NCBI GenBank assembly: GCA_958295905.1
Contig: OY282382.1
Location: 248,001 to 312,000, forward strand
Source of the DNA: an uncultured Vicinamibacterales bacterium
Lineage (GTDB): Bacteria; Acidobacteriota; Vicinamibacteria; Vicinamibacterales; UBA8438
Length of the DNA stretch: 64,000 bases
Reading direction: 5' to 3'
Shown: piece after piece, positions 1 through 64,000 of the stretch
Layout of the letters: the number at the start of each line of letters is the position of its first letter
How positions within the stretch are numbered: the stretch's first letter is position 1
Made by a program: the position numbers and the translations under genes
The notes under the pieces: generated by a model
What the model was told of the DNA's origin: nothing
The model's database searches: none
Seen by the model: only the letters and a program-made list of their open reading frames with translations

Positions 1-1
1 G

Positions 2-1360
2 CCGGACAGCGCCGAGCTGCAGGAGCTGGAAACGCTGCGCATCTTCGGGCTGCGGGCCAACTACATGCAGACCTTCCAGGACCTGCTGCAGGCGGAAGGT
101 GTGCGCGTCGACCGGGAGACGATCACGCTGCCGGTCTGCTGGAACCTTGCCCGGCAGGAGAACCTGAAGCTCATCCGGCGCCGGGAAGGGCCGGAGTACG
201 AGTACTCGGACCGCCGCCCCGTGCTGCCGAACCCCGGGGAAGCCGACAGCCCGCCGGCGGTGGAGATGGACCTGCACTCACGGTTGCAGGCAATCGACTC
301 GACCGACGTCACGAGGGACGGGAATGCCGAGCGGGCGCCTGTCAAGCTCGATCCCCGCCACGTGGCCTTCTTCGACCGAATACGCATCCGGGACGCGCTA
401 GCGGCGCACAAGCAGCGCATGGGCTGGCACAACCTGGTTATCCGGCCCGAGACGGTCGATCGGCTTCTGGAAAGTGACGAGTGGTACGTGCTGCACGCGC
501 CGCCGGAGCAGATGCAGGTCAAGCGGTTCGAGGATGTCCGCGCGCTCGAAGGCGTCGCCGTCAATCTCATCACCGAGTACGCCGGCGAGTTCTGGGGCCG
601 GCAGCGCCGGCAGTGGGAGCGCGACCGGATCGAGGTCGTCAGACTCGACGAGAACGATCCGAACAACATCCGCGAGTACCGGCTGTCCATCGACACCGCC
701 GAGAGCCGCCTGATCGAGGAAGTGCGGGACTTGGCGGAGAACCTGCGGGTGGGCCACCACCACTACCTGAAGCTCGCCGTCCTCAAGATCGACGCGCACG
801 CCTACTACCCGCTGCTGCACGCCGACAAGGGCTGCAACGTCACCATCCAGCCGGTCGCTCTGGACCGGAACGAGAAAACGGTGGTCGAAGCGCTGAACGA
901 TCTCGCCAAGGACCTCGATCCCTGCCTGCGCGGAAGAGAGCTGTACGTGATCCGCAATCTGACCCGCGGTCGCGGGGTGTCGTTCTTCGACGACTACGCC
1001 TACTACCCCGACTTCATCGTCTGGCTTGTCGACGACGAGAGCCAGCACGTCGTCTTCCTCGACCCGAAAGGCCTCGTCCGATACGGCCCGAAGGAACGGC
1101 GGAAGGTCGAGCTTCACACCGACATCAAGCAGATCGAGGAGCGCGTCCAGGTCTCCGACCCCGACCTGCACCTGCACGCCTACGTCTTGTCCGTCACACC
1201 GCCCGACCGGATCGGCGACGAGCTGCGCCCTCGGGAAGCGTGGGAAAGCCGGGGCGTGTACTTCCTGAACGAGCCCGATTGCCTGAAGCGGGTCATCGAG
1301 AACGTGTTGAACCCGCACGAGCCTGCGCCGACGGCCGAGCCGAATGCCTCACCCAGGTAG
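2..1360 (+). CDS. Type III restriction enzyme Res-like / DEAD-helicase C-terminal part (5' partial)
   Basis: The reading frame is open to the window edge, so this is the C-terminal part (at least 452 residues) of a larger protein. Seen: a hydrophilic charged protein with YYPDFIVWL followed 14 residues later by FLDPKGL near residue 345 (counting from the ATG at 65), which fits the D...(D/E)xK core of a PD-(D/E)XK nuclease placed C-terminally. In type III Res subunits such a nuclease follows a superfamily 2 helicase, which would lie outside the window. Inferred role: ATP-dependent DNA cleavage with a Mod methylase encoded upstream. It could instead belong to a related helicase-nuclease defence protein. 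It converges on glnS, with 28 bp between the stop codons. Confidence 0.65.
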   Translation, partial: PDSAELQELETLRIFGLRANYMQTFQDLLQAEGVRVDRETITLPVCWNLARQENLKLIRRREGPEYEYSDRRPVLPNPGEADSPPAVEMDLHSRLQAIDSTDVTRDGNAERAPVKLDPRHVAFFDRIRIRDALAAHKQRMGWHNLVIRPETVDRLLESDEWYVLHAPPEQMQVKRFEDVRALEGVAVNLITEYAGEFWGRQRRQWERDRIEVVRLDENDPNNIREYRLSIDTAESRLIEEVRDLAENLRVGHHHYLKLAVLKIDAHAYYPLLHADKGCNVTIQPVALDRNEKTVVEALNDLAKDLDPCLRGRELYVIRNLTRGRGVSFFDDYAYYPDFIVWLVDDESQHVVFLDPKGLVRYGPKERRKVELHTDIKQIEERVQVSDPDLHLHAYVLSVTPPDRIGDELRPREAWESRGVYFLNEPDCLKRVIENVLNPHEPAPTAEPNASPR

Positions 1361-1388
1361 CCGCCCCGGTCCGTCGGAGACCGCCCGC

Positions 1389-3128
1389 TCAGCCGGCGGT
1401 CTGCGCCTGTTGCGCCTTTTCTATCTTGGCCCACGTGTCCCGCAGGGTGACGGTGCGGTTGATCACGAGCCGCCCGTCCGTGGTATCCGGATCGACGCAG
1501 AAGTAGCCCCGCCGCTCGAACTGGTAGCGGCTGCCGGCCGGCGCGCCCCGCAGGCTCGGCTCGACCCGGCAACCGGTCAGGGTCTCCAGCGACGCGGGAT
1601 TCAGCGCGTCCATGTAGTCGCCGCCCACCCCGGCGTCCTCGGGGTTGACCCGCGTGAACAGGTGGTCGTAGAGCCGCACCTCGGCCTCGACGGCGTGCGG
1701 AGCCGACACCCAGTGGATGGTGCCGCGCACCTTGCGGCCGTCCGGGGCATAGCCGCCCCGCGTCTCGGGGTCGTAGGTGCAGCGGAGCTCCACCACCTCG
1801 CCGGTGGCCGGATCCCGGACCGCCTCGCGGCAGGTGATGAAGTACGCGTACCGCAGCCGCACCTCGCGGCCGGGGGCGAGGCGGAAGTACTTCCGCGGCG
1901 GGTCCTCCCGGAAGTCGGTCCGCTCGACGTAAAGCTCCCGCGAGAACGGGACCACCCGCGAGCCCATGCCCGCGTCCTCGGGGTTGTTGACCGCCTCGAC
2001 CTCCTCGACCCGCCCGTCGGGGTAGTTCTCGATGACCACCTTCAGCGGCCGCAGGACCCCCATCACCCGCAGTGCCCGCCGGTTGAGGTCCTGGCGCACC
2101 GCGTCCTCGAGCTGGGCGATCGAGACGATGCTGTTCGCCTTGGCGATGCCGATGCGGTCGCAGAAATCCCGGATCGCCTCCGGCGTGTAACCGCGCCGGC
2201 GGAACCCGACGATGGTGGGCATGCGGGGGTCGTCCCAGCCCGCGACGCGCCCCTCCGACACCAGCTCCAGCAGCCTGCGCTTGCTCAGCACCGTGTAGCT
2301 GAGGTTGAGGCGCGCGAACTCGATCTGGCGCGGCCGGCAGGGCGCGTCGATGTTCTCAAGGAACCAGTCGTAGAGCGGCCGGTGGTCTTCGAACTCGAGG
2401 GTGCACAGCGAGTGGGTGATCCCTTCGAACGCATCGGACAACGGATGCGTGAAGTCGTACATCGGATAGATGCACCAGGCGTCGCCGGACCGGTAGTGGG
2501 GCGCCCGCCGGATGCGGTAGATCGTCGGGTCGCGCAGGTTCATGTTCGGCGACGCCATGTCGATGCGGGCCCGCAGGGTCCGCGACCCGTCCTCGAACTC
2601 GCCGGCCCGCATGCGCGCGAACAGATCGAGGTTCTCGGCCACCGTCCGGTCCCGCCAGGGGCTGTTGCGGCCGGGCCGGTTCCACCGTCCGCGGTACTCC
2701 GAGACCTCGGCCCCCTGCAGCTCGCAGACGTACGCCTTGCCCGCCTCGATCAACCGGACCGCGCAGTCGTAGAGCTGCTCGAAGTAGTCGGCCGCGTGGT
2801 AGAAGCGGCCGTCCCAGTCGAACCCGAGCCAGCGTACGTCGTCTTCGATCGCCCGGACGTACTCGACGCTCTCGGTGGTCGGGTTCGTGTCGTCCATGCG
2901 GAGGTTGCAGAGCCCGCCGTGCTCGGCCGCCAACCCGAAGTTCAGGCAGATCGACTTCGCGTGTCCGATGTGCAGGTAGCCGTTCGGCTCGGGGGGGAAC
3001 CGGGTGCGCACGCGGCCCGCGTGCTTCCCCGCACGCCGGTCCTCGACCACGATCTGCCGAATGAAGTCGAGCCCGCCGGCCGCGTCGTCCGCGGCGTCCA
3101 CCGTCACTCGCCGTGCTTCAGTTGTCAT
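1389..3128 (-). CDS. glnS: Glutaminyl-tRNA synthetase
   Basis: Charges tRNA-Gln with glutamine in the cytoplasm (ATP + Gln + tRNA). The 579-residue length fits bacterial GlnRS. Class I signatures are visible: [12 protein letters not shown] with HIGH at residues 53-56, and the second ATP-binding motif as LSKR at 281-284 in place of MSKR. The C-terminal anticodon-binding beta-barrel region runs from about residue 345. The gene is followed in the order of transcription by nothing on its strand; upstream of it lie a small conserved gene and gltX on the same strand. Having GlnRS beside GluRS implies direct Gln charging, consistent with the tRNA-Gln(CUG) gene at 56.4 kb. Confidence 0.96.
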
Positions 3129-3169
3129 CGCCGTTCCATGGGTTGCGCGAATCGCCGAAACGCTCCCGC

Positions 3170-3409
3170 TCAGGGTCGCCGGTCCGGTTCATCGGCGGTC
3201 AGCTCGAGTCCGGGCTCGCCGTTCTGATGGAACGGGCATTTTGCGTGCCGGATGCCGCTCCCGTTCGCGCCGTAGTTCCTGACGCACCGAGGGCAGTGCA
3301 TCACGTACACGAACTGAAGATGGTCGTTGCCGGGGCGGGGCGGTTCGGTACGACCCAGGTTGACCTGACCATTCCCGTTCTTGAATCCCGGTTTCGTCGT
3401 CTTGCCCAT
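3170..3409 (-). CDS. Small conserved zinc-ribbon-like protein
   Basis: A 79-residue protein starting [20 protein letters not shown]. It carries CPRC near residue 38 and a later Cys in AKCPFH, a pattern that could bind one zinc with His/Cys ligands. I recall this N-terminal KPGxxNxNGQ / YGANGS pattern from small conserved hypothetical proteins of unknown function in several bacterial phyla; no role is established that I know of. It sits between gltX and glnS on the same strand (19 bp after the gltX stop, 41 bp before the glnS start), so the three are probably cotranscribed. Confidence 0.75.
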
Positions 3410-3428
3410 CAGCGGGTGTCGAGTGCGG

Positions 3429-4994
3429 CTAGGACGCGAGCTGCGCCAGGGCGCGGTCGATGCGGGCGAGGCAGGCGTCGGGGCCGAGGATGGCCAGTCC
3501 CTCGAACAGGCCGAAGCCGACCGCCTTGCCGGTCACCGCGACCCGGATCGCGTGGATGACCTGGCCGATACGGATGCCCTCGGCGTCGACGAAGTCGTGC
3601 AGCGTCCGCTCGAGGGTGGCCGCGTCGAACGGCCGGGTCTCGGCCAGCCGGCCGCGGAACCGCCGCAGCAGCGGCGCGGCCCCGTCCTTGCGCAACCGCT
3701 TGTCGAACGCCTTCCCATCGTACGCGACGTCGGCATCGGCCTGGAAGAACTCGGGGTAGTCGAGCACGTCCCCGGCGACCTTGATGCGGTCGCCGGCCGC
3801 CTGCACCACATCCCGCACCCGCGCGCGCTCGGCCTCGGCCGGCGGCGTTCGGACGAACCCCGCCCGCTGGAGGAAAGGCGTCGCGCGGGCCACCCGGTCG
3901 TCGATTCCGAGTGCCTGCATCCGCCGTTCCTGGAACGCGGCCAGCTTCCCGGGATCGAAGCTGGCCGCGGCCCGGTTGATGCGATCGAGCGAGAAGCGGG
4001 CCACCATCTCGTCGCGGGTGAACCGCTCGGTGCGGTCGTCGAGCGACCAGCCGAGCAGGAGCAGGTAGTTCAGCAGCGCGTCGGGCTCGTAGCCGACCGC
4101 GCGGTAGAAGTCGACGACGACCGGATTGAACGTCTCGGGCGCCACCGCGAGCCGCGACCGTTCGGCGATGGCCGCGCCCCGATCGTAGATCGCCTTGAAC
4201 TCGTGGTGCCGCAGATACCGGTCGAGCTTGCGCTTGCTGAGCTTCTCGGCGCTCCCCGGGGCGGCCACGTACGGCACGTGCGCGAAGGCCGGCGGCGCGT
4301 AGCCGAGCGCGGTGGTGATGAACAGTTGGCGCGGCGTGTTCGACAGGTGTTCGACGGCCCGGATGACGTGGGTGATCGCGAAATCGTGGTCGTCGACGGC
4401 GCTCGCCAGATGGTACAGAAAGGTCCCGTCCGCGCGCCGGACGACGTGGTCCTGCTCAAGCCCCCACTCGAACTCGACGTCGCCCCGCACCAGGTCGCGG
4501 AACGCGCAGACCCCCTCTCGGGGCATCTTGAGCCGGACGCTGGCCCGCCGCCCCCCGGCCTCGAACCGGGCCGCGGCGGCGTCGGTCTCCGCCATCCACC
4601 CGCGGCTGTAGAGAAAACGGCGCTTCTCCCGCCGGGCCGTGTCGCGCTCGGCCTGGATCTCCCCGCCGGTGGCGTAGTCGCGATAGGCGGCGCCGGACGC
4701 CAGCAACTGCTCGACCGCTTCCGCATACCGGCCGCTCCGCTGCGACTGGTAGTACGGCGCGTACGGCCCGCCCACCTCCGGGCCCTCGTCCCAGCCCAGC
4801 CCCAGCCACCGGAACCCGTCAAGAATGGGGCGCAGGGCGGCGGCCACGTTCCGCTCGGCGTCGGTGTCGTCGACCCGCAGCAGGAACTGCCCGCCGTGCC
4901 GCCGCGCGAACAGCCAGTTGAACAGGGCGGTCCGCACCCCGCCGATGTGGAGGTAGCCGGTGGGGCTGGGCGCGAAGCGGGTGCGAACGGTCAT
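3429..4994 (-). CDS. gltX: Glutamyl-tRNA synthetase
   Basis: Charges tRNA-Glu with glutamate. From the ATG at 4994 the protein is 521 residues and opens directly with the class I core, TRFAPSPTGYLHIGG (HIGG at residues 16-19). KLSKR lies at about 251-255. An ATG 33 bases upstream would add a non-conserved 11-residue leader and is rejected. The palindromic -10-like ATTATAAT at 5004-5011 lies about ten bases before the chosen ATG, so the transcript may have almost no leader. First gene of the gltX - small protein - glnS unit. Confidence 0.95.
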   Translation of the reverse strand: MTVRTRFAPSPTGYLHIGGVRTALFNWLFARRHGGQFLLRVDDTDAERNVAAALRPILDGFRWLGLGWDEGPEVGGPYAPYYQSQRSGRYAEAVEQLLASGAAYRDYATGGEIQAERDTARREKRRFLYSRGWMAETDAAAARFEAGGRRASVRLKMPREGVCAFRDLVRGDVEFEWGLEQDHVVRRADGTFLYHLASAVDDHDFAITHVIRAVEHLSNTPRQLFITTALGYAPPAFAHVPYVAAPGSAEKLSKRKLDRYLRHHEFKAIYDRGAAIAERSRLAVAPETFNPVVVDFYRAVGYEPDALLNYLLLLGWSLDDRTERFTRDEMVARFSLDRINRAAASFDPGKLAAFQERRMQALGIDDRVARATPFLQRAGFVRTPPAEAERARVRDVVQAAGDRIKVAGDVLDYPEFFQADADVAYDGKAFDKRLRKDGAAPLLRRFRGRLAETRPFDAATLERTLHDFVDAEGIRIGQVIHAIRVAVTGKAVGFGLFEGLAILGPDACLARIDRALAQLAS

Positions 4995-5003
4995 CAATAG
5001 ACG

Positions 5004-5011
5004 ATTATAAT
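5004..5011. promoter_or_regulatory. Palindromic -10-like box between gltX and the hydrolase
   Basis: ATTATAAT reads as TATAAT on both strands, in a GC-rich surrounding. On the minus strand it lies 10 bases upstream of the gltX ATG, which would make a nearly leaderless message. On the plus strand it is about 270 bp upstream of the hydrolase gene. No clear -35 box is seen on either side. Confidence 0.4.
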
Positions 5012-5074
5012 GATTGACTCCCGGCACGGCGGCGGGGGTGAGCGCGGGTGAGGACCCGGCCGCGTTGGGAGTTC

Positions 5075-5268
5075 GCCGGCGTGAACACCTTCATGCCGGC
5101 CCCGACCGCGTGACTTGACGGTCGCGACGCGACTTGGCGGTCGAGTTGGGTCGCCGGCGTGAACGCCTTCGCGCCGGTTCCGGCCGCGTCGACTTGGCGG
5201 TCGCGGCCCGACTTGGCCGGGGGCCGCGTTGGAAGTTCGCGGGCGTGAACGCCTTCGCGCCGGCCCCG
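5075..5268 (+). repeat. Three imperfect direct repeats upstream of the hydrolase gene
   Basis: A core of about 30 bp, containing GGCGTGAACGCCTTCGCGCC, occurs at 5075-5104, 5153-5182 and 5239-5268 at 78- and 86-bp steps, separated by degenerate GACTTGGCGGTCG units. GGCGTGAACGCC can fold as a five-pair hairpin. A looser relative lies at about 6079-6120, after the hydrolase gene. No ORF is supported here; function unknown. Confidence 0.6.
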
Positions 5269-5281
5269 AGAGGAGACGACG

Positions 5282-5995
5282 ATGCCCTGGCTGCTGACCA
5301 CCGCCCTTCTCGCGACGCTCGCCCAGCCCGCGCGCGGACCGGGTCTGCACAACGCCGCCATCGACGTGGACGGGGTGGGCGCCGTCACCTACGGCCTCTG
5401 GGTCCCGCGCGGCTACGACGCCGGCGAGCCCCGCCCGCTGGTCCTCGCCCTGCACCCGGGCGGGTCGCCGGGCCCCGGATACGGCATGCAGTTCCTCCGC
5501 GGCATCGTCGCGCCGGCGCTGCAGGATTGGGGCGCAGTCATCGTCTCCCCGGACGCGCCGGGGCGGCGCTGGAACAACGAAACCAGCGAGGGCGGCGTGC
5601 TGGCCCTGATCGACGACGTGCGGGCGCGCTACGCCATCGACCCCGCCCGCATCCTCGTCACCGGGTTCAGCATGGGCGGGCGCGGCGCCTGGCACATGGC
5701 GGCGCGCCACCCGGACCTGTTCACGGCGGCGATTCCGATGGCCGCGCGGTCCAATGCCGACGACGCCCGGCAGGTGGGTGACATGCCGGTGTTCATCATC
5801 CACGCCCGCGACGACGAGGTCGTGCCGTTCGAGCCGGCCGAGCGGCTCGCGCAGGAGATGGACGCCCGAGGCCAGACCGTGTCGTTCCTGCCCCTCGACG
5901 GCGTCGGTCACTTCCGGATGGGGGTCGCGCCGCTGCGCACCGCCGGCGACTGGGTGCAAGAGCGCTGGGCCGAGCGCCGCGGGTCTGCGCCGTAG
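5282..5995 (+). CDS. Secreted alpha/beta hydrolase (esterase / dienelactone hydrolase-like)
   Basis: A 237-residue alpha/beta-hydrolase. The nucleophile elbow GFSMGG places Ser130; HARDDEV gives the acid at about Asp177-178 and GVGHF gives His210. An LALHPGG oxyanion-hole segment lies near residues 55-61. The N-terminus (MPWLLTTALLATLAQPARG) is a plausible signal peptide, so it probably acts in the periplasm. The closest family by pattern is predicted peptidase/phospholipase-carboxylesterase; substrate unknown. The start at 5282 follows GAGAGGAGAC at good spacing. It is not clearly in an operon; a short dispersed repeat follows the stop. Confidence 0.85.
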   Translation: MPWLLTTALLATLAQPARGPGLHNAAIDVDGVGAVTYGLWVPRGYDAGEPRPLVLALHPGGSPGPGYGMQFLRGIVAPALQDWGAVIVSPDAPGRRWNNETSEGGVLALIDDVRARYAIDPARILVTGFSMGGRGAWHMAARHPDLFTAAIPMAARSNADDARQVGDMPVFIIHARDDEVVPFEPAERLAQEMDARGQTVSFLPLDGVGHFRMGVAPLRTAGDWVQERWAERRGSAP

Positions 5996-5997
5996 AA

Positions 5998-6055
5998 CAG
6001 TGCGGACTCCCGGCGGGGTTGGTCGGGCGGCAATCCGAGCCGCCGCAGGCGGCGA
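5998..6055 (+). repeat. Short dispersed repeat, copy 1
   Basis: About 55 bp beginning CAGTGCGGACTCCCGGC and containing GGGTTGGTCGGGCGG, with a hairpin-capable GCCGCCGCAGGCGGC end. A similar block lies at 41360-41411. Both copies lie just past the stop codon of a gene on the same strand, so a REP-like or transcript-end role is possible. Confidence 0.5.
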
Positions 6056-6306
6056 TTTCCGGGCTGGCGCGACCCCGCGGCCGCGTTGGGAGTTTCGCGG
6101 ACGCGAACTCCTGCGGCGCAATCACTTGGTGCTGTGCTTATGAATGAACATCAGGACCGTCAGGTCCACCAGGGCACCGACGGCGAGGCGCACGCAGGGC
6201 CGAGACCGGCGCGGGGGCCGGCGCGCGGCAATACGCCGGGCCGGCAGGCGCGACGATGCGCTGTATTGCGGATCGACGGTGGTCGGCCGCGGAAGACACC
6301 ATCATC

Positions 6307-7350
6307 ATGAAGTACCGCCGGCTCGCGAACACCGGAATCTACGTCTCCGAGCTGTGTCTCGGGGCGATGACGTTCGGCGGCTACGGCCCGTTCCAGGCGA
6401 TCGGCGCCCTGGGGCAGACCGAGGCGGACGCCCTCGTGCACCGCGCCCTCGACGCCGGCATCAACTTCTTCGACACCGCCAACGTGTACTCGGCCGGCCG
6501 GTCGGAGGAGATGCTGGGCGCCGCCCTCGGAACGCGGCGCCGGGACGTCATCGTGGCCACGAAGGTGCGCGGGCGGATGGGGGACGGTCCGAACGAGATC
6601 GGGCTGTCGCGCGTCCATGTCATGCAGCAGTGCGAGGCGAGCCTGCGGCGCCTCGGCACCGACTACATCGACCTGTACCAGATCCACGGGCCCGACCCCT
6701 ACACCGACATCCGGGAGACGCTTGAGGCGTTGAACGACCTCGTCCGGGCGGGCAAGGTGCGCTACATCGGCTGCTCGAACCTCACCGCCTGGCAGCTCAT
6801 GAAGGCCCTGGGCGTCTCGCGGCAGCACGGGCTCGCGGAGTTCGTGAGCACCCAGTCGTACTACTCCGTCGCGGGCCGGGAGCTCGAGCGCGAGATGGTT
6901 CCGCTCGTGAAGGACCAGGGCTTGGCCCTGCTCCCGTGGAGCCCGCTCGCCGGGGGGCTGCTGTCGGGCAAGTTCACGCGGGACGGCGGGACCGATCCCG
7001 AGGCGCGGCGCGTGTCGTTCGACTTCCCGCCGGTCGACAGGGCGCGGGGGTTCGACATCATCGACGCCATGCGCGGGCCGGCCGGCGCGCACGGCGTCAC
7101 GGTGGCCCAGGTCGCCCTCGCCTGGCTCCTCCACCAGCCGGCCGTCACCAGCGTGATCATCGGGGCCAAGCGGCTTGATCAACTGAACGACAACCTGGGC
7201 TCGGTGGAGCTGACCCTCGTCCCCGACGTGCTCGATCGGCTGAACGCGGTCAGCGCCCTGCCGGTGGAGTATCCGGCCTGGATGGAGGTTCTCCAGACCG
7301 ACCGCGAGCCGGGCACGTCGCGCGACTGGAGCCGGTTCACCCGGGAATGA
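6307..7350 (+). CDS. Aldo/keto reductase
   Basis: An NADPH-dependent carbonyl reductase of the TIM-barrel AKR superfamily, 347 residues. The catalytic tetrad is visible as Asp56 and Tyr61 (FFDTANVY), Lys86 (VATKV) and His127 (YQIHGPD). The C-terminal cofactor loop SVIIGAKRLDQLNDNL fits NADP binding. It belongs to the YajO/Tas-like or potassium-channel-beta-like subgroup; substrate not readable. The ATG at 6307 is preferred over one 51 bases earlier because the family starts at MKYRRLANTG. It stands alone, with 218 bp before hflK. Confidence 0.93.
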   Translation: MKYRRLANTGIYVSELCLGAMTFGGYGPFQAIGALGQTEADALVHRALDAGINFFDTANVYSAGRSEEMLGAALGTRRRDVIVATKVRGRMGDGPNEIGLSRVHVMQQCEASLRRLGTDYIDLYQIHGPDPYTDIRETLEALNDLVRAGKVRYIGCSNLTAWQLMKALGVSRQHGLAEFVSTQSYYSVAGRELEREMVPLVKDQGLALLPWSPLAGGLLSGKFTRDGGTDPEARRVSFDFPPVDRARGFDIIDAMRGPAGAHGVTVAQVALAWLLHQPAVTSVIIGAKRLDQLNDNLGSVELTLVPDVLDRLNAVSALPVEYPAWMEVLQTDREPGTSRDWSRFTRE

Positions 7351-7568
7351 CGGGACCCGAGGCGCCGCGGGACGAGCCTGCGGCCACCGCGATGAATCGA
7401 TCATCCCCCGCTGACGTAGTACAACTGGATCCCGGAAGTGGCGCGCCCGGCTTCCGAACGGCGGGTACGAACACGAACCGTCTTCGCTCACGCCGCCACC
7501 GCCGGCGGGACCGGCCGGTTCCGCCGGCGCCGCGGTAAATCCGGTGCGCAGTCAAGGAGAACACCGCC

Positions 7569-8603
7569 ATGAACGACAACTTCCGCGTCGTCGACGCCGA
7601 CGGGTTCAAGGTGCCCAGGCTCCCGTGGCGGAGACTGGGCGCCGGAATCCTCGCCCTCACCGTCCTCGTCACCGCGGCCGGAACCGCCTACCAGATCGAG
7701 CCGGAGGAGGTCGGGGTCGTGCTCCGGTTCGGGCGGTACGTCCGCACCACCGACCCGGGCCTGCACTTCAAGATTCCGTTCGTCGAGCAGATGCAGCGGG
7801 TGCCGGTTCAGCGGCAATTGAAGCAGGAGTTCGGCTTCCGCACCACCGCGGCCGGCGTCCGCACCGAGTTCGGCGGCCAGCAGCAGCAGCTCGCCGACGA
7901 GTCGGTGATGCTGACCGGCGATCTGAACGTCGCGGTCGTGGAATGGATTGTCCAATACCGCGTCGACGATCCCTACGAGTATCTGTTCAAGGTGCGCAAT
8001 CTCGAGGACACGTTCCGCGCGATGAACGAAGCGGTCATGCGCGAGACGGTCGGCGACCGGACGGTCACGGAGGTCGTCACGGTGGGCCGGCAGGAGATCG
8101 AGACCACCGTCGAGGCGCGTCTGCAGGCGATGACCGAGCAGTATCAGATGGGCATCGCGATCGATCAGGTGGTCCTGCAGGACGTCAATCCGCCGGACCC
8201 CGTCAAACCGTCCTGGGACGAGGTCAGTCAGGCGCAACAGCAGCGAGACCAGCTCATCAACGAGGCGCTGGCCGAATACAACGCGGTCATTCCGCGCGCC
8301 CGGGGTGAAGCGGAACAGACCATCCTGCAGGCCGAAGGCTATGCGCTCGACCGGGTGAACCGCGCGAGCGGTGAAGCCACCCGGTTCGCGGCCATCGAGG
8401 CGGCGTATCGGGCGGCGCCCAACGTGACCCGGCGGCGGATGTATCTGGAAACGATGCAACGCATTCTGCCGGCGGTCGGACGCAAGGTGTTCGTGGCCGA
8501 AGGCACCACCGGGGTGCTGCCCCTGCTGTCGCTGGACGGCGGCGCGCGGGCGGCCACCGCCCCCCTGACCGGGAACACGACGCGGACCGGAGGTGATCAA
8601 TGA
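7569..8603 (+). CDS. hflK: FtsH modulator HflK (SPFH/band 7 protein)
   Basis: Membrane-anchored SPFH protein that with HflC caps the FtsH protease and modulates its activity. The 344-residue protein has a short cytoplasmic N-terminus, one membrane segment (about residues 24-40), then the band-7 domain beginning YQIEPEEVGVVLRFG. Coiled-coil, Ala/Glu-rich sequence follows at about 215-270. AAGGAG precedes the ATG at 10 bases. It overlaps hflC by 4 bp, so the pair is translationally coupled. Confidence 0.94.
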   Translation: MNDNFRVVDADGFKVPRLPWRRLGAGILALTVLVTAAGTAYQIEPEEVGVVLRFGRYVRTTDPGLHFKIPFVEQMQRVPVQRQLKQEFGFRTTAAGVRTEFGGQQQQLADESVMLTGDLNVAVVEWIVQYRVDDPYEYLFKVRNLEDTFRAMNEAVMRETVGDRTVTEVVTVGRQEIETTVEARLQAMTEQYQMGIAIDQVVLQDVNPPDPVKPSWDEVSQAQQQRDQLINEALAEYNAVIPRARGEAEQTILQAEGYALDRVNRASGEATRFAAIEAAYRAAPNVTRRRMYLETMQRILPAVGRKVFVAEGTTGVLPLLSLDGGARAATAPLTGNTTRTGGDQ

Positions 8604-9532
8604 GAAGCATACGACCGACGCTGGTGGCGGTGTTGCTGGTCGGCCTGTTCCTGGCGGGGAGCTCCGCCTATATCGTCAGCGAGTTCAACCAGGCGGTCAT
8701 CACCCAGTTCGGCGAGCCGGTCGGGGAGCCGATCACCGAACCGGGGCTCCACTTCAAGATCCCGTTCATCCAGACCGCCAACATGTTCGAGAAACGGTTC
8801 CTGGAGTGGGACGGGTTCCCCAACCAGGTCCCGACCCGCGACCGGCGGTTCATCTGGGTGGACACTTATGCGCGGTGGCGCATCACCGATCCACTGCTGT
8901 TCTTCCAGCGTCTACGTGACGAGCGGGGGGCCCAGTCGCGGCTCGACGACATTCTCGACGGCGAGACGCGCAACGCCGTCGCGCGGCACGATCTGATAGA
9001 GATCGTCCGCACCAGCAACCGCGAGCCGGCGGACGCGACCGCCACCGGACTGGAGGAGCCGGAAGCGCTCGCTCCGATCGTGACCGGCCGCGAGCAGATC
9101 ACCCGCGAAATTCTCGAGGCGGCGGCCGCCGCCGTCGGCGAGCTGGGCATCGAGCTGCTCGATCTGCAGTTCAAGCGGATCAACTACATCGCCGACGTCC
9201 AGCAGGACGTCTTCGCCCGGATGATCGCCGAGCGGCAGCGCATCGCGGCGGAGTTCCGCTCGGAGGGCCAGGGCGAGTCGGCCCGCATCCAGGGTGAGCG
9301 CGAACGGGACCTGGCGCGAATCCAGTCGGAGGCCTTCCGCGCGGCGGAGGAGATTCGCGGCACCGCCGACGCCGAGGCGATCGACATCTACGCCGACGCC
9401 TACAACCGGGATGCCGTGTTCTACGCGTTCACCAAATCGCTCGAGACCTACGAGCGCACGATGGATCCCGGCACGTTCTTGATTCTGGGAACCGACAGCG
9501 AGCTGCTGCGCTTCCTAGAGACGCCGCGGTAG
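8600..9532 (+). CDS. hflC: FtsH modulator HflC (SPFH/band 7 protein)
   Basis: Partner of HflK in the HflKC complex around FtsH. 310 residues: an N-terminal anchor (VAVLLVGLFLAGSSAYIV), then the SPFH domain from EFNQAVITQFGEPVGEPI. A long charged coiled-coil stretch (ERQRIAAEFRSEGQGESARI) is the hallmark of HflC. It starts in the ATGA overlap with hflK, preceded by GGAGG. A strong GC hairpin follows the stop. Confidence 0.94.
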   Translation: MRSIRPTLVAVLLVGLFLAGSSAYIVSEFNQAVITQFGEPVGEPITEPGLHFKIPFIQTANMFEKRFLEWDGFPNQVPTRDRRFIWVDTYARWRITDPLLFFQRLRDERGAQSRLDDILDGETRNAVARHDLIEIVRTSNREPADATATGLEEPEALAPIVTGREQITREILEAAAAAVGELGIELLDLQFKRINYIADVQQDVFARMIAERQRIAAEFRSEGQGESARIQGERERDLARIQSEAFRAAEEIRGTADAEAIDIYADAYNRDAVFYAFTKSLETYERTMDPGTFLILGTDSELLRFLETPR

Positions 9533-9543
9533 TCACGCGCGCC

Positions 9544-9615
9544 GGCCCCCGGGGCGCCCGCGCGGCGCCCCGGGGCCGCGGTCACCCCCAACGACCCCAG
9601 GGACCCCGGGGTCCC
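9544..9615 (+). terminator. Strong GC hairpins after hflC
   Basis: GGCCCCCGGGGCGCC at 9544-9558 pairs with GGCGCCCCGGGGCC at 9563-9576 around a four-base loop. A 16-bp perfect palindrome, GGGACCCCGGGGTCCC, follows at 9600-9615. There is no U tract, so an intrinsic terminator is only inferred from position. Confidence 0.45.
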
Positions 9616-9681
9616 GGACCGCCGCCGGCGCAGGCGCGCCGGCGCGGTTGCGTCCAGCGGCGGGAAGCTCGACCATACGGC

Positions 9682-10731
9682 ATGCTCGAACTCGCACTCG
9701 TCGTCGGCATCGTGGTGCTGACCTCGGCCGCCTGCTCGCTGTTCGAGGCGGTGCTGTACTCGGTGCCGCCCGCCCACATCGACACCCTGGAACGCGCCGG
9801 CCAGCCCGCGGGAACGCTGCTCCGGCGGCTTCGGTCCCAGGTCGACCGGCCCATCGCCGCCATCCTCTCCCTGAACACCGTCGCCAACACCGGGGGCGCC
9901 GCGCTCGCCGGGGCCATCGCCTCGAACGTCCTGGAATCCGTCTGGATCGGCTATTTCTCCGCCGCCTTCACCCTCGCCATCCTCGTCGTGTCGGAGATCG
10001 TTCCCAAGACCGCGGGGGTCGTGTACGCGCGGCAACTGGCCGGTCCCATCGCCGCTCCCCTGCAGACGCTGGTGGTCGTGTTCGCGCCGATCATCTGGCT
10101 CAGCCGCCGCCTGACGAGCCTCGTCGCCGCCGGCAAGGCGGCCGAGCGGGTCTCGGACGAAGAGCTGCTGATGATGGTCCGGCGGGGCCTGAGATCGGGC
10201 GACCTGAAGCCGCACGAAGCCGACGTCATCAGCAACGTCCTCGCCCTGGAGGCGAAGACCGCGGCGGAGGTGATGACCCCGCGGACGGTGCTCTTCACCC
10301 TCCCCACGGCGGCCGGCGTCGCCGACGCCGCCGCCGACAAGCAGCTCCTGCGCCACAGCCGGGTGCCGGTCTACGACGAAGACCCCGACGACATCGTGGG
10401 CATCGTGCACCGGCACGACATCCTGCGCGCCGCCGCGAAGGACGAGTTCGACACCACCCTCGACCAGCTCATGCGCAAGGTCCACTTCGTGGTCGAGACG
10501 GCCAAGCTGGACCACCTGCTGCGCGGTTTCCTCGAGCAGCGGCAGCACCTGATGGTGGTCACCGACGAGTTCGGGAGCATCAGCGGCATCGTGACCCTCG
10601 AGGACGTCCTCGAGGAGATTCTCGGGCGGGAGATCGTGGACGAATTCGATCACGTCGCCGACCTCCGCGCCTTCGCCCGCCAGCAGCGGGGCGCCCGGCG
10701 GCCGGACGCGCCGCCCCCGCCGCCGGCCTGA
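9682..10731 (+). CDS. DUF21/CNNM transmembrane protein with CBS pair (CorB/hemolysin-C type)
   Basis: 349 residues. The N-terminal half is a DUF21/CNNM membrane domain with hydrophobic segments at about 3-25, 60-85 and 90-110 and a conserved VSEIVPKTAGVVYA near residue 100. The C-terminal half is a CBS pair (from EVMTPRTVLFTLPT to GIVTLEDVLEEILG). Families of this type act in Mg2+/Co2+ efflux or ion homeostasis, with CBS domains sensing adenine nucleotides. No C-terminal CorC/HlyC domain remains after the CBS pair; the protein ends in a Pro/Ala-rich tail. The ABC gene follows 53 bp downstream. Confidence 0.88.
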   Translation: MLELALVVGIVVLTSAACSLFEAVLYSVPPAHIDTLERAGQPAGTLLRRLRSQVDRPIAAILSLNTVANTGGAALAGAIASNVLESVWIGYFSAAFTLAILVVSEIVPKTAGVVYARQLAGPIAAPLQTLVVVFAPIIWLSRRLTSLVAAGKAAERVSDEELLMMVRRGLRSGDLKPHEADVISNVLALEAKTAAEVMTPRTVLFTLPTAAGVADAAADKQLLRHSRVPVYDEDPDDIVGIVHRHDILRAAAKDEFDTTLDQLMRKVHFVVETAKLDHLLRGFLEQRQHLMVVTDEFGSISGIVTLEDVLEEILGREIVDEFDHVADLRAFARQQRGARRPDAPPPPPA

Positions 10732-10784
10732 AGAGCCCGCTCGAAGAGCCCCGCGGTCCGCCACGGGCTCCGGAGGAATCGAAC

Positions 10785-11561
10785 ATGTCCGATGCGGTGG
10801 TGGTTGTCGACGACCTGACGTTCAGCTACGGGACGGGCCGCGTCCTGCACGGGATCTCGTTCACGCTGAAGAGAGGCGAGGTCGCCGGCCTGCTCGGACC
10901 GAACGGCGCCGGCAAGAGCACCACCATCAAGGTCCTGACCGGCGTGCTCCCGCCGGGCGGCGGATCGGTCCGGGTCGCCGGGCATTCCCTGCCCGAAGAG
11001 GCCGTCGAGGCCAAGAGGCGCATCGGCTACGTGCCGGAAGCCGCGGCCCTCTTCGAGAGCCTGACCGGGCAGGAGTTCCTGGAGCTCATGGGCCGCCTGC
11101 AGGATGTGCCCGAAGAGCGCCTGCAGTTCCGAATCGGCCGGTTCCTCGAGCAGTTCGGCCTGACCGACGACCGGCTCCGCCCCCTGGACGGATACTCGAA
11201 GGGGATGCGCCAGAAGGTGCTGCTGAGCGCGGCCCTCCTCCACAATCCCGACGTGGTGCTGCTCGACGAGCCGCTGTCGGGCCTCGACGTCAACGCCGGG
11301 CTCATGGTGCGGGACCTGGTCGCGGCCCTGGCGGCCGAGGGGAAGACCATTCTCTACAGCTCGCACGTCCTCGACGTGGTCGAGCGCGTATGCGACCGCG
11401 CCCTCATCATCCACGAAGGCCGCCTCATCGCCGACGGCTCGCTCGAGGCGCTGAAGGCGTCCACCGCCCGGGGGAGCCTCGAAGACGTGTTCCGGCAGCT
11501 CACCGACACGGAGGGGACGGTGAGCGGGGTCTCCCGAATCGTCGAGGCCCTCCGGTCATGA
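10785..11561 (+). CDS. ABC transporter ATP-binding protein
   Basis: 258-residue ABC ATPase. Walker A GPNGAGKST is at about 38-46, the signature is YSKGMRQK (SKGMRQ, typical of ABC-2 exporters), Walker B is VVLLDEP, and the H-loop is SSH. The open frame continues upstream, but the ATG at 10785 is preceded by GGAGGAATCGAAC and begins the domain correctly. It overlaps the permease start by 4 bp. It powers the permease encoded next; substrate unknown. Confidence 0.93.
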   Translation: MSDAVVVVDDLTFSYGTGRVLHGISFTLKRGEVAGLLGPNGAGKSTTIKVLTGVLPPGGGSVRVAGHSLPEEAVEAKRRIGYVPEAAALFESLTGQEFLELMGRLQDVPEERLQFRIGRFLEQFGLTDDRLRPLDGYSKGMRQKVLLSAALLHNPDVVLLDEPLSGLDVNAGLMVRDLVAALAAEGKTILYSSHVLDVVERVCDRALIIHEGRLIADGSLEALKASTARGSLEDVFRQLTDTEGTVSGVSRIVEALRS

Positions 11562-13237
11562 CCGGCCTCCGGATCCTCGGCCGGCGGTTGCTCCACGGGC
11601 CGGCGTTCACTGGACTGCTCGAACGCTGCGGCGTCGACGTGCGCCGCTTCCGGCTACTCGTCGAGCTGTTCGAGACGCTCGGCGCCCGACAGGAAGTGGT
11701 CGGGCTGGGCAACGACTACTCCATGCGCGGCTTGATGAACATCTGGTTCGTCCTGTCGGCCATCGCCAGCGTCATGTTCGCGGCCATGGGCGCTCCCCCG
11801 GGCATCTACCTCGCGGTTTTCCTGGGGCTCACCGTCTTTCAGCTCGGCGTCCTCCTGTTCCCCGAGATCGCGGAGAGCCTGGTGAACCCGGTCGACGGGC
11901 TGATTCTGGCCCACCAGCCGGTGGACGGCGCCACCTGGGCGGGGGCCAAGCTGGCCCATCTGACGAAGATCGTCGTCTATGCGGTGACGGGGGTGAACGC
12001 AGCGCCGGCGCTCGTCGGACTGGCCTTGGCCCACGACGACGCGGCTCTGCGCCTCGTCTACCCTTTCCGCCACCTCTTCGTCGCGCTGGGGGTCGGCCTG
12101 ATCTTCGCCCTGCTCTGCTGCAGCGTGTTCGGGTGGCTGGTTCGCGTCGTGCCGGTCCGGCGCCTCAAGGCGGCGGCGGCCATGGTGCAGGTCCTCCCGA
12201 TGCTGGCGTGGTTCGCGTTCAATGCCCGGGATCTGATCCGGGAGACGGTCTCGGACTGGGCGGCCTCGATCGAGGCGCCGGCCGGTTGGCTCGCCGCCGT
12301 CGAGTCGGCGCCGGGTGGACCCGCGACGTGGCTCGGCGCCGGGGGCGTGGTCGTCGCGGCGGTCGCCGTCGTCTTCGGACTGCGCGCGTTCTCGCGGGAT
12401 CACCTGATCCGGGTCGCCGGCCTGATGAGCGCCGGCGGGGGGAGGCCGCGAAGGCGGTGGAGATGGGCGAACCCCGGCCCCTGGATGGCGGGATGGACCG
12501 GTGGTCAGGCCGGACGCGCGGGCTTCGAGTATCTGCGTGCGGTGATGGTCCGCGACTGGCAGTTCCGGCGCAACATGGCCCAGACTCTGCCGGGGCCGAT
12601 CGTGGGCTTCATGGCCCTGCTGGCCGTCGGGCGGGACGCGTCTCCGTTCGGTCCGGACTTCGCGTTCGCGCACTTCCTGCCCCACCTGTTCGGGATCACC
12701 ACCATCTTCGTCTGCTCGTTCCTCGCGTACGGCAACGACCACAAGGGCATCTGGTGCTTCACCGCCGCCCCGGATTCCGCCAGCCGTCCGTTCGCGCGGG
12801 GGATCCATGCCTGGCTCTGGCTCCTGCTGGTCGCCGTGCCGCACGCCGGCTGGCTGCTCGTGCTGGCGTGGTCGTGGGGCGTACGCGATGCGGTCCTGTT
12901 CGTCGCCTTCAGCACGGCCGTCGCCCTCCTGTATCTGGGGGCGGGCCTGAAACTGATCGACGGCGTCCCGTTCGGCAAGCCGACGCCGCCGACGCGCAGC
13001 GCGATGCTGTTCGGCGTGATGATTCTCTACTTGGTGGGACTGGCCGGCGCGATTGGAATCCAGGTCGTGATCTTCCGCTCGGTCGCCGCGGTCATCGCCG
13101 CAACGCTCGTCGCAGGGCTGGGAGCTTGTCTCCTGACGCGGCTGACGCTGGCCGATTTCGCGGTCCGTATTCTGGCCAGTCTTGGTCCGGCGGCGCCGGG
13201 ATCGATATTCGGCGCCATCCGGGACGACGCCGCGTAG
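11558..13237 (+). CDS. ABC transporter permease (large ABC-2-like membrane protein)
   Basis: 559 residues from the ATG in the ATGA overlap with the ATPase gene. At least ten hydrophobic segments are visible (for example around 55-100, 130-155, 175-200, 225-245, 270-290, 350-385 and 415-510). The soluble N-terminus is short and no Walker motifs are present, so it is the membrane half of the exporter. Length and lack of a recognisable ABC-2 signature place it in a poorly described permease class. Substrate unknown. Confidence 0.85.
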   Translation: MTGLRILGRRLLHGPAFTGLLERCGVDVRRFRLLVELFETLGARQEVVGLGNDYSMRGLMNIWFVLSAIASVMFAAMGAPPGIYLAVFLGLTVFQLGVLLFPEIAESLVNPVDGLILAHQPVDGATWAGAKLAHLTKIVVYAVTGVNAAPALVGLALAHDDAALRLVYPFRHLFVALGVGLIFALLCCSVFGWLVRVVPVRRLKAAAAMVQVLPMLAWFAFNARDLIRETVSDWAASIEAPAGWLAAVESAPGGPATWLGAGGVVVAAVAVVFGLRAFSRDHLIRVAGLMSAGGGRPRRRWRWANPGPWMAGWTGGQAGRAGFEYLRAVMVRDWQFRRNMAQTLPGPIVGFMALLAVGRDASPFGPDFAFAHFLPHLFGITTIFVCSFLAYGNDHKGIWCFTAAPDSASRPFARGIHAWLWLLLVAVPHAGWLLVLAWSWGVRDAVLFVAFSTAVALLYLGAGLKLIDGVPFGKPTPPTRSAMLFGVMILYLVGLAGAIGIQVVIFRSVAAVIAATLVAGLGACLLTRLTLADFAVRILASLGPAAPGSIFGAIRDDAA

Positions 13238-13419
13238 CCGCCCGCGGTTGCCGGGAGAGCAGCGAGGGCGCCGGCGGGCTGTAGGGGCCAGAGAAGCGGC
13301 TGATGTCCTCGACACAGGACACCGACCTGACCGGAAAGCGATACGCGCGCAGCGGGCGCCCCCGAAGAACCGGGCAGATCGGCATCGACATCGTTGGAAC
13401 ACGCCTTGCATCAATTGAC

Positions 13420-13529
13420 GGTTACCGTCCGGCAATCGAAGGAGGATGACCGGTGACTCGGCCATCCACCGCGGGGCGGGGCGTCGAGCAGGTTAACATC
13501 CGGCAATCGAAGGAGGATGACCGGTGACT
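13420..13529 (+). repeat. Tandem duplication of a ribosome-binding/start region
   Basis: A 39-bp block at 13420-13458 recurs at 13491-13529 with two mismatches (71-bp step). Each copy holds AGGAGG plus GTG at the same spacing (CGAAGGAGGATGACCGGTGA). The downstream copy starts the PEGA gene; the upstream copy starts a 24-codon reading frame. Confidence 0.8.
13453..13527 (+). CDS. Possible 24-residue leader ORF
   Basis: It starts at the GTG of the upstream duplicate (AGGAGG seven bases before), encodes VTRPSTAGRGVEQVNIRQSK plus four residues, and its TGA overlaps the GTG of the PEGA gene (GTGA). Translation would be coupled to the downstream gene. It may be only a by-product of the duplication; there is no evidence for a functional peptide. 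Confidence 0.35.
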   Translation: MTRPSTAGRGVEQVNIRQSKEDDR

Positions 13530-14555
13530 GTGTCGAAGAAATCCACATCCTGGCTATGCGCGATCGGCGCCGTGACCCTGTTCGCTTCGCCTGCGGCGGC
13601 GGAAGCTCGGCCGGCCGCCGGCGCATCACCGGCCGCCGGCGCAGAGCGGCCGGCGGCTGGCGCGCCGCAGTCGGCGGGCGCTCAGCGGGCGGCGGGCGCT
13701 CAGGGGACGGCCGGCGCGCCGCAGGAGGCGGGCGCCCAGCGGCGGGCGGCCGGCGCACCGGCAAGAGGGGCGGTACGCCGCGCGCGCCCAGTGCTTCAGA
13801 CCCGCGCCTGGTACGGTCCCGGGTACGGGCACTACCCGCCCTTCTACCATCCAACGTCTATCTACGCTCCCCAATGGGGTCCGTACTCGTTCGGCCCCTG
13901 GGGGCCCCATCCGTTCTACGGCGGCTACTACTACCGCGAGCGCGGCTCCGTCCGCCTGCAGGTCAAGCCGGTGGAGACCGAGGTCTACGTCGACGGGTAC
14001 TACGCCGGCGTCGTGGACAGCTTCGACGGCTTCTTCCAGCGGTTGAGCCTGCCGCCCGGCCAACACGACATCGAGCTGCGCCTCGAGGGGTACCGCAGCA
14101 TACAGGAGCCGGTGTACCTGACGATCGGGCAGAGCTATCGCATCCAGCACGAGATGGAGCCCCTCGGACCGGGCGAGACCACCCCGCCGCCACCCACGCC
14201 ACGGGTCGAGCCGGACGTGGGGCCGGCCCCGGAACCGTTCGCCGGGCCCGATACGGAGCGCGCCGAGCCGCGGCGCGGGACCACCGTGGCCGGATTCGGA
14301 CGGCTCGCGGTGCGGGTGCAGCCGACGGACGCGCTGATCTTCGTCGACGGGGAGGAATGGCAGAGCCCGGACGGCTCACGCCTGGAGCTGGAGCTCGGCG
14401 TCGGACGGCACCGCATCGAGGTCCGGCGCGAGGGGCACGAGCGGTACGTCACCGACGTCACGGTGCGAAGCGGCGAGACGACGGCGGTGAACATCAGCCT
14501 GCCGAGAAACCGGCCGGAGCTCCCGGAAGAAGCCAGCCAGCGCCCCGGAGCTTGA
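13524..14555 (+). CDS. Secreted PEGA-domain protein with Ala/Gly-rich low-complexity region
   Basis: 343 residues. A signal peptide (residues 1-27, ending SPAAAEA) is followed by a low-complexity AGA-Q/E-R/P tract (about 28-85), a Tyr/Pro/Gly-rich stretch (about 92-135), then two PEGA-type beta domains: YVDGYYAGVVDSF... (about 150-210) and FVDGEEWQSPDG...GRHRIEVRREGHERY (about 270-325). PEGA domains occur in surface or envelope proteins of unknown binding role. It starts at GTG with AGGAGG seven bases upstream, inside the duplicated start region. Monocistronic as far as seen. Confidence 0.85.
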   Translation: MTVSKKSTSWLCAIGAVTLFASPAAAEARPAAGASPAAGAERPAAGAPQSAGAQRAAGAQGTAGAPQEAGAQRRAAGAPARGAVRRARPVLQTRAWYGPGYGHYPPFYHPTSIYAPQWGPYSFGPWGPHPFYGGYYYRERGSVRLQVKPVETEVYVDGYYAGVVDSFDGFFQRLSLPPGQHDIELRLEGYRSIQEPVYLTIGQSYRIQHEMEPLGPGETTPPPPTPRVEPDVGPAPEPFAGPDTERAEPRRGTTVAGFGRLAVRVQPTDALIFVDGEEWQSPDGSRLELELGVGRHRIEVRREGHERYVTDVTVRSGETTAVNISLPRNRPELPEEASQRPGA

Positions 14556-14627
14556 CCGATCGCTGCTGAGGAACCCGAAGCCGAATCGACGACCCGGACG
14601 ACCCGGCCGCTCCATCGCCGCTCCGGC

Positions 14628-14633
14628 TATACT
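14628..14633 (+). promoter_or_regulatory. -10-like TATACT upstream of osmC-like gene
   Basis: TATACT stands out in GC-rich sequence 44 bp before the GTG at 14677. No consensus -35 is seen 17 bp upstream. Confidence 0.3.
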
Positions 14634-14676
14634 GCACCGTCTGCGCCGTGGAAACGGAGAGGAGCAGGACAGGCGC

Positions 14677-15117
14677 GTGGCTACCGTCAAGGCATCGCTG
14701 AAGCACGGGACCGCGGTCGACATCCGCGCCGGCCGCTTTCTCTGGCGGAGCGACGAGCCGAAACCGGCCGGGGGCGCCGACTCGGGTCCCACCCCTTACG
14801 AGTTCCTGCTCGGCAGCCTCGCCGCGTGCACCGCGATGACCCTGCGGCTCTATGCGGCCCGCCGGGAGATACCCCTGGCCGGGGTCGAGGTAAGCCTGGA
14901 GTTCGACCGGACGCACGCGGACGACTGCGTCGACTGCGATGATCGGGCCGATGGCCTGCTCGAACGGGTGCGCAGCAAAGTCACCATCCACGGCGAGCTC
15001 ACCACGGCTCAGCGCGCGCGGCTCTCGCAGGTGGCGCGACGATGTCCGGTGCGCAAGACCCTCGCGCACGGCCTGCGCATCGACGACGCAGTGACGTTCG
15101 TCGACACCTCGGAGTAA
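14677..15117 (+). CDS. OsmC/Ohr-family protein
   Basis: 146 residues, the usual length for OsmC-family thiol peroxidases that reduce organic hydroperoxides. The two catalytic cysteines are visible: Cys51 in SLAACTAMTLR and Cys123 in ARRCPVRKTL. The PTPYEFLLG motif before the first Cys is typical. It starts at GTG with AGGAG upstream. An extra CVDC pair (about 84-87) is unusual and lies in the loop after the central strand. Cytoplasmic. Alone on its strand; a nested repeat block follows. Confidence 0.92.
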   Translation: MATVKASLKHGTAVDIRAGRFLWRSDEPKPAGGADSGPTPYEFLLGSLAACTAMTLRLYAARREIPLAGVEVSLEFDRTHADDCVDCDDRADGLLERVRSKVTIHGELTTAQRARLSQVARRCPVRKTLAHGLRIDDAVTFVDTSE

Positions 15118-15211
15118 GTCGTCGGGGTCCCCGGTCCCCCCCGCACCCGACGAGAGTCCGTCGAGCCGCGTGCGGGTCCTGACCGCGTCGGGGCGGCCGG
15201 CGGGCGCTCAC

Positions 15212-15544
15212 CAGGACCATCCCGCGCTCCGCCACGGCCGTGCGCAGGCGGAATCGTGGCGGGTCCTGGGGCTTCGGACGTGCGGAATCGTGGGTCTCAC
15301 GCGGCGCCGGCCGGTCGGAAGGCGTTGGCGACCCCTCGAATCGGGGGCGAGCCGTCACGCGCAGTCAGCGTAGCAGGCCGTGGCAGAAGTGGTGCTGCAT
15401 CCGGCCGGGCCGTACTCGGCCCAAGAACGTGTCGTGCAGCCGTCGAAATCGCCGAAATCTGGCCGATCCGAGCCGTTTCCGCGCCACCGCCGGCCGGTTT
15501 TGGCGCACCGCGGAGTTTTGCCACGGGCTGGTAGGATGCTCCCG
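15212..15544 (+). mobile_element. Repeat family 2, copy A (about 172 bp), interrupted by MITE
   Basis: The left end CAGGACCATCCCGCGCT and right end AGCGTAGGATGCTCCCG are imperfect inverted repeats. Homologous copies lie at 25322-25482 (same strand) and 38825-38996 (opposite strand). The 4 bp GTAG plus a 157-bp MITE split the right end; removing them restores the terminus. Flanking 9-bp direct repeats GGCGCTCAC occur at 15203-15211 and 15545-15553, the latter touching the 3' end of the flavin reductase gene. No coding capacity. Confidence 0.75.
15374..15530 (+). mobile_element. MITE copy 1 (157 bp), IS1182-type ends
   Basis: Terminal inverted repeats are CAGGCCGTGGCAGAA at 15374-15388 and TTTTGCCACGGGCTG at 15516-15530 (13 of 15 pair). 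A target duplication GTAG flanks it (15370-15373 and 15531-15534). It is nearly identical to 31217-31374, apart from a one-base indel and a few substitutions. Its right-hand end matches the ends of the IS at 51699-53155. Confidence 0.85.
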
Positions 15545-15549
15545 GGCGC

Positions 15550-16548
15550 TCACCCCGTGTCCCGTTCGAACCGCACCTGACGGCGTTCCGCGGTCGCCTG
15601 GATGTCGGCGACCGAGGCGGGATTGCCGCAGGCGAGCAGAACCGTGTCGCCCGGGGCGACCCGGGCGCCGAGCTCGGCCGCGTCCACATGGGCGGGAAGC
15701 GCGGGACGAACCAGCCGCTCGACGGCCAGCTCGGCCGCCACTTTCGTGACGTCGCTGATCGCGCGGGTCTGCTTCTCTTCCTCTGCGGTGGGCAGGCCAT
15801 AGACGTGGCGGACCACGTTGCCGGCCCGCCCAAGGCCGATGCGGGGGTCCCTGCCGGCAGCTCGCGACGGGTCTACGCCCTGCGGGGGCCGGCTGACCGT
15901 CGGCAGGTACAGAAAGTCGAACCGGCCGGCCGCCTCGATCTCGAAGAGCTCGGCGTCATAGGCCAGCTCGGCTTCGGTGCGGGCGGTGTGAATCAGCGTG
16001 TAGCGCCGGGTGTCGCCGCCGCCGTCCCGCGCCCGGAGCTCCCTGATCATCGAGACGAACGGCGCCACGCCGGTGCCGGTACCGACCATCAGGACGCTCG
16101 CCGCGTCCCCCGCCCGCGCCGACAGGGTGAAGCCGCCGGCGATGCGGTCGTGATACCTGACCTCGCCGCCGGTCTCCCCGCCCGTCCCGAACAACACCTC
16201 GCTCAGGCGACCCGACAGCCCGTGCACGCCGTGCTCGATCGCCACCAGGAATTCGAGCCAGCCGTGCTCGGCGGTGTCGGCGGGCGCGGAGGCGATGGAA
16301 TAGGGCTGGGTGACGGGGCCGACGGTCTGCCGGCCCCAGGGGTCGTACTCGGGCTCGCAGATCGGCTTGCCGTCGGAACCGACCCCCGCCCGCCGGGTCA
16401 GCTTGCAATCATCACGCCGCAGTGCGATGTACTGCCCCGCCTCGTAGTCGGGAAAGCGGGCGCCGGCCGCGGGCGCGAGCCGGAACCGCATCAAGGTCGC
16501 GGAGACGATCGCCTTGTCGACGACCGTTCCGGTTCTCAGCTCTGCCAT
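15550..16548 (-). CDS. Ferredoxin/flavodoxin--NADP(+) reductase-like FAD enzyme
   Basis: 332 residues from the ATG at 16548. FAD-binding barrel first (QPYSIAS at about 81-87, the R/Q-x-Y-S motif), then the NAD(P)-binding half (MVGTGTGVAPFVSMI at about 154-168). A C-terminal LLACGNPASVADIQ resembles the CGxP motif of FNR-type enzymes. An insert DCKLTRRAGVGSDGKPICEPE between the first strands is longer than in plant-type FNR and contains two Cys. Likely moves electrons between NADPH and a small redox protein; partner unknown. It follows the ankyrin gene by 10 bp, suggesting an operon. Upstream in-frame sequence is only shadow of that gene. Confidence 0.85.
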   Translation of the reverse strand: MAELRTGTVVDKAIVSATLMRFRLAPAAGARFPDYEAGQYIALRRDDCKLTRRAGVGSDGKPICEPEYDPWGRQTVGPVTQPYSIASAPADTAEHGWLEFLVAIEHGVHGLSGRLSEVLFGTGGETGGEVRYHDRIAGGFTLSARAGDAASVLMVGTGTGVAPFVSMIRELRARDGGGDTRRYTLIHTARTEAELAYDAELFEIEAAGRFDFLYLPTVSRPPQGVDPSRAAGRDPRIGLGRAGNVVRHVYGLPTAEEEKQTRAISDVTKVAAELAVERLVRPALPAHVDAAELGARVAPGDTVLLACGNPASVADIQATAERRQVRFERDTG

Positions 16549-16558
16549 CCGCGTCCGT

Positions 16559-18136
16559 TCACTCGTTGGCCGCGAGCGACCGCAGCAGCTCGACGGTGCT
16601 CTGCTTCGGCGTCGCCCACGCGACGCCGAGCCGCCGCGACCCCGACGACGCGACATCGAGCGGGGTCTGTCCATCGCGGTTGACGAGACTCAGGTCGGCG
16701 CCGCGCGCCACCAGCAGCTCGATGACCGCATCGTATCCGCGCGCGGCGGCCGCGTGCAGCGCGGTGTCGCCGCGGGCATTGGCGGTGTCGACGTCGACCC
16801 CGAGGGCCAGCGCGAGCTGCGCCGCCTCGAGGACGACCGCCTCGTGCGCCACCGGGTCCGGCTCGCGCCGCGTGCTCCGCACCGGGGCGCTTTCGGCGAT
16901 GCGGTCCAGCCGGTTCACCGCCACCAGCGGGTTGCGGCCGCCGAGGCCGACCGCCGCCATCAGTGCGGTCGTCGCCCCCTCGCGCACCTGCGTCCGTTCG
17001 TCCCGCACCGAGAGCGAGCCGGGCCAGTACGTCGGGTGGTGGGCCACGCGCGGATTGCCCCCCCGCTCGGCCAGCATGCGCATGATGCCGGGCGCCCCGA
17101 AGCGCGCGGCCAGCCAGAACGGCGTCGCGCCCACGTACGACGGGTGCAGGTAGAAGTCGACGGCGTCGCGCCGCACCGGCGTGGAGGATCGCACCGGCGC
17201 ATCGGGATCCGCACCGTGGTCGAGCAGCGCGCGGACGAGCGCCGCGTCCTTGCGCAGAATCGCCGCGTGGAGCGCCGTGTAGCCGGCGCCGGCCTCGTTC
17301 GGATCGGCGCCCTGCTCCAGCAGATACGCCGCGACGGCGCCATGCCCGCTGTGCGCGGCCACGACCGCCGCGCTGGTGCCGTAGGGCGGGGCGTCGTTCA
17401 CGTCGGCCCCGGCCGCGACAAGAAGCCTCGCCGAGGCGAGGTCGCCGACACGGGCCGCGAAGAGCAGCGGCGTATAACCGCCCTGCGGGATCTCCGCCAC
17501 GTACTCCGGATTCCACGGCTCGGGGGTCGTCTTGACCACCTCGGTCCAGACCTCCGACCGGGCGTCGACGGCCGCGCCGTGGGCGAGCAGCACCTCCACG
17601 ACGCCGGAGTGCCGCTGCGCGACCGCCCACATCAGGGCCGTCTGGCTCCGCGCCGCCGCCGCATCGACGTCCGCGCCGGCGTCGAGGAGCAGACGGGCGA
17701 CCTCAGCCGCGCCGACCCGCGCCGCCGTCATCAGCGGCGTCTCGCCCGACAGCAGCGGCACGTTCGGGTCCGCCCCCGCGTCGAGCAGCCGCCGCACCAT
17801 CGGCCCCCGGCCGTTCTCCGCGGCCGCCCACAGCGGCGTCACCCCGAGGTCGTTGGCGGCGTCGACGTCCGCGCCGGCGTCGATCAGCAGGCCGGCCATG
17901 TCCTCGTCGTCCCAGTACGCGGCCCAATGCAGCGCCGTCGCCCGATCCCCCTGGCGGGCCGTCACGTCGGCGCCCTGCTCCAGCAGCGCGCGCACCACGC
18001 CCCAGTCGGCCCGCTGCGCCGCATCCGCGAGCGGCCGGTCCGCGGCGGGCGCCCCGGCCGCGACGCCGGTGATCACGCACCCCAGGATCGCGCCGCGCAG
18101 CGCGCGCGGCCGGCGAGCACGATACCCGCTGCTCAT
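16559..18136 (-). CDS. Exported ankyrin-repeat protein
   Basis: 525 residues from the ATG at 18136 (an ATG 12 bases earlier is possible). The N-terminus has a basic region and a hydrophobic stretch ending GAPAA, consistent with a signal peptide. About a dozen ankyrin repeats follow in two blocks (about residues 35-270 and 430-520), recognised by ...LHWAAYW...GADVDAAN, TPLLFAARVGD..., TALHAAAARGYDAVIELL. The insert at about 285-420 is less regular. Ankyrin arrays bind proteins; the ligand is unknown. It is adjacent to the reductase gene downstream (10 bp), so they may function together. Confidence 0.85.
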   Translation of the reverse strand: MSSGYRARRPRALRGAILGCVITGVAAGAPAADRPLADAAQRADWGVVRALLEQGADVTARQGDRATALHWAAYWDDEDMAGLLIDAGADVDAANDLGVTPLWAAAENGRGPMVRRLLDAGADPNVPLLSGETPLMTAARVGAAEVARLLLDAGADVDAAAARSQTALMWAVAQRHSGVVEVLLAHGAAVDARSEVWTEVVKTTPEPWNPEYVAEIPQGGYTPLLFAARVGDLASARLLVAAGADVNDAPPYGTSAAVVAAHSGHGAVAAYLLEQGADPNEAGAGYTALHAAILRKDAALVRALLDHGADPDAPVRSSTPVRRDAVDFYLHPSYVGATPFWLAARFGAPGIMRMLAERGGNPRVAHHPTYWPGSLSVRDERTQVREGATTALMAAVGLGGRNPLVAVNRLDRIAESAPVRSTRREPDPVAHEAVVLEAAQLALALGVDVDTANARGDTALHAAAARGYDAVIELLVARGADLSLVNRDGQTPLDVASSGSRRLGVAWATPKQSTVELLRSLAANE

Positions 18137-18857
18137 CGCTTCACCCATCTCCAGAAAGGACCGGACAGGCCGGCGGAAATCCGAGAACGCAGCCGCCAGC
18201 CAGTTTTCTCTAAAGGCGAAGGGCAGGTTGCCCTCCACGCCCGCACACACCAAGACAACCGTTCCGACGCCGGCGACTCACCATCCGTAGAGCGGCCGCC
18301 CCAGGTTCCCGACCTGCGGCACACGTTCAAATTCTCGTCATCCGACGTCGAATCCGGTCGAACGCTTCGCCGCCTCGACCTTCACCAACTTCATCCACGC
18401 CGTCAGGGACAAGTACGTCACCCGCCCCGAACACCCCGCAATCACGCATCCTATCGCGCGATGAACGCCCGGGCAAGACTCGAACGTGCGCCGGGCGCAC
18501 ATCAAGAAAGTGAGGCGCCGCCGCTGAAACTGGCCCGCGAGGGGATCCCAGGCGCCAAAGCCCCCAAGAATGCCCGTCGGGAGGGCCTCGATACCGGGAA
18601 CGGCACGGAAATCGCCGACCTGACAGAGCCGGGGGCAGTCATTTCACAAACCGTCATGATCGGGGACGCCGATCACCCCAACGCCACGAAACGTCGGGAC
18701 AGGTTTCAGAGGAAATCTGACGTGCACCCACGTGCGCCGTCCCGCTCCCTCCGGCCAAGGTCAGCCAACGACAGTACGACCGCCCAAGCGCCGGGCCGCC
18801 GGGGCCAAACCCGGAGCGCCCGGCCCCGTCTTCCCACCCCTCGAAATCACGGCCGCG
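18137..18857. other. Gene-free stretch
   Basis: About 720 bp between two minus-strand genes. Frames open through it are shadows with no start/RBS support. A short stretch at about 18365-18445 (RFAASTFTNFIHAVRDKYV on the plus strand) looks like decayed protein but cannot be assigned. No strong hairpin or repeat found. Confidence 0.5.
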
Positions 18858-20123
18858 TCAGACACACGCTCGACGAATTCGATCCTGGTTCTCAATCTGA
18901 TGGGCAATCACCTGCGATGACACGTTGAACGAGCCGGCGATCTCGTCGACGTCGCGGCCGCTGCGCACCATGTCGAGCACGCTCTCGACCGGCGCCAGAC
19001 ACTCTGCCGCAAAGGCGCGTCCCACCGCCTGCCGTCCCGCCCGGCGCAACCCGTTCACCACTGAGCGTCGCGCATCTCGAAAACAGATGACGTCGCCAAT
19101 CGCTCTGGCGAACGCGAAACACTCCGCTTGCCGGGCCCAGTTCGGGGCTCCGCGTTCCCGCACGTGGACCCGAACGTCCTCGTCTCCCCGACACACGAGA
19201 GCCGAAATGCCCGCAACCCCTTCAGTGCATCTGAAGCTCCGGGCCCCCAGCTTTCCCGCGACGTCCGACACACGGCTGAACCTCTCACCGGGCGGGATGC
19301 CCATGACATCGCGAAACGCTCTCGCCGCCCGATAACCGGCCGCCCAACCGCGCCCGAGACCGCCGCGCACCGCGTCTGCGTCGATTCCATCAGCGATGTC
19401 CCTGAGGCCCGGAAGACACGCCTCTTCTCCTGGTCTGCCCTCGATTCGCCGGACCCAATCCAGAACCGACCCACGCGCCGTGTTGCCGACCCCCGCGAGG
19501 AACTCGATCAGCGCCTCTCCCGCAAAGAGCTCGCCGGCATGTTCAATGAACTCTGCGTCCTCCTCCGAAACCTCATACGGGTCCGCGCCGAGCGCCCCCG
19601 CCGCCTCGCAAAACGCGCGCTCCTCCGGGTCGCTGCGCGACCGCGACACACGAGACCAGCGGAGAGCGACCTCGCTGTTCGCCACACCGGCACCCGCCAG
19701 CTTGGCCACGACGCCCTGGATGAACTCGGTCAGCGTCGACTCCGCCGCCGATCGAGACAAGGATTCGGGGCCGACCGACCAGAAGCGCACATTCGGATTC
19801 TCGAAGGAGAACTGCTCTCCCCGCACCTCGAACGTCGAACCATCGAATCCGAAAGTCACGTCGGGAAGAGCAAAACCCGTCCGGTAGTCTCGGATTCGCT
19901 GCTCTCTGTCGCGGGCGCCGAAAATCGACCACCAATCAGTCGCAAGACCTTCGGCGAGATGAACGGCCGGAACGGTCACATGGTCGCACGCGCTCTTGGA
20001 CGTCGGATCGAAGAACACGCAAGCGTTCTCGCCGGACACGAACAGACGCAGCCGGCAGAGTGTCGCCCGCTCCTCCGCTGACTCGTTCAGCCCCGGATCC
20101 AGCCACTCAGTCGAAAATTGCAC
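18858..20123 (-). CDS. ImmA/IrrE-like protein lacking the zinc motif, with long N-terminal domain
   Basis: 421 residues from a GTG that overlaps the end of the upstream gene by 17 bp. The C-terminus matches the ImmA/IrrE layout: ...RQAECFAFARAIGDVICF..., then GRQAVGRAFAAECLAPVESV, then a helix-turn-helix-like DVDEIAGSFNVSSQVIAHQIEN. In active members the first segment holds HExxH; here it reads FARAIGD, so zinc binding and protease activity are doubtful. The N-terminal 240 residues (Trp/Phe-rich, with FDPTSKSACDHVTVPAVHLA) are unrecognised. Last gene of a three-gene operon. Possible role: repressor partner or sensor in a defence or phage-related locus. Confidence 0.65.
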   Translation of the reverse strand: MQFSTEWLDPGLNESAEERATLCRLRLFVSGENACVFFDPTSKSACDHVTVPAVHLAEGLATDWWSIFGARDREQRIRDYRTGFALPDVTFGFDGSTFEVRGEQFSFENPNVRFWSVGPESLSRSAAESTLTEFIQGVVAKLAGAGVANSEVALRWSRVSRSRSDPEERAFCEAAGALGADPYEVSEEDAEFIEHAGELFAGEALIEFLAGVGNTARGSVLDWVRRIEGRPGEEACLPGLRDIADGIDADAVRGGLGRGWAAGYRAARAFRDVMGIPPGERFSRVSDVAGKLGARSFRCTEGVAGISALVCRGDEDVRVHVRERGAPNWARQAECFAFARAIGDVICFRDARRSVVNGLRRAGRQAVGRAFAAECLAPVESVLDMVRSGRDVDEIAGSFNVSSQVIAHQIENQDRIRRACV

Positions 20124-20529
20124 AACGCTCGTCCTCGTCGATCGGCCAACCCTTGTACTGGCCGGCCGCGGGATTGGTGCAATAACCACACCAAATCCGC
20201 CCCCCCGTCTCGTACCAGACTTTCTTGGGGAAATCCTGATCGGCCTCCACGAATCGATATTGTCCGGCGACAATCGCCCTCCGTAACCATTCCGTCGCCT
20301 CCGCGCGATCCCCCCTTGCGGTCAACGGGCAAACCGTCGTCGTCTGTTTGCCGTGGCGGCCAACTTGTCCGCCACGGCGTTGCCGCGCCCTCGGCAATCC
20401 ACCCCACCAGGACTCAACCTTGTGTTCCGCACTTCCCACGTATCGTGCGCGATCCGCCAGCGCCCGGCGCTCGGCAATCGATAGCGGTTCTCGTCTTCGT
20501 CTCTGCGCCGGACGTCTCATACGTCTCAT
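20107..20529 (-). CDS. Conserved hypothetical protein, middle gene of three-gene operon
   Basis: 140 residues from the ATG at 20529; a TTG at 20568 would add 13 residues. After an Arg-rich N-terminus it holds RYVGSAEHK, then EWLRRAIVAGQYRF, FPKKVWYETGGRIWCGY and GQYKGWPIDEDE near the C-terminus. I recall this pattern (YVGSxEHK ... FPxxVW ... YKGYPL) from small hypothetical proteins in many genomes with no assigned role. It is placed tightly between its neighbours: it overlaps the next gene and lies 44 bp or less after the previous one. No catalytic motif identified. Confidence 0.7.
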   Translation of the reverse strand: MRRMRRPAQRRRREPLSIAERRALADRARYVGSAEHKVESWWGGLPRARQRRGGQVGRHGKQTTTVCPLTARGDRAEATEWLRRAIVAGQYRFVEADQDFPKKVWYETGGRIWCGYCTNPAAGQYKGWPIDEDERCAIFD

Positions 20530-20573
20530 CGGCCATTCGCGAACGACGGGCGGCGGCCACGTCCGCAACGAAT

Positions 20574-21179
20574 TCAGACGCCGGAGGCCGTTTCATCCCG
20601 CCTGTACTGCCACAGGAAGAGGTCGAGCTTCTTCATGTCCGTGAAGTGCGTGAATGCCGGAAACTCCGCATCGAAACGTCGTTTCCAGGTCCTGAACCCC
20701 TCTCCGCGAACCTCTTCCGACGTCAGCGCTTGTATGCTCGAGTACAAATCGACAATCCGGCGCCGGTACTTCGATGGATCCCTGCCCCGGTTCGGCTTCT
20801 TCAGGTTCAGCTTGCGCAGAACTTCACGGTCCCACACGGCGGCGTCGGGGTTGATCGTGGCGATCAACTTCGAACTGAAGGAGGCTTCGAACCGTCCGGT
20901 GCCACGCTGAATCTCGTCCAGAGCTTCGCCGAACGAAAACGTCTTTCGTGTCTTCCGGCGCTGAAGAAGGGAGAAGAAGATCTTGCACCACTCCCCGCCT
21001 CTCCTCATCCGGTAGAATCCCCTGAACGTGCGCTGGTATTCTCCGTCCACGGCGACATCGGTCGCCGCCAGCGAGCGCTGAAGCTGGTCGTATCTCTCCA
21101 AGCGCGCCTTGATCCGAGCCAGGCGATCGACCGCGAGACTCATGTTCCCGCTGGAAAAGTCCAATCCTGGACTCGTCAT
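20574..21179 (-). CDS. Conserved hypothetical protein, first gene of three-gene operon
   Basis: 201 residues from the ATG at 21179 (GGAG nine bases upstream). An N-terminal helical segment (IKARLERYDQLQRSL) is followed by GFYRMRRGGEWCKIFFSLLQ and RFEASFSSKLIATINPDAAV, then WDREVLRKLNLKKP. The C-terminus ends in a Trp/Phe-rich helix (KKLDLFLWQYRRD). No domain recognised with confidence; the SSKLIATINP..WD..VL block looks like a conserved family core. Composition is lower in GC than the flanking genes, suggesting acquisition. Confidence 0.7.
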   Translation of the reverse strand: MTSPGLDFSSGNMSLAVDRLARIKARLERYDQLQRSLAATDVAVDGEYQRTFRGFYRMRRGGEWCKIFFSLLQRRKTRKTFSFGEALDEIQRGTGRFEASFSSKLIATINPDAAVWDREVLRKLNLKKPNRGRDPSKYRRRIVDLYSSIQALTSEEVRGEGFRTWKRRFDAEFPAFTHFTDMKKLDLFLWQYRRDETASGV

Positions 21180-21362
21180 GCGGGACGCTCCGGTTGATGG
21201 ATCGCCGTCCCGCCCGCCGATCCGCCCAGGCGCCCGGCGACCTCTCCGCCCGGGGCGAAAGTCCCCGCTGCCTTCGAGCGGCGATGCATTCCGCCTGACG
21301 GCGTTGTCCGTCGGTTGCCTCTCAGATCTCCTCCTGTCGGCGAACCGGCCCGATCGGGCGCC

Positions 21363-22700
21363 TCACAGGTCCGACAGCGTGTCAATCGGCAGCCTCCTGG
21401 TGCTGTCGCCCAGCCGGTCGAGGGGCATGTCGAGCTTGTCCATCAGGGTCATCAGGAGGTCGGCGTTCGACGTGTCCGGCGAGTAGCGCAGGTGGCGGCC
21501 GCCCTTGAGCTTGCCGGCGCCGCCGCCGACGAGGAGCAGCGGCAGGTCGACGCCGAGGTGCCGGGTGCTGTTCGAGATGCCCGCGCCGTAGAGGATGGTC
21601 ATGTTGTCGAGGAGCGAGCCGTCGGCGTCCTCGGCCGCGCGGAGGCGGGCCAGGTAGCCGGCCGTCAGCTTCGTGTGGTACGCGTTGATCTTCGACATCA
21701 CCGCGATCCGCTCGGGGTCGTCCTCGTGGTGCGACAGCGGGTGGTGCGCGTCGGGCACCCCGATCTGCGGATACGCGCGGGTGCTCTGCTCGCGCCCCAT
21801 CATGAACGTGACGACGCGGGTCAGATCGGCCTGGAGGGCCAGGAACTGCAGGTCGAACATCAGCCCGAGATGGTCCTCGAAGACCCGCGGGGGGACCGAC
21901 GGCTGCTCGGTGAACGACGGCTCGACGTCGCGCTGCCGCTCGGCGATCTCGATGCGGCGCTCGACGTCCCGGACCGCCTCGGTGTACTCGTCCAGCTTGC
22001 CCCGGTCGCGCGGCCCCACCTCGACCTTCAGGGCGGCGAGCTTGCCGGTGACCGAGTCGAGGATGCTCCGCTTCTGCCGCCGGCGCGCCCGCCGCACCGC
22101 GGGGTCGGCCGAGCCGCTGTCGCCGAACAGCCGCTCGAACACCGCGCGGGGGTTGTTCTCCATCGGCAGGGGCATCGTCGGCGTGCGCCACGAGATGGTC
22201 TGCGTATAGGCGCAGCTCAGGCCCGCGGTGCACTGGCCGGCGTTGGCGAACTTGTCCATCGACACCTCGAGCGAGCCGAGCTGCGTCGTCTTGCCGAGTT
22301 CGCGCGCGAGGATCTGGTCCATCGAGGTGCTGGCGAGCACGTCGGTCTCGTTCTGCCCGCCGCGCGGGGTCCCGGTCAGGAACGACGCCGACGCGCCGGC
22401 GTGCACGTAGGCCCACGACGCGCGGAGCCCCGAGACGACCAGCAACTGGTCGCGGAACGGCGCCAGCGGCTCGAGAATCGGCGTCAGCTCGAAGCCCCGG
22501 CCTTCGCTCTCGGGCGTCCAGTACTGCATCGCCATGCCGTTCGGCACGTAGATCGCCTGGAACCGGTGGACCGGTTTCGCCGTCGTCTGCGCCAGCGCGG
22601 TGAGCGCGGGAGACATCGCATCGAGGAACGGCAGCCCCAACGTCACGCCGAGGCCCCGCAGCACCGTCCGGCGCGGCAACGATTTCCTGCTGATGGTCAT
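21363..22700 (-). CDS. DUF1552 Tat-exported protein
   Basis: 445 residues. A twin-arginine leader (KSLPRRTVLRGLGVTLGLPFLDAM, residues 6-29) is followed by the DUF1552 fold: YVPNGMAMQYWTPE, LLVVSGLRASWAYVHAGASA, TSMDQILARELGKTTQLGSL, and a DAHHPLSHHEDDPE His-rich segment. The family occurs next to DUF1592 proteins in Acidobacteria and Planctomycetes-type bacteria; function unproven, possibly a periplasmic hydrolase or oxidoreductase. It lies 80 bp downstream of the DUF1592 gene on the same strand, so they are likely an operon. Confidence 0.92.
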   Translation of the reverse strand: MTISRKSLPRRTVLRGLGVTLGLPFLDAMSPALTALAQTTAKPVHRFQAIYVPNGMAMQYWTPESEGRGFELTPILEPLAPFRDQLLVVSGLRASWAYVHAGASASFLTGTPRGGQNETDVLASTSMDQILARELGKTTQLGSLEVSMDKFANAGQCTAGLSCAYTQTISWRTPTMPLPMENNPRAVFERLFGDSGSADPAVRRARRRQKRSILDSVTGKLAALKVEVGPRDRGKLDEYTEAVRDVERRIEIAERQRDVEPSFTEQPSVPPRVFEDHLGLMFDLQFLALQADLTRVVTFMMGREQSTRAYPQIGVPDAHHPLSHHEDDPERIAVMSKINAYHTKLTAGYLARLRAAEDADGSLLDNMTILYGAGISNSTRHLGVDLPLLLVGGGAGKLKGGRHLRYSPDTSNADLLMTLMDKLDMPLDRLGDSTRRLPIDTLSDL

Positions 22701-22780
22701 GATGTCGTGCTCCTCAACCTGCGGACCGAGCGCCGATCGATCCGGCGCCGCCGATTCGCGTCACGGGGTCTCCGTCCATC

Positions 22781-25222
22781 TCAATCCGCCGCCGCGTTCC
22801 GCATCAGGAACGCGGGACTCTTCGCGATGCCCGCGACGAGCGCCGACCAGCGGTAGTCGTCGGCCGCGGCCTCCCGCACCACGGCGCGCACCGTGGGCTT
22901 GTCGGCGTGCTCCAGGCCCCGCCCGAGGGCATAGGACAGGAGCTTCTCGGTCACCGTGCCCGCGAACTGCCCGGGCCGATCGAGCAGCCACGCCCGCAGG
23001 CCGGCCATGCCTTCCACCCGCCGCCCGCTCGGCAGGGTCGCGGCGGCGTCGATGAGGTTGCCGTACTCGTCCGCCGTCCGCCACCCGCCGAGGCCGTCGT
23101 ACTGCTCGAGCGCGAAGCCGGGGGGGTCGATGGAGGCGTGGCAGGTGGCGCAGGCGGGGGCCTGCCGGTGGCGCTCGAGCCGCTCGCGGACCGACGTCGC
23201 GCGCCCGCCGCCCCCCTCGGGCAGCGCCGGCACGTCCGCCGGCGGCGACGGCGGGGGAGCGCCGAGAATCGTGTCGAGCAGCCACTTGCCGCGCAGCACC
23301 GGCGACGTGCGGGTCGGATACGACGTCAGGGCCAGCAGCCCGCCGTGCCCGAGGAGGCCGCCGCGCTGCGTCAGGTCGGGCAGGGCCACGCGCCGGAACC
23401 GGCTGCCGTAGACGCCGGGGATGCCGTAGTGCCGGGCCAGCCGCTCGTTGACGAACGTGTAGTCGGCATCGAGCAGATCGAGCACGCTGCGGTCCTCGCG
23501 CAACGTGCTGCCGAGGAACAGGGTCGTCTCCTGCCGGAACGCCTCGACGAGGTTGTCGTCGAAGTCGGGGAACGGCACCGGATCGCCCTTGACGTCCTCC
23601 AGGTTGCGCAGGTGCAGCCACTGCATGGCGAAGTCGTCGACGAGGGACCGGGCGCGCGGATCGGCCAGCATGCGCCGGACCTGCGCCTCGAGGACCGCCG
23701 GCTCGGTCAGGCGGCCCTCTTCCGCCGCGTCGAGCAGGGCCGCGTCGGGAATGCTGCCCCACAGGAAGAACGAGAGCCGGGAGGCCACCTCGACGTCGCT
23801 GAGCCGGTAGGGCGCGCCGGGGGCGGCCCCCGCCGGATCGCGCTCGATGCGGAGCAGGAAGTCGGGGTCGACGAGCATCCGCTCGAGCGCGAGCTGGATG
23901 CCCGCGTCGAAGCCGCCGCCGCTCCCGCGGCCGCTCTCGAAGAAGCCGAGGAGGGTGTCGACGTCCGCCGCCGTCACCGGCCGGCGGTAGGCGCGCCGGG
24001 CCAGCCTCGACATGATCTCGGCCGCGCACGCCCGCTCGTCCGCAGCCGCCGCGGCGTCCGGACGGCAGGTGAAGATGGCGCGCCGGCTCGGCGTGTCCCC
24101 GGGGCCGGTCACCGAGTACGGCCCGCCGATGGCCACCGAAGCGACCGCGGCGTTGCCGTGGTACGCCTCGTCGTTCGAGAGCACCTCGCCCGCCTGCCGC
24201 GGCAGCAGGATGCCCTCCGGCTCCCAGACGTTGCGGACGAACGACACGCCGACGGTGCGCGGCCCCGCCGCGACCGGCGCACGGACTTCGAGACGGTCGT
24301 CCGCCGTCTGCAGGTACGCCTCCCACGCCGGATCGCCCCGCTCCGCGATGGTGAACGTCACCGGCGCGGGCCGGCCGCGATCCTCGCCGCCGACCGTGAA
24401 CCGCTTCACCAGCCCGCCGTCGATGCGGACGTCGAGCTGGTGCGCCGTCCCCATGCCGAGGATGTAGTCCTGCCAGTTGGAGCGCAACTCGATCTTGACG
24501 AGGTACTCGCCGTCGACCGGGAAGTGGTAGGGGACCGCCACGCCCCCCCGCGAGCCGAGCGGCAGGTCCTCGCTCTGGCGGTCGTCCTGCAGCAGGAGCA
24601 GCGGCACGTCGAACGTCTCGAACCCGGGTCCGGGGGGCGGCAGGCCCACGGCAAGGCGGGTGATGGTGCGCGCCGCCGACAGGTAGCGTTCGAGCTGCGC
24701 GGTCGAGATGGACAGCACGTCGGCGTTGTTGTCGAAGCCGGTGTCCGACGTCTCGTCCCCCGGCAGGAGCGGAGCCACGTCCAGATCGAGGGCGAGGAGG
24801 TCGCGAACCGCGTTGCGGTACTCGGTGCGGTTCAGCCGGTGGACGGCGCTGGTCCGGCCCGGATCGGGGTTCGCCGCCGCCGCGCGGTCGATGTCCGCCT
24901 CGAGCCGGGACGCCACCGCGCCGTAGGTCGCGGCGTCGGGACGCGGGCGCCCCGGCGGCGGCATCGCGCCGGTCCGCAGCTTCGCGATCACCCGTTCCCA
25001 GACGTCCGCGTCGCGGCTCGGGTCGGCGGCGTCGACACGGGCCGCGTCGAGGCTGAGCCCGCCCGTCAGCAGCCGGTCGTTGTGACAAGTGACGCAGTAC
25101 CGATCGAGGACCGTGCGCGGCGACCCGACCGTTTCCTCCTGCGCCGCAACCGGCGCCGCCGGCGCCAGCCCCCAGGCCGCGGCGGCCAGCGCCGGCGCCA
25201 GGAGCGTTCTCGCGAGCCGCAT
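22781..25222 (-). CDS. DUF1587/1592/1588/1585 protein with c-type haem motifs
   Basis: 813 residues from the third of three in-frame ATGs (AAGGAG six bases before it). A signal peptide ends near VAAQ; CVTCH at residues 43-47 is a haem-c site (Planctomycete-type cytochrome c). Blocks typical of DUF1587 (RLNRTEYRNAVRDLL), DUF1595 (TCRPD...), DUF1592 (RIERDP...LSFFLWGSIPDAALL), DUF1588 (RGGLLGHGGLLALTSYPTRTSPVLRGKW) and DUF1585 (C-terminal) follow. A second CATCH lies near residue 697, just before IDPPGFALEQYD. Periplasmic electron-transfer or polymer-degrading roles are proposed for the family. Paired with DUF1552 downstream. Repeat family 2 copy B lies 100 bp upstream. Confidence 0.92.
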   Translation of the reverse strand: MRLARTLLAPALAAAAWGLAPAAPVAAQEETVGSPRTVLDRYCVTCHNDRLLTGGLSLDAARVDAADPSRDADVWERVIAKLRTGAMPPPGRPRPDAATYGAVASRLEADIDRAAAANPDPGRTSAVHRLNRTEYRNAVRDLLALDLDVAPLLPGDETSDTGFDNNADVLSISTAQLERYLSAARTITRLAVGLPPPGPGFETFDVPLLLLQDDRQSEDLPLGSRGGVAVPYHFPVDGEYLVKIELRSNWQDYILGMGTAHQLDVRIDGGLVKRFTVGGEDRGRPAPVTFTIAERGDPAWEAYLQTADDRLEVRAPVAAGPRTVGVSFVRNVWEPEGILLPRQAGEVLSNDEAYHGNAAVASVAIGGPYSVTGPGDTPSRRAIFTCRPDAAAAADERACAAEIMSRLARRAYRRPVTAADVDTLLGFFESGRGSGGGFDAGIQLALERMLVDPDFLLRIERDPAGAAPGAPYRLSDVEVASRLSFFLWGSIPDAALLDAAEEGRLTEPAVLEAQVRRMLADPRARSLVDDFAMQWLHLRNLEDVKGDPVPFPDFDDNLVEAFRQETTLFLGSTLREDRSVLDLLDADYTFVNERLARHYGIPGVYGSRFRRVALPDLTQRGGLLGHGGLLALTSYPTRTSPVLRGKWLLDTILGAPPPSPPADVPALPEGGGGRATSVRERLERHRQAPACATCHASIDPPGFALEQYDGLGGWRTADEYGNLIDAAATLPSGRRVEGMAGLRAWLLDRPGQFAGTVTEKLLSYALGRGLEHADKPTVRAVVREAAADDYRWSALVAGIAKSPAFLMRNAAAD

Positions 25223-25321
25223 CATCATCTCCTTCACGGAAGCGCCGCCCGTGGCGCAGTTCCGCAGGGTTGCGATCCTACCGCCGGCCGGGTCCCGGCG
25301 CAATGGCCGCAGGGCGTCTGC

Positions 25322-25482
25322 CACAACCATCCCACGCTCCGCCACCGCCGTGCGCAGGCGGAATCGTGGCGGGTCCTGGGGCTCCGGACGGGCGGAATCG
25401 TAGGTTCCCGCGGCGCCGGCCGGTCGGCAAGACGGTGGCGACCCCTCGAATCGGGGCGCGCCGCCAGCGTGGGGTGCCCCTG
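25322..25482 (+). mobile_element. Repeat family 2, copy B (161 bp)
   Basis: It matches copy A over its length (GCAGGCGGAATCGTGGCGGG and the following block), with ends CACAACCATCCCACGCT and AGCGTGGGGTGCCCCTG. It is flanked by a 17-bp direct repeat GGCCGCAGGGCGTCTGC (25305-25321 and 25483-25499), far longer than expected by chance, consistent with insertion and target duplication. No ORF of its own. Confidence 0.75.
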
Positions 25483-25568
25483 GGCCGCAGGGCGTCTGCC
25501 AGGGCACGGCAGAACACGGCACCCTGACTCGTCATTGTGGCATGATGGGCATGATGGCGAATCAACCT

Positions 25569-25629
25569 TGTCAATAATCAATAAACCGAATAAAAAACCA
25601 TTGCAAAAAATCGCTTTGATCTGAATAAT
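25569..25629 (+). promoter_or_regulatory. AT-rich promoter region of the AAA/DUF4143 gene
   Basis: TTGTCA at 25569-25574 and TAAAAA at 25592-25597 are 17 bp apart. An alternative pair is TTGCAA at 25602-25607 with AATAAT at 25624-25629. The stretch 25540-25640 is distinctly AT-rich against the GC-rich window, as often seen ahead of acquired genes. Confidence 0.4.
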
Positions 25630-25664
25630 GTCAAGGCTGAAAGAGCATTGATCTACGGAGCGCC

Positions 25665-27071
25665 ATGCAGGATTTTCTGGACCGCCATGAACTCGACCAC
25701 CTGAGGCAGTGGGCTGCACAGCCGCGGCGCAAGCCGTTGGTGGTGCGGGGGGCCAGACAGGTCGGCAAATCCACTCTGGTGCGTGAATTCGCCCGCATGG
25801 CGCGGATGCCTTTGCTGGAGATCAACTTTGAACGCAACCCGGAACAGCGTGAGGCGTTTGCGGCGAAGGACCCGGCGCGGATTCTCGACACACTGGCCCT
25901 GCTCACCGGACGAGCCCTTGCCGCCGGGACGGACTTGCTGTTTCTGGACGAGATCCAAGCCGCTCCGGAGGCCTTGACCGCGCTGCGCTATTTCCGCGAG
26001 GAAATGCCGGAACTGCATGTCGTGGCGGCCGGTTCCCTATTGGAGTTCGCCCTCGGCGACAAGCGGCTTCCCATGCCCGTGGGCCGCATCGAGTACCTGC
26101 ACCTTGGCCCGATGACGTTCGAGGATTTCCTGACTGCTTTGGGGCACGCGCAATTGGCCGCCGGCCTGCGCGGCTACAGGGTCGCGGAAGTGCGGCGGGA
26201 CATTTTCCCAAAGATGGTGCATGACAAGTGCATGGAGTTGCTGCGGCTGTATATGGTGGTCGGCGGCCTGCCGGAGGCGGTTGCCGCTTACGCCCGGGAC
26301 GGCAAGGCGGTTTATGGCTTCGAGCGCGTAACGAGGGTTCAGCAAAGCGTGGCGGCAACCTACCGGGACGACTTCAACAAATACAGCCACGGCCGGCTGA
26401 GGGACCGCATTCAGCTCGTGTTCGACCGCTTGCCGAACATGGTCGGGCGCAAGTTCAAGTACGTTCAGGTGAGCCGGGAGCATCGCGCCGCGGAGCTTGC
26501 CGATGCCTTGCAGCATCTCTGCATGGCGCGGGTCGCCTGCAAGGTGCATCGCACGGCGGCCAATGGTGTGCCTCCGGCGGCGGAGGCCAGCGAACGGCAC
26601 TTCAAGTGCCTGTGCATGGATGTCGGCCTGATGTGCGCCGCCTTGCACCTCAATCTGCTGGACCTGGGCAGAGAGGACTTGACGTTGGTGAACAACGGTG
26701 CGGTCGCCGAGCAGTTTGTGGGCCAGCACCTGCTGCACAGCGGCCCCCCTTACGAAACGCCGGCCCTGCACTATTGGGCGCGGGAGGCCAGAAACTCCAC
26801 CGCCGAAGTGGATTACGTGATCGCCGTGGGACGGCGCATCGTGCCCGTGGAAATCAAGGCCGGCACCACGGGTTCGCTCAAGTCCCTGCATCAGTTCCTG
26901 CGGGAGAAACGCAGCGACGTCGCCCTGAGATTGAACGCTGAACCACCCAGCCTTCTGCAGGACTCGAAAAAACTGCCGGACGGCGTGGCGACGTCCTACC
27001 GCCTTCTGTCACTGCCGCTGTATCTGGCCGGCCAAGCGCGACGGCTTGCCGGCGAACTGCTTGCCGCCTGA
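25665..27071 (+). CDS. AAA ATPase with DUF4143 domain
   Basis: 468 residues. Walker A GARQVGKST is at 29-37 and Walker B LLFLDEIQ at 91-98, followed by sensor-like AAGSLLEFAL and an MTFEDFL segment. The C-terminal DUF4143 region includes YWAREARNSTAEVDYVIAVG and VPVEIKAG, which resembles a nuclease-like D...ExK strand. Such proteins are common accessory ATPases of unknown role. The AT-rich upstream region and accessory neighbours suggest horizontal gain. Monocistronic. Confidence 0.9.
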   Translation: MQDFLDRHELDHLRQWAAQPRRKPLVVRGARQVGKSTLVREFARMARMPLLEINFERNPEQREAFAAKDPARILDTLALLTGRALAAGTDLLFLDEIQAAPEALTALRYFREEMPELHVVAAGSLLEFALGDKRLPMPVGRIEYLHLGPMTFEDFLTALGHAQLAAGLRGYRVAEVRRDIFPKMVHDKCMELLRLYMVVGGLPEAVAAYARDGKAVYGFERVTRVQQSVAATYRDDFNKYSHGRLRDRIQLVFDRLPNMVGRKFKYVQVSREHRAAELADALQHLCMARVACKVHRTAANGVPPAAEASERHFKCLCMDVGLMCAALHLNLLDLGREDLTLVNNGAVAEQFVGQHLLHSGPPYETPALHYWAREARNSTAEVDYVIAVGRRIVPVEIKAGTTGSLKSLHQFLREKRSDVALRLNAEPPSLLQDSKKLPDGVATSYRLLSLPLYLAGQARRLAGELLAA

Positions 27072-27235
27072 CCGTCCCTGCTTGGGCGTACTTTCGAGGC
27101 TGGCCTTGCCCCTGCATGACCGGGATGGCGTTAATACGGACTATCGTCATCCCGCCGGCGCCGCACCCCGACTGACCCGAGCCCAGATCGAGCAATACCG
27201 TGAAGACGGATTCTGCTCTCCGGTGGACGTGTCTT

Positions 27236-27620
27236 CTTCTTCCACGCGCCGTAGTGCCCGTTGAAGAACGAGTACTGCTGCGCGCCGTGCGTCCGGTCGT
27301 CGGTCGGGTCCAGATCGATCGTGATGCGCCGCGCCCGCCCGTGCAGGCGGCGCCGATGCCGGTCGATGACGCCGGCCGCCAACTCCCGGCCCATCCGATT
27401 AGAGGGCGGTGCGGCTCACCCCGTTCTCGAACCGCGGGATCGTCGGTTGCGACGCCAAGCGCGCGCCCGTCACCGGGTCCCGCCCGAGCAGCAGCTTGTG
27501 GACGGGGTCGTCGGCGGGGTGGTCGGCATCGTTGCCGTCCGGGTGGCCGCACGCGATGCCGAAGATCCGCTGGCCGATCACGTCCGCGAGGGTGTGCCGA
27601 ATCTTCTCCGGGTGGCGACG
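27236..27620 (-). pseudogene. IS1380-family transposase remnant
   Basis: Reading on the minus strand, VIGQRIFGIACGHPDGNDAD ... LASQPTIPRFENGVSRTAL (frame ending at 27399) continues, after a stop and frameshift, as GRARRITIDLDPTDDRTHG and QQYSFFNGHYGAW. This is the order of IS1380-type transposases (ALGYEDxND, ASQPTxSRFEN, LDxDxTDDPTHGxQ, FFNGHYxxxCYLP). Both ends are missing and the frame is broken, so it is a dead fragment. Confidence 0.8.
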
Positions 27621-27800
27621 AGGGGCTTGTCGAAGAGATCCGGGAACAGGACAGTCTGTGATATGGTGTCAGGTGTTACGCAGGGGCCTCCGCTGTGGCT
27701 AAAGCGTTGTGTGCACTACGTTTATACCACACGGTGGCTCCTGCGTCTCCCCCCAAATCAACTCCTCGCGCATAATCCAGGCTAGACTTCGGCGCTCGCC

Positions 27801-28604
27801 ATGTCTCCTCAAGCTACGCCGATTGATCGAGTCCGCTCGTGGGAGGCGCGCATTCGCGCGATGGAACGCGAGTGGAATGAGATCTCGGGGCGCCGCACAA
27901 GGGCGCTCCTGGCCGACTGGCGCGGGACCATGTCGGAGCTGCAACGCGGGTGGAACGAGATCTCGGGGCGCCGCACAAGGGCGCTCCTGGCCGACTGGCG
28001 CGGGACCATGTCGGAGCTGCGACGCCGGCACGACCGTCTCGTTGCCGATGGCCTGTGGGTAGGCGGGCCGTCGGACTTCCTTGACATCGTCGGTATGGCC
28101 CGCGACGAAAACACGCATTCCCGCATGCTCGCGTGGCTCTTGGACCCGACCCGCCGGCACGGGCTCGGTTGCGCGCTGGTCAGCCGCTTGGTGGAACACT
28201 GCACCGGGGAGCCGGCGCCCGCGTCCCTGGCAGTCAGGACGACGGTGACGTTCTCGGAGCGGCGGAACGGCAGAGAGGCCGACCTCGTCGTGCGGGGCGA
28301 CGACTTCACGCTCATCATCGAGAACAAGGTCGACGCGCAGGAGCAGCCCCACCAGTGCGACGACTTGTACTCGAACTTCAAGAACGAGAGCACCCCGCTG
28401 TTCCTGTTCCTGACGCCGAACGGCCGCAAGCCCCGCACGGCGACCGCGCCGTCGGCACGACGCGCGTTCAGAACCCTCTCGTGGCCGGAGATCCGGGCGA
28501 TGATTGAGACGGCAGTGGACGAATCGCGGCCAGCGCCCGGGGCTGCCGGCGCTGTCGACGTCGTGAGGAACTACCTGCGGACGCTCAAGGAGCAATTTGG
28601 ATGA
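27801..28604 (+). CDS. PD-(D/E)XK nuclease-superfamily protein with duplicated N-terminal segment
   Basis: 267 residues. The nuclease core reads GREADLVVRGDDFTLIIENK (about 154-173; Asp of ADLV and Glu/Lys of ENK), after MARDENTHSRMLAWLLDP, the pattern of PD-(D/E)XK (DUF4268/PDDEXK_4-like) proteins. N-terminally the 26-residue unit WNEISGRRTRALLADWRGTM... is present twice in tandem (78-bp near-exact DNA repeat at 27873 and 27951). It overlaps the next gene by 4 bp (ATGA), so the two are coupled. Likely defence or DNA-processing nuclease; specificity unknown. Confidence 0.8.
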   Translation: MSPQATPIDRVRSWEARIRAMEREWNEISGRRTRALLADWRGTMSELQRGWNEISGRRTRALLADWRGTMSELRRRHDRLVADGLWVGGPSDFLDIVGMARDENTHSRMLAWLLDPTRRHGLGCALVSRLVEHCTGEPAPASLAVRTTVTFSERRNGREADLVVRGDDFTLIIENKVDAQEQPHQCDDLYSNFKNESTPLFLFLTPNGRKPRTATAPSARRAFRTLSWPEIRAMIETAVDESRPAPGAAGAVDVVRNYLRTLKEQFG

Positions 28605-29242
28605 ACCGGATCGAAGACGAACGGATCAAGTTCTATCTGGAGCACGAAGCTCTTATCAGGGAGTGGGCCAATCTGGGAGATGAAGTCAGCAAGATCGAAG
28701 ACGAACGGGTCAAGTTCTACCTGGAGCACGAAGCTTTTATCAGGGAATGGGCCAGCCTGGGAGATGAAGTCAGCAAGTTGGCGAACCAGTTCTACCGCAG
28801 TCTCGAAAATGATCTCGACGCGGCTCTCGGGAGCGGAGAAATCGCCGGTGATGGGGTTGAGTCGTTCTTCGATGGAACCATGGCTTGGCGAGGATTGGGT
28901 CTCCGCCGACAAGATTGGCCCCAGGACAAGGATGATCCGGATGTGAGACTGGAGTGGAATTGCAACTCGGCGCATTTTTCGCCGGATGGGAACCTGATTA
29001 TCGGAGTCAGAACGAATGTGAAGCGCTACAGGCACCCCTTTACCAAGGAGAGGTGTGCCAGTTATCCACGTCAGAGCGGCTGGTGGCCGGCCTTTGCGCG
29101 CGTAGAGCCCCCGGCTGGCAGGTTCTGGGAGGGTGACAACCTCAAGGAATACCGCGACCGCCTGGTGAAGACCATTCTCAAGGCATGGGAAGACTTGGCT
29201 CCGCTGGTGGACGAAGCGGTGGTCAAGGATCCCGGCCGTTGA
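28601..29242 (+). CDS. Partner protein of the PD-(D/E)XK nuclease, with duplicated N-terminal helix
   Basis: 213 residues, unrecognised. It begins with two tandem copies of a 28-residue unit (IEDERIKFYLEHEALIREWA..., then IEDERVKFYLEHEAFIREWA...; 84-bp DNA repeat starting 28610 and 28694), predicted as long charged helices or coiled coil. The C-terminal part is Trp-rich with RTNVKRYRHPFTKE and SGWWPAFARVEPP. It starts within the nuclease gene's stop (ATGA). Conserved position suggests an operon partner, perhaps an inhibitor or specificity factor. GC is lower than the window average. Confidence 0.75.
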   Translation: MNRIEDERIKFYLEHEALIREWANLGDEVSKIEDERVKFYLEHEAFIREWASLGDEVSKLANQFYRSLENDLDAALGSGEIAGDGVESFFDGTMAWRGLGLRRQDWPQDKDDPDVRLEWNCNSAHFSPDGNLIIGVRTNVKRYRHPFTKERCASYPRQSGWWPAFARVEPPAGRFWEGDNLKEYRDRLVKTILKAWEDLAPLVDEAVVKDPGR

Positions 29243-29393
29243 TGCGTGTCGACCAGACTGACGGACCGCGCGGCCCATCACAGCGGCACGTCGCCTGCCT
29301 GCCGAGCGCACAAGCCGGTCAGAATCAGCAGGTTATAATGATGCATGGCAGTCGAATCCGCATCTCTGGCCCCTGCATCCTCCCCGCTCTCCC

Positions 29394-30117
29394 GTGGCTG
29401 GTCCCGGTCTTGATTCCGGCGCTCCGGACTACTTCGAACCCGCGCCCTTCAATGACCCCGAGCTCGTGCATCCCGGCGCCCCCCGCGCCGGTATCGATCG
29501 ACTCGGCGACCGCATCGCCGAACTTTCCGCCCGCATTCAGGCCGCCACCTACGAGCTGCTGGTCCTGATCCGGCAGTTCGACGAGGCCAACGGTTGGTCG
29601 GGTTGCGTCTCGTGCGCCCACTGGCTGAGCTGGCGCACCGGACTGGCGCCGGGTGCCGCCCGCGAGCACGTGCGGGATGCGCGGGCGCTGAGGAGTCTTC
29701 CGAAGCTGAGCGACGCGATGCGGCGCGGCGTGGTCTCCTACTCGAAGGTGCGCGCGGTGACGCGGGTGGCCACGCCGGAGACCGAGCAGGCGCTGCTCGA
29801 CGTGGCGCTGTGCGGCACGGCCGCCCACGTGGAGCAGGTGGTTCGCGGCTGGCGGCGGGTGGACCGGGCGGCCGAGCAGGCGGAAGACCGGCGGCGGCAC
29901 GCGGCGCGGTCACTGAGCACCTGGGTGGATGACGACGGGATGGTGGTGGTGCGCGGGAGACTGACGCCGGAGGTGGGGGCCGTGCTGCGGCGCGCGCTCG
30001 AGGCGGCCTGTGACCAGGCGCAGCAGGCGGACGCCGGCAGGGACGCGACCCGTGAAGTCGCGGGCGCGGTCGATACGGCGGCAGCCTACACGGCGGAGGC
30101 TGCGATTGAGCAGATCT
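29394..30117 (+). pseudogene. DUF222 (13E12-type) protein gene, 3' end lost
   Basis: The frame encodes a DUF222 domain (RIAELSARIQAATYELLVLI, GWSGCVSCAHWLSWRTGLAPGAAREHVR, ARALRSLPKLSDAMRRGVVSYSKVRA...). DUF222 proteins normally end in an HNH endonuclease domain. Here homology stops around 30117, where an IS21-type end begins, and the frame runs out at 30239 in unrelated sequence, so the HNH domain is gone. It starts at GTG 29394. A TATAAT at 29334-29339 may be its -10. Confidence 0.75.
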
Positions 30118-30776
30118 CTGTTGTCGAGCGCCTGAAAGTGAGCATTTCTGCGCCGCCATCGACTTTGCTCACTGCTAACCGCCGTTGTCGGCTGCCCGTT
30201 TGCGGGACGGGCGTTTGCGGCTGCGCTGCTGCCGGGTGAGCTCGGCCTCGCGGCGGCGATAGCTCTGGCCCTCGATGACGAGGATCTCCGCGTGGTGGGT
30301 CAGGCGGTCGATCAGGGCGACGGCGCAGGAGGCATTGGGGAAGACGGTGTCCCAGTGCTTGAAGGGCAGGTTGGTGGTAATCAGCAGGGACCGGCGTTCG
30401 TAGCGGCGGCTGACGAGCTGGAAGATGAGGTCGGCGGCGCGTGCATCGTAGGCGAGGTAGCCGACCTCGTCGATCGCGAGCAGCGCGGGGCGGGTGTAGT
30501 GCTTGAGGCGGCGTTCGAGGGTGAGGGCGGTCTCCTGTCCGCTGAGGTCGAGGAGGAGATCGGCGGCGGTGGTGAAGAGGGCGGAATGGCCGGCGAGGAT
30601 GGCTTGGTGGGCGATGTTCTTGGCGAGCATGGTCTTGCCGAGGCCCTGGGCGCCGACGAGGATGACGTTCTCGCCGCGGGAGAGGAAATCGAGGGAGAGG
30701 ATGCGTTCGAGGGCGGGTCGGTTCATGCAACAATCGGGAGGACTCCGATTTGTTGATCTGCATGGAGTAGCCGAGA
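30118..30776 (-). mobile_element. IS21-family remnant
   Basis: It contains the truncated istB at 30175-30726 and an IS21-like end near 30118 (GCGCCTGAAAGTGAGCA on the plus strand). istA and the other terminus are absent. It separates the truncated DUF222 gene from the rloB-like gene. Confidence 0.65.
30175..30726 (-). pseudogene. istB: IstB ATP-binding protein, N-terminus missing
   Basis: 183 residues from the ATG at 30726 show the IstB AAA+ core: GENVILVGAQGLGKTM (Walker A), RPALLAIDEVGYLAYD (Walker B), SLLITTNLPFKHW (sensor), and RLTHHAEILVIEGQSYR. The usual N-terminal 60-80 residues are replaced by non-homologous sequence, and no istA precedes it. IstB helps IstA choose targets in IS21 transposition; this copy is probably inactive. 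Confidence 0.85.
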
Positions 30777-31508
30777 TCATTTGCGGGTTTTACGATGAGG
30801 CTCAAAGCCGAGAACTGTGAGAAGTTTTTGCAACTCCTCGTCGTACCGCGCCGCTCGCCGCACATCGGACAAGGTGAAGCGCCGGCTCAACTGATCCGCC
30901 GTCGGTGGCTTGCGGTATTCGGGCCAGACCTTTCGAAGCTCCGCCATCGCGTCGCCTGCCATTATTCTCCGCTGCTCGTGTCCCGGACGCAGCCTGAACA
31001 GCAATCCTTCCAGGTTCGGGTCCTGAAAGAGCATCTTCAGGTTCCATCCGGACGCTGCGGCCTGGGCGTCGCGTCCGGCCTTCAGGTCCTGCTCGATCCG
31101 ATCCCGATCGAGCAAGACCAGCTTGTCGCTGATGTCCCTCTTCGCGGAATGTCTCGCCAAGTGGCGACCGGCTTCTTCGACGACGGAGACCGAATCGCCG
31201 CCGCCCCCCGGCTTGACAGGCCGTGGCAGAAGTGGTGCTGCATCCGGCCGGGCCGTATCTCGGCCCAAGAACGTGTCGTGCAGCCGTCGAAATCGCCGAA
31301 ATCTGGCCGATCCGAGCCGTTTCCGCGCCACCGCCGGCCGGTTTTGGCGCGCCGCGGAGTTTTGCCACGGGCTGTTGATGATCAGGTGCAGGTGCCGGCC
31401 TTCGCTGTCGCAACAGCGTTGCAGGAATTGTGCGAAGGCCCGCTCGCTCTCTCCCTCGACGCCGATGAAAATGACTCGCCTTGGTTCGACCGGTCGGCGG
31501 CGGCGCAT
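30777..31508 (-). CDS. RloB-like TOPRIM protein carrying an in-frame MITE insertion
   Basis: The 243-residue frame begins RRVIFIGVEGESERAFAQFL (TOPRIM Glu) and later shows KLVLLDRDRIEQDL (Asp motif), as in RloB/OLD-type TOPRIM nucleases. It lies 6 bp downstream of an AAA ATPase gene of the RloA type. Between HLHLII and GGGGDSVSVVEEAG a 54-residue foreign segment (SPWQNSAARQNRPAVARKRL...) is encoded by the MITE at 31217-31374 plus its 4-bp target duplication (162 bp, 54 codons). Deleting it restores LIIKPGGGGDS. The product is probably altered or inactive unless the loop tolerates it. Likely part of an abortive-infection type system. Confidence 0.8.
   Translation of the reverse strand: MRRRRPVEPRRVIFIGVEGESERAFAQFLQRCCDSEGRHLHLIINSPWQNSAARQNRPAVARKRLGSARFRRFRRLHDTFLGRDTARPDAAPLLPRPVKPGGGGDSVSVVEEAGRHLARHSAKRDISDKLVLLDRDRIEQDLKAGRDAQAAASGWNLKMLFQDPNLEGLLFRLRPGHEQRRIMAGDAMAELRKVWPEYRKPPTADQLSRRFTLSDVRRAARYDEELQKLLTVLGFEPHRKTRK
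31217..31374 (+). mobile_element. MITE copy 2 (158 bp) inside rloB-like gene
   Basis: Ends are CAGGCCGTGGCAGAA (31217-31231) and TTTTGCCACGGGCTG (31360-31374). Target duplication TTGA lies at 31213-31216 and 31375-31378. Nearly identical to 15374-15530. The inserted length plus duplication is 162 bp, so the host frame is kept. Confidence 0.9.
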
Positions 31509-31514
31509 CGCTTC

Positions 31515-32726
31515 TCAGCCGATCTTCGGGATACCGCCGAGCACCCCCGCCCGGTACTTGGGATAGAGGCGGGTGTCGCGGCGAAGGCCATGCACGTCCT
31601 GGGCGCCGTGCACCCGGGTCGCGCCGCCGTTGTCCTTTTCGACGATGAAGAGCTCCTCCTTCTCCAGATCGTCGAGGAGGCCGACGTTATGGGAGGAGAC
31701 GAAGAGTTGCGCGTCACGGGGGTTGGTTTCCGGGGAACGAAACCAGCCAAGCACTTCACAGGCGATGTCCACGTGCAGATCGCCTTCGACCTCGTCGAGA
31801 GCAACGGGAACGCCGCGGGCGAGTGCGATCCTGATCTGGGGCAGCAAATGGAACAGGCGCTTCGTCCCGCTGGATTCGGCATACAGACCGACCGGCGCGT
31901 CGAGTCCACGATGGTTGAAGAACACCGAGTCCTCTCCGCTGTCGCCAAGCATGCTCATGTCCTGAATCCCGAGGTCGCCGGACTGGATGTACTGCACGGT
32001 CCAATCTTTCAGTTTAGGATTTTTCTTGAACATCTCGATCACTGCCTTGGTTGGAAGCTCCCATTTCTCGTGATACAGGACGTTGCTGGCAACCCAGGTA
32101 CGCCGCATCGATTCCGCGATGCGCATGGCCAAGGGCACGTTGAGCAGGGCGAGCGTGGCTATCACCGAGGCGTCCGCCCGAACCGCCTTGAGGCGCTCAT
32201 CCCCGGGTTTGAGCCCGAGTTCGCGGGAGACGTATATGGGTTTCCCCGGACCGGCGCGCTCGAAAAGACGGCGGGGACGGCCCTTCGGGAAACAGGACAG
32301 CGCTTCGTAACAGAGGACATGGTTCTTGAAACCGGTATCGTCGCGTCCCACGACCACCTTGTAGCGGAATAGTTGCCGGGGCTCGCCCGGCGCCAGCCAA
32401 TCCGCCTCGACCTCCAACAGGAACCGTGTCGGTTCTCCCCTGGTCTGGGTCGAAGCGAAGGGGAGGAACGCCTCGATCGGGTTGTTCTTCTCTGCGGGCG
32501 ACGCGGAAGAGGCGATCTGGGCGATTTCGAGCAGTGCCCTGAGCAGGGTCGACTTGCCCGACCCGTTGGGTCCCATGAGCACCACCACGGAAGGGAGCCG
32601 GACATCCGGCCTGGCCGCGCTTGGCCGGAAGCGTGGCAGGTCGGGGGCGGTTCCCGGAATGCGCAGGTCGAGAACCACCTCTTCGCGGATCGACTGGTAG
32701 TTGGAAACGGAGAATGCATGGATCAT
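31515..32726 (-). CDS. AAA ATPase, RloA/OLD-like
   Basis: 403 residues, ABC-type/SMC-like ATPase of the AAA_15/AAA_21 kind. Seen: the N-terminal FSVSNYQSIREEVVLDL strand pattern, Walker A MGPNGSGKST at about 51-60, a central helical region (75-250), an SSGTKRLF signature-like motif, Walker B PVALDEVEGDLHV and SSHNVGLLD. It is followed 6 bp downstream by the rloB-like gene. In RloAB/PARIS-type pairs such an ATPase senses invasion and controls a TOPRIM or nuclease effector. This specific system assignment is inference. Confidence 0.85.
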   Translation of the reverse strand: MIHAFSVSNYQSIREEVVLDLRIPGTAPDLPRFRPSAARPDVRLPSVVVLMGPNGSGKSTLLRALLEIAQIASSASPAEKNNPIEAFLPFASTQTRGEPTRFLLEVEADWLAPGEPRQLFRYKVVVGRDDTGFKNHVLCYEALSCFPKGRPRRLFERAGPGKPIYVSRELGLKPGDERLKAVRADASVIATLALLNVPLAMRIAESMRRTWVASNVLYHEKWELPTKAVIEMFKKNPKLKDWTVQYIQSGDLGIQDMSMLGDSGEDSVFFNHRGLDAPVGLYAESSGTKRLFHLLPQIRIALARGVPVALDEVEGDLHVDIACEVLGWFRSPETNPRDAQLFVSSHNVGLLDDLEKEELFIVEKDNGGATRVHGAQDVHGLRRDTRLYPKYRAGVLGGIPKIG

Positions 32727-33287
32727 CTCTCAACATTAACGATTTTTCGTCGAGATCGCAATATGGCTTCAATCAGGCAGGTAATGGGACAGCGCCTGAA
32801 CAGCTATCGCGAACGCCAGTACCGGCAAGCCCTCCGCCGGCGGACGTTCCCGGCCTTCGATGCCCGGCATCGGTGATGCCCTTCAACCAGTGGCCGGGCC
32901 ACGTCCTGGGACTCGACCGTCCGGCGGTGAAGGTGCTGCTCGACGCCGCCGGCATCGGGCGCAAGTACGCGGAAGCCTTGCCTCCCTCGCTTGAGCGAGG
33001 TCTCCAGCGCATGGAGCAGCACCGCCAGGGGCGATGGGCAGCTTGCGATCGGGAAGAACAGGGCATCGAGTCACTGCTATGCTGTACGGCCTTCCGGCAG
33101 CGCCGCTGCCGCCGGGCAGGCGCCGAGGTCTCCGGAAGCTGCCGACTTCACCACCTTCATGGAAGCGGAGTTCAGAAAATGACCGCCCCCTGGCCGCGCA
33201 TCCCCTTCAACCCCGGCGCGAAGTGGTTGGCTTGGCGACCAAGCATTGGCTGCCGCGCGAGGATCTCGAAGCGTTCATGCAGGCGGT
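32727..33287. other. Intergenic stretch with decayed coding sequence
   Basis: No convincing intact gene. A plus-strand frame starting about 32877 (MPFNQWPGHVLGLDRPAVKV...) and a later one (REDLEAFMQAVQVVPGLYRS) look protein-like but are in different frames and match nothing I recognise; possibly prophage or other decay. Confidence 0.4.
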
Positions 33288-33389
33288 TCAAGTAGTTCCG
33301 GGCCTGTACCGTTCCGAAATCACGACCGAGTATTCATGAATGCCATCGAGATCGGCTGCTGCTTTCTTCGACAGCCTATAGGCGGCCAT
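33288..33389 (-). pseudogene. parE: parE toxin fragment
   Basis: 33 residues starting AAYRLSKKAAADLDGIHEYS, the classic N-terminus of RelE/ParE toxins, then unrelated sequence and a stop. The remaining two thirds of the toxin is absent. The start overlaps the end of the parD remnant by 14 bp, the usual antitoxin-toxin order. Confidence 0.65.
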
Positions 33390-33563
33390 CGTCTCGAAGC
33401 CGAGCTTCGACTTCCTCCATGATCACCGGTATGGTCTTGTCGCTCACCCCGCTGTCCAGACCCTCCTGAATCGCGGCTTTGAGGGCTTGGAATTTGGTGT
33501 ACTGCTCCTGATCGCAACGGATCAGTTCACGGATGTACTCGCTGTCGTCATCGAAGTTGCCAG
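33376..33563 (-). pseudogene. parD: parD antitoxin fragment
   Basis: The frame FDDDSEYIRELIRCDQEQYT...LKAAIQEGLDSGVSDKTI...EVEARLRDDGRL matches the middle and C-terminus of ParD/CopG-type antitoxins (SEYIRxLIRxDQE). Its N-terminal part is replaced by the IS1182-type fragment beginning at 33564, with which it forms a chimeric frame. Confidence 0.65.
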
Positions 33564-33985
33564 CAACGTCTTCCCCGCAACCAAGCCCGCCCCCGCCAAC
33601 TGCTCCAGCACCCAAGTGAACACCGCCTGATGGGTCTCCACCGGGAACAGCCGACGCGTCCGCGAGATCGTCGAATGGTCAAGCGACGCCGCCGGCACCG
33701 CCAAACGCAGAAACGCCCGCATGCTCAGCGAATCCTCCGCGCGCCACGCGATGCCCCGCTCCGAGTCCAGCCCTTCGAAGTACCCGATGAGCAGCAATCG
33801 GAAGTAGCGTCCCGGAGCCGGACCGGCCGGCCCATCATCGCGTAGAACGGCGCGCACAGGCCTTCGACGAACGCGTCGAACCCTGCTGCCCTGCTGCCTC
33901 CAGAATCCGGTTCAGCCGCTCGTAGAACGGATGCCCCCGCGCTCTGCGGCAGATCCGCCGTCGCGACCCACATCGATTGCTGCGC
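33564..33985 (-). mobile_element. Fragment of the IS1182-type transposase
   Basis: About 420 bp closely match 52646-53065 inside the intact IS, covering the N-terminal region of the transposase (WVATADLPQSAG, LLLIGYFEGLDSERGIAWRA, LDHSTISRTRRLFPVETHQA). The frame is broken near 33895 by a small insertion, and both IS ends are missing. Its edge truncates the parD remnant. Confidence 0.85.
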
Positions 33986-34002
33986 AGATCGAGAACCGGA
34001 CG

Positions 34003-34485
34003 TCAGCGCGGCGGGCGGCCCGGGCGGGCGCCGCGGGGCCCCCGCCCGCCGTCCCGCCCGCCGGGGCCGAACCGGTCACGCCGGTCACGGCGCATCCTGA
34101 CGATCCGGCTCTCGAAGACCTCCATCTGCCCGGCGGTCAGGATGGTGGCGATCTCGGCGTTCATCTGCGCCTGCTCGGCTTCGAACTGCTCGCGGATTCC
34201 CGCGGTGATCTCGCGAAACCGGAGCCGGCGAGCCTCGAAGACCTCGCTCAGCCGCTCCCGCTGATCGTCGGACAGGGCGTTGTCCGCGTCCAGACGGCCG
34301 TCCAGACGGTCGAGCAACCTCTCGGTCATCCGCACCGACGGAGGCGACGCGCCGCCCCGGCCCCGGAACCCCCGGGGCGGATCGGAATCGAACCACGGCC
34401 GCACCGCGAACCCCGCGGCCAGCCCCCCACTGAACACGACGAGAACGAAGAAACCGGCCCACAGGCGCATGCTGGTGCGGTTCAT
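34003..34485 (-). CDS. Spy/CpxP-like periplasmic sensor protein
   Basis: 160 residues: one N-terminal membrane segment (RLWAGFFVLVVFSGGLAAGFAV), then a helical periplasmic domain with LDGRLDADNALSDDQRERLSEVFEARR and IREQFEAEQAQMNAEIATILTAGQMEVFESR, the LxxxQ pattern of CpxP/Spy/CnrX-type proteins. It ends in an Arg/Gly-rich tail. It lies 57 bp downstream of the anti-sigma gene on the same strand, so it is probably the third gene of the sigma operon, sensing envelope or metal stress. Confidence 0.8.
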   Translation of the reverse strand: MNRTSMRLWAGFFVLVVFSGGLAAGFAVRPWFDSDPPRGFRGRGGASPPSVRMTERLLDRLDGRLDADNALSDDQRERLSEVFEARRLRFREITAGIREQFEAEQAQMNAEIATILTAGQMEVFESRIVRMRRDRRDRFGPGGRDGGRGPRGARPGRPPR

Positions 34486-34542
34486 CGCGTCATCCTTGCC
34501 CGGCCCGGAGATGGTCGCCTTGCGGCTCGGCCCGCCGCCCGC

Positions 34543-35025
34543 TCAGAAAGGCTCGCCGGGACTCGCCGTCAACACCGCCTCGAACAGGGTGTCGTCGGTC
34601 ACCTCGTCCTGCCACAGCAGGCTGAACGCGGGAAGCGCCGCCGCGTCGTCCGCCCCGACCCAGTCGGTCACGAGGTCGGAGAACTCGATCGGCTCGACGG
34701 CTTCGGCCGGCCCGAGCCCCACCGCCGCCACCACCAGCAGGGCGGCCGCCACCGGCGCCAGCCGCACCGTCCACCGGCGCCAGTTGATGACGTCGAGCCA
34801 AGTCGGCGGATCGTCGAGGTGCGCCATGACCCGGGTCACCAACGCGGGCGGCGGCGCCGCATCGGGCCGCGCCGACAGGACGGCGGCCACGTCAACCTGT
34901 CCGGAGGCCGCCCCGCGGCAGGCCGGGCAACCGTCGAGATGCGCCTCCAGGCGCTCGACGCCGGCCGGGTCCAGCCGTCCCGCCGCGCGCTCGATGACGG
35001 CGCGTTCCACATCGTCACAGCTCAT
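34543..35025 (-). CDS. Anti-sigma factor (zinc-finger type)
   Basis: 160 residues. The N-terminal zf-HC2-like domain reads MSCDDVE...VERLEAHLDGCPACR (HxxxCxxC). One membrane segment is at about 93-112 (LAPVAAALLVVAAVGLG), and a C-terminal periplasmic tail of about 50 residues follows. It would hold the ECF sigma factor inactive at the membrane. The start overlaps the sigma gene stop by 4 bp. Confidence 0.88.
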   Translation of the reverse strand: MSCDDVERAVIERAAGRLDPAGVERLEAHLDGCPACRGAASGQVDVAAVLSARPDAAPPPALVTRVMAHLDDPPTWLDVINWRRWTVRLAPVAAALLVVAAVGLGPAEAVEPIEFSDLVTDWVGADDAAALPAFSLLWQDEVTDDTLFEAVLTASPGEPF

Positions 35026-35816
35026 GACGATCTCCCCATCAGCGGCCGCAACAGCGGCCGAAGCCGGCGGCGCGCGCGGAAGATGCGGGACTCGACGGTC
35101 CCGATCGGCGCCCCCGTCGCAGCGGCGATCTCCTTGTAGTCGAGCCCCTCGACATCGCGCAGGACCACCGCGACACGCAGGTCCGGCGGCAGGGCGGCGA
35201 GGGCGCGGTCGATCGACTCGCGCCGCACCAGCGTCGTCTCGGCGTCGGCGCCGCCGGCCGGAACATCACCGGCCGCGAGCGGCGCGGACTCGGCGTCCAA
35301 GCTCTCGTCCTCCAGCCGGCTCCGCCGCCCCCGGCGCTCGAGACCGGTGCGGGCGGCGTTGGTGGCGATGGTGTAGAGCCACGTCTTGAACGAGCTGTCC
35401 CCGCGAAAGCGGGTCAGCGACCGGTAGGCGCGGATGAACGTCTCCTGCGCGGCATCCTCGGCGTCCGCGGGATTCTTCACGATCGCCATCGCGTAGTTGA
35501 CGATGCGGGTCTGGTGCCGCAGCACCAGCGCCTCGAACGCGCCGCGGTCGCCGGCGGCGGCGGCGGCGACCAAGGCCCGGTCCGGGTCCTCGACCCGAGT
35601 GCCACCGGTCAGGGCATCCCGCCGCGCCACCACGTCCGCACCGTCCTCGGCGGCGCCGCCGACCCCGACGCCGGTCTCTGCGGCCAAGCTCCCGGCGGCG
35701 CCGTTCGCAGCCGGAGGAAGGACCGACCCTGCGCCGGCCGGCGGCCACGTCACGCCCTCCATCGGCTGCCATCGGGGCAGCACCGCGGTCGACGCCTGGT
35801 GGATGGCGGGTCTCAT
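35022..35816 (-). CDS. ECF RNA polymerase sigma factor
   Basis: 264 residues. Region 2: FEALVLRHQTRIVNYAMAIV and DAEDAAQETFIRAYRSLTRF. Region 4: DLRVAVVLRDVEGLDYKEIA and GAPIGTVESRIFRARRRL. An unusual 80-residue Ala/Gly/Pro-rich N-terminal extension precedes region 2, so a later start is possible. GAAGG lies eight bases before the ATG at 35816. Cotranscribed with the anti-sigma and Spy-like genes; probably autoregulated as is common for ECF operons. Confidence 0.92.
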   Translation of the reverse strand: MRPAIHQASTAVLPRWQPMEGVTWPPAGAGSVLPPAANGAAGSLAAETGVGVGGAAEDGADVVARRDALTGGTRVEDPDRALVAAAAAGDRGAFEALVLRHQTRIVNYAMAIVKNPADAEDAAQETFIRAYRSLTRFRGDSSFKTWLYTIATNAARTGLERRGRRSRLEDESLDAESAPLAAGDVPAGGADAETTLVRRESIDRALAALPPDLRVAVVLRDVEGLDYKEIAAATGAPIGTVESRIFRARRRLRPLLRPLMGRSS

Positions 35817-36012
35817 CGGACGAACCTTCAGTGCCGTGGACCGCCCCGCCCCCGCGTTTATTCCGTCCGCCGCGGCGGAAAATCAACGCCGTCCGGTTCG
35901 CCGACGGTCCGCCGACCGTCACGCGACGGCGCCGCCGCCCCAACCGATCCCCGCCGGGAGTCCGCGCCGCCTGCGGAGGCGGCGCCGCTTCCACGGCGCG
36001 GCGCCCGGCCCG

Positions 36013-36212
36013 GAGATCGCCGCCGGCGGCGCGGCTTGCCGCTACTCGGACACGGTGACCTGCACGACGGCCGAGGTCCGGCAGCACTGGAACCCGCTGC
36101 CGCCCACCCCGGAGATCGCCGCCGGCGGGCTCGGCCTGCCGCTACTCGGACACGGTGACCTGCACGACGGCCGAGGTCCAGCAGCACTGGAACCCGCTGC
36201 CGCCCACCCCGG
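36013..36212 (-). repeat. 100-bp tandem duplication of a gene's 3' end
   Basis: 36013-36112 and 36113-36212 are near-identical (100-bp step). They cover the last 23 codons and stop of the secreted protein gene (..CCWTSAVVQVTVSE). The outer copy lies beyond the stop codon and is non-coding. Confidence 0.85.
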
Positions 36213-36984
36213 TCGCGTCGAGCGCTTCGGCCCGCAGCCAGTACTCGCCGGCGGCGCTGAAGCTTGCGGTCGTCTGCGGGTTCTGCTCCGACGTCTCGTC
36301 GTACTCGAACTGCGACCGGGCGAACGCGACCTCGCCCGGCCCCCGGAGCTTGTGCCAGCGCAGGGTCATCGGCGGGCTGCGCCGGAACGGGTTCTCCGGC
36401 TCCGGCCGGTCGGGCGTCACGTCGGACAGCCGGACGCTCAGCTCGACGGGGCTCCCGACCGTGCCGGCCAGGCGCTCGGCGATGCCGATCGGGGGTCCCG
36501 CGAGCGGCGCGCCGTCCTCGCCGAAGCGGATCGTCGGCGGCTCGTTGCCGTTGGAGGCATCCTTGAACGGCTCGACGAAGTACGACGGCCGAATATGAAA
36601 CGGAATCGTGACCGGCTCGTCGTTGGCGACGAGGGTCCAGCTCAGGTCGCCGTCGAAGTCGCCGGGCACCTGCACGGTGAACACGCCCCAGGCCCGGCCC
36701 GGGGGAAAGTGGGTCGGCTGTCCCCGATCCCGCGGCCCCGGAGAGAAGTGGTTCAGCTCGCCGACCGGCAGGTCCACCGTCTGCTCGGTGTTGGCGTTGA
36801 AGAAGCCGATGAGAAGGGTGGCGGTGCCATCGCCATTCTGATACCAGCCTTCGAAGGCGGGGTACACCGGCACCCCGAAACCCCGGAGCGTCGTGGGGAT
36901 CTGCGCGGACGCCCCCGCCGCCCCGAAGGTGGCCCCGAGCAGCGTGACCACGGCCGCAACCGCCGCCGAACGATACGTCCGCAT
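36142..36984 (-). CDS. Secreted protein of unknown function with C-terminal Ig-like domain
   Basis: 280 residues; signal peptide ends ...GAAGASAQ (about residue 28). The body begins VPVYPAFEGWYQNGDGTATL and LIGFFNANTEQTVDLPVG, and the C-terminus is Ig/PKD-like (FSAAGEYWLRAEALDATGVGGSGFQCCWTS) with a Cys pair. I associate this layout with exported proteins encoded near copper-monooxygenase-like proteins in Acidobacteria; no function is known. It lies downstream of the haem-c/monooxygenase-like gene on the same strand (80 bp). Confidence 0.75.
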   Translation of the reverse strand: MRTYRSAAVAAVVTLLGATFGAAGASAQIPTTLRGFGVPVYPAFEGWYQNGDGTATLLIGFFNANTEQTVDLPVGELNHFSPGPRDRGQPTHFPPGRAWGVFTVQVPGDFDGDLSWTLVANDEPVTIPFHIRPSYFVEPFKDASNGNEPPTIRFGEDGAPLAGPPIGIAERLAGTVGSPVELSVRLSDVTPDRPEPENPFRRSPPMTLRWHKLRGPGEVAFARSQFEYDETSEQNPQTTASFSAAGEYWLRAEALDATGVGGSGFQCCWTSAVVQVTVSE

Positions 36985-37064
36985 GACGAAAACCTCCTCG
37001 TACGTAACGGAAGCCGCCCCGATGGTGATGGGGCGGCTCCCTGGATCCCGATGTCGTCGACCGG

Positions 37065-38414
37065 CTACTCGCCGCCGTCGGCCACTTCCAGGAGCGCCTC
37101 GCGCTCGGCGACGGCCGCCGCGAAGTCCTCGTCATCCATGTAGGTGACGTTGACCCAAGCATGCCCCATCTCGTCCACGGTGCGGTCGCCGTAGCCGACC
37201 CACTGGTTCGGATCGGGGTTGGCGCGGTTGGCCGAGGTGTTGTCGTACCACGACTTCACCGCGATCACGGTGCCCTTCGGCAGCAGCGGCGCCGCGTGGT
37301 CGGCATAGACGTAATTGTTGTGCCAGTTGAAGTTGAAGTCGCTGACGCGGCTCAGGACGCGCTGCGACCCGTCGGGCAGGACCGCGGTCATCTGCATGCC
37401 CTTGCCCCGCAGATGCATGTGCGGCTGGTAGTTCTCGATCCGGCCGTTCTGCTTCAGCACGTGGTAGTTTTCGGTCGCGGTGACGGCGTTGGGCGGAATC
37501 GAGAGGTGGTCGCTGCCGCCCTCGATGGTCGACCAGGCCGACAGCACCTGCCGGTGCTTCGGCTCCTGCCCCTGGGGATAGAAATACAGCCCGAGCTCGG
37601 CGGTGTCGGTAACCTCCTCGCCGGCCGACGAGTAGTGGATGTCCCACACGATGCTCGAATCGGCCTTGATGAGCTTGCCGCTGCCCTCGCGCATGATCTC
37701 GCCCTGCTTGCCGACCGCCCACTCCATCAGGATGCCGGGGCCGACTTCCGAGGCGGCGCCGAGATCCTCGGGGTCCTCTTCCTGCTGCAGCCGCGCCAGG
37801 GCGTGGTGGGTGATGCGGCGGCCGGCCACCGTCGACGGCCGGATCTCGATGGCGCGAATCCACCGGTCCTCGGTCAATCCGGTCGGCACCTCCGGCTTCC
37901 ACCAAGCGTCCTGCGCCAGGGCCGGCATGGTGTACGGCGTCGAGTGGAGGACCAGATCCGGCGGCCCGTCGAAGCGCTCCGCGAAGTTCCACACGTCGTC
38001 GTCGGCGAACACCGCGGGCGGCGGCAGGTCGGCGGGATTGCCCCGCGGCGCGCCGGCGTCGACCCAGCGCACGATGGTGTCGATCTCGGTGTTCGTCAGC
38101 GACCGGTCGTTCTGGAACGCCTGGATGCCGACCGACTTGTCGATGTGCCAGGGGGGCATCTGCCGGGTCTCGACGCGGTTCTTGATGGAGCGCGCCCACG
38201 GCCGCGACTCGGCGTAGCTCTGCAGCGACATCGGCGCGATGTAGCCCGGCCGGTGGCAGTTCTCGCACTTGGCCCGGAAGATCGGGGCCACGTCCTTGGC
38301 GTAGGTGGGGGTGGCCTCGTCCTGCGCGGCCGCCATGCCCGGAACCAGCATCATGCCGCCGAGCGCGAGCGCACCCGCAACCAGGACGCCTCGAATCGTG
38401 CGTGTTCTACTCAT
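37065..38414 (-). CDS. Exported haem-c / copper monooxygenase-like protein
   Basis: 449 residues from the ATG at 38414 (GGAG four bases upstream); signal peptide ends MAAAQ. CENCHRPGYIAPMSL is a haem-c motif in a cytochrome-like N-terminal domain (about 45-130). The remainder resembles peptidylglycine/dopamine monooxygenase-like folds by its His pairs: RRITHHALARL, VWDIHYSSAG, NYQPHMHLRGKGMQM. These His clusters could bind two coppers. Periplasmic oxidoreductase; substrate unknown. The promoter is probably at 38548-38575. Confidence 0.82.
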   Translation of the reverse strand: MSRTRTIRGVLVAGALALGGMMLVPGMAAAQDEATPTYAKDVAPIFRAKCENCHRPGYIAPMSLQSYAESRPWARSIKNRVETRQMPPWHIDKSVGIQAFQNDRSLTNTEIDTIVRWVDAGAPRGNPADLPPPAVFADDDVWNFAERFDGPPDLVLHSTPYTMPALAQDAWWKPEVPTGLTEDRWIRAIEIRPSTVAGRRITHHALARLQQEEDPEDLGAASEVGPGILMEWAVGKQGEIMREGSGKLIKADSSIVWDIHYSSAGEEVTDTAELGLYFYPQGQEPKHRQVLSAWSTIEGGSDHLSIPPNAVTATENYHVLKQNGRIENYQPHMHLRGKGMQMTAVLPDGSQRVLSRVSDFNFNWHNNYVYADHAAPLLPKGTVIAVKSWYDNTSANRANPDPNQWVGYGDRTVDEMGHAWVNVTYMDDEDFAAAVAEREALLEVADGGE

Positions 38415-38547
38415 CACTCCTGCTCCTTGCGGCTGCCTCGCCGCACCGAAGTTCCCCGCGGTTTCGCCGCCGCGCGCGCGGCGGCGGTTTTGGAACGGTG
38501 GAAAGCACTGCCGACGCGAGCCCCGTCTCGGGGCGAAGGCTCCCGCC

Positions 38548-38575
38548 ATTATAGCCTGACGGATCGAGGTCAAGC
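38548..38575 (-). promoter_or_regulatory. Promoter of the haem-c/monooxygenase-like gene
   Basis: On the minus strand TATAAT occupies 38553-38548, with TTGACC at about 38573-38568 upstream (14-bp spacer, shorter than ideal). The message would have a leader of about 130 bases before the ATG at 38414. Confidence 0.5.
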
Positions 38576-38784
38576 GGGCCGAGCCGGACCGAGCCGGCCG
38601 AGACCCTCAGTCGTCCAGAGGACCACGCCGAGCGGTGGGCGCGCCTACGCGCTCTCGGGGTCCGATCGCCGTCAAGAGCCGCGCCCGTCCGTCATGCGGC
38701 CGGCGCCCGGGCCGGACCCCACCCGACGGCGCCGCGGCAACCGCCGGCGTCGACCGCGGACCCTTGCCGAATCCTTCCCCGTGT

Positions 38785-39045
38785 CATTGACAATGCGGCA
38801 AGCTCGGCATTACCTATTCCGCGGCAGGGGCATCCCACGCTGACTGCGTGTGACGGCCCGCCACCGATTCGCGGGGCGCCACCGTCTTGACGACCGCCCT
38901 GTGCCGCGTGAGACCCACGATTCCGCACGTCCGGAGCCCCGGGACCCGCCACGATTCCGCCTGCGAACGGCGGTGGCGGAGCGTGGGATGGTCCTGATAT
39001 TCCGCCGCGTGCCATTGCCAAAACGGATCTTGTCATTTACAATGC
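38785..39045 (+). promoter_or_regulatory. Two operator-like palindromes upstream of the HTH-GHKL gene
   Basis: CATTGACAATG (38785-38795) is an inverted repeat CATTG-N-CAATG; CATTTACAATG (39035-39045) is a one-mismatch copy. Both are followed by CGG and preceded by GT, and flank repeat family 2 copy C. The second lies 18 bp before the ATG at 39064, suiting autoregulation by the encoded HTH. Binding is inference. Confidence 0.4.
38825..38996 (-). mobile_element. Repeat family 2, copy C (172 bp)
   Basis: Reverse-oriented homologue of copies A and B. Ends CAGGGGCATCCCACGCT and AGCGTGGGATGGTCCTG form a 17-bp inverted repeat with two mismatches. Flanks show ATTCCGCGG and ATTCCGCCG, an imperfect possible target duplication offset by two bases. 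Confidence 0.7.
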
Positions 39046-39063
39046 GGTCTTCGAAGGTTCGCC

Positions 39064-40149
39064 ATGGGAACAGTCCGTGCCAGGGGCGAAGAAATCCGTC
39101 GCTACATTCTGCGCAACGCACAGGCCAACCCCCGTAATATCAGCAAGTTGGCGGCAAGCAAGTTCGGGGTCAGCCGACAGGCCATCAACGCGCATCTGCG
39201 ACGATTGGTCAATGAGGGCGCTCTACGTCAAGGTGGAAGGACCAGGAATCGCGCGTACGAGCTTGCGCCGGTCCTCGAGTGGAACCGTCTCTACCGGATC
39301 GCGGAACAGCCCGCCGAGGATGTGGTGTGGCGCAACGACGTTGCGGAGATGCTCCGATTGCTCCCCGGCAACGTGCGGGACATCTGGAACTACGGGTTCA
39401 CCGAGATATTCAACAATGCCCTCGACCACTCTCAAGGGAAGACGATCTACACTGCCATCATCAGGACCGCGGTCTCGGCCGAAATGCTGGTCAGGGACGA
39501 CGGCGTCGGCATCTTCCGCAAGCTCAAGAACGAATTGGGATTGCTGGATGAACGGCACGCCATCTTCGAACTGGCGAAGGGCAAGCTGACGACCGACCCG
39601 AGCCGGCACACCGGGGAGGGCCTCTTCTTCGCATCGCGGATGTTCGATGCTTTCGACATCCTGTCCGGCGGAGTCTTCTTTTCCCATGAATTCGAAAAGG
39701 AAGAAGACTGGTTGCTGGAACGGCCCGCAAGCCACCAGGGCACGGCAGTGTTCATGAGGCTCGACAACCATACGTCGCGGACCACGCGGAGGGTCTTCGA
39801 TCGGTTCACCAGCGGCGATGAGCCGACTTTCAGCAAAACCGTGGTGCCCGTCCAGTTGGCCCAATACGGCAACGACAAGCTGATCTCCCGCTCCCAGGCG
39901 AAGCGCGTCCTGGCTCGAGTGGAGGCCTTCACCGACGTGGTCCTCGACTTCAGGAACGTGCCGACCATCGGCCAGGCATTCGCGGATGAGGCGTTCCGCG
40001 TCTTTGCGCGTGAGCACCCGGAGGTGACCGTGACACCGATTAGAGCGAACTCGGAAGTTCGGCGCATGATCTCGCGGGCCAAGGCTCCGCGCGCCGCGGA
40101 CGTGCGCTCTCCCGATCGCTTCGGCGACATGGCGGCCGCCGAGGAATAG
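39064..40149 (+). CDS. HTH - GHKL ATPase - DUF4325 (STAS-like) regulatory protein
   Basis: 361 residues. N-terminal winged-HTH (ISKLAASKFGVSRQAINAHL, about 22-41; LRRLVNEGALRQGG). The central GHKL/HATPase domain shows the N box (FTEIFNNALDHSQG, about 113-126), G1 (VRDDGVGIF) and G2 (TGEGLFFASRMFDAFD). The C-terminal DUF4325-type segment (VVLDFRNVPTIGQAFADEAFRVFA) resembles STAS folds. Kinase-like ATPase plus STAS-like domain in one DNA-binding protein suggests an intramolecular partner switch. Monocistronic; possible autoregulation through upstream palindromes. Confidence 0.85.
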   Translation: MGTVRARGEEIRRYILRNAQANPRNISKLAASKFGVSRQAINAHLRRLVNEGALRQGGRTRNRAYELAPVLEWNRLYRIAEQPAEDVVWRNDVAEMLRLLPGNVRDIWNYGFTEIFNNALDHSQGKTIYTAIIRTAVSAEMLVRDDGVGIFRKLKNELGLLDERHAIFELAKGKLTTDPSRHTGEGLFFASRMFDAFDILSGGVFFSHEFEKEEDWLLERPASHQGTAVFMRLDNHTSRTTRRVFDRFTSGDEPTFSKTVVPVQLAQYGNDKLISRSQAKRVLARVEAFTDVVLDFRNVPTIGQAFADEAFRVFAREHPEVTVTPIRANSEVRRMISRAKAPRAADVRSPDRFGDMAAAEE

Positions 40150-40318
40150 CTTGCGTGACGCGCATCCTCGTTGCATGCTCGTCCGCCGATGAGCCCTCGT
40201 CTCGAAGACGAGCTTGGAGAACGGCGCGTGTGAAGGAGGTCTTGGCGGTTCTTGGCCCCATCCGGCGGGGCTGCCGCCGGGGTCCGAACCGACCCAGTAC
40301 CCGAACCAGGAGATCGAC

Positions 40319-41320
40319 ATGACGAAGAACCACGAGCCGACTCGCCGGCGGTTCCTGCAGAACGCCGGGCTCGCCGGCGGCGGGGTGGTGGGCCACGCTT
40401 TCGCGGCCGGACCCGCGGGGTTGGCGGGCGGTCTCACGGGGGCGGCGGCCCAGACGCCGGCCGGCGCGGGCCCCGGCGCCCGGTTCCGCGCGCTTCTCGA
40501 GCGCCCCGAGCCCAGCCGCTGCATCAACTGCGGCGACGTGGCCACGGCCCGGCTGGCCGAGATGCACGGCTTCGAGGTGGTGATGACGGGGGGCAGCGCA
40601 CTGTCCCTGAGCAAGTACGGCACCGGCGACTTCGGCGTGATCACCATGGACGACCTGGTGGAGTTCTGCAACCGGACCGCCGACACCGTCGACGTGCCGA
40701 TCATCGCCGACGCGGACGACGGCGGCGGCAACCCCCTCAACGTCTACCGCACCGTGCAGCGCCTGGAGAAGGCGGGCGCCGCCTGCATCATGATCGAGGA
40801 CCTGTACGGTGCGAAGCATCTCGCCGGCTATGATGAGGGCAAGATCATCGGCCGCGAGGCCATGGTCGACAAGGTGCGCGCGGCGGCCGACGCGAAGCGC
40901 GACGCCGGCACCGCGCTGCTCGTCCGCAGCGATGTGGTGGCCGACGGCGGCCCCCTCGACGAGGCGATCGAGCGGGTCGCGCTCTACGCGCAGGAAGGCG
41001 GTGACGTCATCTTCATCCCCGGCATCCCCCTGGACCAGTGCCGGCGGGCGGTCGAACGGGCCGGGCGGCCCATTCTGACCGGCGCCCCTTCGCTCGACGC
41101 GGCGCGCGAGAACGGGGTCGGCATTCTGTTCGTCGGCGCGATGGGGGCGATCGCCCTCGGCGCCGTCGACGACGCGATGGCCGCCCTCGCCCGCGACGGG
41201 CGCATCGGCGACGCCGCCGCGGGCAGCCTCGCGGGCCCGCGGCGCCTGGAGCTCATCGGCAACGAGGCCGCCGTCGAGCGCGCGCGGCGGTTCAACGCCC
41301 TCCGCGAGGACGGCCAGTAG
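40319..41320 (+). CDS. Tat-exported isocitrate lyase/PEP mutase-superfamily protein
   Basis: 333 residues from the ATG at 40319. The N-terminus holds a twin-arginine leader (TRRRFLQNAGLAGG, then a long hydrophobic Ala/Gly stretch to about residue 42). The rest is a PEP mutase/ICL TIM barrel: FRALLERPEPSRCINCGD, VMTGGSALSLSKYGTGDFG, PIIADADDGGGN (metal-binding Asp residues), ACIMIEDLYGAKHLAGY, LLVRSDVVADGG. The KKCG/KRCGH motif of isocitrate lyases is absent, which favours a lyase/hydrolase of the oxaloacetate hydrolase or carboxyphosphonoenolpyruvate type. Export of this normally cytoplasmic fold is unusual. Confidence 0.82.
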   Translation: MTKNHEPTRRRFLQNAGLAGGGVVGHAFAAGPAGLAGGLTGAAAQTPAGAGPGARFRALLERPEPSRCINCGDVATARLAEMHGFEVVMTGGSALSLSKYGTGDFGVITMDDLVEFCNRTADTVDVPIIADADDGGGNPLNVYRTVQRLEKAGAACIMIEDLYGAKHLAGYDEGKIIGREAMVDKVRAAADAKRDAGTALLVRSDVVADGGPLDEAIERVALYAQEGGDVIFIPGIPLDQCRRAVERAGRPILTGAPSLDAARENGVGILFVGAMGAIALGAVDDAMAALARDGRIGDAAAGSLAGPRRLELIGNEAAVERARRFNALREDGQ

Positions 41321-41359
41321 ACCCGCGGCCCGGCGGGCGCAAGGGTCGGCGCCGTGGAA

Positions 41360-41411
41360 CGGTGCAGACCCCCGGCAGGGTTGGTCGGGCGGTAATCGGA
41401 GCCGCAGGCGA
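41360..41411 (+). repeat. Short dispersed repeat, copy 2
   Basis: CGGTGCAGACCCCCGGCAGG plus GTTGGTCGGGCGGTAATCGG matches the block at 5998-6055. It lies 40 bp after the stop of the PEP mutase-like gene and before fabV. Confidence 0.5.
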
Positions 41412-41428
41412 CCGGCCAGGACCAAGGC

Positions 41429-42613
41429 ATGATCGTCAAGCCCAGGATTCGCGGGTTCATCTGCACGACGGCGCATCCGGAAGGGTGCGCCGCCAGCGTG
41501 CGCGAGCAGATCGCACGGGTGACGCCGTTCCCGAACGGTCCCCGGCGGGCCGTCGTCGTCGGCGGCTCCGGCGGCTATGGGCTGGCGTCGCGCATCGTGG
41601 CGGCGTTCGGCGCGGGGGCGGGCACCCTCGGGGTGTCGTTCGAGAAGGCGCCCCGCCGCAACAAAACGGCCTCCGCGGGGTGGTACAACAACGCCGCCTT
41701 CGAGGACGCGGCGGCGGCCCGCGGGCTCTACGCGCGCACGCTGGACGGCGATGGGTTCTCGGACGAGATGAAGTCCCGGGCCATCGACGAGATCCGGGCG
41801 TCGCTGGGCCAGATCGACCTGTTCGTCTACAGCCTCGCGGCGCCGGTGCGCCGGCATCCCCGCACCGGCGTCCTGCACCGCTCGTCCATCAAGCCGCTCG
41901 GCGAGACGTTCCGCATCAAGTCGCTCAACCAGGACACCGGAAGGGTGGAGCAGGTCAGCCTGGAACCGGCCTCGGAGGCGGAGACGGCGGGGACGGTGGC
42001 GGTGATGGGCGGCGAGGACTGGGAGTTCTGGATGGACGCGCTCGAGGACGCCGGCGTCCTCGCCCCCGGCTTCAGGACCGTGGCCTTCACCTACATCGGC
42101 AGCGAGCTGACCTGGCCCATCTACTGGCAGGCCACCCTCGGGAAGGCCAAGGAGGACCTGGACCGCGCCGCCGGGGCGATCCGCAGGCGGCTGTCGGGGC
42201 TGGGGGGCGACGCCCGGGTGGCGGTGCTCAAGGCGGTGGTGACCCAGGCCAGCTCGGCGATTCCGGTGGTGCCGCTGTACCTGGCCCTGCTGTTCCGGGT
42301 CATGAAGAGCGCCGGCAACCACGAGGACTGCCTGGCGCACATCGAGCGGCTGTTCCGCACCGCCCTCTACGTTGACGACCCGCCGCGGTTCGACGACGCC
42401 GGCCGCATCCGGATGGACGATTGGGAGCTGTCCGAGCCCGTCCAGGCCGAGGTCAACCGCCGGTGGCCGATCGTCTCCACCGACAACGTCGCCGAGCTCG
42501 CGGACCTCGACGGCATCCGCGACGACTTCCTCCGGATCTTCGGGTTCGGGGTCGATGGCGTCGACTACGACGCCGACGCCGACCCCGCCGGCGGGCGCGG
42601 CCCGTCCGAGTGA
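41429..42613 (+). CDS. fabV: Trans-2-enoyl-acyl carrier protein reductase FabV
   Basis: NADH-dependent enoyl reductase for the last step of fatty-acid elongation; the FabV form is resistant to triclosan as a family trait. 394 residues, normal length. Rossmann-type VVVGGSGGYGLASRI at about 42-56. The FabV active-site Y-x8-K is YWQATLGKAK near residue 232. IKPRIRGFICTTAHPEGC at the N-terminus is characteristic. Cytoplasmic; monocistronic or read with the upstream gene (108 bp). Confidence 0.95.
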   Translation: MIVKPRIRGFICTTAHPEGCAASVREQIARVTPFPNGPRRAVVVGGSGGYGLASRIVAAFGAGAGTLGVSFEKAPRRNKTASAGWYNNAAFEDAAAARGLYARTLDGDGFSDEMKSRAIDEIRASLGQIDLFVYSLAAPVRRHPRTGVLHRSSIKPLGETFRIKSLNQDTGRVEQVSLEPASEAETAGTVAVMGGEDWEFWMDALEDAGVLAPGFRTVAFTYIGSELTWPIYWQATLGKAKEDLDRAAGAIRRRLSGLGGDARVAVLKAVVTQASSAIPVVPLYLALLFRVMKSAGNHEDCLAHIERLFRTALYVDDPPRFDDAGRIRMDDWELSEPVQAEVNRRWPIVSTDNVAELADLDGIRDDFLRIFGFGVDGVDYDADADPAGGRGPSE

Positions 42614-42632
42614 AGCCGGTGCCCGCGCCCCA

Positions 42633-42737
42633 CTCCCGGCCGGCCGGCGGTCCCGCCGCTCCGGCGACCCCGCCCATCGTGGTCCGCCGGAACGTCATCG
42701 TCTGCTCCCGGCCGGCCGGCGGTCCCGCCGCTCCGGC
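42633..42737 (+). repeat. 33-bp direct repeat with hairpin
   Basis: An identical 33-bp block (CTCCCGGCCGGCCGGCGG, then TCCCGCCGCTCCGGC) occurs at 42633-42665 and 42705-42737 (72-bp step), just past the fabV stop. GGCGGTCCCGCC folds as a five-pair hairpin in each copy, possibly a repeated transcript-end structure. Confidence 0.7.
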
Positions 42738-42783
42738 TGCCTGGTCCGGCCGAACTGCGGATTCCGTGCGAACCGTGCGCGCG

Positions 42784-44166
42784 ATGGCCGAGCCGTCAGG
42801 CGAAGGCGGCAAGGCCCCGGCCTTCAGGTTGACCTGGGTGGCTCTGGTCGCCGCGGCCGCGTGCGCGGCCCCCCCCGCGCCCCGGGACACCGGAGCCGAC
42901 CTGCGCAGCCTCGAGGGCCGGGCCGAACAGGGGGTCGCCGAGGCCCAGGCCGATCTCGGGGCGCGCTACCTGACCGGCGACGGCGTCCCCCGGGATGCCG
43001 AGGAGGCCCTGCGCTGGTACCGATCCGCCGCCCAACAGGGCTACGCGCCCGCCCAGGCCACCCTCGGCGACCTGTACCTCAACGGCGGGGCGATTCCCCA
43101 AGACGACGGCGAGGCGGCGCGCTGGTACCGCCTGGCGGCCGAGCAGGGACACGCCGGCGGACAGTACGGTCTGGGGTACCTGTACGGCGTCGGCCGGGGG
43201 GTCGACCGCGACGACGCCGAGGCGGCGCGGTTGATGCGCCTCGCGGCCGGGCAGGGGGAGGTCCGGGCGCAGTACGCGATGGCCCTGCTTTACGAGAACG
43301 GCCAGGACGTGCCGCAGGACCACGCGGAAGCGGCGCGCTGGTATCGCCGCGCGGCCGAGCAGGGGCATGCCCGCTCGCAGGCGGGGCTCGCGGCGCTGTA
43401 TCTGGACGGCCGCGGCGTGGACCGGGACGCGGCCGAGGCCGCCCGTTGGCTGGGGGAGGCGGCCAGCCGGGGTTACGTCACGGCGCAGGTCGACCTGGCG
43501 TTCCTCTACGGCGTCGGCCAGGGCGTGCCGCAGGACGACGCCGAAGCCCTGCGCTGGCTGCGCCGGGCCTCGGACCCCGCCCACGCGCGGTCGGAGGCGA
43601 ACATCGCCGCGATGGCGCGCGCCCAGTACCGACTCGCGCTCGTCTACGCGAACGGCCGGGGGGTCGCGGCCAGCGACGCGGAAGCGGTGCGGTGGCTGCA
43701 CCTCGCGGCGGACCGGGGGCTCGCGGACGCGCAGGCCGACCTGGGCTTCATGTACTTGCAGGGCCGGGGCGTCCCCGCCGACGACGCCGCGGCGATCCGG
43801 TGGATTCGCCCCGCCGCCGCGCAGGGGCACGCCCCCGCCCAGCGCCACCTCGGCCTGATGCACCGCGACGGCCGCGGCGTCTCCCCGGACGCGGCGGAAG
43901 CGGCGCGGTGGCTGCGCCTCGCCGCCGACCAAGGCAACGCGCGGGCCCAGCTCGACCTCGGCGTCCTCCTCGCCGCGGGAACCGGTGTCCCCGCCGACGC
44001 CGTCACCGCGCACCAGTGGCTCGCTCTCGCCGCGCCGCGGCTGGCCGGCGACGACCATGACCGGGCGGTCGAGGCCCGCGACGCGGTCGCCGCCCGCCTG
44101 ACGGCCGCGCAGCGGGCCGAGGCCGAGCGCCGCGCCCGCGATTGGAGGCCGGTGACCGAGCGGTAG
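42784..44166 (+). CDS. Sel1-repeat (TPR-like) lipoprotein
   Basis: 460 residues from the ATG at 42784; earlier in-frame starts fall inside fabV. The N-terminal hydrophobic segment ends VALVAAAAC, a plausible lipobox, so probably membrane-anchored in the periplasm. About eleven Sel1-like repeats of 36 residues follow (AEAARWYRLAAEQGHAGGQYGLGYLYGVGRGV...). Sel1 arrays scaffold protein contacts, often in envelope regulation. Partner unknown; no operon partner seen downstream. Confidence 0.87.
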   Translation: MAEPSGEGGKAPAFRLTWVALVAAAACAAPPAPRDTGADLRSLEGRAEQGVAEAQADLGARYLTGDGVPRDAEEALRWYRSAAQQGYAPAQATLGDLYLNGGAIPQDDGEAARWYRLAAEQGHAGGQYGLGYLYGVGRGVDRDDAEAARLMRLAAGQGEVRAQYAMALLYENGQDVPQDHAEAARWYRRAAEQGHARSQAGLAALYLDGRGVDRDAAEAARWLGEAASRGYVTAQVDLAFLYGVGQGVPQDDAEALRWLRRASDPAHARSEANIAAMARAQYRLALVYANGRGVAASDAEAVRWLHLAADRGLADAQADLGFMYLQGRGVPADDAAAIRWIRPAAAQGHAPAQRHLGLMHRDGRGVSPDAAEAARWLRLAADQGNARAQLDLGVLLAAGTGVPADAVTAHQWLALAAPRLAGDDHDRAVEARDAVAARLTAAQRAEAERRARDWRPVTER

Positions 44167-44598
44167 CCCGGAGAGAGTCGACTTGCAGCTCCCTTGCCGC
44201 CCAACCCACCTCCCGCTGGACCTTGAGGGGACTACGCAGAAACAGCCAAGTTTCGGAAGCGCGCGGACCGAACACCTGCGGACAGCAGGAGAAACTGAGC
44301 CCGTGCACTCGGGAACGACGACTCGTGGTAGCAGCCGGTGCGCTCCGACGGCCGCCACCACTGAGCGAGAACAGACGGGTGTTGTACTTCTTCCGCTGCT
44401 CGCGGTCCTGAACAAGCCCCGCGAGTGCTTCCAGATGATCCGAGTTATGGTCCGGGTTGCCACTCGTTGACGTACGCGGCCAAGTCGCCGTCCTACGGAG
44501 CCGGCTCCTTTGATGCCAACATCGTCGCCCAACCCGCCGGCGGGCGCGACACCGACCCGCCAGGACTCCCAGCCCGTGCCGCCGCAGCCCCCTGTTCG
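44167..44598. other. Gene-free stretch
   Basis: About 430 bp between convergent genes. Short frames here lack start/RBS support and resemble nothing known; no repeat or clear terminator detected. Confidence 0.5.
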
Positions 44599-45492
44599 TC
44601 AGCGCCCCAGCAGGTGCCGCAGGGCGGCCTCAAGCGTGGGATGGTCGAACTCGAACCCCGTCTCCATCAGCCGGGTCGGCTCGACGCGGGCGCCGCCGAG
44701 GAGCAAATGGTCCGCCATCTCGCCGAACGCCAGCCGGGCGCCGAAGGCGGGCATCGGCAGGATCGTCGGTCGCCCGAGCACCCGGCCCAGCGTCTTCGTG
44801 AATTCGGCGTTGGTGACCGGATGCGGCGCGACCGCGTTCACCGGCCCCTCCAGCCCGTCGGTGCGGGACGCGTGCAGCACGCTCGCCACCAGGTCGTCGA
44901 GGGCGATCCAGCTCATGAACTGGCGGCCCGACCCGATGACGCCGCCCGCCCCGAGCTTGAACGGCAGCAGCATCTGCCCGAGCGCGCCACCCGCCGGGGT
45001 GAGCACGATCCCGATCCGCAGATGGACCACGCGAATCCCCGCGGCGCGCGCGGGCGCCGCGGCCGCCTCCCACGCCTGGCACACATCGGCGAGGAACCCG
45101 CTCCCCGCCGGCGACGACTCGTCGAGCCGCTGTTCACCGCGGTCGCCGTAGAAGCCGACGGCGGACGCGCAGACGAGCGTCGCGGGGCGCGGATCGAGCG
45201 CGGCCAGCCCCCGGCACAGCGCGCCCGTGCCGTCGACCCGGCTGTCCCGGATACGCGCCTTGCGCGCCGCGTTCCAGCGCCCGCCCGCGATGTTCTCGCC
45301 GGCCAGATGGACCACCGCGTCGAGCGGCCCATCGCCGGCGGCCACGCGTCCCGTCGACGGATCCCAGCCCGGCGGCCCGGCGGCGTCGGCGCTTCCGCGC
45401 CGCAGGGCCACCGCCCCGTGCCCCGCCCCCGCCAAGACCGGAAGCAACGCCGATCCCACCAGTCCGGTCGCCCCGGTGACCCCAATCCGCAT
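44599..45492 (-). CDS. TIGR01777-type NAD(P)-dependent epimerase (YfcH/SulA-like)
   Basis: 297 residues from the ATG at 45492 (GGAGG eight bases upstream). Rossmann MRIGVTGATGLVGSALLPVL at the N-terminus; DAVVHLAGENIAGGRWN, LVCASAVGFYGDRG (YGxxG in place of YxxxK) and RIGIVLTPAGGALGQML are family hallmarks. Function not established beyond the nucleotide-sugar epimerase fold. Convergent with the Sel1 gene; divergent from the next gene. Confidence 0.92.
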   Translation of the reverse strand: MRIGVTGATGLVGSALLPVLAGAGHGAVALRRGSADAAGPPGWDPSTGRVAAGDGPLDAVVHLAGENIAGGRWNAARKARIRDSRVDGTGALCRGLAALDPRPATLVCASAVGFYGDRGEQRLDESSPAGSGFLADVCQAWEAAAAPARAAGIRVVHLRIGIVLTPAGGALGQMLLPFKLGAGGVIGSGRQFMSWIALDDLVASVLHASRTDGLEGPVNAVAPHPVTNAEFTKTLGRVLGRPTILPMPAFGARLAFGEMADHLLLGGARVEPTRLMETGFEFDHPTLEAALRHLLGR

Positions 45493-45641
45493 CTGCCGTT
45501 CCTCCCTAATCGTCTGCGCCGCCTCGCCCCAGGCGCCCTCGACACGGCGCGACGAGCCCGGACCGATCCGGGGAGCCCATAGCGACCGGCCCCGGTACAT
45601 TCGACGGGCAAGGCGCAGGGCGGGGTTCCACGGCAGGCTCC

Positions 45642-45650
45642 TGGTACAAT
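45642..45650 (+). promoter_or_regulatory. Extended -10 just before a secreted-protein gene
   Basis: TGGTACAAT fits an extended -10 (TGnTACAAT). Transcription would begin near 45657, four bases before the ATG at 45661, so the message may be leaderless; no Shine-Dalgarno sequence precedes that ATG. Confidence 0.4.
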
Positions 45651-45660
45651 GGGCAGCTTG

Positions 45661-46800
45661 ATGCCACGATATCAACTCTGTCGAGTCGCCGCGACCCTCC
45701 TCGTCCTCACGCTTGGCGTCGCCGGGTCGGCCGGGGCACAGACCGCCGGCGGATCAATCGAGGCACAGACCGGTGGGGAGGTCGGGACGCAGGCCCCCGG
45801 CGGGTCAGTCGAGGCACAGGCCGGCGGGGAGGTCGGGACGCAAGGCCCTGTCGGGTCGGCGGGAGCACAGGCCGCCGCCGAGCCGGGCTACCGCGCTCCC
45901 CGCACCCCCGACGGCCAGCCCGACATCTCCGGCATCTGGACCAACGACACCCTGACCCCGCTCGAACGACCGCGCGAGCTGGGCGACAAGGCGTTCTACA
46001 CCGCTGAGGAGGCTGCGGCGGTCGAACGCCGCGGCACCGGCATGCGCGACCGCGACAACGCCCCCGGCCGGCGGCAGACGGCGGCGGGCGGTTCGCTCGA
46101 CCGCGGCTACAACTTCTTCTGGTTCGACCCGCGCGACCACATCGTGCCCACGCGCCGCACGTCCATGGTGAGCGACCCGGCCGGCGGACGCGTGCCGACC
46201 CGCCCGGCGGCGGAGGAGCGCGCGGCGTGGCTCGTCGCGAACCGGAGCGCGTCGTACCTGAACATGAGCCCGTACAGCCGCTGCATCACACGCGGCGTGC
46301 CGGGGTCGATGCTCCCGAACTCGTACAACACCGGCAACCACATCTTCCAGGTTCCCGGCTACGTGATCATCGTATACGAGATGGTCCGAGAGCCGCGCAT
46401 CATCCCCCTCGACGGCCGGCCGCACATCGATCCGCGGATCCGGCAGTGGATGGGCGACGCCCGCGGGCGCTGGGACGGCGAGACGCTCGTCGTCGAGACC
46501 ACCCGCTTCACCGGGAAGGGCTGGATCACCCCCAACCAGAACGCCGGGCGCATGCACGGCGTCCCCGTCGGCTCCTCGCTGAAGCTGGTCGAACGCTTCA
46601 CCCGCGTCGCCGAGGACGCGCTCGACTGGCAGGTCCGCGTCGAGGACCCCGAGGTCTACACCGAGCCGTGGACCCTGGAGCTGCCCCTCGAGCGGGACAT
46701 GAGCTACACCCTCTACGAGTACGCCTGCCACGAGGGCAACCGGGCCGTGAGCAACATCCTGGGCAACGCGCGCGTCCTGGAACGGCGGCCGGAACGGTAG
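45661..46800 (+). CDS. Secreted protein of unknown function with N-terminal 17-residue repeats
   Basis: 379 residues from the ATG at 45661 (one at 45649 would add four). The signal peptide ends GVAGSAGAQ. Two tandem 17-residue repeats (GGSIEAQTGGEVGTQAP / GGSVEAQAGGEVGTQGP) and a partial third follow. The body has PDGQPDISGIWTNDTLTPLERP, RCITRGVPGSMLP, YNTGNHIFQVPGYVIIVYEM, RRW-type GDARGRWDGETLVVETTRF. I recall this layout as a large paralogous secreted family in Acidobacteria; no enzymatic role is known to me. Confidence 0.8.
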   Translation: MPRYQLCRVAATLLVLTLGVAGSAGAQTAGGSIEAQTGGEVGTQAPGGSVEAQAGGEVGTQGPVGSAGAQAAAEPGYRAPRTPDGQPDISGIWTNDTLTPLERPRELGDKAFYTAEEAAAVERRGTGMRDRDNAPGRRQTAAGGSLDRGYNFFWFDPRDHIVPTRRTSMVSDPAGGRVPTRPAAEERAAWLVANRSASYLNMSPYSRCITRGVPGSMLPNSYNTGNHIFQVPGYVIIVYEMVREPRIIPLDGRPHIDPRIRQWMGDARGRWDGETLVVETTRFTGKGWITPNQNAGRMHGVPVGSSLKLVERFTRVAEDALDWQVRVEDPEVYTEPWTLELPLERDMSYTLYEYACHEGNRAVSNILGNARVLERRPER

Positions 46801-46805
46801 AAGGC

Positions 46806-47004
46806 GGGTTGGGTTGATCCAGCAGAGACGGGTTGGGTTGATCCAGAGCCAAGTTGAAACTCCCTTGGCTCAGCTTAGCCGAAAATTCCAGTTGAACCGG
46901 TTTTTAGCAAAGCGGCAACACATTGAAAATAAACAACTTAATCCAAATCGGCGTCACCTGTCCCCGTACTCTTGTCCAAGCATGATTACACATTCTTGGA
47001 CAAG
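46806..47004. other. AT-rich island with direct and inverted repeats
   Basis: GGGTTGGGTTGATCCAG occurs at 46806-46822 and 46830-46846. From about 46855 the base composition drops sharply toward AT. CTTGTCCAAG (46971-46980) and CTTGGACAAG (46995-47004) are a perfect 10-bp inverted repeat around a 14-base loop. GGCGTCACCTGTCCCCG at 46950-46966 resembles motifs I associate with IS200/RAYT-type insertion sites. No gene seen. Confidence 0.55.
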
Positions 47005-47018
47005 ACTGGTCTGCCGGC

Positions 47019-47372
47019 TCACGGACCGACCCACTCGTGGTCCCGCCACTGCTGCAGGGTCGCCTGGCGCGACCGCCAGAACAGGAAGCGAATATCCCCA
47101 TAGGACTCCTGCTGTATATCGCCCCACCGGTCCTCCAGCACCGGTGCTCGGTCCAAGGACCCCCGAAACCTGTTGATCGTGCCCAGGACGCCCCACCACA
47201 TACGAACGCGCTCTACCAGTTCAAACTCCAGTCGCATCAGTTGGGACGTTTCCTGGTCGATCCAGATAACGCCGCGCGCCTTGTTCAACGCCCGGTCGAT
47301 GCGCCGCTGTGCCGGCAATGGCCCATCCCGCGGCGTGAACGCGATCCGATAGGCATGCGGTTCGAGGTAAGT
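47019..47372 (-). pseudogene. C-terminal fragment of an outer-membrane lipoprotein-sorting-like protein
   Basis: The minus-strand frame reads PHAYRIAFTPRDG, then NKARGVIWIDQETSQLMRLE, FRGSLDRAPVLEDRW and YGDIRFLFWRSRQAT. That is the C-terminal pattern of secreted beta-rich proteins (GxxWIDxExxxVxKLE ... YSDYR). The N-terminal part and signal peptide are absent, so it is a truncated remnant next to the AT-rich island. Confidence 0.55.
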
Positions 47373-47427
47373 GCCTCGGAGACTCTATTTTTAGTCGTGG
47401 CGATGCACTGGGCGTCGGCCGACCGGC

Positions 47428-48834
47428 TCAGTCGATCAGCGCGGTGTCGGGGAACTGGGCGTACCAGCCGAACCAGAAAGCGCGGTGGGCCGAGACACGG
47501 GGGCGCTGTGCGCCCGGGTCGTCCTCCTGCACAAGCGCCGCCTCGACGACCCGCCACGCCCGGCCCGCCTCGTCGGCCAGCCGGTCGGGACCGAGCCGGC
47601 GCGCGAAGCGGACGTCCCCGGCGTCGTACACCCGGTTGGCGCCCTCCCCGCTCGTCACCGCCACCAAGCTGCGCCCCGCGAGCTCGAAGTGATAGACCGG
47701 GTTCCGGGCCAGGAACCGGGCGGTGATGGCCAGCGGGGCCGGCGCGCCGCCCCGCGCCGGGTCGTCCGGCCGCAGCACCAGCACCTCTTCCTTGTTCGAC
47801 AGGCGGTCGTCGCGGCGCGAAACCGGAAACATCAGGTCGTCGGTGCCGAAGTAGCCGCGGTACGCCGCCCCCTCCGAGTAGTCGCGCCGGTGGCCGGTGT
47901 CGAGCGACAGGACCGTCGTCGACGGATGGCGCCGCCGCCACTCGCCCCACGTCGTCGTGACCACTGCGCGCGGGGTCAGCCGCAGCCCGCTGCCCGCGAG
48001 TTCGCCGACGACCGGCACGCCCTCGAACGTGTTCCACAGGCTCTTGGTCTCGTGGTCGAACATCAGCTTGTTCGAGCGGTAGAGGAGACCGCTCGTGCCG
48101 AACGTCACGTGCCGGCCGTCCGCCCCGCTCTCGAACGGAATCACCGTCCCGCACAGGGTGCAGTAGACGATGGTCAGCTCGACCCCGCCGAGGCGGTCGA
48201 GGGCCATCTCGTGCCAGGCGAGAATACGCTTCGGATACGCCCGCGCCTCGCCGTTCAGCGCGATGCCGAACACGACGTGGTCGTCCTCGAGATAGCCGGC
48301 GCCGCCGGCGTCGACGCTGGCCGGGTACTCGAGCGGCGGGATGCCGTTCACCGCGACGCCGCCCCACTCGATCTCGTCGAGCCGGATGCGCGACGTCACC
48401 CCCCGCGGGAAGAATTCGGCGAACCGCGGGTCGATCTGGCGGTACCAGAGGCCCTTGAAGAACCCGTAGTCGGGATGCGGCTCGTAGGGCTGCGCCCACA
48501 TCCACCGCTGCCACCCGGGCAGGTCGGCGCCGAACCGCTCGCCGGTCTGCTCCTCGAGGAACGCGATGAGGGTGAAGAAGCGGGCGAACCCCCGCAGGTT
48601 GGGCGGGCGCTGCAGCCACGCCATGTCCCACACGATGCCCGCGTACCCGTCCCGCCACTGGTCGCCGAGCTGCTCGAGGGCGTACTCGGCCTGCTCCGGC
48701 TCCGCCGCGCCCGCCTGCAGGAACAGCCGGATGTCGGGATGCCCGCCCTCCGCCGCCGGCTGCGCCGGGGCGGCGCCGGCCGCGGCCAGGAGGATCAGGC
48801 CCACGCCCGCCGACGCACGAAGCTGCTTCACCAT
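47428..48834 (-). CDS. DUF3179 domain secreted protein
   Basis: 468 residues from the ATG at 48834; signal peptide ends GAAPAQ. The DUF3179 core reads GEARAYPKRILAWHEMALDRLGG, VYCTLCGTVIPFESGADGR (CxxCG), FGTSGLLYRSNKLMFDHETKSLWN and a final HRAFWFGWYAQFPDT. The Cys pair and His suggest metal or redox binding; family function unknown. A Trp-rich helical N-terminal domain (about 30-140) precedes it. Divergent from the PQQ gene (about 300 bp between starts). Confidence 0.92.
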   Translation of the reverse strand: MVKQLRASAGVGLILLAAAGAAPAQPAAEGGHPDIRLFLQAGAAEPEQAEYALEQLGDQWRDGYAGIVWDMAWLQRPPNLRGFARFFTLIAFLEEQTGERFGADLPGWQRWMWAQPYEPHPDYGFFKGLWYRQIDPRFAEFFPRGVTSRIRLDEIEWGGVAVNGIPPLEYPASVDAGGAGYLEDDHVVFGIALNGEARAYPKRILAWHEMALDRLGGVELTIVYCTLCGTVIPFESGADGRHVTFGTSGLLYRSNKLMFDHETKSLWNTFEGVPVVGELAGSGLRLTPRAVVTTTWGEWRRRHPSTTVLSLDTGHRRDYSEGAAYRGYFGTDDLMFPVSRRDDRLSNKEEVLVLRPDDPARGGAPAPLAITARFLARNPVYHFELAGRSLVAVTSGEGANRVYDAGDVRFARRLGPDRLADEAGRAWRVVEAALVQEDDPGAQRPRVSAHRAFWFGWYAQFPDTALID

Positions 48835-49132
48835 GGGGTCACCGCACACGGGATGCCGAGTCGGAGTCAAGAACCAGTCTACACCCGGATGCACGTCAGG
48901 AAAGGTCGGGGAAGTGAGACGCGTGAGACGCCGCCGCCGGGGGATCCGGCTCGACCCGCCCGAGGCGCTCCTTGGCGCGCCGACCCCCCCAGAAGGCCCG
49001 TGCGGAGGGCCGCGGGCCCGAGAAAGGGACCCGGGCGCACCGGCCCGCACCCGAACCGTTGTACGATCGCCGGCACTGCCGGCGCCACCCGTCCGGGCGC
49101 CGGAGGCCGTTTCCGAGACACGGAGGTTCCTC

Positions 49133-51259
49133 ATGCGTCAGTCACGCCCGTTCTTCGCGATGCCGCTGCTCGCCCTGCTCGCCGGGGCCCCGACCACCGC
49201 CCACGCCCAGCCCGGCGAGGCCGCCGGTCCCTGGCAGACCTACGACACGTCGAACGGCGAGTGGCGCAGCTATGCCGGGGACATCGGCGGGAAGAAGTAC
49301 TCGCCGCTCGACCAGATCGACGCCGGCAACTTCGCGGATCTCGAGATCGCCTGGGAGTGGACCACCGTCGACCACCTCGTGAGCCGGACGACCCCCGGCG
49401 GCGGCGAGTGGTGGGGGCCGCTCGACACCATCGTCGACTCGCTGGTCGCCGACACTCCCGACCTCTACCGGCCCGGCCACCGGCCGCTCCCGACCCGGCT
49501 CCAGGCGACGCCGCTGATGGTCGGCGGCGTGCTCTACTTCAACACGCCGCTCTCGCAGGGCGTGGCGGTCGACGCGGCCACCGGCGAGACCCTGTGGGTC
49601 TACAACCCGAAGGGCTACGAAGAGGGCACCCCGACCATGAGCAACCCGTGGTCGCAGCGGGGCGTCGCCTATTGGACCGACGGCGCGGGCGACGAGCGCA
49701 TCTTCTGGGGCACCGGCAACGGGTATCTGATCTGCGTCGACGCGGAAACCGGCCGGCCCTGCCCCGACTTCGGGGCCGACGGCGGCGGCCGGGTCGACGC
49801 GATGGCCGGGCTGCCGCGGGCGAACCGCGACGAGCGCGACTATCTGAACGCCATGCTCTTCGGCATCCACTCGCCGCCGATCGTGGTCCGCGACCGGGTG
49901 ATCCACGGTTCGCACGTCGCCGACCGCCGCATCACCAAGGAGGCGGTCCCCGGCTGGGTCCGCGCCTGGGACGTCCGGACCGGCGAGCACGCCTGGGACT
50001 TCCACACGGTGCCGAACGGCACCGACGAGTTCGGCGTCGACACGTGGCTGAACGACTCGTGGCGCTACTCGGGCAACGCCAACGTCTGGTCGATGCTCGC
50101 CGGCGACAACGAGCTGGGCCACGTGTACCTGCCGACGGGGACGACGACCAACGACTACTACGGCGTAGACCGGCTCGGCGACAACCTCTTCTCGGAGACC
50201 CTGATCGCGGTGGACGTCGAGACCGGGCAGCGGGCGTGGCACTTCCAAGCCGTCCACCACGGCTTGTGGGACTACGACTTCGCGACCCATCCGAACCTCG
50301 TGGACGTCACCGTCGACGGCCGTCCCGTCAAGGCGATCGCGCAGGTGAGCAAGCAGGGCTTCGTCTACGCGTTCGACCGGGTCACGGGCGAGCCGATCTG
50401 GCCGATCGAGGAACGCCCGGTGCCGACGGAGACGAACATGCCGGGCGAGGTGCCGTCCCCCACCCAGCCGTTCCCGACGAAACCGGTGCCCTTCGACTAT
50501 CAGGGGGTGGTGGTCGACGACCTGATCGACTTCACGCCTGAGATTCGAGCGATGGCCCTCGAGGCGGTCGAGGGCTTCCGGCTCGGACCGCTGTTCACCC
50601 CGCTCGACCGTCCCATCAAGGGCGTGACGTTGGGCACCATCATGCGTCCGCCGCCCGGCGGCGCCGCCGGCTGGTCCGGCGCCGCCGTCGACCCCGACAC
50701 CGGCATGCTCTACGTGCCGTCGCGCAACCAGCCCGCGGTGGTGTCGCTCTACTCGCCCGATCCGGCCCTCGGCGCCACCGTCACCTACACGCACGGCGCG
50801 CCGGAAACCGACCGGCTGGCGGGACGGGCGCCCCGCCGCACCCCGCGGATGCCGCAGGGGCTGCCGCTGGTCAAGCCCCCCTACTCGCGCATGACCGCCA
50901 TCGACATGAACACCGGCGAGCACGCGTGGTGGGTGCCGACCGGCGACGGCAACCGGTTCCGCAACCACCCGCTGCTGCGCGATCTCGACCTGCCGCCGCT
51001 CGGCGGCGACAACGCCATCAACGGACCGCTGTTGACGAAGACGCTGCTGATCTACTGCCTGACCGCGGGCGGCACGGACGGGGGACCGCGCCTCGTCGCC
51101 TACGACAAGACCGACGGCGCGGAGCTGGCGTCGGTGGACCTGCCGTCCGGGGCCATCGGCACCCCGATGACCTACCAGATCGACGGCCGGCAGCACATCG
51201 CGCTGACCGTCGGCGGCGGCCCCCGGCTCATCGCCTACGCGCTGCCGGCCGAAGAGTGA
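49133..51259 (+). CDS. Periplasmic PQQ-dependent dehydrogenase (quinoprotein)
   Basis: 708 residues from the ATG at 49133 (GGAGG six bases upstream); signal peptide ends TTAHAQ. An eight-bladed beta-propeller with tryptophan-docking repeats: WRSYAGDIGGKKYSPLDQI, GVAVDAATGETLWVYNPKG, WDVRTGEHAWDFHTVP, ETGQRAWHFQAVHHGLWDYD, MTAIDMNTGEHAWW. The layout matches membrane-independent glucose/alcohol dehydrogenase-like quinoproteins; no haem-c motif is present, so electrons go to a separate acceptor. Substrate unassigned. Adjacent divergent DUF3179 gene. Confidence 0.9.
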   Translation: MRQSRPFFAMPLLALLAGAPTTAHAQPGEAAGPWQTYDTSNGEWRSYAGDIGGKKYSPLDQIDAGNFADLEIAWEWTTVDHLVSRTTPGGGEWWGPLDTIVDSLVADTPDLYRPGHRPLPTRLQATPLMVGGVLYFNTPLSQGVAVDAATGETLWVYNPKGYEEGTPTMSNPWSQRGVAYWTDGAGDERIFWGTGNGYLICVDAETGRPCPDFGADGGGRVDAMAGLPRANRDERDYLNAMLFGIHSPPIVVRDRVIHGSHVADRRITKEAVPGWVRAWDVRTGEHAWDFHTVPNGTDEFGVDTWLNDSWRYSGNANVWSMLAGDNELGHVYLPTGTTTNDYYGVDRLGDNLFSETLIAVDVETGQRAWHFQAVHHGLWDYDFATHPNLVDVTVDGRPVKAIAQVSKQGFVYAFDRVTGEPIWPIEERPVPTETNMPGEVPSPTQPFPTKPVPFDYQGVVVDDLIDFTPEIRAMALEAVEGFRLGPLFTPLDRPIKGVTLGTIMRPPPGGAAGWSGAAVDPDTGMLYVPSRNQPAVVSLYSPDPALGATVTYTHGAPETDRLAGRAPRRTPRMPQGLPLVKPPYSRMTAIDMNTGEHAWWVPTGDGNRFRNHPLLRDLDLPPLGGDNAINGPLLTKTLLIYCLTAGGTDGGPRLVAYDKTDGAELASVDLPSGAIGTPMTYQIDGRQHIALTVGGGPRLIAYALPAEE

Positions 51260-51698
51260 CTCGAAACACGCAACCCGGCGCCGTGCGTCCGTCTCTCGGA
51301 CCCGGGCGCGGTGACCGTGCCTCATGGGCAGGTGACACGGGTGGCACGAACGCGCAAGGCGCCGTGCGATCGTCGGGCCTCGAGAGAAACGCTCCGCCGG
51401 TGATCGGGCGCATGAAGGCCCATGTCGGCCCAGGTAGTATTGCGTGTCTGGAACCATGCATAGCGAGCCGCCAACGCAGATGATGACCCGCGACCGGCAT
51501 CCCGAACCCCGCATCACGGCGGCGCTCGCGACAGAACGAGGCGCTGGCACCCCATGGCCACGAATTCCGGCGTAGAAGACACCCCCGATTTCGCCGCACC
51601 GGGGGAGCTCAAGTTCGATCGGTCGAACCCCCGGTTCATCGACCGGGGAGGGTTCGCGACAGAAGAGGACGTCGTGCGGTACTTGACGCAGCACGTAG

Positions 51699-53155
51699 CA
51701 GCCCGAGGTAGAAGTCCCCGGTGTTCAGATGGCTGGCTGAAGGGGCCGGTGGCTCGATAGCGCGGCGACCCGCGCCGAATTGGGCCGGAATCGCGTCAAG
51801 AGCCGCTCCAGACCGCTCCACAGGCCCACAAACCGCCCAATCAGCCCGCAGACGGCGGATACCACCCCGCCCCGCAGGCCGCGGGGCGTGCCGGCGCCGA
51901 TCGCCTGACGCAGAAGCAGCCCGAGGTTGAGGCCCGCGACGTGCACCAGCAGGCGCTTCAGGATGTTCGAATGCCCCCGAAGGTGCACCCGGCGCATCCC
52001 GCCGGTCTCAAACAGGTGCGCAAACGGACGCTCCACCAGCTCGCCACGACGCCGCAGCAAACGCCGGCCCCGCTTGCCCCGGATCCGGCGCCGGTTCCCA
52101 TACACCGCGTCCCGAGCCTCCGGCGCGTTCTTCCAGCTCCGCCGGCCCCGGTCCGGCTCCGCAATGTAGCTCCGAACCTCCACCGCCGCCAAATCCACCA
52201 TCGTCTCGTTGCTGTGGTAGCCCTTGTCCGCAACCACCTCCGAAACCCCCGCCGCCTCCGGCAACACCGTCTCCACCTGCTCCGTCGCCGTCACGAGGGT
52301 CTCGGCCATCGTCGCCGTATCCCCCTTGTCCGCCCCCTGGATCGTCACACCCACCACCGCACCCGTCTCCAGATCCACCGCATGCTCCACCTTGTGGGCC
52401 AGGTGGGTGCTGCCGTCCTTCATCTTCGCGACCTTCGCGTCCGGGTCGTGGGGGTGGGTCCAATCCTTGTTCGACGTCTTCTTCTTCCGCTTCCGGTCAA
52501 AACGCGCCAACTCCTCCGCCGTCGGCGTCTCGATGCCGGAAGCTTTCGCCAAACGGGTCAGGAACGCCGTGTAATCCTCGCCCGTGTCACGCCGAACGAT
52601 GCTCCGCATCGCCGCGTTCGCCTCCAGCGTCGTCGCATCGACGCCCAACGTCTTCCCCGCAACCAAGCCCGCCCCCGCCAACTGCTCCAGCACCCAAGTG
52701 AACACCGCCTGATGGGTCTCCACCGGGAACAGCCGACGCGTCCGCGAAATCGTCGAATGGTCCGGGGGCGCCGCCGGCGCCGCCAAACGCAGAAACGCCC
52801 GCATGCTCAGCGAATCCTCCGCGCGCCACGCGATGCCCCGCTCCGAGTCCAGCCCTTCGAAGTACCCGATGAGCAGCAATCGGAAGTACCGTCCGGGAGC
52901 CAGACTCGGCCGGCCCATCACCGCGTAGAACGGCGCGCACAGGCCTTCGACGAACGCGTCGAACCCTGCCGCCTCCAGAATCCGGTTCAGTCGCTCGTAG
53001 AACGGATGCCCCGCACTCTGCGACAGATCCGCCGTCGCGACCCACATCGACTGCTGCGACCCGTCGTCGCGCACCGTGCCCATTGCCATGCCCGCCAGTG
53101 TAGTACATGGGGGCCGCCCTGTCGATCCCTGGACGCCGACTTTCACCACGGGCTG
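51699..53155 (-). mobile_element. Intact IS1182/IS5-like insertion sequence (1457 bp)
   Basis: Ends CAGCCCGAGGTAGAAGTC (51699-51716) and GACTTTCACCACGGGCTG (53138-53155) form an 18-bp inverted repeat with three mismatches. Target duplication GTAG lies at 51695-51698 and 53156-53159. One transposase gene fills it. A partial copy lies at 33564-33985, and two MITEs share its terminal CAGCCCGTGG. Confidence 0.9.
51725..53089 (-). CDS. IS1182-type transposase
   Basis: 454 residues from the ATG at 53089 (53083 also possible); longer frames start outside the IS. A DUF772-type N-terminal domain (YFRLLLIGYFEGLDSERGIA, PDHSTISRTRRLFPVETHQA) is followed by the DDE core: GVDATTLEANAAMRS (first Asp), VADKGYHSNETM (second Asp) and GELVERPFAHLFETGGMRR (Glu of the YREK-like region). 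The protein is full length and unbroken, so the element may still move. Confidence 0.92.
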   Translation of the reverse strand: MAMGTVRDDGSQQSMWVATADLSQSAGHPFYERLNRILEAAGFDAFVEGLCAPFYAVMGRPSLAPGRYFRLLLIGYFEGLDSERGIAWRAEDSLSMRAFLRLAAPAAPPDHSTISRTRRLFPVETHQAVFTWVLEQLAGAGLVAGKTLGVDATTLEANAAMRSIVRRDTGEDYTAFLTRLAKASGIETPTAEELARFDRKRKKKTSNKDWTHPHDPDAKVAKMKDGSTHLAHKVEHAVDLETGAVVGVTIQGADKGDTATMAETLVTATEQVETVLPEAAGVSEVVADKGYHSNETMVDLAAVEVRSYIAEPDRGRRSWKNAPEARDAVYGNRRRIRGKRGRRLLRRRGELVERPFAHLFETGGMRRVHLRGHSNILKRLLVHVAGLNLGLLLRQAIGAGTPRGLRGGVVSAVCGLIGRFVGLWSGLERLLTRFRPNSARVAALSSHRPLQPAI

Positions 53156-54099
53156 GTAGATGTCGACGAACTGCTGCAATCGATCCTTTCAGCGGGATGG
53201 GTCGACTTCGAACCGCTGATTGTGCAGCACGGGGAAAAGATCGTCCTGGAAGGAAACCGGCGGCTGGCGGCGCTCCGTCTCTTGAGCGATGAATCGCTCA
53301 GGCGGAAGTTGCGCGTTCCCCTGCCCGACGTCGCCGATCCGAAACCGCCGCCGACCAGCGTTCGCGTCAAATGGGTCAACAGTCGGACCGATGCCCGTGC
53401 CTTCATCGGCTTCAAGCACATCAACGGACCGCTCAAGTGGGACGCGCTCGCGAAAGCCAGATTCGCGGCCGAGTGGTTCGAAGACGGCGGAGACATCGCG
53501 GCGATCAGCCGGACGCTCGGAGACAGCCACAACACCGTGCGCCGACTCGTCAATGGCTGGTACGCGTTGACGCAGGCCAGCGAAGACGGTTTCGATCGAG
53601 AGGACCGCTCCAAACCCCGTTTCGCGTTCTCTCACCTGTACACGGCCCTGACGCGGGCCTCCGTGCGCGAGTTCCTGGGCCTGACCCCGGAGAATCTGAC
53701 GGCCCCGCCAAGACCGAAGCCCATTCCCCCCGAGAACCGCGACAGGCTGCAGACGCTGATGTCCTGGCTCTACGGCCAGGAACGGCGCGGAGAACCCACC
53801 CTGATTCAGAGCCAGAACCCGAATCTGAATCAACTCAGCGATGTGCTGGGGAATTCCGAAGCGCAACAGATGCTGCTCGCCAAACGGGATCTGCAGGCCG
53901 CCTTCGAGCGCGTCGAACCTCCGTCGTCGCGATTCTCCGACGCCCTGATGAAGGCAGCCAAGCAATGTGAGGATGCGATGGCGGTCTCCGGCGCCTACGA
54001 TGGCGACCCGACGCTGTATCGTGTCGCAACCAACATGAACGAAACGACCCGCGGTCTCGTCGTTGTCATGCGGGAGAAAGCCCGCGGGAAAGGCGAGTG

Positions 54100-55158
54100 A
54101 TGGCGGACCTCTTCATCACGCCGCCAGAACGAAACCACACCCGCAGCGCGAATGCCGACTGGATGGAGATCCAGGCTCTCCGCGCAGCGGGTCGGCGATC
54201 GACCATCGGCGACATCCTCGGAGTCTTCGACTTCAACGGCGATGCTGCGGCCGACGACGACGCGGGTGCCGATCTGTACGAAGAATCGATTCTGGAGGCG
54301 GGACGGAATCGCCCCATCGACGACATGTTCGACGAACTCCAGTACCGGGCGCGGGTCCTCGGTGACGCGTATCCGTTCACCGTTGACATGAGTCCTCCCG
54401 CCCTCGTTCAGATCCCGGACATCACGTCGACTCCCGGCCGTGTCGTCTATCTTTTCTGTCTGCTTGCATCGGCAATACGCGAGAACAGAGTTCAGCCCGC
54501 CGGATCGACGAATGCGGCACGTAAAGAAATCGCCAATCTGTTTCAGGTGTGCGCGTGCCTCGCCGCCGGCGGCTACATCGTCGGGGACGTAGCGTCTTTC
54601 GGCTTTCCACGCGCCACGGGCACAGACTTCCTGCCGGCGCTCCGTGACACGTTCCAACGATTCGGCGCCGGTGAGGTCAGACCGGCTGTATCGCCGGGGC
54701 ATCCGACTGCGGCGAAGGACGACGGAATCGACGTCATCGCTTGGCGGGATCACCCCGACCGCATGCCCGCGAAGCTCTATCTGCTCGGCCAATGCGCGTC
54801 CGGACGTGGGTGGGAAGAGAAGTCCGTTCGGGATCGAATTCCGCAGTTCCACGGCTGGTTCAGCACGCCGCCGGCAACACACTGCCTGCCATCGATGTTC
54901 ATTCCGTTCACGCTGCATCACGATGTCTCGGGCGACCCGACGACCGCGTTCCAAACGGTGCTGACCAACAAGTACCTTCGCGAAGAACGACGATACGGCA
55001 TCATCTTCGATCGCTTCCGGATCGCCTATTTCGCCGGCGTGTGCCTGGGCGCCGGGGACGACGAACCGTCGCGGGTGGACGGTCGCGAACGGTTCGGTGA
55101 CGTCCGGGCATGGGTGGAAACCACATTCGGGATTCCCGGATTCATCGAGTCGGTATGA
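54100..55158 (+). CDS. Restriction-endonuclease-like protein of the ParB/methyltransferase cassette
   Basis: 352 residues from the ATG overlapping the ParB-like stop (TGATG; a GTG three bases earlier is possible). The middle region AAKDDGIDVIAWRDHPDRMP followed by AKLYLLGQCASG fits a restriction-type PD-(D/E)XK fold of the D-GIDV ... QC-x-SG kind (Asp, then Gln/Cys in place of ExK). The N-terminal region (ADWMEIQALRAAGRRSTIGD) and C-terminal region (TVLTNKYLREERRYGIIFDR) are unrecognised. It ends in a 4-bp overlap with the methyltransferase gene. Inferred nuclease effector; not a family I can name. Confidence 0.7.
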   Translation: MADLFITPPERNHTRSANADWMEIQALRAAGRRSTIGDILGVFDFNGDAAADDDAGADLYEESILEAGRNRPIDDMFDELQYRARVLGDAYPFTVDMSPPALVQIPDITSTPGRVVYLFCLLASAIRENRVQPAGSTNAARKEIANLFQVCACLAAGGYIVGDVASFGFPRATGTDFLPALRDTFQRFGAGEVRPAVSPGHPTAAKDDGIDVIAWRDHPDRMPAKLYLLGQCASGRGWEEKSVRDRIPQFHGWFSTPPATHCLPSMFIPFTLHHDVSGDPTTAFQTVLTNKYLREERRYGIIFDRFRIAYFAGVCLGAGDDEPSRVDGRERFGDVRAWVETTFGIPGFIESV

Positions 55159-56249
55159 GACATCCGCTCCATTCCATCTGTCCGTACTTCGCGATGTTCC
55201 CCGAAGACTTCGTCGCGCGGCAGATCTTCGCCTACACGCGGCGGGGCGACACGATCTTCGACCCGTTCAGCGGCCGGGGCACGACCGTGTTCGAGAGTCT
55301 CCTGCACGGACGTCCCGCCGCCGGCGTGGACATCAATCCTGTCGCGGCGTGCATCTCCGGGGCCAAGGCGAACACGCCGGTGCTGCCCTCGGTCGACAGG
55401 CGACTGCGTCACCTTGAGGGGCTGCAGCGCAAAGCTGGACCGCTTGCCACGCCTGCCGGCGATTTTTTCTCCGCGTGTTTCCATCCGCAGACGCTCCAGC
55501 AGCTCCTGTTCCTGCGGGCCCGGCTCGACTGGGAACACGCCCGCGTCGACCGCTTCATCGCCGCCGTCGTGCTTGGCTGCCTGCACGGCGAGTCTCACAA
55601 GTCGCGCAATTGTCTGAGCAACCGAATGCCGAGGACGATCAGCACGAAGCCGGACTACTCGGTGCGCTGGTGGACAGAGAAGGGGTATACCGCGCCCGAG
55701 CGGGACGTGTTCGCAGTGGTGCGCCGCATGGCGCGCTATCGGCTGCGGCATCCTCCCGCACCGTTGCGCGGCGCCGTCAGACGCCGCGACGCGCGTGGTG
55801 CAGCCGCCGGGTTTCCGGGCCTGCGCAGATCCGTGTCTCTGATGGTCACGTCGCCGCCGTACCTCGATACGACGCACTATGCCGAAGACCAGTGGCTCCG
55901 GTCATGGTTCCTCGGCGGTCCCGAGCGGCCGACGTCGCGGACGGACGGCGATGATCGCCACACGAACCTCGGGGCGTACTGGCGCTTCCTGACCGAAGCG
56001 TGGGCGGGATGCGCCGGGCTGCTGCGGGAAGACGCCGTCATCGTCGTTCGCATCGGAGGCGCCCGCATCGCCAAGGACGACCTGCTGGCCGGACTCCGGC
56101 GGTCGCTCGCCGCCGGTCTCGCCGGCTTCGAGATCCGCACCCTGCACGCGGGCTCCACGACGGCGATCAGGAACCGCCAGACCAACGTGTTCCGACCCGG
56201 AACGACACGGCAACGATACGAACACGACTTCGCCTTCAGACTTCAATGA
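55155..56249 (+). CDS. DNA (adenine/cytosine-N4) methyltransferase
   Basis: 364 residues from the ATG in the ATGA overlap. SAM-binding DPFSGRGTTVFESLLHGRPA (about 36-55) and catalytic MVTSPPYLDTTHYAEDQW (TSPPY, about 230-247) identify an amino-methyltransferase; motif X-type FDPF precedes the catalytic motif, as in beta-class enzymes. Between the motifs, LDWEHARVDRFIAAVVLGCLHG and RTISTKPDYSVRWW form a likely helical target-recognition insert. It would protect host DNA from the cassette nuclease. Confidence 0.88.
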   Translation: MRHPLHSICPYFAMFPEDFVARQIFAYTRRGDTIFDPFSGRGTTVFESLLHGRPAAGVDINPVAACISGAKANTPVLPSVDRRLRHLEGLQRKAGPLATPAGDFFSACFHPQTLQQLLFLRARLDWEHARVDRFIAAVVLGCLHGESHKSRNCLSNRMPRTISTKPDYSVRWWTEKGYTAPERDVFAVVRRMARYRLRHPPAPLRGAVRRRDARGAAAGFPGLRRSVSLMVTSPPYLDTTHYAEDQWLRSWFLGGPERPTSRTDGDDRHTNLGAYWRFLTEAWAGCAGLLREDAVIVVRIGGARIAKDDLLAGLRRSLAAGLAGFEIRTLHAGSTTAIRNRQTNVFRPGTTRQRYEHDFAFRLQ

Positions 56250-56364
56250 CCGAACGGCACCCGGGGCCGAGCGCCAGCCGGGCGGCGTGGCGCGGAACCC
56301 CGACGAACCCGAATCACCGTGTTCAAGGACGACCGGCGCGCGGAAGAGGATGCAGAGGAGAGGG

Positions 56365-56438
56365 TGGCTGGGAGGCAGGGATTCGAACCCCGATTACACG
56401 GTCCAGAGCCGCGTGTCCTACCATTGAACGACCTCCCA
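56365..56438 (-). tRNA. tRNA-Gln (anticodon CTG)
   Basis: 74 nt on the minus strand. Acceptor stem TGGGAGG pairs with CCTCCCA, D-arm GTTCAATGGTAGGAC, anticodon stem CGCGG/CCGTG with loop CTCTGGA (anticodon CTG), T-arm with GGTTCGAATCC, discriminator G and an encoded CCA. The weak U1-A72 pair is typical of tRNA-Gln recognised by GlnRS. It stands alone between the methyltransferase and rhomboid genes. Confidence 0.95.
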
Positions 56439-56488
56439 GCAATGGCGGCGGGTGTTCAATTATACCCGTTTCTCGCCGAACCACCCCG

Positions 56489-57748
56489 TCAATCGCGATG
56501 CCCGCCACCCGCCGGACGCCGCCCGCCGGACGCCGCCCGCTCCGGCGCCGGCCGGAGGCGGTTCAACTGGAACTTCTCCAGGGCCGCAATCTCGGCCAGC
56601 CCCCGGCGGGCCTGGGCCGCCATCTCGGGATCGGGGTCGAGGGCGAGGGCCTCGAGCAGGTGTCGAGAGGCGGCGGCCGGCTCGCTGAACGTGCGCAACT
56701 GGAGCAGCCCGGCCGCGAGATGCGCCTCGGCGGCGGTGGAAGACATGGGATAGTCGCGGACATGCTGCTGAAAGAGCGCCAACGCGGCGTGCGGATGTCC
56801 CCGGGCGGCCATCCACGTCCCGAGCATGAGCGAATGCCGCTCGCTGAGCAGCCCCCGGGTCTCGGCCGACGACAACCGGACGTAGCGCCGGGCCGCAACC
56901 TCGTAGTCTCCGTCCTCGATGAGGGCGGCGAGGCTGCCGGGCGGCGGAGGTGCGGCGTCTCGGTCTGCCGCCTCGACCGGCGCGGATCCCGCGAATCGCC
57001 GCCTGCGGTTGACCAGCCACGCCGCCAGCAATCCGACGAGAAACCCGCCGAGGTGCGCGCCATGGGCGACGCCCCCGCCCCAGGCCCCCGCGGTCAGGAA
57101 CGGGAGCAGGTTCTGGATCAGCACGAAGAAGCCGAGCACGAAGCGCGCGGGGATTCGCACGACGTTCATGAAGAACGGGAACAGCATCACCCAGACCCGG
57201 ACGCGATTGCGGGGGAACCAGACGAAGTAGAGGCCGGCGACGCCGAAGATGGCCCCCGACGCGCCGAGCAGGGGCAGGGTCGACCGGCCGCCCAGCATCG
57301 TCTGGATCGCGGTCGCGGCGACCCCCGTCCCGAGGTAGGCGGCGAGAAACCGGACCCGGCCCAGTCGATGCTCGACGTTGTCGCCGCAGATCCAGAGGAA
57401 CAGCATGTTGCCGGCGAGATGGAGGAATCCGGCGTGCAGAAACATCGCGGTGAGGAGCGACGCCACGCGGGGCTCGACCGCCCGGAACCCCCACTGGAAG
57501 ACGAACAGGTCGTACCCGGTGAGCTGCGTGTACATCAGGGCGACGTCGCGCCGCGAGACCGGTCCGGGGAGTGCCTCGACCCAGGCGCCGAGATACGCCT
57601 GAACCATCGGATCGGCCCACTCGGGCCGCACGAAGCCGAGCGGCAGGGTGATCAGGACGAAGGCGGCGCAGTTGACCAGAATGAGGCCGTACGTCACCAC
57701 CGGCGCATCGGGGGGATTGGGCTCGTCGCCCAGCGGCAGCACGAACAT
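56489..57748 (-). CDS. Rhomboid-family intramembrane serine protease with C-terminal TPR-like helices
   Basis: 419 residues. Six membrane segments between about 18 and 275; the catalytic Ser is in LLGASGAIFGVAGLYF (GASG, about 163-166) and the His in AHGAHLGGFLVG. The conserved HAGFLHLAGNMLFLWICG segment supports the fold. After the membrane domain a cytoplasmic tail (about 290-410) carries repeat-like helices (ARRYVRLSSAETRGLLSERH; HPHAALALFQQHVRDYPMSS). Cleaves membrane proteins; substrate unknown. It ends 51 bp from tRNA-Gln. Confidence 0.92.
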   Translation of the reverse strand: MFVLPLGDEPNPPDAPVVTYGLILVNCAAFVLITLPLGFVRPEWADPMVQAYLGAWVEALPGPVSRRDVALMYTQLTGYDLFVFQWGFRAVEPRVASLLTAMFLHAGFLHLAGNMLFLWICGDNVEHRLGRVRFLAAYLGTGVAATAIQTMLGGRSTLPLLGASGAIFGVAGLYFVWFPRNRVRVWVMLFPFFMNVVRIPARFVLGFFVLIQNLLPFLTAGAWGGGVAHGAHLGGFLVGLLAAWLVNRRRRFAGSAPVEAADRDAAPPPPGSLAALIEDGDYEVAARRYVRLSSAETRGLLSERHSLMLGTWMAARGHPHAALALFQQHVRDYPMSSTAAEAHLAAGLLQLRTFSEPAAASRHLLEALALDPDPEMAAQARRGLAEIAALEKFQLNRLRPAPERAASGGRRPAGGGHRD

Positions 57749-57978
57749 GGCTTCGCGCCGATTCTACCTGTCGCCACCAGCCCGGCCGCGGGGGATACCG
57801 CCACGTCGCAATTGATCGAATCGACGCTCGGCGCCCGTCGCGGCCCCACCGGCCCCGCCGCGACGGATACTGCAACGACAGGGCCGCCCCTGACGATTCA
57901 CGCCGCGGCCGGCCCCCGCACCGGCCCGCATCGCCGGGAACCGCGAACGATCGGCCGGACCGCGGACCCGGCGCGGGA

Positions 57979-58294
57979 CGAGCCGGGAGCCGCGGCATGA
58001 CGCACCCAACGGCCGGACACCGGCGGAAGAGGCTTACCCGGCCGCGGCTGCTCGAAGGCGTGGCGGCGCCCGCCGCCGCCGACCCGCAACTCCGCCGGGT
58101 GGTGTCGCGCTTCGGCCCGCCCCCCCTGTGGACGCGCGAGCCGGGAGCCGCGGCATGACGCACCGAACGGCCGGACACCGGCGGAAGAGGCTTACCCGGC
58201 CGCGGCTGCTCGAAGGCGTGGCGGCGCTCGCCGCCGCCGACCCGCAACTCGGCCGGGTGGTGTCGCGCTTCGGCCCGCCGCCCCTGTGGACGCG
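57979..58294 (+). repeat. 158-bp tandem duplication of the glycosylase start region
   Basis: 57979-58136 and 58137-58294 are about 97% identical (158-bp step). The upstream copy has its own ATG at 57997 encoding THPTAGHRRKRLTRPRLLEG and about 33 more residues, and its stop TGA overlaps the ATG of the full gene at 58155 (ATGA). It is a degenerate decoy 5' end rather than a second gene. Confidence 0.88.
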
Positions 58295-58874
58295 CGAGCC
58301 CGGTTACGCCGCCCTCGTGCAGATCGTGCTCGAGCAGCAGGTGTCCCTCGCGTCCGGCCGGTCCACCTTCGCCCGACTGCGCGAGGCCTGCGGCGGGATC
58401 ACCGCCGAGCGCGTGGCCGGCTTGGCCGCGCCCGGGTTCCCGGCGGCCGGCGTGAGCCGGCAGAAGGCGGGTTACTGCCTGGGAATCGCCCGTGAGATCC
58501 TGGACGGCAACCTCGACATGAAGGCGCTGGACGGGGCGGACGACGACACGATCCGCGAACGGCTGATGCGCATTCGCGGCATCGGACCGTGGACCGCGAA
58601 CATCTATCTGATGACGGCGCTCGGCCGCCCGGACGTCTGGCCGGACGGGGACCTCGCACTGGCCGCGGCGGCGCAGCAGGTCAAGAACCTCCGGGAACGG
58701 CCGGACGCCCGGCGGCTGCGGGAGATGGCCGCGGGCTGGGCGCCGTGGCGGACGGTCGCGGCCCGCATCCTGTGGCACCACTACCTGTCGGAGCGGGCGG
58801 TCGGAGCGGGCCGCGGCAGCGGGGTGAGCACCCGCTCGGACGCCAAGTCCCAGCCGCCGCCCAGGGCGCGGTAG
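58155..58874 (+). CDS. DNA-3-methyladenine glycosylase II-like (AlkA) base-excision enzyme
   Basis: 239 residues. HhH-GPD superfamily: helix-hairpin-helix LMRIRGIGPWTANIYLM (about 137-153) and the catalytic Asp in WPDGDLAL (about 162-169). The N-terminal part has ALVQIVLEQQVSLASGRSTF, typical of AlkA/DNA-3-methyladenine glycosylases. Removes alkylated bases. The last 94 bp overlap, antisense, the 3' end of the efflux gene. The ATG at 58155 is within the downstream duplicate; frames starting at 58128 are not favoured. Confidence 0.92.
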   Translation: MTHRTAGHRRKRLTRPRLLEGVAALAAADPQLGRVVSRFGPPPLWTREPGYAALVQIVLEQQVSLASGRSTFARLREACGGITAERVAGLAAPGFPAAGVSRQKAGYCLGIAREILDGNLDMKALDGADDDTIRERLMRIRGIGPWTANIYLMTALGRPDVWPDGDLALAAAAQQVKNLRERPDARRLREMAAGWAPWRTVAARILWHHYLSERAVGAGRGSGVSTRSDAKSQPPPRAR

Positions 58875-61800
58875 AGGTCCACCAAGTGCCTGACCACCGC
58901 GCCGTTGACGTCCGCGAGCCGGTCGCTCAGGGAGAAGAGCGTTCGCTGGCTGTCGAGGACGTTCTGAAAGTCGGTCAGGCCCGCGAGGTATTGCGTGCGT
59001 ACCAGGTCGACCGCCCGCTGCGCGGCGCCGACCGCGTCCCGCAGCCGGACACGGCGCTCCTGCTCGCGCCCGTACGCCACCATGGCGTTCTCGACGTCCT
59101 CCAACCCGGCGAGCATCGCCTGCTCGTAGTCCGCCAGGGCCGCCGAGGTGCGCGCCTCCTGGACGTCGATCCGGCTGTGAATGCGGTCCCGGTCGAACAG
59201 GTTCCAGCGAAGCCCCGGCAGGATGTTCCATCCGAACCCGGTCGGATCGCCGATGTTCCCGGCGTCGAACGAGAAATTGCCGCCGAGCGAAAAGCGCGGG
59301 TAGAGGTCGGCGGTCGCGGCCCCGATCCGCGCGGTCTGCGCCGCGAGATTCCGTTCTGCGCGCCGGATGTCGGGCCGCTGGCGAACGAGGTCGGCCGGAA
59401 TCCCGACCGTCACGGACTCGCGCGGCGCCGGGATGGCGCCGCCTGTCCGAAGCTGGTTGCCGAGCGCGCCGGGCGCCTCGGCCAACAGGATGGCCAGCCG
59501 GTTGAGCGCCGCCGTCAAGTTCAGCTCGAGCGGCGGGATCCGGGACCGGGTGTCGTACAGGTTCGCCTCCGCCTGCGCCACGTCGAGCGCGGAGGTCAGC
59601 CCCGCGTCGAACCGGTCGCGTGTCAACCGGAGGCTCTCTTCCTGCGACCGCACGTTGTCGTGCGCGACGGCGAGCCGCTCCTGCGTGGTCCGCACATCGA
59701 TGTAGTGCAGGGCCACATCGGCCGACAGCGAGACCAGCACGTCCCTGAAGTCCTCGACGGACGCGTCGTAGTCGGCGAGCGCGGCTTCGACGCCGCGGCT
59801 GATCCGGCCGAACACGTCGGGCTCCCAACTGACCTGCGCGCCGGCCGAGAGCAGGGTGGAGACCGCCGGCTCGGCGCCGGCCGGCGCGGAAGCGGCGCTG
59901 GCGCGTGAGACGGAGACGCGCGGCGCCGCGTCGACGACCGGGAGCCGGTCGCCCGCGACCACCTGAACGGCCGCCCGGCTCTCCCGGACCCGCGCCACGG
60001 CCCGCCGGACGTCCGGATTCGCCGTCCGGGCCTGTTCGATGAGCCGCACCAGCGTCGGATCGTCGAACGTATCCCACCAGCGTTGCAATCGGGCTTCGCC
60101 GGTGTCGAGGCCGGCCAGCGCCCGCGCGCGCCAGGCGTCGGGCGGCGGCGCGCCGCCCGGCATGGGCGACTCGGGCCGGGCGTAATCCGGACCCGCGGTC
60201 ACACAGCCCGCGGCGCCGCCCAGCGCCGCGAGGACGGCAATGCCGCGGAGGGCGCGCGCGGCGCCCCGGCCGGTCGCGGCTGGGGTGATCCCGCCGCCGG
60301 GCATCCCGCCCGCCGGCGGCGCGGCGATCGTCCCGCCCGCCGGCGCCCGCCGATCGCGCACGCGCTGTACGAGGACGTAGAACACCGGGATGAAGAGCAC
60401 CCCCAGCGCCGTGGCCGCCACCATCCCGGCGAACACCGCGGTCCCGAGCGCCCGCCGGCTCGCGGCGCCCGCGCCGGTCGCGACGAGCAGCGGCAGGACG
60501 CCGAGAATGAACGAGACCGCCGTCATGAGCACCGCGCGGAAGCGCAGGCGCGCCGCTTCGACGGCCGCCTCCAGCGTGGTCCGCCCTTCCTGCTCCCGAA
60601 GCTGCTTCGCGAACTCGACGATGAGAATCGCGGTCTTGGCGGAAAGCCCGATGAGCAGGACGAGTCCAATCTGCGTATAGACGTTGTTGTCGTACGCCCG
60701 CAGCAGCGTGCCGTACAGCGCGCCGATGAGCGAGAACGGGATGGCGAGGACGACCGCTGCCGGCACGAGCCAGCTCTCGTACTGCGCCGCCAAGAAGAGG
60801 AACACGAGGACGAACGCCAACGCGAAGAGCAGTGGCGCCTGGTTGCCGGCGGCGATCTGCTGGTAGGTCGTGCCGGTCCATTCGTAGCCCATCGACGGCG
60901 GCAGCATCCGCGCCGCCAGTTCCTCCATCGCCTGCCGCGCCTCCCCCGCGCTGAATCCGGGGCGGGGAGAACCGGTGATCGTGGCGGAGGGAAACAGGTT
61001 GTAGCGTGTCACCGCCTGTGGTCCGACGGTGTCGCGCACCGTCAGCAGCGTGCCGAGTGGAATCATGTGGCCGTCGGCATCCCGCACTTCGAGCGCGCGG
61101 ATGTCGTCGACCCGCCGGCGAAAGGCGGCGTCCGCCTGGATCATGACCCGGTAGGTGCGGCCGAACAGGCTGAAGTCGTTCACATAGGCCGATCCGAGGT
61201 AGGCCTGCAAGGTGCCGAAGATGTCGTTGATCGGAACGCCGAGCGTCTGCGCCCTCGTCCGATCGACGTCGACGGCGAGCTGCGGCACGTTGGCCCGGAA
61301 GCTGCTGTTCACCCGCGTGAGGACCGGGTGCCGATTGCCGGCCGCGGCCAGGTCGTCGGCGAACGCCTGGAGCTGCTGCGGGCCGAGGCCGCCGCGGTCC
61401 TGGAGGATGAATTCGAAGCCGGCGGCGTTGCCCAGGCCGTTGATCGGCGGCGGTGTGAAGCCGAACGCGATCGCCTCCTGAATCCCGAAGAGCCGGCCGG
61501 ACACCAGCTCGGCTATGGCCGCCGCGTGGAGCTCCGGCGCGTTCCGCCGGCTCCAGTCGTCGAGCACGACAATCGCCGCGCCCATGTTGCTGGCGTTCAG
61601 GCCGGTGAGCAGCGAGAACCCGCCGATGGAAATGACGTTGCGCGCGCCCGGCGCCGCCATCAGCACCTCGGTCACGCGGTCGAGCACCGCCTCGGTTCGT
61701 TCCAGCGACGCGCTGTCGGGGAGCTGGACGTGGGCGAAGACCGCCCCCTTGTCCTCGTTCGGCACGAAGCCGCCCGGGATGCGGACGAACCCGTACCACC

Positions 61801-63442
61801 CGGCCGCGAGCACGCCGGCGAACACGACCAGGACGATGGCGACCCGCCGCACGAGATGCGAGACGACGCCGGCGTACAGCTCGGTCCCGCGGTCGAGCCC
61901 CCGATTGAAGCGCCTGAAGAACCAGCCGCGGGCGGCGGGCGTCCGGCGCAGCACCAGACCGCACAGCGCCGGACTCAAGGTCAGGGCGTTGATCGAGGAG
62001 AACACCGTCGCCGTCGAGATCGTGATCGCGAACTGCGCGTACAACCGGCCGGTGATGCCGCCCATCATGGCGATCGGCGCGAACACCGCCAGCAGCACGA
62101 GCGTCGTCGCCACGATGGGACCGGTGACCTGCCCCATCGCTCTGGCCGTCGCCGCCTTCGGCGACAGCCCCTCCGTGTCGATCAGGCGCACCGTGTTCTC
62201 GACGACGACGATCGCGTCGTCGACCACGATGCCGATGGCGAGCACCAGCCCGAACAGCGTCAACGTGTTGATCGACAGCCCGAACGCCGGCATCACCGCG
62301 AACGTACCGAGCAGCGAGACGGGGATGGTGACGGCCGGGATCAGCGTGGTGCGCACGTCCTGCAGAAACAGGTACACCGTGGCGACGACGAGCAGCGCCG
62401 CGATCAGCAGCGTGATGACGACTTCGTTGATCGAGGCGGTGATCGCGCGGGTCGAATCGTACGCGATGCGGTGCTCGAGACCGTCCGGAAAGCGCTCGGC
62501 CAGCTCCGCCATCGCCGCCCTGACCCCGGCGGCCACCTCCAGCGCGTTGGCGCCCGGTAGCTGATAGATCCCGAGGGCGACCGACGGTTGCCCGTTCAGC
62601 CGCATGAACATCGCGTAACTCTGTGCGCCGAGTTCGACGCGCGCGATGTCGCGCAGCCGGAGGATCGCGCCGTCGCGCACGCGCAGGATCAGGTTCTCGA
62701 ACTCCGCCACCTCGGACAGCCGGCCGGTTGCGTTGACGGTGTACTGGAACTCCTGTCCCGACGGCGTCGGCGGGGCGCCGATCTGCCCGGCCGCCACCTG
62801 GACGTTCTGGGTCCGGATGGCGCTGACCACGTCGTTCGTCGTCAGCTCAAGAGCCTTCAGCCGCGCCGGGTCGAGCCAGACGCGCATGCCGTAGTCCCGC
62901 GCCCCCATCACCTGCACGTTGGCCACGCCGGGGACGCGCGACAGCACGTCCTTCACGTTCAGGTTGATGTAGTTGCTGATGTAGACGTCGTCGTATCGGC
63001 CGTCGGACGACACCAGGTTGACGACCTGCACCATGTTCGTCGACTGCTTCCTGGTGGTGACGCCCTGCCGCGTCACTTCCTCGGGCAGCAGCGGATAGGC
63101 CGCCGCCACCCGGTTCTGCACCAGCACCGTCGCCATGTCGACGTCGACGCCGACGCCGAACGTGACGGTCACGCCCATCGATCCGTCGTCCGAGCTGGTC
63201 GACGAGAGATAGATCATGTCGTCGACCCCGTTGACCTGCTGCTCGATAGGGACCGCCACGTTGTCGGCGATGGCCGGCGCGCTGGCGCCCGGATAGGCGG
63301 CGCTGACGGATACCGTCGGCGGGGTGATGTCGGGCGTCTCTTCGATCGGCAGGTTCGGAACGGCGACGGCCCCCAGCAACGAAACGACGATGGAAATGAC
63401 GAGGGCGAAGACGGGCCGCTGAATGAAGAAGCTCGAGAGCAT
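58781..63442 (-). CDS. RND efflux pump (AcrB/HAE1 type) fused to NodT-type outer-membrane factor
   Basis: 1553 residues from the ATG at 63442 (a GTG three bases upstream is possible). Residues 1-1046 form a full RND pump: SFFIQRPVFALVISIVVSLL, GFGVDVDMATVLVQ-type porter motifs, the TM4 pair GIVVDDAIVVVENTVRLID, and FVLVFLFLAAQYESWLVP. After a short Gly/Pro linker an internal ATG (60304) begins a complete 507-residue outer-membrane factor with an intact lipobox (LAALGGAAGC) and two NodT repeats (RIGAATADLYPRFSLGGNFS, QYLAGLTDFQNVLDSQRTLF). These are normally separate genes. Either one polypeptide is made and processed, or the factor is started internally. Operon with the adaptor gene upstream. 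Confidence 0.88.
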   Translation of the reverse strand: MLSSFFIQRPVFALVISIVVSLLGAVAVPNLPIEETPDITPPTVSVSAAYPGASAPAIADNVAVPIEQQVNGVDDMIYLSSTSSDDGSMGVTVTFGVGVDVDMATVLVQNRVAAAYPLLPEEVTRQGVTTRKQSTNMVQVVNLVSSDGRYDDVYISNYINLNVKDVLSRVPGVANVQVMGARDYGMRVWLDPARLKALELTTNDVVSAIRTQNVQVAAGQIGAPPTPSGQEFQYTVNATGRLSEVAEFENLILRVRDGAILRLRDIARVELGAQSYAMFMRLNGQPSVALGIYQLPGANALEVAAGVRAAMAELAERFPDGLEHRIAYDSTRAITASINEVVITLLIAALLVVATVYLFLQDVRTTLIPAVTIPVSLLGTFAVMPAFGLSINTLTLFGLVLAIGIVVDDAIVVVENTVRLIDTEGLSPKAATARAMGQVTGPIVATTLVLLAVFAPIAMMGGITGRLYAQFAITISTATVFSSINALTLSPALCGLVLRRTPAARGWFFRRFNRGLDRGTELYAGVVSHLVRRVAIVLVVFAGVLAAGWYGFVRIPGGFVPNEDKGAVFAHVQLPDSASLERTEAVLDRVTEVLMAAPGARNVISIGGFSLLTGLNASNMGAAIVVLDDWSRRNAPELHAAAIAELVSGRLFGIQEAIAFGFTPPPINGLGNAAGFEFILQDRGGLGPQQLQAFADDLAAAGNRHPVLTRVNSSFRANVPQLAVDVDRTRAQTLGVPINDIFGTLQAYLGSAYVNDFSLFGRTYRVMIQADAAFRRRVDDIRALEVRDADGHMIPLGTLLTVRDTVGPQAVTRYNLFPSATITGSPRPGFSAGEARQAMEELAARMLPPSMGYEWTGTTYQQIAAGNQAPLLFALAFVLVFLFLAAQYESWLVPAAVVLAIPFSLIGALYGTLLRAYDNNVYTQIGLVLLIGLSAKTAILIVEFAKQLREQEGRTTLEAAVEAARLRFRAVLMTAVSFILGVLPLLVATGAGAASRRALGTAVFAGMVAATALGVLFIPVFYVLVQRVRDRRAPAGGTIAAPPAGGMPGGGITPAATGRGAARALRGIAVLAALGGAAGCVTAGPDYARPESPMPGGAPPPDAWRARALAGLDTGEARLQRWWDTFDDPTLVRLIEQARTANPDVRRAVARVRESRAAVQVVAGDRLPVVDAAPRVSVSRASAASAPAGAEPAVSTLLSAGAQVSWEPDVFGRISRGVEAALADYDASVEDFRDVLVSLSADVALHYIDVRTTQERLAVAHDNVRSQEESLRLTRDRFDAGLTSALDVAQAEANLYDTRSRIPPLELNLTAALNRLAILLAEAPGALGNQLRTGGAIPAPRESVTVGIPADLVRQRPDIRRAERNLAAQTARIGAATADLYPRFSLGGNFSFDAGNIGDPTGFGWNILPGLRWNLFDRDRIHSRIDVQEARTSAALADYEQAMLAGLEDVENAMVAYGREQERRVRLRDAVGAAQRAVDLVRTQYLAGLTDFQNVLDSQRTLFSLSDRLADVNGAVVRHLVDLYRALGGGWDLASERVLTPLPRPAPTARSDR

Positions 63443-64000
63443 CACGGCAACCTCGAGGCTTCGTCCGGCGCAGACGCGCCGGCCGGCACCGCCGGGGCCT
63501 CACGCATCACCGGCGTGACCGGGAGACCGGGCCGGGCGCGCTGGATGCCGTTCACGACGTAGCGCTCGTCCGCGCGCAGGCCTGCGGCGACGACCCGGAG
63601 ACCACCATCGAGCGCGCCGACCTCGATGTGCCGCAGCTCGACGACGTCGCCGTCGCCGACCACGAGCACGTACTTTCCGCCGAGATCGGTGCCGACCGCC
63701 CGCTCGGCGACCAGGACCGCGTCCGCCAGGACCGGGCCGGGCACCCTGATGCGCGCGAACAGACCGGGGAACAGCTTGCCGGTCGGATTCGGGAAAACCG
63801 CGCCCGCGCGAATCGTGCCGGTGTCCGGATCGACGGTGTTGTCGACGGAGTCGAGCCGTCCCGCGTGTGGCCAACCCGCTTCGTCGGCCAGTCCGAGCCA
63901 GGCGGCGGGAGGTTCGTCCCCCAGCGCCAAACCCTCCGCGCCGAGGAGCTCGAGCACCAGCATCTCGCTGGCGTCGAAGTAGGCGTACATCGGATCGATG
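63442..64000 (-). CDS. RND periplasmic adaptor (membrane fusion) protein, 5' partial
   Basis: The frame is open to the window edge; about 186 C-terminal residues are seen. FDASEMLVLELLG, DSVDNTVDPDTGTIRAGAVF, GKLFPGLFARIRVPGP and the C-terminal GLRADERYVVNGIQRARPGL are diagnostic of AcrA/MexA-type adaptors (beta-barrel and membrane-proximal domains). The stop overlaps the pump start by 1-4 bp. It links the inner-membrane pump to the outer-membrane factor. Confidence 0.92.
   Translation of the reverse strand, partial: IDPMYAYFDASEMLVLELLGAEGLALGDEPPAAWLGLADEAGWPHAGRLDSVDNTVDPDTGTIRAGAVFPNPTGKLFPGLFARIRVPGPVLADAVLVAERAVGTDLGGKYVLVVGDGDVVELRHIEVGALDGGLRVVAAGLRADERYVVNGIQRARPGLPVTPVMREAPAVPAGASAPDEASRLP

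Follow-up and report, generated by a model that had tools for sequence, protein, structure and literature searches.

A multicopy 158-bp MITE lies in frame in a predicted AbiL-type defence gene of a Vicinamibacterales bacterium

A 158-bp MITE has recently inserted, in frame, into the second gene of what is best called an AbiL-type operon, within the 64,000-nucleotide window analysed here (contig OY282382.1, positions 248,001 to 312,000, of assembly GCA_958295905.1, from an uncultured Vicinamibacterales bacterium). The corresponding site is empty in a close homologue, the element belongs to a family without a stop codon in any of its six frames, and further copies lie in frame in other genes, where the family is depleted and its copies are young. 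As a joint account, we consider it highly probable that this MITE, moved in trans by an IS, kept the reading frame of this gene and of six or more others, and that such genic insertions are harmful and lost.

The insertion and its host gene

The element occupies positions 31217-31374 of the window on the plus strand, with ends CAGGCCGTGGCA...TGCCACGGGCTG, and stands between two copies of a TTGA target-site duplication (31213-31216 and 31375-31378). Its terminal inverted repeats read CAGNCCGTGGCA at each end and are perfect in 33 copies. It is short and without transposase coding capacity, it is identical to other copies in the genome, and because it is multicopy the insertion cannot be put down to chance. 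As the first-pass annotation had proposed, the 158 bp together with the 4-bp duplication add 162 bp, exactly 54 codons, to an rloB-like gene, and an open reading frame at 30777-31508 crosses the element from end to end.

Removal of the element restores the host frame, again as foreseen: the joined flanks form a gene of 570 bp with 93.5% DNA identity to a 570-bp gene at locus L161, which carries a single TCAA (TTGA on the minus strand) at the site where the host gene carries TCAA-158 bp-TCAA, and both copies of the duplication are assigned on this basis. Homologues of the protein were found outside the source genome at L161 and L162 (labelled Gammaproteobacteria), L163 (Acidobacteria) and L164 (Nitrospirales), and among relatives in genomes G012, G007, G002 and G005. 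In an alignment with homologues from four other genomes, the 54 residues are absent from all four proteins, which elsewhere share 90, 88, 66 and 68% identity with the host protein, making the insertion unique to the latter; none of these four MITE-free homologues carries the same 54 residues. The MITE insertion into this gene is real and recent.

The interrupted gene (30777-31508, minus strand) is an AbiLii/RloB-like gene of TOPRIM type that encodes 243 amino acids with the insert, while its closest homologues have 189, and its uninterrupted partner, the 5' gene of the operon (31515-32726, minus strand), is an AbiLi-like AAA ATPase (PADLOC AbiLi, 1.4e-53). The second gene matches AbiLii, RloB and DUF4276-type families weakly (AbiLii 0.0019 with the insert and 0.00017 in a clean homologue; RloB 0.001 in the L164 homologue). 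Since the AbiLi match is strong and the others are weak, the operon is best called AbiL-type and its second gene RloB-like, an assignment made from sequence that agrees with the earlier description of a TOPRIM/RloB-like defence gene. The arrangement resembles known AbiL (AbiLi/AbiLii) and RloB-like TOPRIM systems in pairing an AAA ATPase with a small, adjacent TOPRIM-type gene on the same strand, and differs from them in the weakness of the AbiLii and RloB matches and in the 54-amino-acid insert.

Two observations concern the surroundings of the operon. The protein is 90% identical to that of L161, labelled Gammaproteobacteria, against ~53% to that of a same-genus genome, which suggests that the AbiL-type operon (30777-32726) was acquired by recent horizontal transfer. 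An IstB-like (IS21) gene fragment at 30178-30726 abuts the AbiLii gene at its 3' end; the fragment may cut short a DUF222-like gene at 29394-30236, both family names being read from the sequence.

The principal alternative for this locus is that the MITE simply inactivates AbiLii and that read-through is irrelevant to the cell, a reading to which we give even chances. The 54 added residues are basic and fall between the VEGES glutamate motif (invariant VEG, E18) and the D-x-D motif (DRD; D134, D136), lying, in the protein alignment with four homologues, a few residues ahead of the invariant GDS; a search of the source genome for a second AbiLii homologue found none. Against inactivation, the remainder of the open reading frame is intact, the TOPRIM acidic residues E18, D134 and D136 are all retained in the 243-aa protein, and the residues flanking the insertion site vary among homologues. 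The predicted fused protein, whose insert-spanning sequences would be HLIINSPWQNSAAR and LLPRPVKPGGGG, is more likely impaired than improved. AlphaFold predictions made from 4-5 sequences had too little confidence to be informative, with the insert or without it (pLDDT 36 and 39).

The MITE family and its candidate helper

The family numbers ~80 copies in the 6.3-Mb genome. A first search of the source genome returned 40 near-full copies and a local profile search 74, to which later searches added a few more places; a second copy within the window, of 157 bp with a GTAG duplication, lies in intergenic DNA (15374-15530, plus strand). Among 47 clean 4-bp duplications the core is mostly TA, and most of the remainder have TG or CA. 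The termini are ~15 bp long with no long palindrome beyond them, pairing is good in the terminal repeats alone (RNA fold z -1.5 and -2.5), and an Rfam search near the insertion site gave nothing at gathering level. In 149 relatives we found no good match to the MITE, the hits there being weak, partial and 21-45 bp long; PLSDB plasmids gave no match, and viral contigs gave none for one terminal pattern of the element.

Two copies, on the main contig (L118:16225-16382) and on contig C2 (L126:17841-17998), are 97.5% identical, share a CTGG duplication and lie in related DUF2126-type sequence, with upstream flanks just ~76% identical; the pair may reflect either gene conversion or repeated insertion.

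The MITE is probably mobilised by an IS of 1457 bp at 51699-53155 (minus strand; duplication GTAG; termini CAGCCCGAGGTAGAA / CAGCCCGTGGTGAAA), the best candidate helper. This IS, which occurs in many near-identical copies, encodes an IS1182/IS5-like transposase with DUF772 and DDE_Tnp_1 domains. Its 4-bp duplications (CTAG, CTGA, TTAC, GTAG) are of the same NTRN kind as those of the MITE and its CAGCCCG... termini are similar, and IS1182/IS5-type MITEs are among the known systems closest to the present one, but several of the first 15 terminal positions differ, the transposase scores 170.5 bits where the curated IS1182 cut-off is 270, and this IS is a putative parent of the MITE. Our searches found no transposase with exactly matching MITE termini. 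A pair of MITE termini at 590851-592768 was considered as an autonomous parent and rejected, as an ISL3-like IS with its own 8-bp duplication, GCACAACT, interrupts a MITE copy there (L078:9052-10975, equal to C1:590851-592768). In a separate chimera, at L074:9935-10045, a 34-bp MITE end abuts 79 bp from the interior of the candidate helper IS.

Open frames and insertions in other genes

The trinucleotides TAA, TAG, TGA, TTA, CTA and TCA are all absent from the element, so that the stop-free minus-strand frame reported in the first-pass annotation, although true, understated the case: six frames are open. The family consensus likewise contains none of the six on either strand. Such openness occurs in 0.07% of mononucleotide shuffles, ~1.2% of dinucleotide shuffles and ~2.3% of random 158-mers of the genome. 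Given the lack of stops and the total of 162 bp, an intact copy preserves the reading frame in either orientation and in any phase, except where a stop arises at the junction with the duplication. A literature search found no report of a six-frame stop-free MITE family, which is weak evidence that the feature may be new as a reported one.

To call the genes around each copy, we used a home-made GC3-trained dicodon finder, trained on the source genome and run after each MITE copy had been excised, which recovers the AbiL, DUF222-like and IstB-like genes. Ten of the 74 near-full copies lie in called genes, and seven convincing genes carry a 158-bp, stop-free, in-frame copy, among them AbiLii, which leaves at least six other hosts. 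These six encode a Fic protein (L089), a protein that Pfam does not match and whose counterparts in ~25 relatives do not have the 54 residues (L090), what its sequence suggests is a membrane protein (L091), an LRR-metalloprotease (L105), a NADAR-HsdS protein in which the insert lies between the two domains (L111), and a tyrosine recombinase (integrase; L116). Three different frames of the element are read (one in AbiLii, L090 and L111, another in L089, L091 and L105, the third in L116), and hence no peptide is conserved across hosts. Exceptions among the genic copies are a frameshifting copy of 157 bp (L123) and an old copy with stops (L094). We dropped L118 as an additional host gene, the sequence there being, by Pfam, a decayed DUF2126/transglutaminase fragment.

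Some copies also touch gene boundaries. Seven overlap the stop codon of a neighbouring gene (L099:9842, L102:10261, L104:10340, L106:9604, L108:14939, L115:9958 and L211:14325), and where the duplication is clean the stop codon is duplicated and the gene end left intact; another (L110:15512-15669) lies on a predicted start codon, with the duplication ATGG/ATGG.

Genic copies are strongly depleted, at 10 of 74 against the ~70% expected from target-weighted coding content (p ~1e-23), an estimate that rests on copies from similarity search because the genome was sampled (~1.56 Mb, picked around known copies and some IS loci). They are also young: eight of the ten differ by at most one position from another copy, compared with 14 of the 64 intergenic copies (p=6e-4), which may reflect merely a recent burst. 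Two of the seven hosts have uninserted paralogues, identical for the L116 integrase (3940709-3941998) and 98-99% identical for the L090 gene (2592293-2593591). Genic insertions look transient, and the pattern resembles that of a selfish MITE able to enter genes afresh owing to its compatibility with coding sequence.

These observations bear on whether selection acting on the element itself favoured six-frame openness and the 162-bp length as a means of harmless genic insertion. The consensus has zero stop trinucleotides on both strands, with a chance of ~1-2% for openness and one in three for length, but among so many MITE families a joint chance of roughly 0.5% is unremarkable, and genic insertions are depleted nonetheless. 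The first-pass annotation had also looked to a bias of genome copies for open frames, and at the level of copies none appears: distinct substitutions that create stops number 23 against 25.5 expected (p=0.26). An apparent per-copy deficit of stops (49 against 96) does not count in favour of selection, as it is due to the shared ancestry of the copies and vanishes when each change is counted once. With stop-making substitutions as frequent as expected, openness is a property of the family ancestor, and the copies show no selection to remain stop-free. We therefore regard selection at the level of the element as improbable.

Relation to known elements and implications

The strongest case of in-frame genic repeats is that of the Rickettsia palindromic elements (Ogata 2000, 2002, in PMC10969869), with lesser cases among ERIC, QMITE, BOX and Anabaena MITEs (PMC10969869; PMC5896051). 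The present MITE resembles the Rickettsia elements as described in the relevant passages of PMC10969869, repeats of ~150 bp that lie in frame in many unrelated genes and add a peptide to each, but it has short terminal inverted repeats, a 4-bp duplication and no long palindrome, it is not conserved in the 149 relatives searched, and its genic copies are few where those of Rickettsia persist. Intragenic ERIC, the Coxiella elements QMITE1 and QMITE2 (PMC5896051), BOX and Anabaena MITEb/e (PMC10969869) are likewise described with open frames and sometimes with fusion to the host open reading frame, although their sequences and termini differ from those of the MITE studied here. The passages on such repeats in PMC5896051 and PMC10969869 contain no report of a six-frame stop-free family with an insert length that is a multiple of three.

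The first-pass annotation had likened the element to those of Rickettsia as a source of new protein segments, and that part of the comparison is not supported, given the three frames read, the depletion and youth of the genic copies, the missing palindrome, and the intact uninserted paralogues, 98-100% identical, of two of the seven hosts; the genic copies show no sign of lasting protein innovation of that kind. That genic elements are retained because the host tolerates the added peptide or profits from it is a reading that we consider improbable, since the shared antisense orientation of the element relative to the gene in 7 of 7 convincing hosts (two-sided p ~0.016, a small sample) and the more frequent insert lengths divisible by three in genic than in intergenic copies (9/10 against 30/64, p=0.015) are set against the absence of a common peptide, the depletion in genes, the near-identity of almost all genic copies to another copy, and the confounding of the length bias by youth, 158 bp also being the length of 8 of the 14 young intergenic copies.

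On the account that we favour, a non-autonomous DNA transposon (MITE) recently entered the second gene of the AbiL-type operon at a 4-bp target of NTRN type, probably moved in trans by the IS1182/IS5-like transposase with similar termini; as the 162 bp bring no stop in any of six frames, the gene can still be read through into the predicted 243-aa protein. The same event has taken place in at least six other genes, through three different frames of the element, and insertions of this kind probably do mild to strong harm and are lost over time, presumably through selective removal. A more speculative idea, which we think improbable, is that the family, stop-free on both strands and adding 54 codons in total, has been shaped to be coding-neutral, so that in a genome dense with genes it spreads by lengthening proteins where it would otherwise knock genes out; if so, the host would receive a standing supply of 54-residue insertion variants.

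Rickettsia provides the best-known case of repeats inserted in frame into bacterial genes; the present family lies elsewhere, and the hosts of its in-frame copies include a predicted defence gene and one for type I specificity. A gene can receive a MITE without its open reading frame being cut short, a point of relevance to automatic annotation of pseudogenes. With relative copy ages, empty sites and an identical uninserted paralogue, the family offers a direct test of whether genic insertions of this kind are tolerated or purged.

Follow-up and report, generated by a model that had tools for sequence, protein, structure and literature searches.

The gene at positions 39064-40149 of the window (the whole 64,000-nucleotide stretch of DNA that was analysed) encodes a single chain that joins a winged helix-turn-helix (wHTH), a GHKL ATPase with intact ATP-site motifs and a STAS-like DUF4325 domain from which the phospho-acceptor residue is missing, and it is preceded by an array of direct repeats that overlaps a predicted promoter. 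We consider it fairly probable that the protein is a solitary autorepressor, gated by a nucleotide or a ligand rather than by canonical phosphotransfer. By analogy, its best reading is that of a protein built like a fusion of CapK and CapS (Chambers et al., EMBO J 2026; PMC13373217; CapS structure, PDB 9Z71).

Domain organization of the window protein

39064..40149, + strand: single-chain wHTH-GHKL-DUF4325 gene, 361 aa
39070..39264, + strand: winged helix-turn-helix, aa 3-67 (HTH_24, AlphaFold2 model, Z-alpha structure match)
39268..39777, + strand: GHKL ATPase/kinase-like domain, aa 69-238 (HATPase_c_2, SpoIIAB-like fold)
39832..40083, + strand: STAS-like DUF4325 domain, aa 257-340 (PF14213, E 1.1e-14; domain model similar to RsbS, RsfB and SpoIIAA)

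The sole start in frame of the 361-aa open reading frame (ORF) is an ATG. Pfam placed the domains in the order HTH, ATPase and DUF4325. PF14213 (DUF4325) matched aa 278-332 with 54.3 bits against a cut-off of 23, and HATPase_c_2 (E 2.4e-5, aa 93-199) and HTH_24 (E 1.8e-4, aa 10-52) lay slightly below their cut-offs. These weaker calls are secured by the aligned members of the family, since DUF4325 and HATPase_c_2 were both matched at E <= 0.01 in 34/34 of them.

In the AlphaFold2 model of the full chain, built from a 34-sequence alignment (pLDDT 81, pTM 0.68), a winged HTH is followed by a GHKL fold and then by a beta-alpha domain. The HTH part comprises helices 3-18, 26-34 and 38-50 and wing strands 54-57 and 64-67, and aa 6-68 of the model matched the Z-alpha winged helix 4kmf_A with Z 8.8. 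The GHKL part matched SpoIIAB best, with Z 14.8 and an rmsd of 2.3-2.8 A across 126-134 residues, and the Z of RsbW was 13.0; an N-box, DxGxG and GxG motifs and a Bergerat fold identify it as a GHKL domain of the SpoIIAB/RsbW type. The placement of the domains within the chain is not fixed by the model because of its pTM of 0.68 and its weak stretches at 173-184 and 251-256. Modelled alone, the C-terminal domain adopted a STAS fold (pLDDT 87), with Z 7.2 for each of its two best matches, RsbS and RsfB, and Z 6.9 for SpoIIAA. Every one of its best 30 VIA matches was a STAS domain or a STAS-bearing chain (Z 5.5-7.2), and although these Z values are moderate they are mutually consistent and assign a STAS fold to the modelled domain. 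A Foldseek search with this model gave no match at E <= 0.001.

The original prediction had proposed an HTH, a GHKL ATPase and a STAS-like DUF4325 domain in one chain, and Pfam, AlphaFold2, the fold matches and the 34 family members all bear this out; the structure prediction that it suggested as a check was run, and the models contain both the HTH and the STAS-like domain.

Besides the wHTH, GHKL and DUF4325 domains, no effector domain was found in the window protein. It matched the PHROG family phrog_3364, of unknown function, with E 3.4e-9, NCBIfam gave nothing above cut-off, and PADLOC produced four weak matches, of which three fell on the HTH region and one spanned aa 4-88. An RNA feature at the locus was discarded as a candidate, Rfam having given none in 38600-40400. 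The two genes downstream encode a PEP_mutase and an enoyl reductase according to Pfam, the two upstream ORFs had no Pfam match at 1e-5, and the neighbours give no hint of a function.

Distribution of the family

A single scan of 84,980 species genomes yielded 21 loci with full-length relatives of 37-68% identity, which excludes a chance ORF. They belong to Acidobacteriota, Burkholderiaceae, other Pseudomonadota, Thermodesulfobacteriota and a Candidatus phylum. Among 60 genomes around the window's own, matches were present in 5 (own included), one of which is an HTH-only match. In the phylum of the window, PF14213 was found in 21 of 247 genomes with 22 matches, 13 of them in the three-domain chain, so the joined chain is the commonest DUF4325 architecture there. 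It had been claimed that kinase-like ATPase and STAS protein are usually split between genes and joined here; split GHKL/DUF4325 relatives do exist, but the joined form is no peculiarity of this locus. The survey of the architecture across genomes that accompanied this claim was carried out, and the single-chain form is widespread.

Two alignments were used. A1 contains 34 chromosomal single-chain proteins (the window protein, L004, L005, L009-L021, L023-L028 and 12 loci from the phylum survey), with L004 and L005 standing in for L008 and L022, which lie on the same contigs. A2 contains 32 proteins, 26 of the 34 in A1 plus six short (split or standalone) ones. The loci L004/L005, L097/L098, L102/L103, L105/L107 and L109/L110 are pairs of near-copies. 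In a quick tree with long branches the window protein grouped with its two nearest rows from its own phylum, which does not prove transfer.

IMG/VR contigs, viral or prophage, hold 29 further loci, 27 of them full-length. Small terminase genes adjoin the family gene on four of these contigs (L105, L107, L110 and L112), and on another (L092) it lies among tail genes, as judged by eye. Carriage by plasmids or named phages was dropped as a possibility, since tblastn against the plasmid and phage collections found no match, although the IMG/VR contigs hold relatives. On one viral contig (L104, 3719-4813) GHKL-DUF4325 is joined to a different HTH with PHROG transcriptional-regulator matches, as if DNA-binding domains had been exchanged; a gene taken by eye for a large terminase is nearby.

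The family gene itself aside, the most widely shared neighbour cluster was present at 4/23 chromosomal loci, all Burkholderiaceae, and the most widely shared one on viral contigs at 4/29 loci, beside terminase genes; with such counts a conserved partner gene was discarded. No PADLOC family had more than one match among 61 chromosomal neighbours (61 of the 66 listed, from 18 loci, the window's own neighbours lying outside this set) or among 54 viral-contig neighbours (nearly all from 102 listed), so no recurring defence neighbour was found in these sets.

The DUF4325 domain and the missing acceptor

A split form of these domains occurs in the phylum of the window, where a short DUF4325 gene lies directly 3' of a GHKL gene at L067, L069, L070 and L074. 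The gene order at L067 is GHKL, DUF4325 and PIN. At L074 an HTH follows DUF4325, as in CapS, and at L070 the only Pfam call of the first gene is STAS_2, its GHKL motifs being recognized by eye. The DUF4325 proteins of L067 and L069 matched Escherichia VapS (PDB 9Z7O) with E 6.4e-14 and E 6.9e-6, respectively. The A2 STAS-domain profile also found VapS (E 1.2e-9), whereas it was absent at E <= 0.1 from the matches of the A1 profile, made of single-chain members only, so that the link between the window family and VapS runs via PF14213 and the split proteins. These profile matches place DUF4325 and VapS in one family. This naming rests on the present analysis, since the word DUF4325 is absent from the main text of the 2026 paper that described VapKSC and CapK/CapS (PMC13373217).

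CapS and VapS are switched via phosphorylation of a conserved STAS Ser/Thr, which in CapS is on the second helix (PMC13373217). The corresponding site in the window gene is the following:

39973..39978, + strand: codons of Q304 and A305, which correspond in alignment to the phospho-acceptor segment in VapS and in the split DUF4325 proteins (A2; VapS by profile)

The segment reads G-Q-A-F in the window protein. Neither position holds Ser or Thr in any of the single-chain members (0/34): the residues are Q (28), R (2), L (2), P (1) and N (1) at 304, and A (26), G (7) and P (1) at 305. The viral-contig proteins carry QA (16) or QG (13), again with no Ser/Thr (0/29). A Ser occupies one of the two positions in the short or otherwise arranged DUF4325 proteins of L067, L069, L070, L073, L074, L066 and L072, and L002 has Thr-Ser in the acceptor segment with a shift of one residue. 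The ATP-site residues N118, H122, D145, G147, G149, G184, G186, G226 and T227 are invariant (34/34), and E114 is kept in 33/34, with E114K as the single exception.

Because no Ser/Thr is present at either candidate position in 34/34 members, the single-chain family seems unable to use the known kind of switch by phosphorylation, and a kinase-like domain fused to a pseudo-substrate would be the parsimonious reading. S275 and S277, invariant at the start of the DUF4325 domain, could be alternative acceptors.

Other arrangements of DUF4325 were also observed. The window's own genome contains a second, standalone DUF4325 gene with the Thr-Ser acceptor segment (L002, 1243-1779), beside which no GHKL gene was seen in the 3.2-kb locus. 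At L072 (1441-3147, - strand) an IF2_N-like N-terminus and DUF4325 enclose GHKL-like motifs recognized by eye, and at L066 (461-1725, + strand) GHKL-like motifs and DUF4325 lie in overlapping frames; the Ser of the acceptor segment is kept in both. Two viral-contig genes encode DUF4325 only (L116, 3995-4270, 91 aa; L117, 4010-4261, 83 aa), also without the acceptor Ser. Literature searches under DUF4325 or STAS-like domain-containing returned incidental mentions in tables and lists and no account of the fusion, and nothing was found under combined terms. One such mention is a bacterial-like ATPase with DUF4325 among the gene-transfer candidates of the fungus Rhizophagus irregularis (PMC5982333).

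Direct repeats in the promoter region

38782..38798, + strand: outer repeat copy TGTCATTGACAATGCGG, cut off from the other copies by an inserted element; contains an 11-bp perfect palindrome
38825..38996, + strand: MITE-like element of 172 bp, inserted in the operator region and parting the outer copy from the other two
39010..39026, + strand: repeat copy TGCCATTGCCAAAACGG, which holds the predicted -35 TTGCCA
39015..39043, + strand: predicted sigma-70-type promoter-like site TTGCCA-17-TACAAT, overlapped by both inner repeats
39031..39047, + strand: repeat copy TGTCATTTACAATGCGG, which holds the predicted -10 TACAAT and lies 21 bp from the copy at 39010-39026

One promoter was predicted in this region, compared to 0.1 expected from shuffles. 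In most promoters of homologues 8-11 bases recur at 21-22 bp. The recurrence was measured with a motif-free test, in which 9-base stretches with at least 8 identities were paired between -145 and +45 at each spacing from 10 to 45 bp, for all 34 A1 loci and for the 27 full-length ones among the 29 viral-contig loci. At the 34 loci, pairs numbered 19 at 21 bp, 23 at 22 bp, 14 at 43 bp and 10 at 44 bp, with no more than 3 at any other spacing. A 21/22-bp pair was present at 22/34 chromosomal loci, compared to 1.6 (21 bp) and 0.8 (22 bp) loci for random segments of the same loci and to 19/269 upstream regions of other ORFs there, a control from which 46 ORFs recognised as family members were excluded (one-sided Fisher p 4e-14, overstated since relatedness is ignored). 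The viral-contig loci gave 19/27 (one-sided Fisher p 1e-13 against the same control, overstated for the same reason). The strict test was negative at 12/34 loci, the window among them; diverged repeats or a misplaced start are visible at six of these (window, L004, L005, L056, L057 and L059), and no repeats were seen at L028 and L061.

The letters of the repeat vary by subfamily (GGTTGACAA; GTTTACAAA; GATGTTGC; CTTGACG) and the spacing of 21-22 bp is constant; in some loci the rows reach 3-5 copies. The upstream palindromes of the original prediction are thus only partly recovered, since one of the three window copies (38782-38798) contains the 11-bp palindrome, whereas what recurs across the family is the direct repeat. 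The palindrome was accordingly set aside as the family operator. As TTGACA is the -35 consensus and ACAAT approximates the -10, promoter geometry may supply part of the 21-22 bp signal. An operator in the form of a direct-repeat array is as suggestive of cooperative, head-to-tail binding as of an intramolecular contact, if not more so.

The MITE-like element has inverted ends, with flanking duplications of 9-10 bp at several copies, and the genome of 6.3 Mb has no fewer than 47 strong matches to it, counting the copy in this operator, some of them in tandem; further window copies lie at 15212-15379 and 25326-25482, both on the - strand. If the element is taken out together with a single base and one of the flanking duplications, the outer and middle repeats come to lie, by arithmetic, about 45 bp apart, a distance near two repeat periods. 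At L017 (5620-6010) about 250 bp with an inverted repeat at the end, as seen by eye, separate the repeat array from the gene, and the close relative L018 (5870-6010) is without this segment, which makes it another insertion into the promoter of the family gene, independent of the one in the window.

Search for further targets

The pattern TTGACAA-14/15-TTGACAA had 27 matches in 18 genomes, 23 of them at the family gene itself, and the remaining 4 are comparable to the 3 obtained with a reversed control pattern. In the window's own genome, the 17-mer of the window had 3 exact matches, all at this locus, and 2 two-mismatch matches versus 3 for the control. A regulon of repeat pairs was therefore dropped, matches elsewhere being at background level in both searches. 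These searches see paired repeats, and single unpaired sites elsewhere are invisible to them. Because repeat pairs occur almost only at the gene itself, the window-family protein looks like an autoregulator without another array. The single-chain gene is the sole PF14213 match in 15/18 genomes, and this makes a partner of the DUF4325 kind acting in trans less likely.

Proposed mechanism and alternatives

The closest studied relatives, CapS and CapK, act as an autoregulating repressor and a kinase (PMC13373217). In the mechanism that we propose for the window protein, the winged HTH of each protomer would bind one direct repeat in its own promoter. The repeats lie two DNA turns apart and so would present their protomers on one face of the DNA, over the -35 and -10, and the row of bound protomers would block RNA polymerase, resulting in autorepression. 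The GHKL domain would bind ATP, and the STAS-like domain would dock on a GHKL domain, as SpoIIAA does on SpoIIAB and RsbV on RsbW, holding the row together. A nucleotide state or a stress ligand might then loosen the docking, so that the row disassembles and the gene is derepressed. We infer repression, cooperativity, nucleotide gating, the contacts between domains, the signal and any benefit to the host. A switch by phosphorylation of a STAS serine seems unlikely because the acceptor residue is absent from the aligned proteins.

Docking between neighbours seems more likely than docking within one chain, because direct repeats fit a head-to-tail row. SpoIIAB-type domains usually form symmetric dimers, which would suit inverted better than direct repeats and speaks against a row. 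In its complete form the proposal can be advanced tentatively: a kinase, its substrate and a DNA-binding domain would be fused, the pseudo-substrate STAS domain would dock on the GHKL domain of the next protomer in a head-to-tail chain on two-turn direct repeats, the ATP state would set the stability of this chain, and the protein would control its own gene only and travel alone on chromosomes and prophages.

A contact between DUF4325 and GHKL of the same chain could instead switch the attached HTH in a nucleotide-dependent manner, with no assembly of neighbours. Three domains in one chain, an intact ATP site and GHKL and STAS folds like those of SpoIIAB and SpoIIAA all agree with such a toggle, but a row of up to five direct repeats with two-turn spacing points to contacts between protomers and the placement of domains is not fixed in the model, so that we regard it as possible but doubtful.

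It is unlikely that the gene is a single-gene defence or lysogenic-conversion element, whose protein would itself act as effector once phages attack or DNA is damaged, autoregulation only keeping its level low. The gene is solitary and patchy (5/60 genomes, own included, one HTH-only) and also present at 29 viral or prophage-contig loci, and relatives control or form anti-phage systems (PMC13373217); yet no PADLOC family recurred among the 61 chromosomal or 54 viral-contig neighbours, and an effector domain beyond the three described is absent.

The repeats might also be tandem sigma-70 promoters, the protein working elsewhere, for instance as an anti-sigma-like factor or at single dispersed sites. 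TTGACA is indeed a -35 box, and the last copy often reads TTTACAAT, with TACAAT as -10. We find this quite unlikely, as the repeats are longer than hexamers (AAGGTTGACAA) and stand in rows of 3-5, those of other subfamilies (GATGTTGC, CTTGACG) are not promoter hexamers and are still 21-22 bp apart, and upstream of other ORFs at these loci the spacing is not seen.

A CapK-like kinase that phosphorylates a separate STAS protein in trans, with its own DUF4325 merely structural, would agree with the invariant or nearly invariant catalytic-site motifs, the action of CapK and VapK on separate STAS proteins (PMC13373217) and the second standalone DUF4325 gene with its Thr-Ser acceptor segment in the window genome (L002), but it is decidedly improbable given that 15/18 genomes carrying the gene have no second PF14213 match and the locus has no kinase-substrate gene pair.

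Comparison with known systems

The window protein shares GHKL and STAS-like folds with SpoIIAB-SpoIIAA, RsbW-RsbV and RsbS, which have no HTH. These are separate proteins that act via serine phosphorylation, and SpoIIAB and RsbW act on a sigma factor. In the RsbW/RsbV partner switch kinase and antagonist are on separate chains, whereas they are fused in the window protein. PF14213 and phrog_3364, both matched by the window protein, have no assigned function.

The resemblance is closest to CapK, which combines HTH, STAS and GHKL kinase, and to CapS, with STAS and a winged HTH, which represses its own promoter, but there are several differences (PMC13373217). CapK/CapS are two adjacent genes, HTH-STAS-GHKL and then STAS-wHTH, whereas the window has one gene with the order wHTH-GHKL-STAS. 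The acceptor of CapS is the phospho-serine S54, whereas the window family has no Ser/Thr at 304/305 (0/34; viral contigs 0/29). The CapS operator is palindromic with TTAA half-sites, in contrast to direct repeats 21-22 bp apart. CapK/CapS are mostly located beside immune operons, and no such neighbour recurs for the window family (PADLOC, 61 neighbours, 18 loci). A further trait of the CapK/CapS regulators is that single-stranded DNA activates the kinase.

VapS of VapKSC is of the DUF4325 kind, and at L067 a DUF4325 gene lies between GHKL kinase and PIN genes. In VapKSC kinase, antitoxin and toxin are separate genes and VapS is without an HTH and has kept its Ser/Thr acceptor (PMC13373217; VapS-VapC, PDB 9Z7O); the PIN toxin gene has no counterpart among the two downstream genes and two upstream ORFs at the window locus.

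Work of 2026 showed that bacterial immune operons and a toxin are under the control of GHKL kinases and STAS domains acting by serine phosphorylation (PMC13373217). The window family looks like a single-chain counterpart of such GHKL-STAS regulators, in which the kinase site is kept, the acceptor is lost and a DNA-binding domain is attached. Through this family DUF4325, so far an uncharacterised domain in Pfam, is linked to VapS. The operator of the family would be a regular array in which the letters change between subfamilies and the spacing does not, and the repeats make a DNA-binding test simple. The lost acceptor together with an array conserved in spacing should interest specialists of CapK/CapS and of partner switching, and the family offers a compact one-protein system for asking how a GHKL-STAS contact may work without phosphotransfer.
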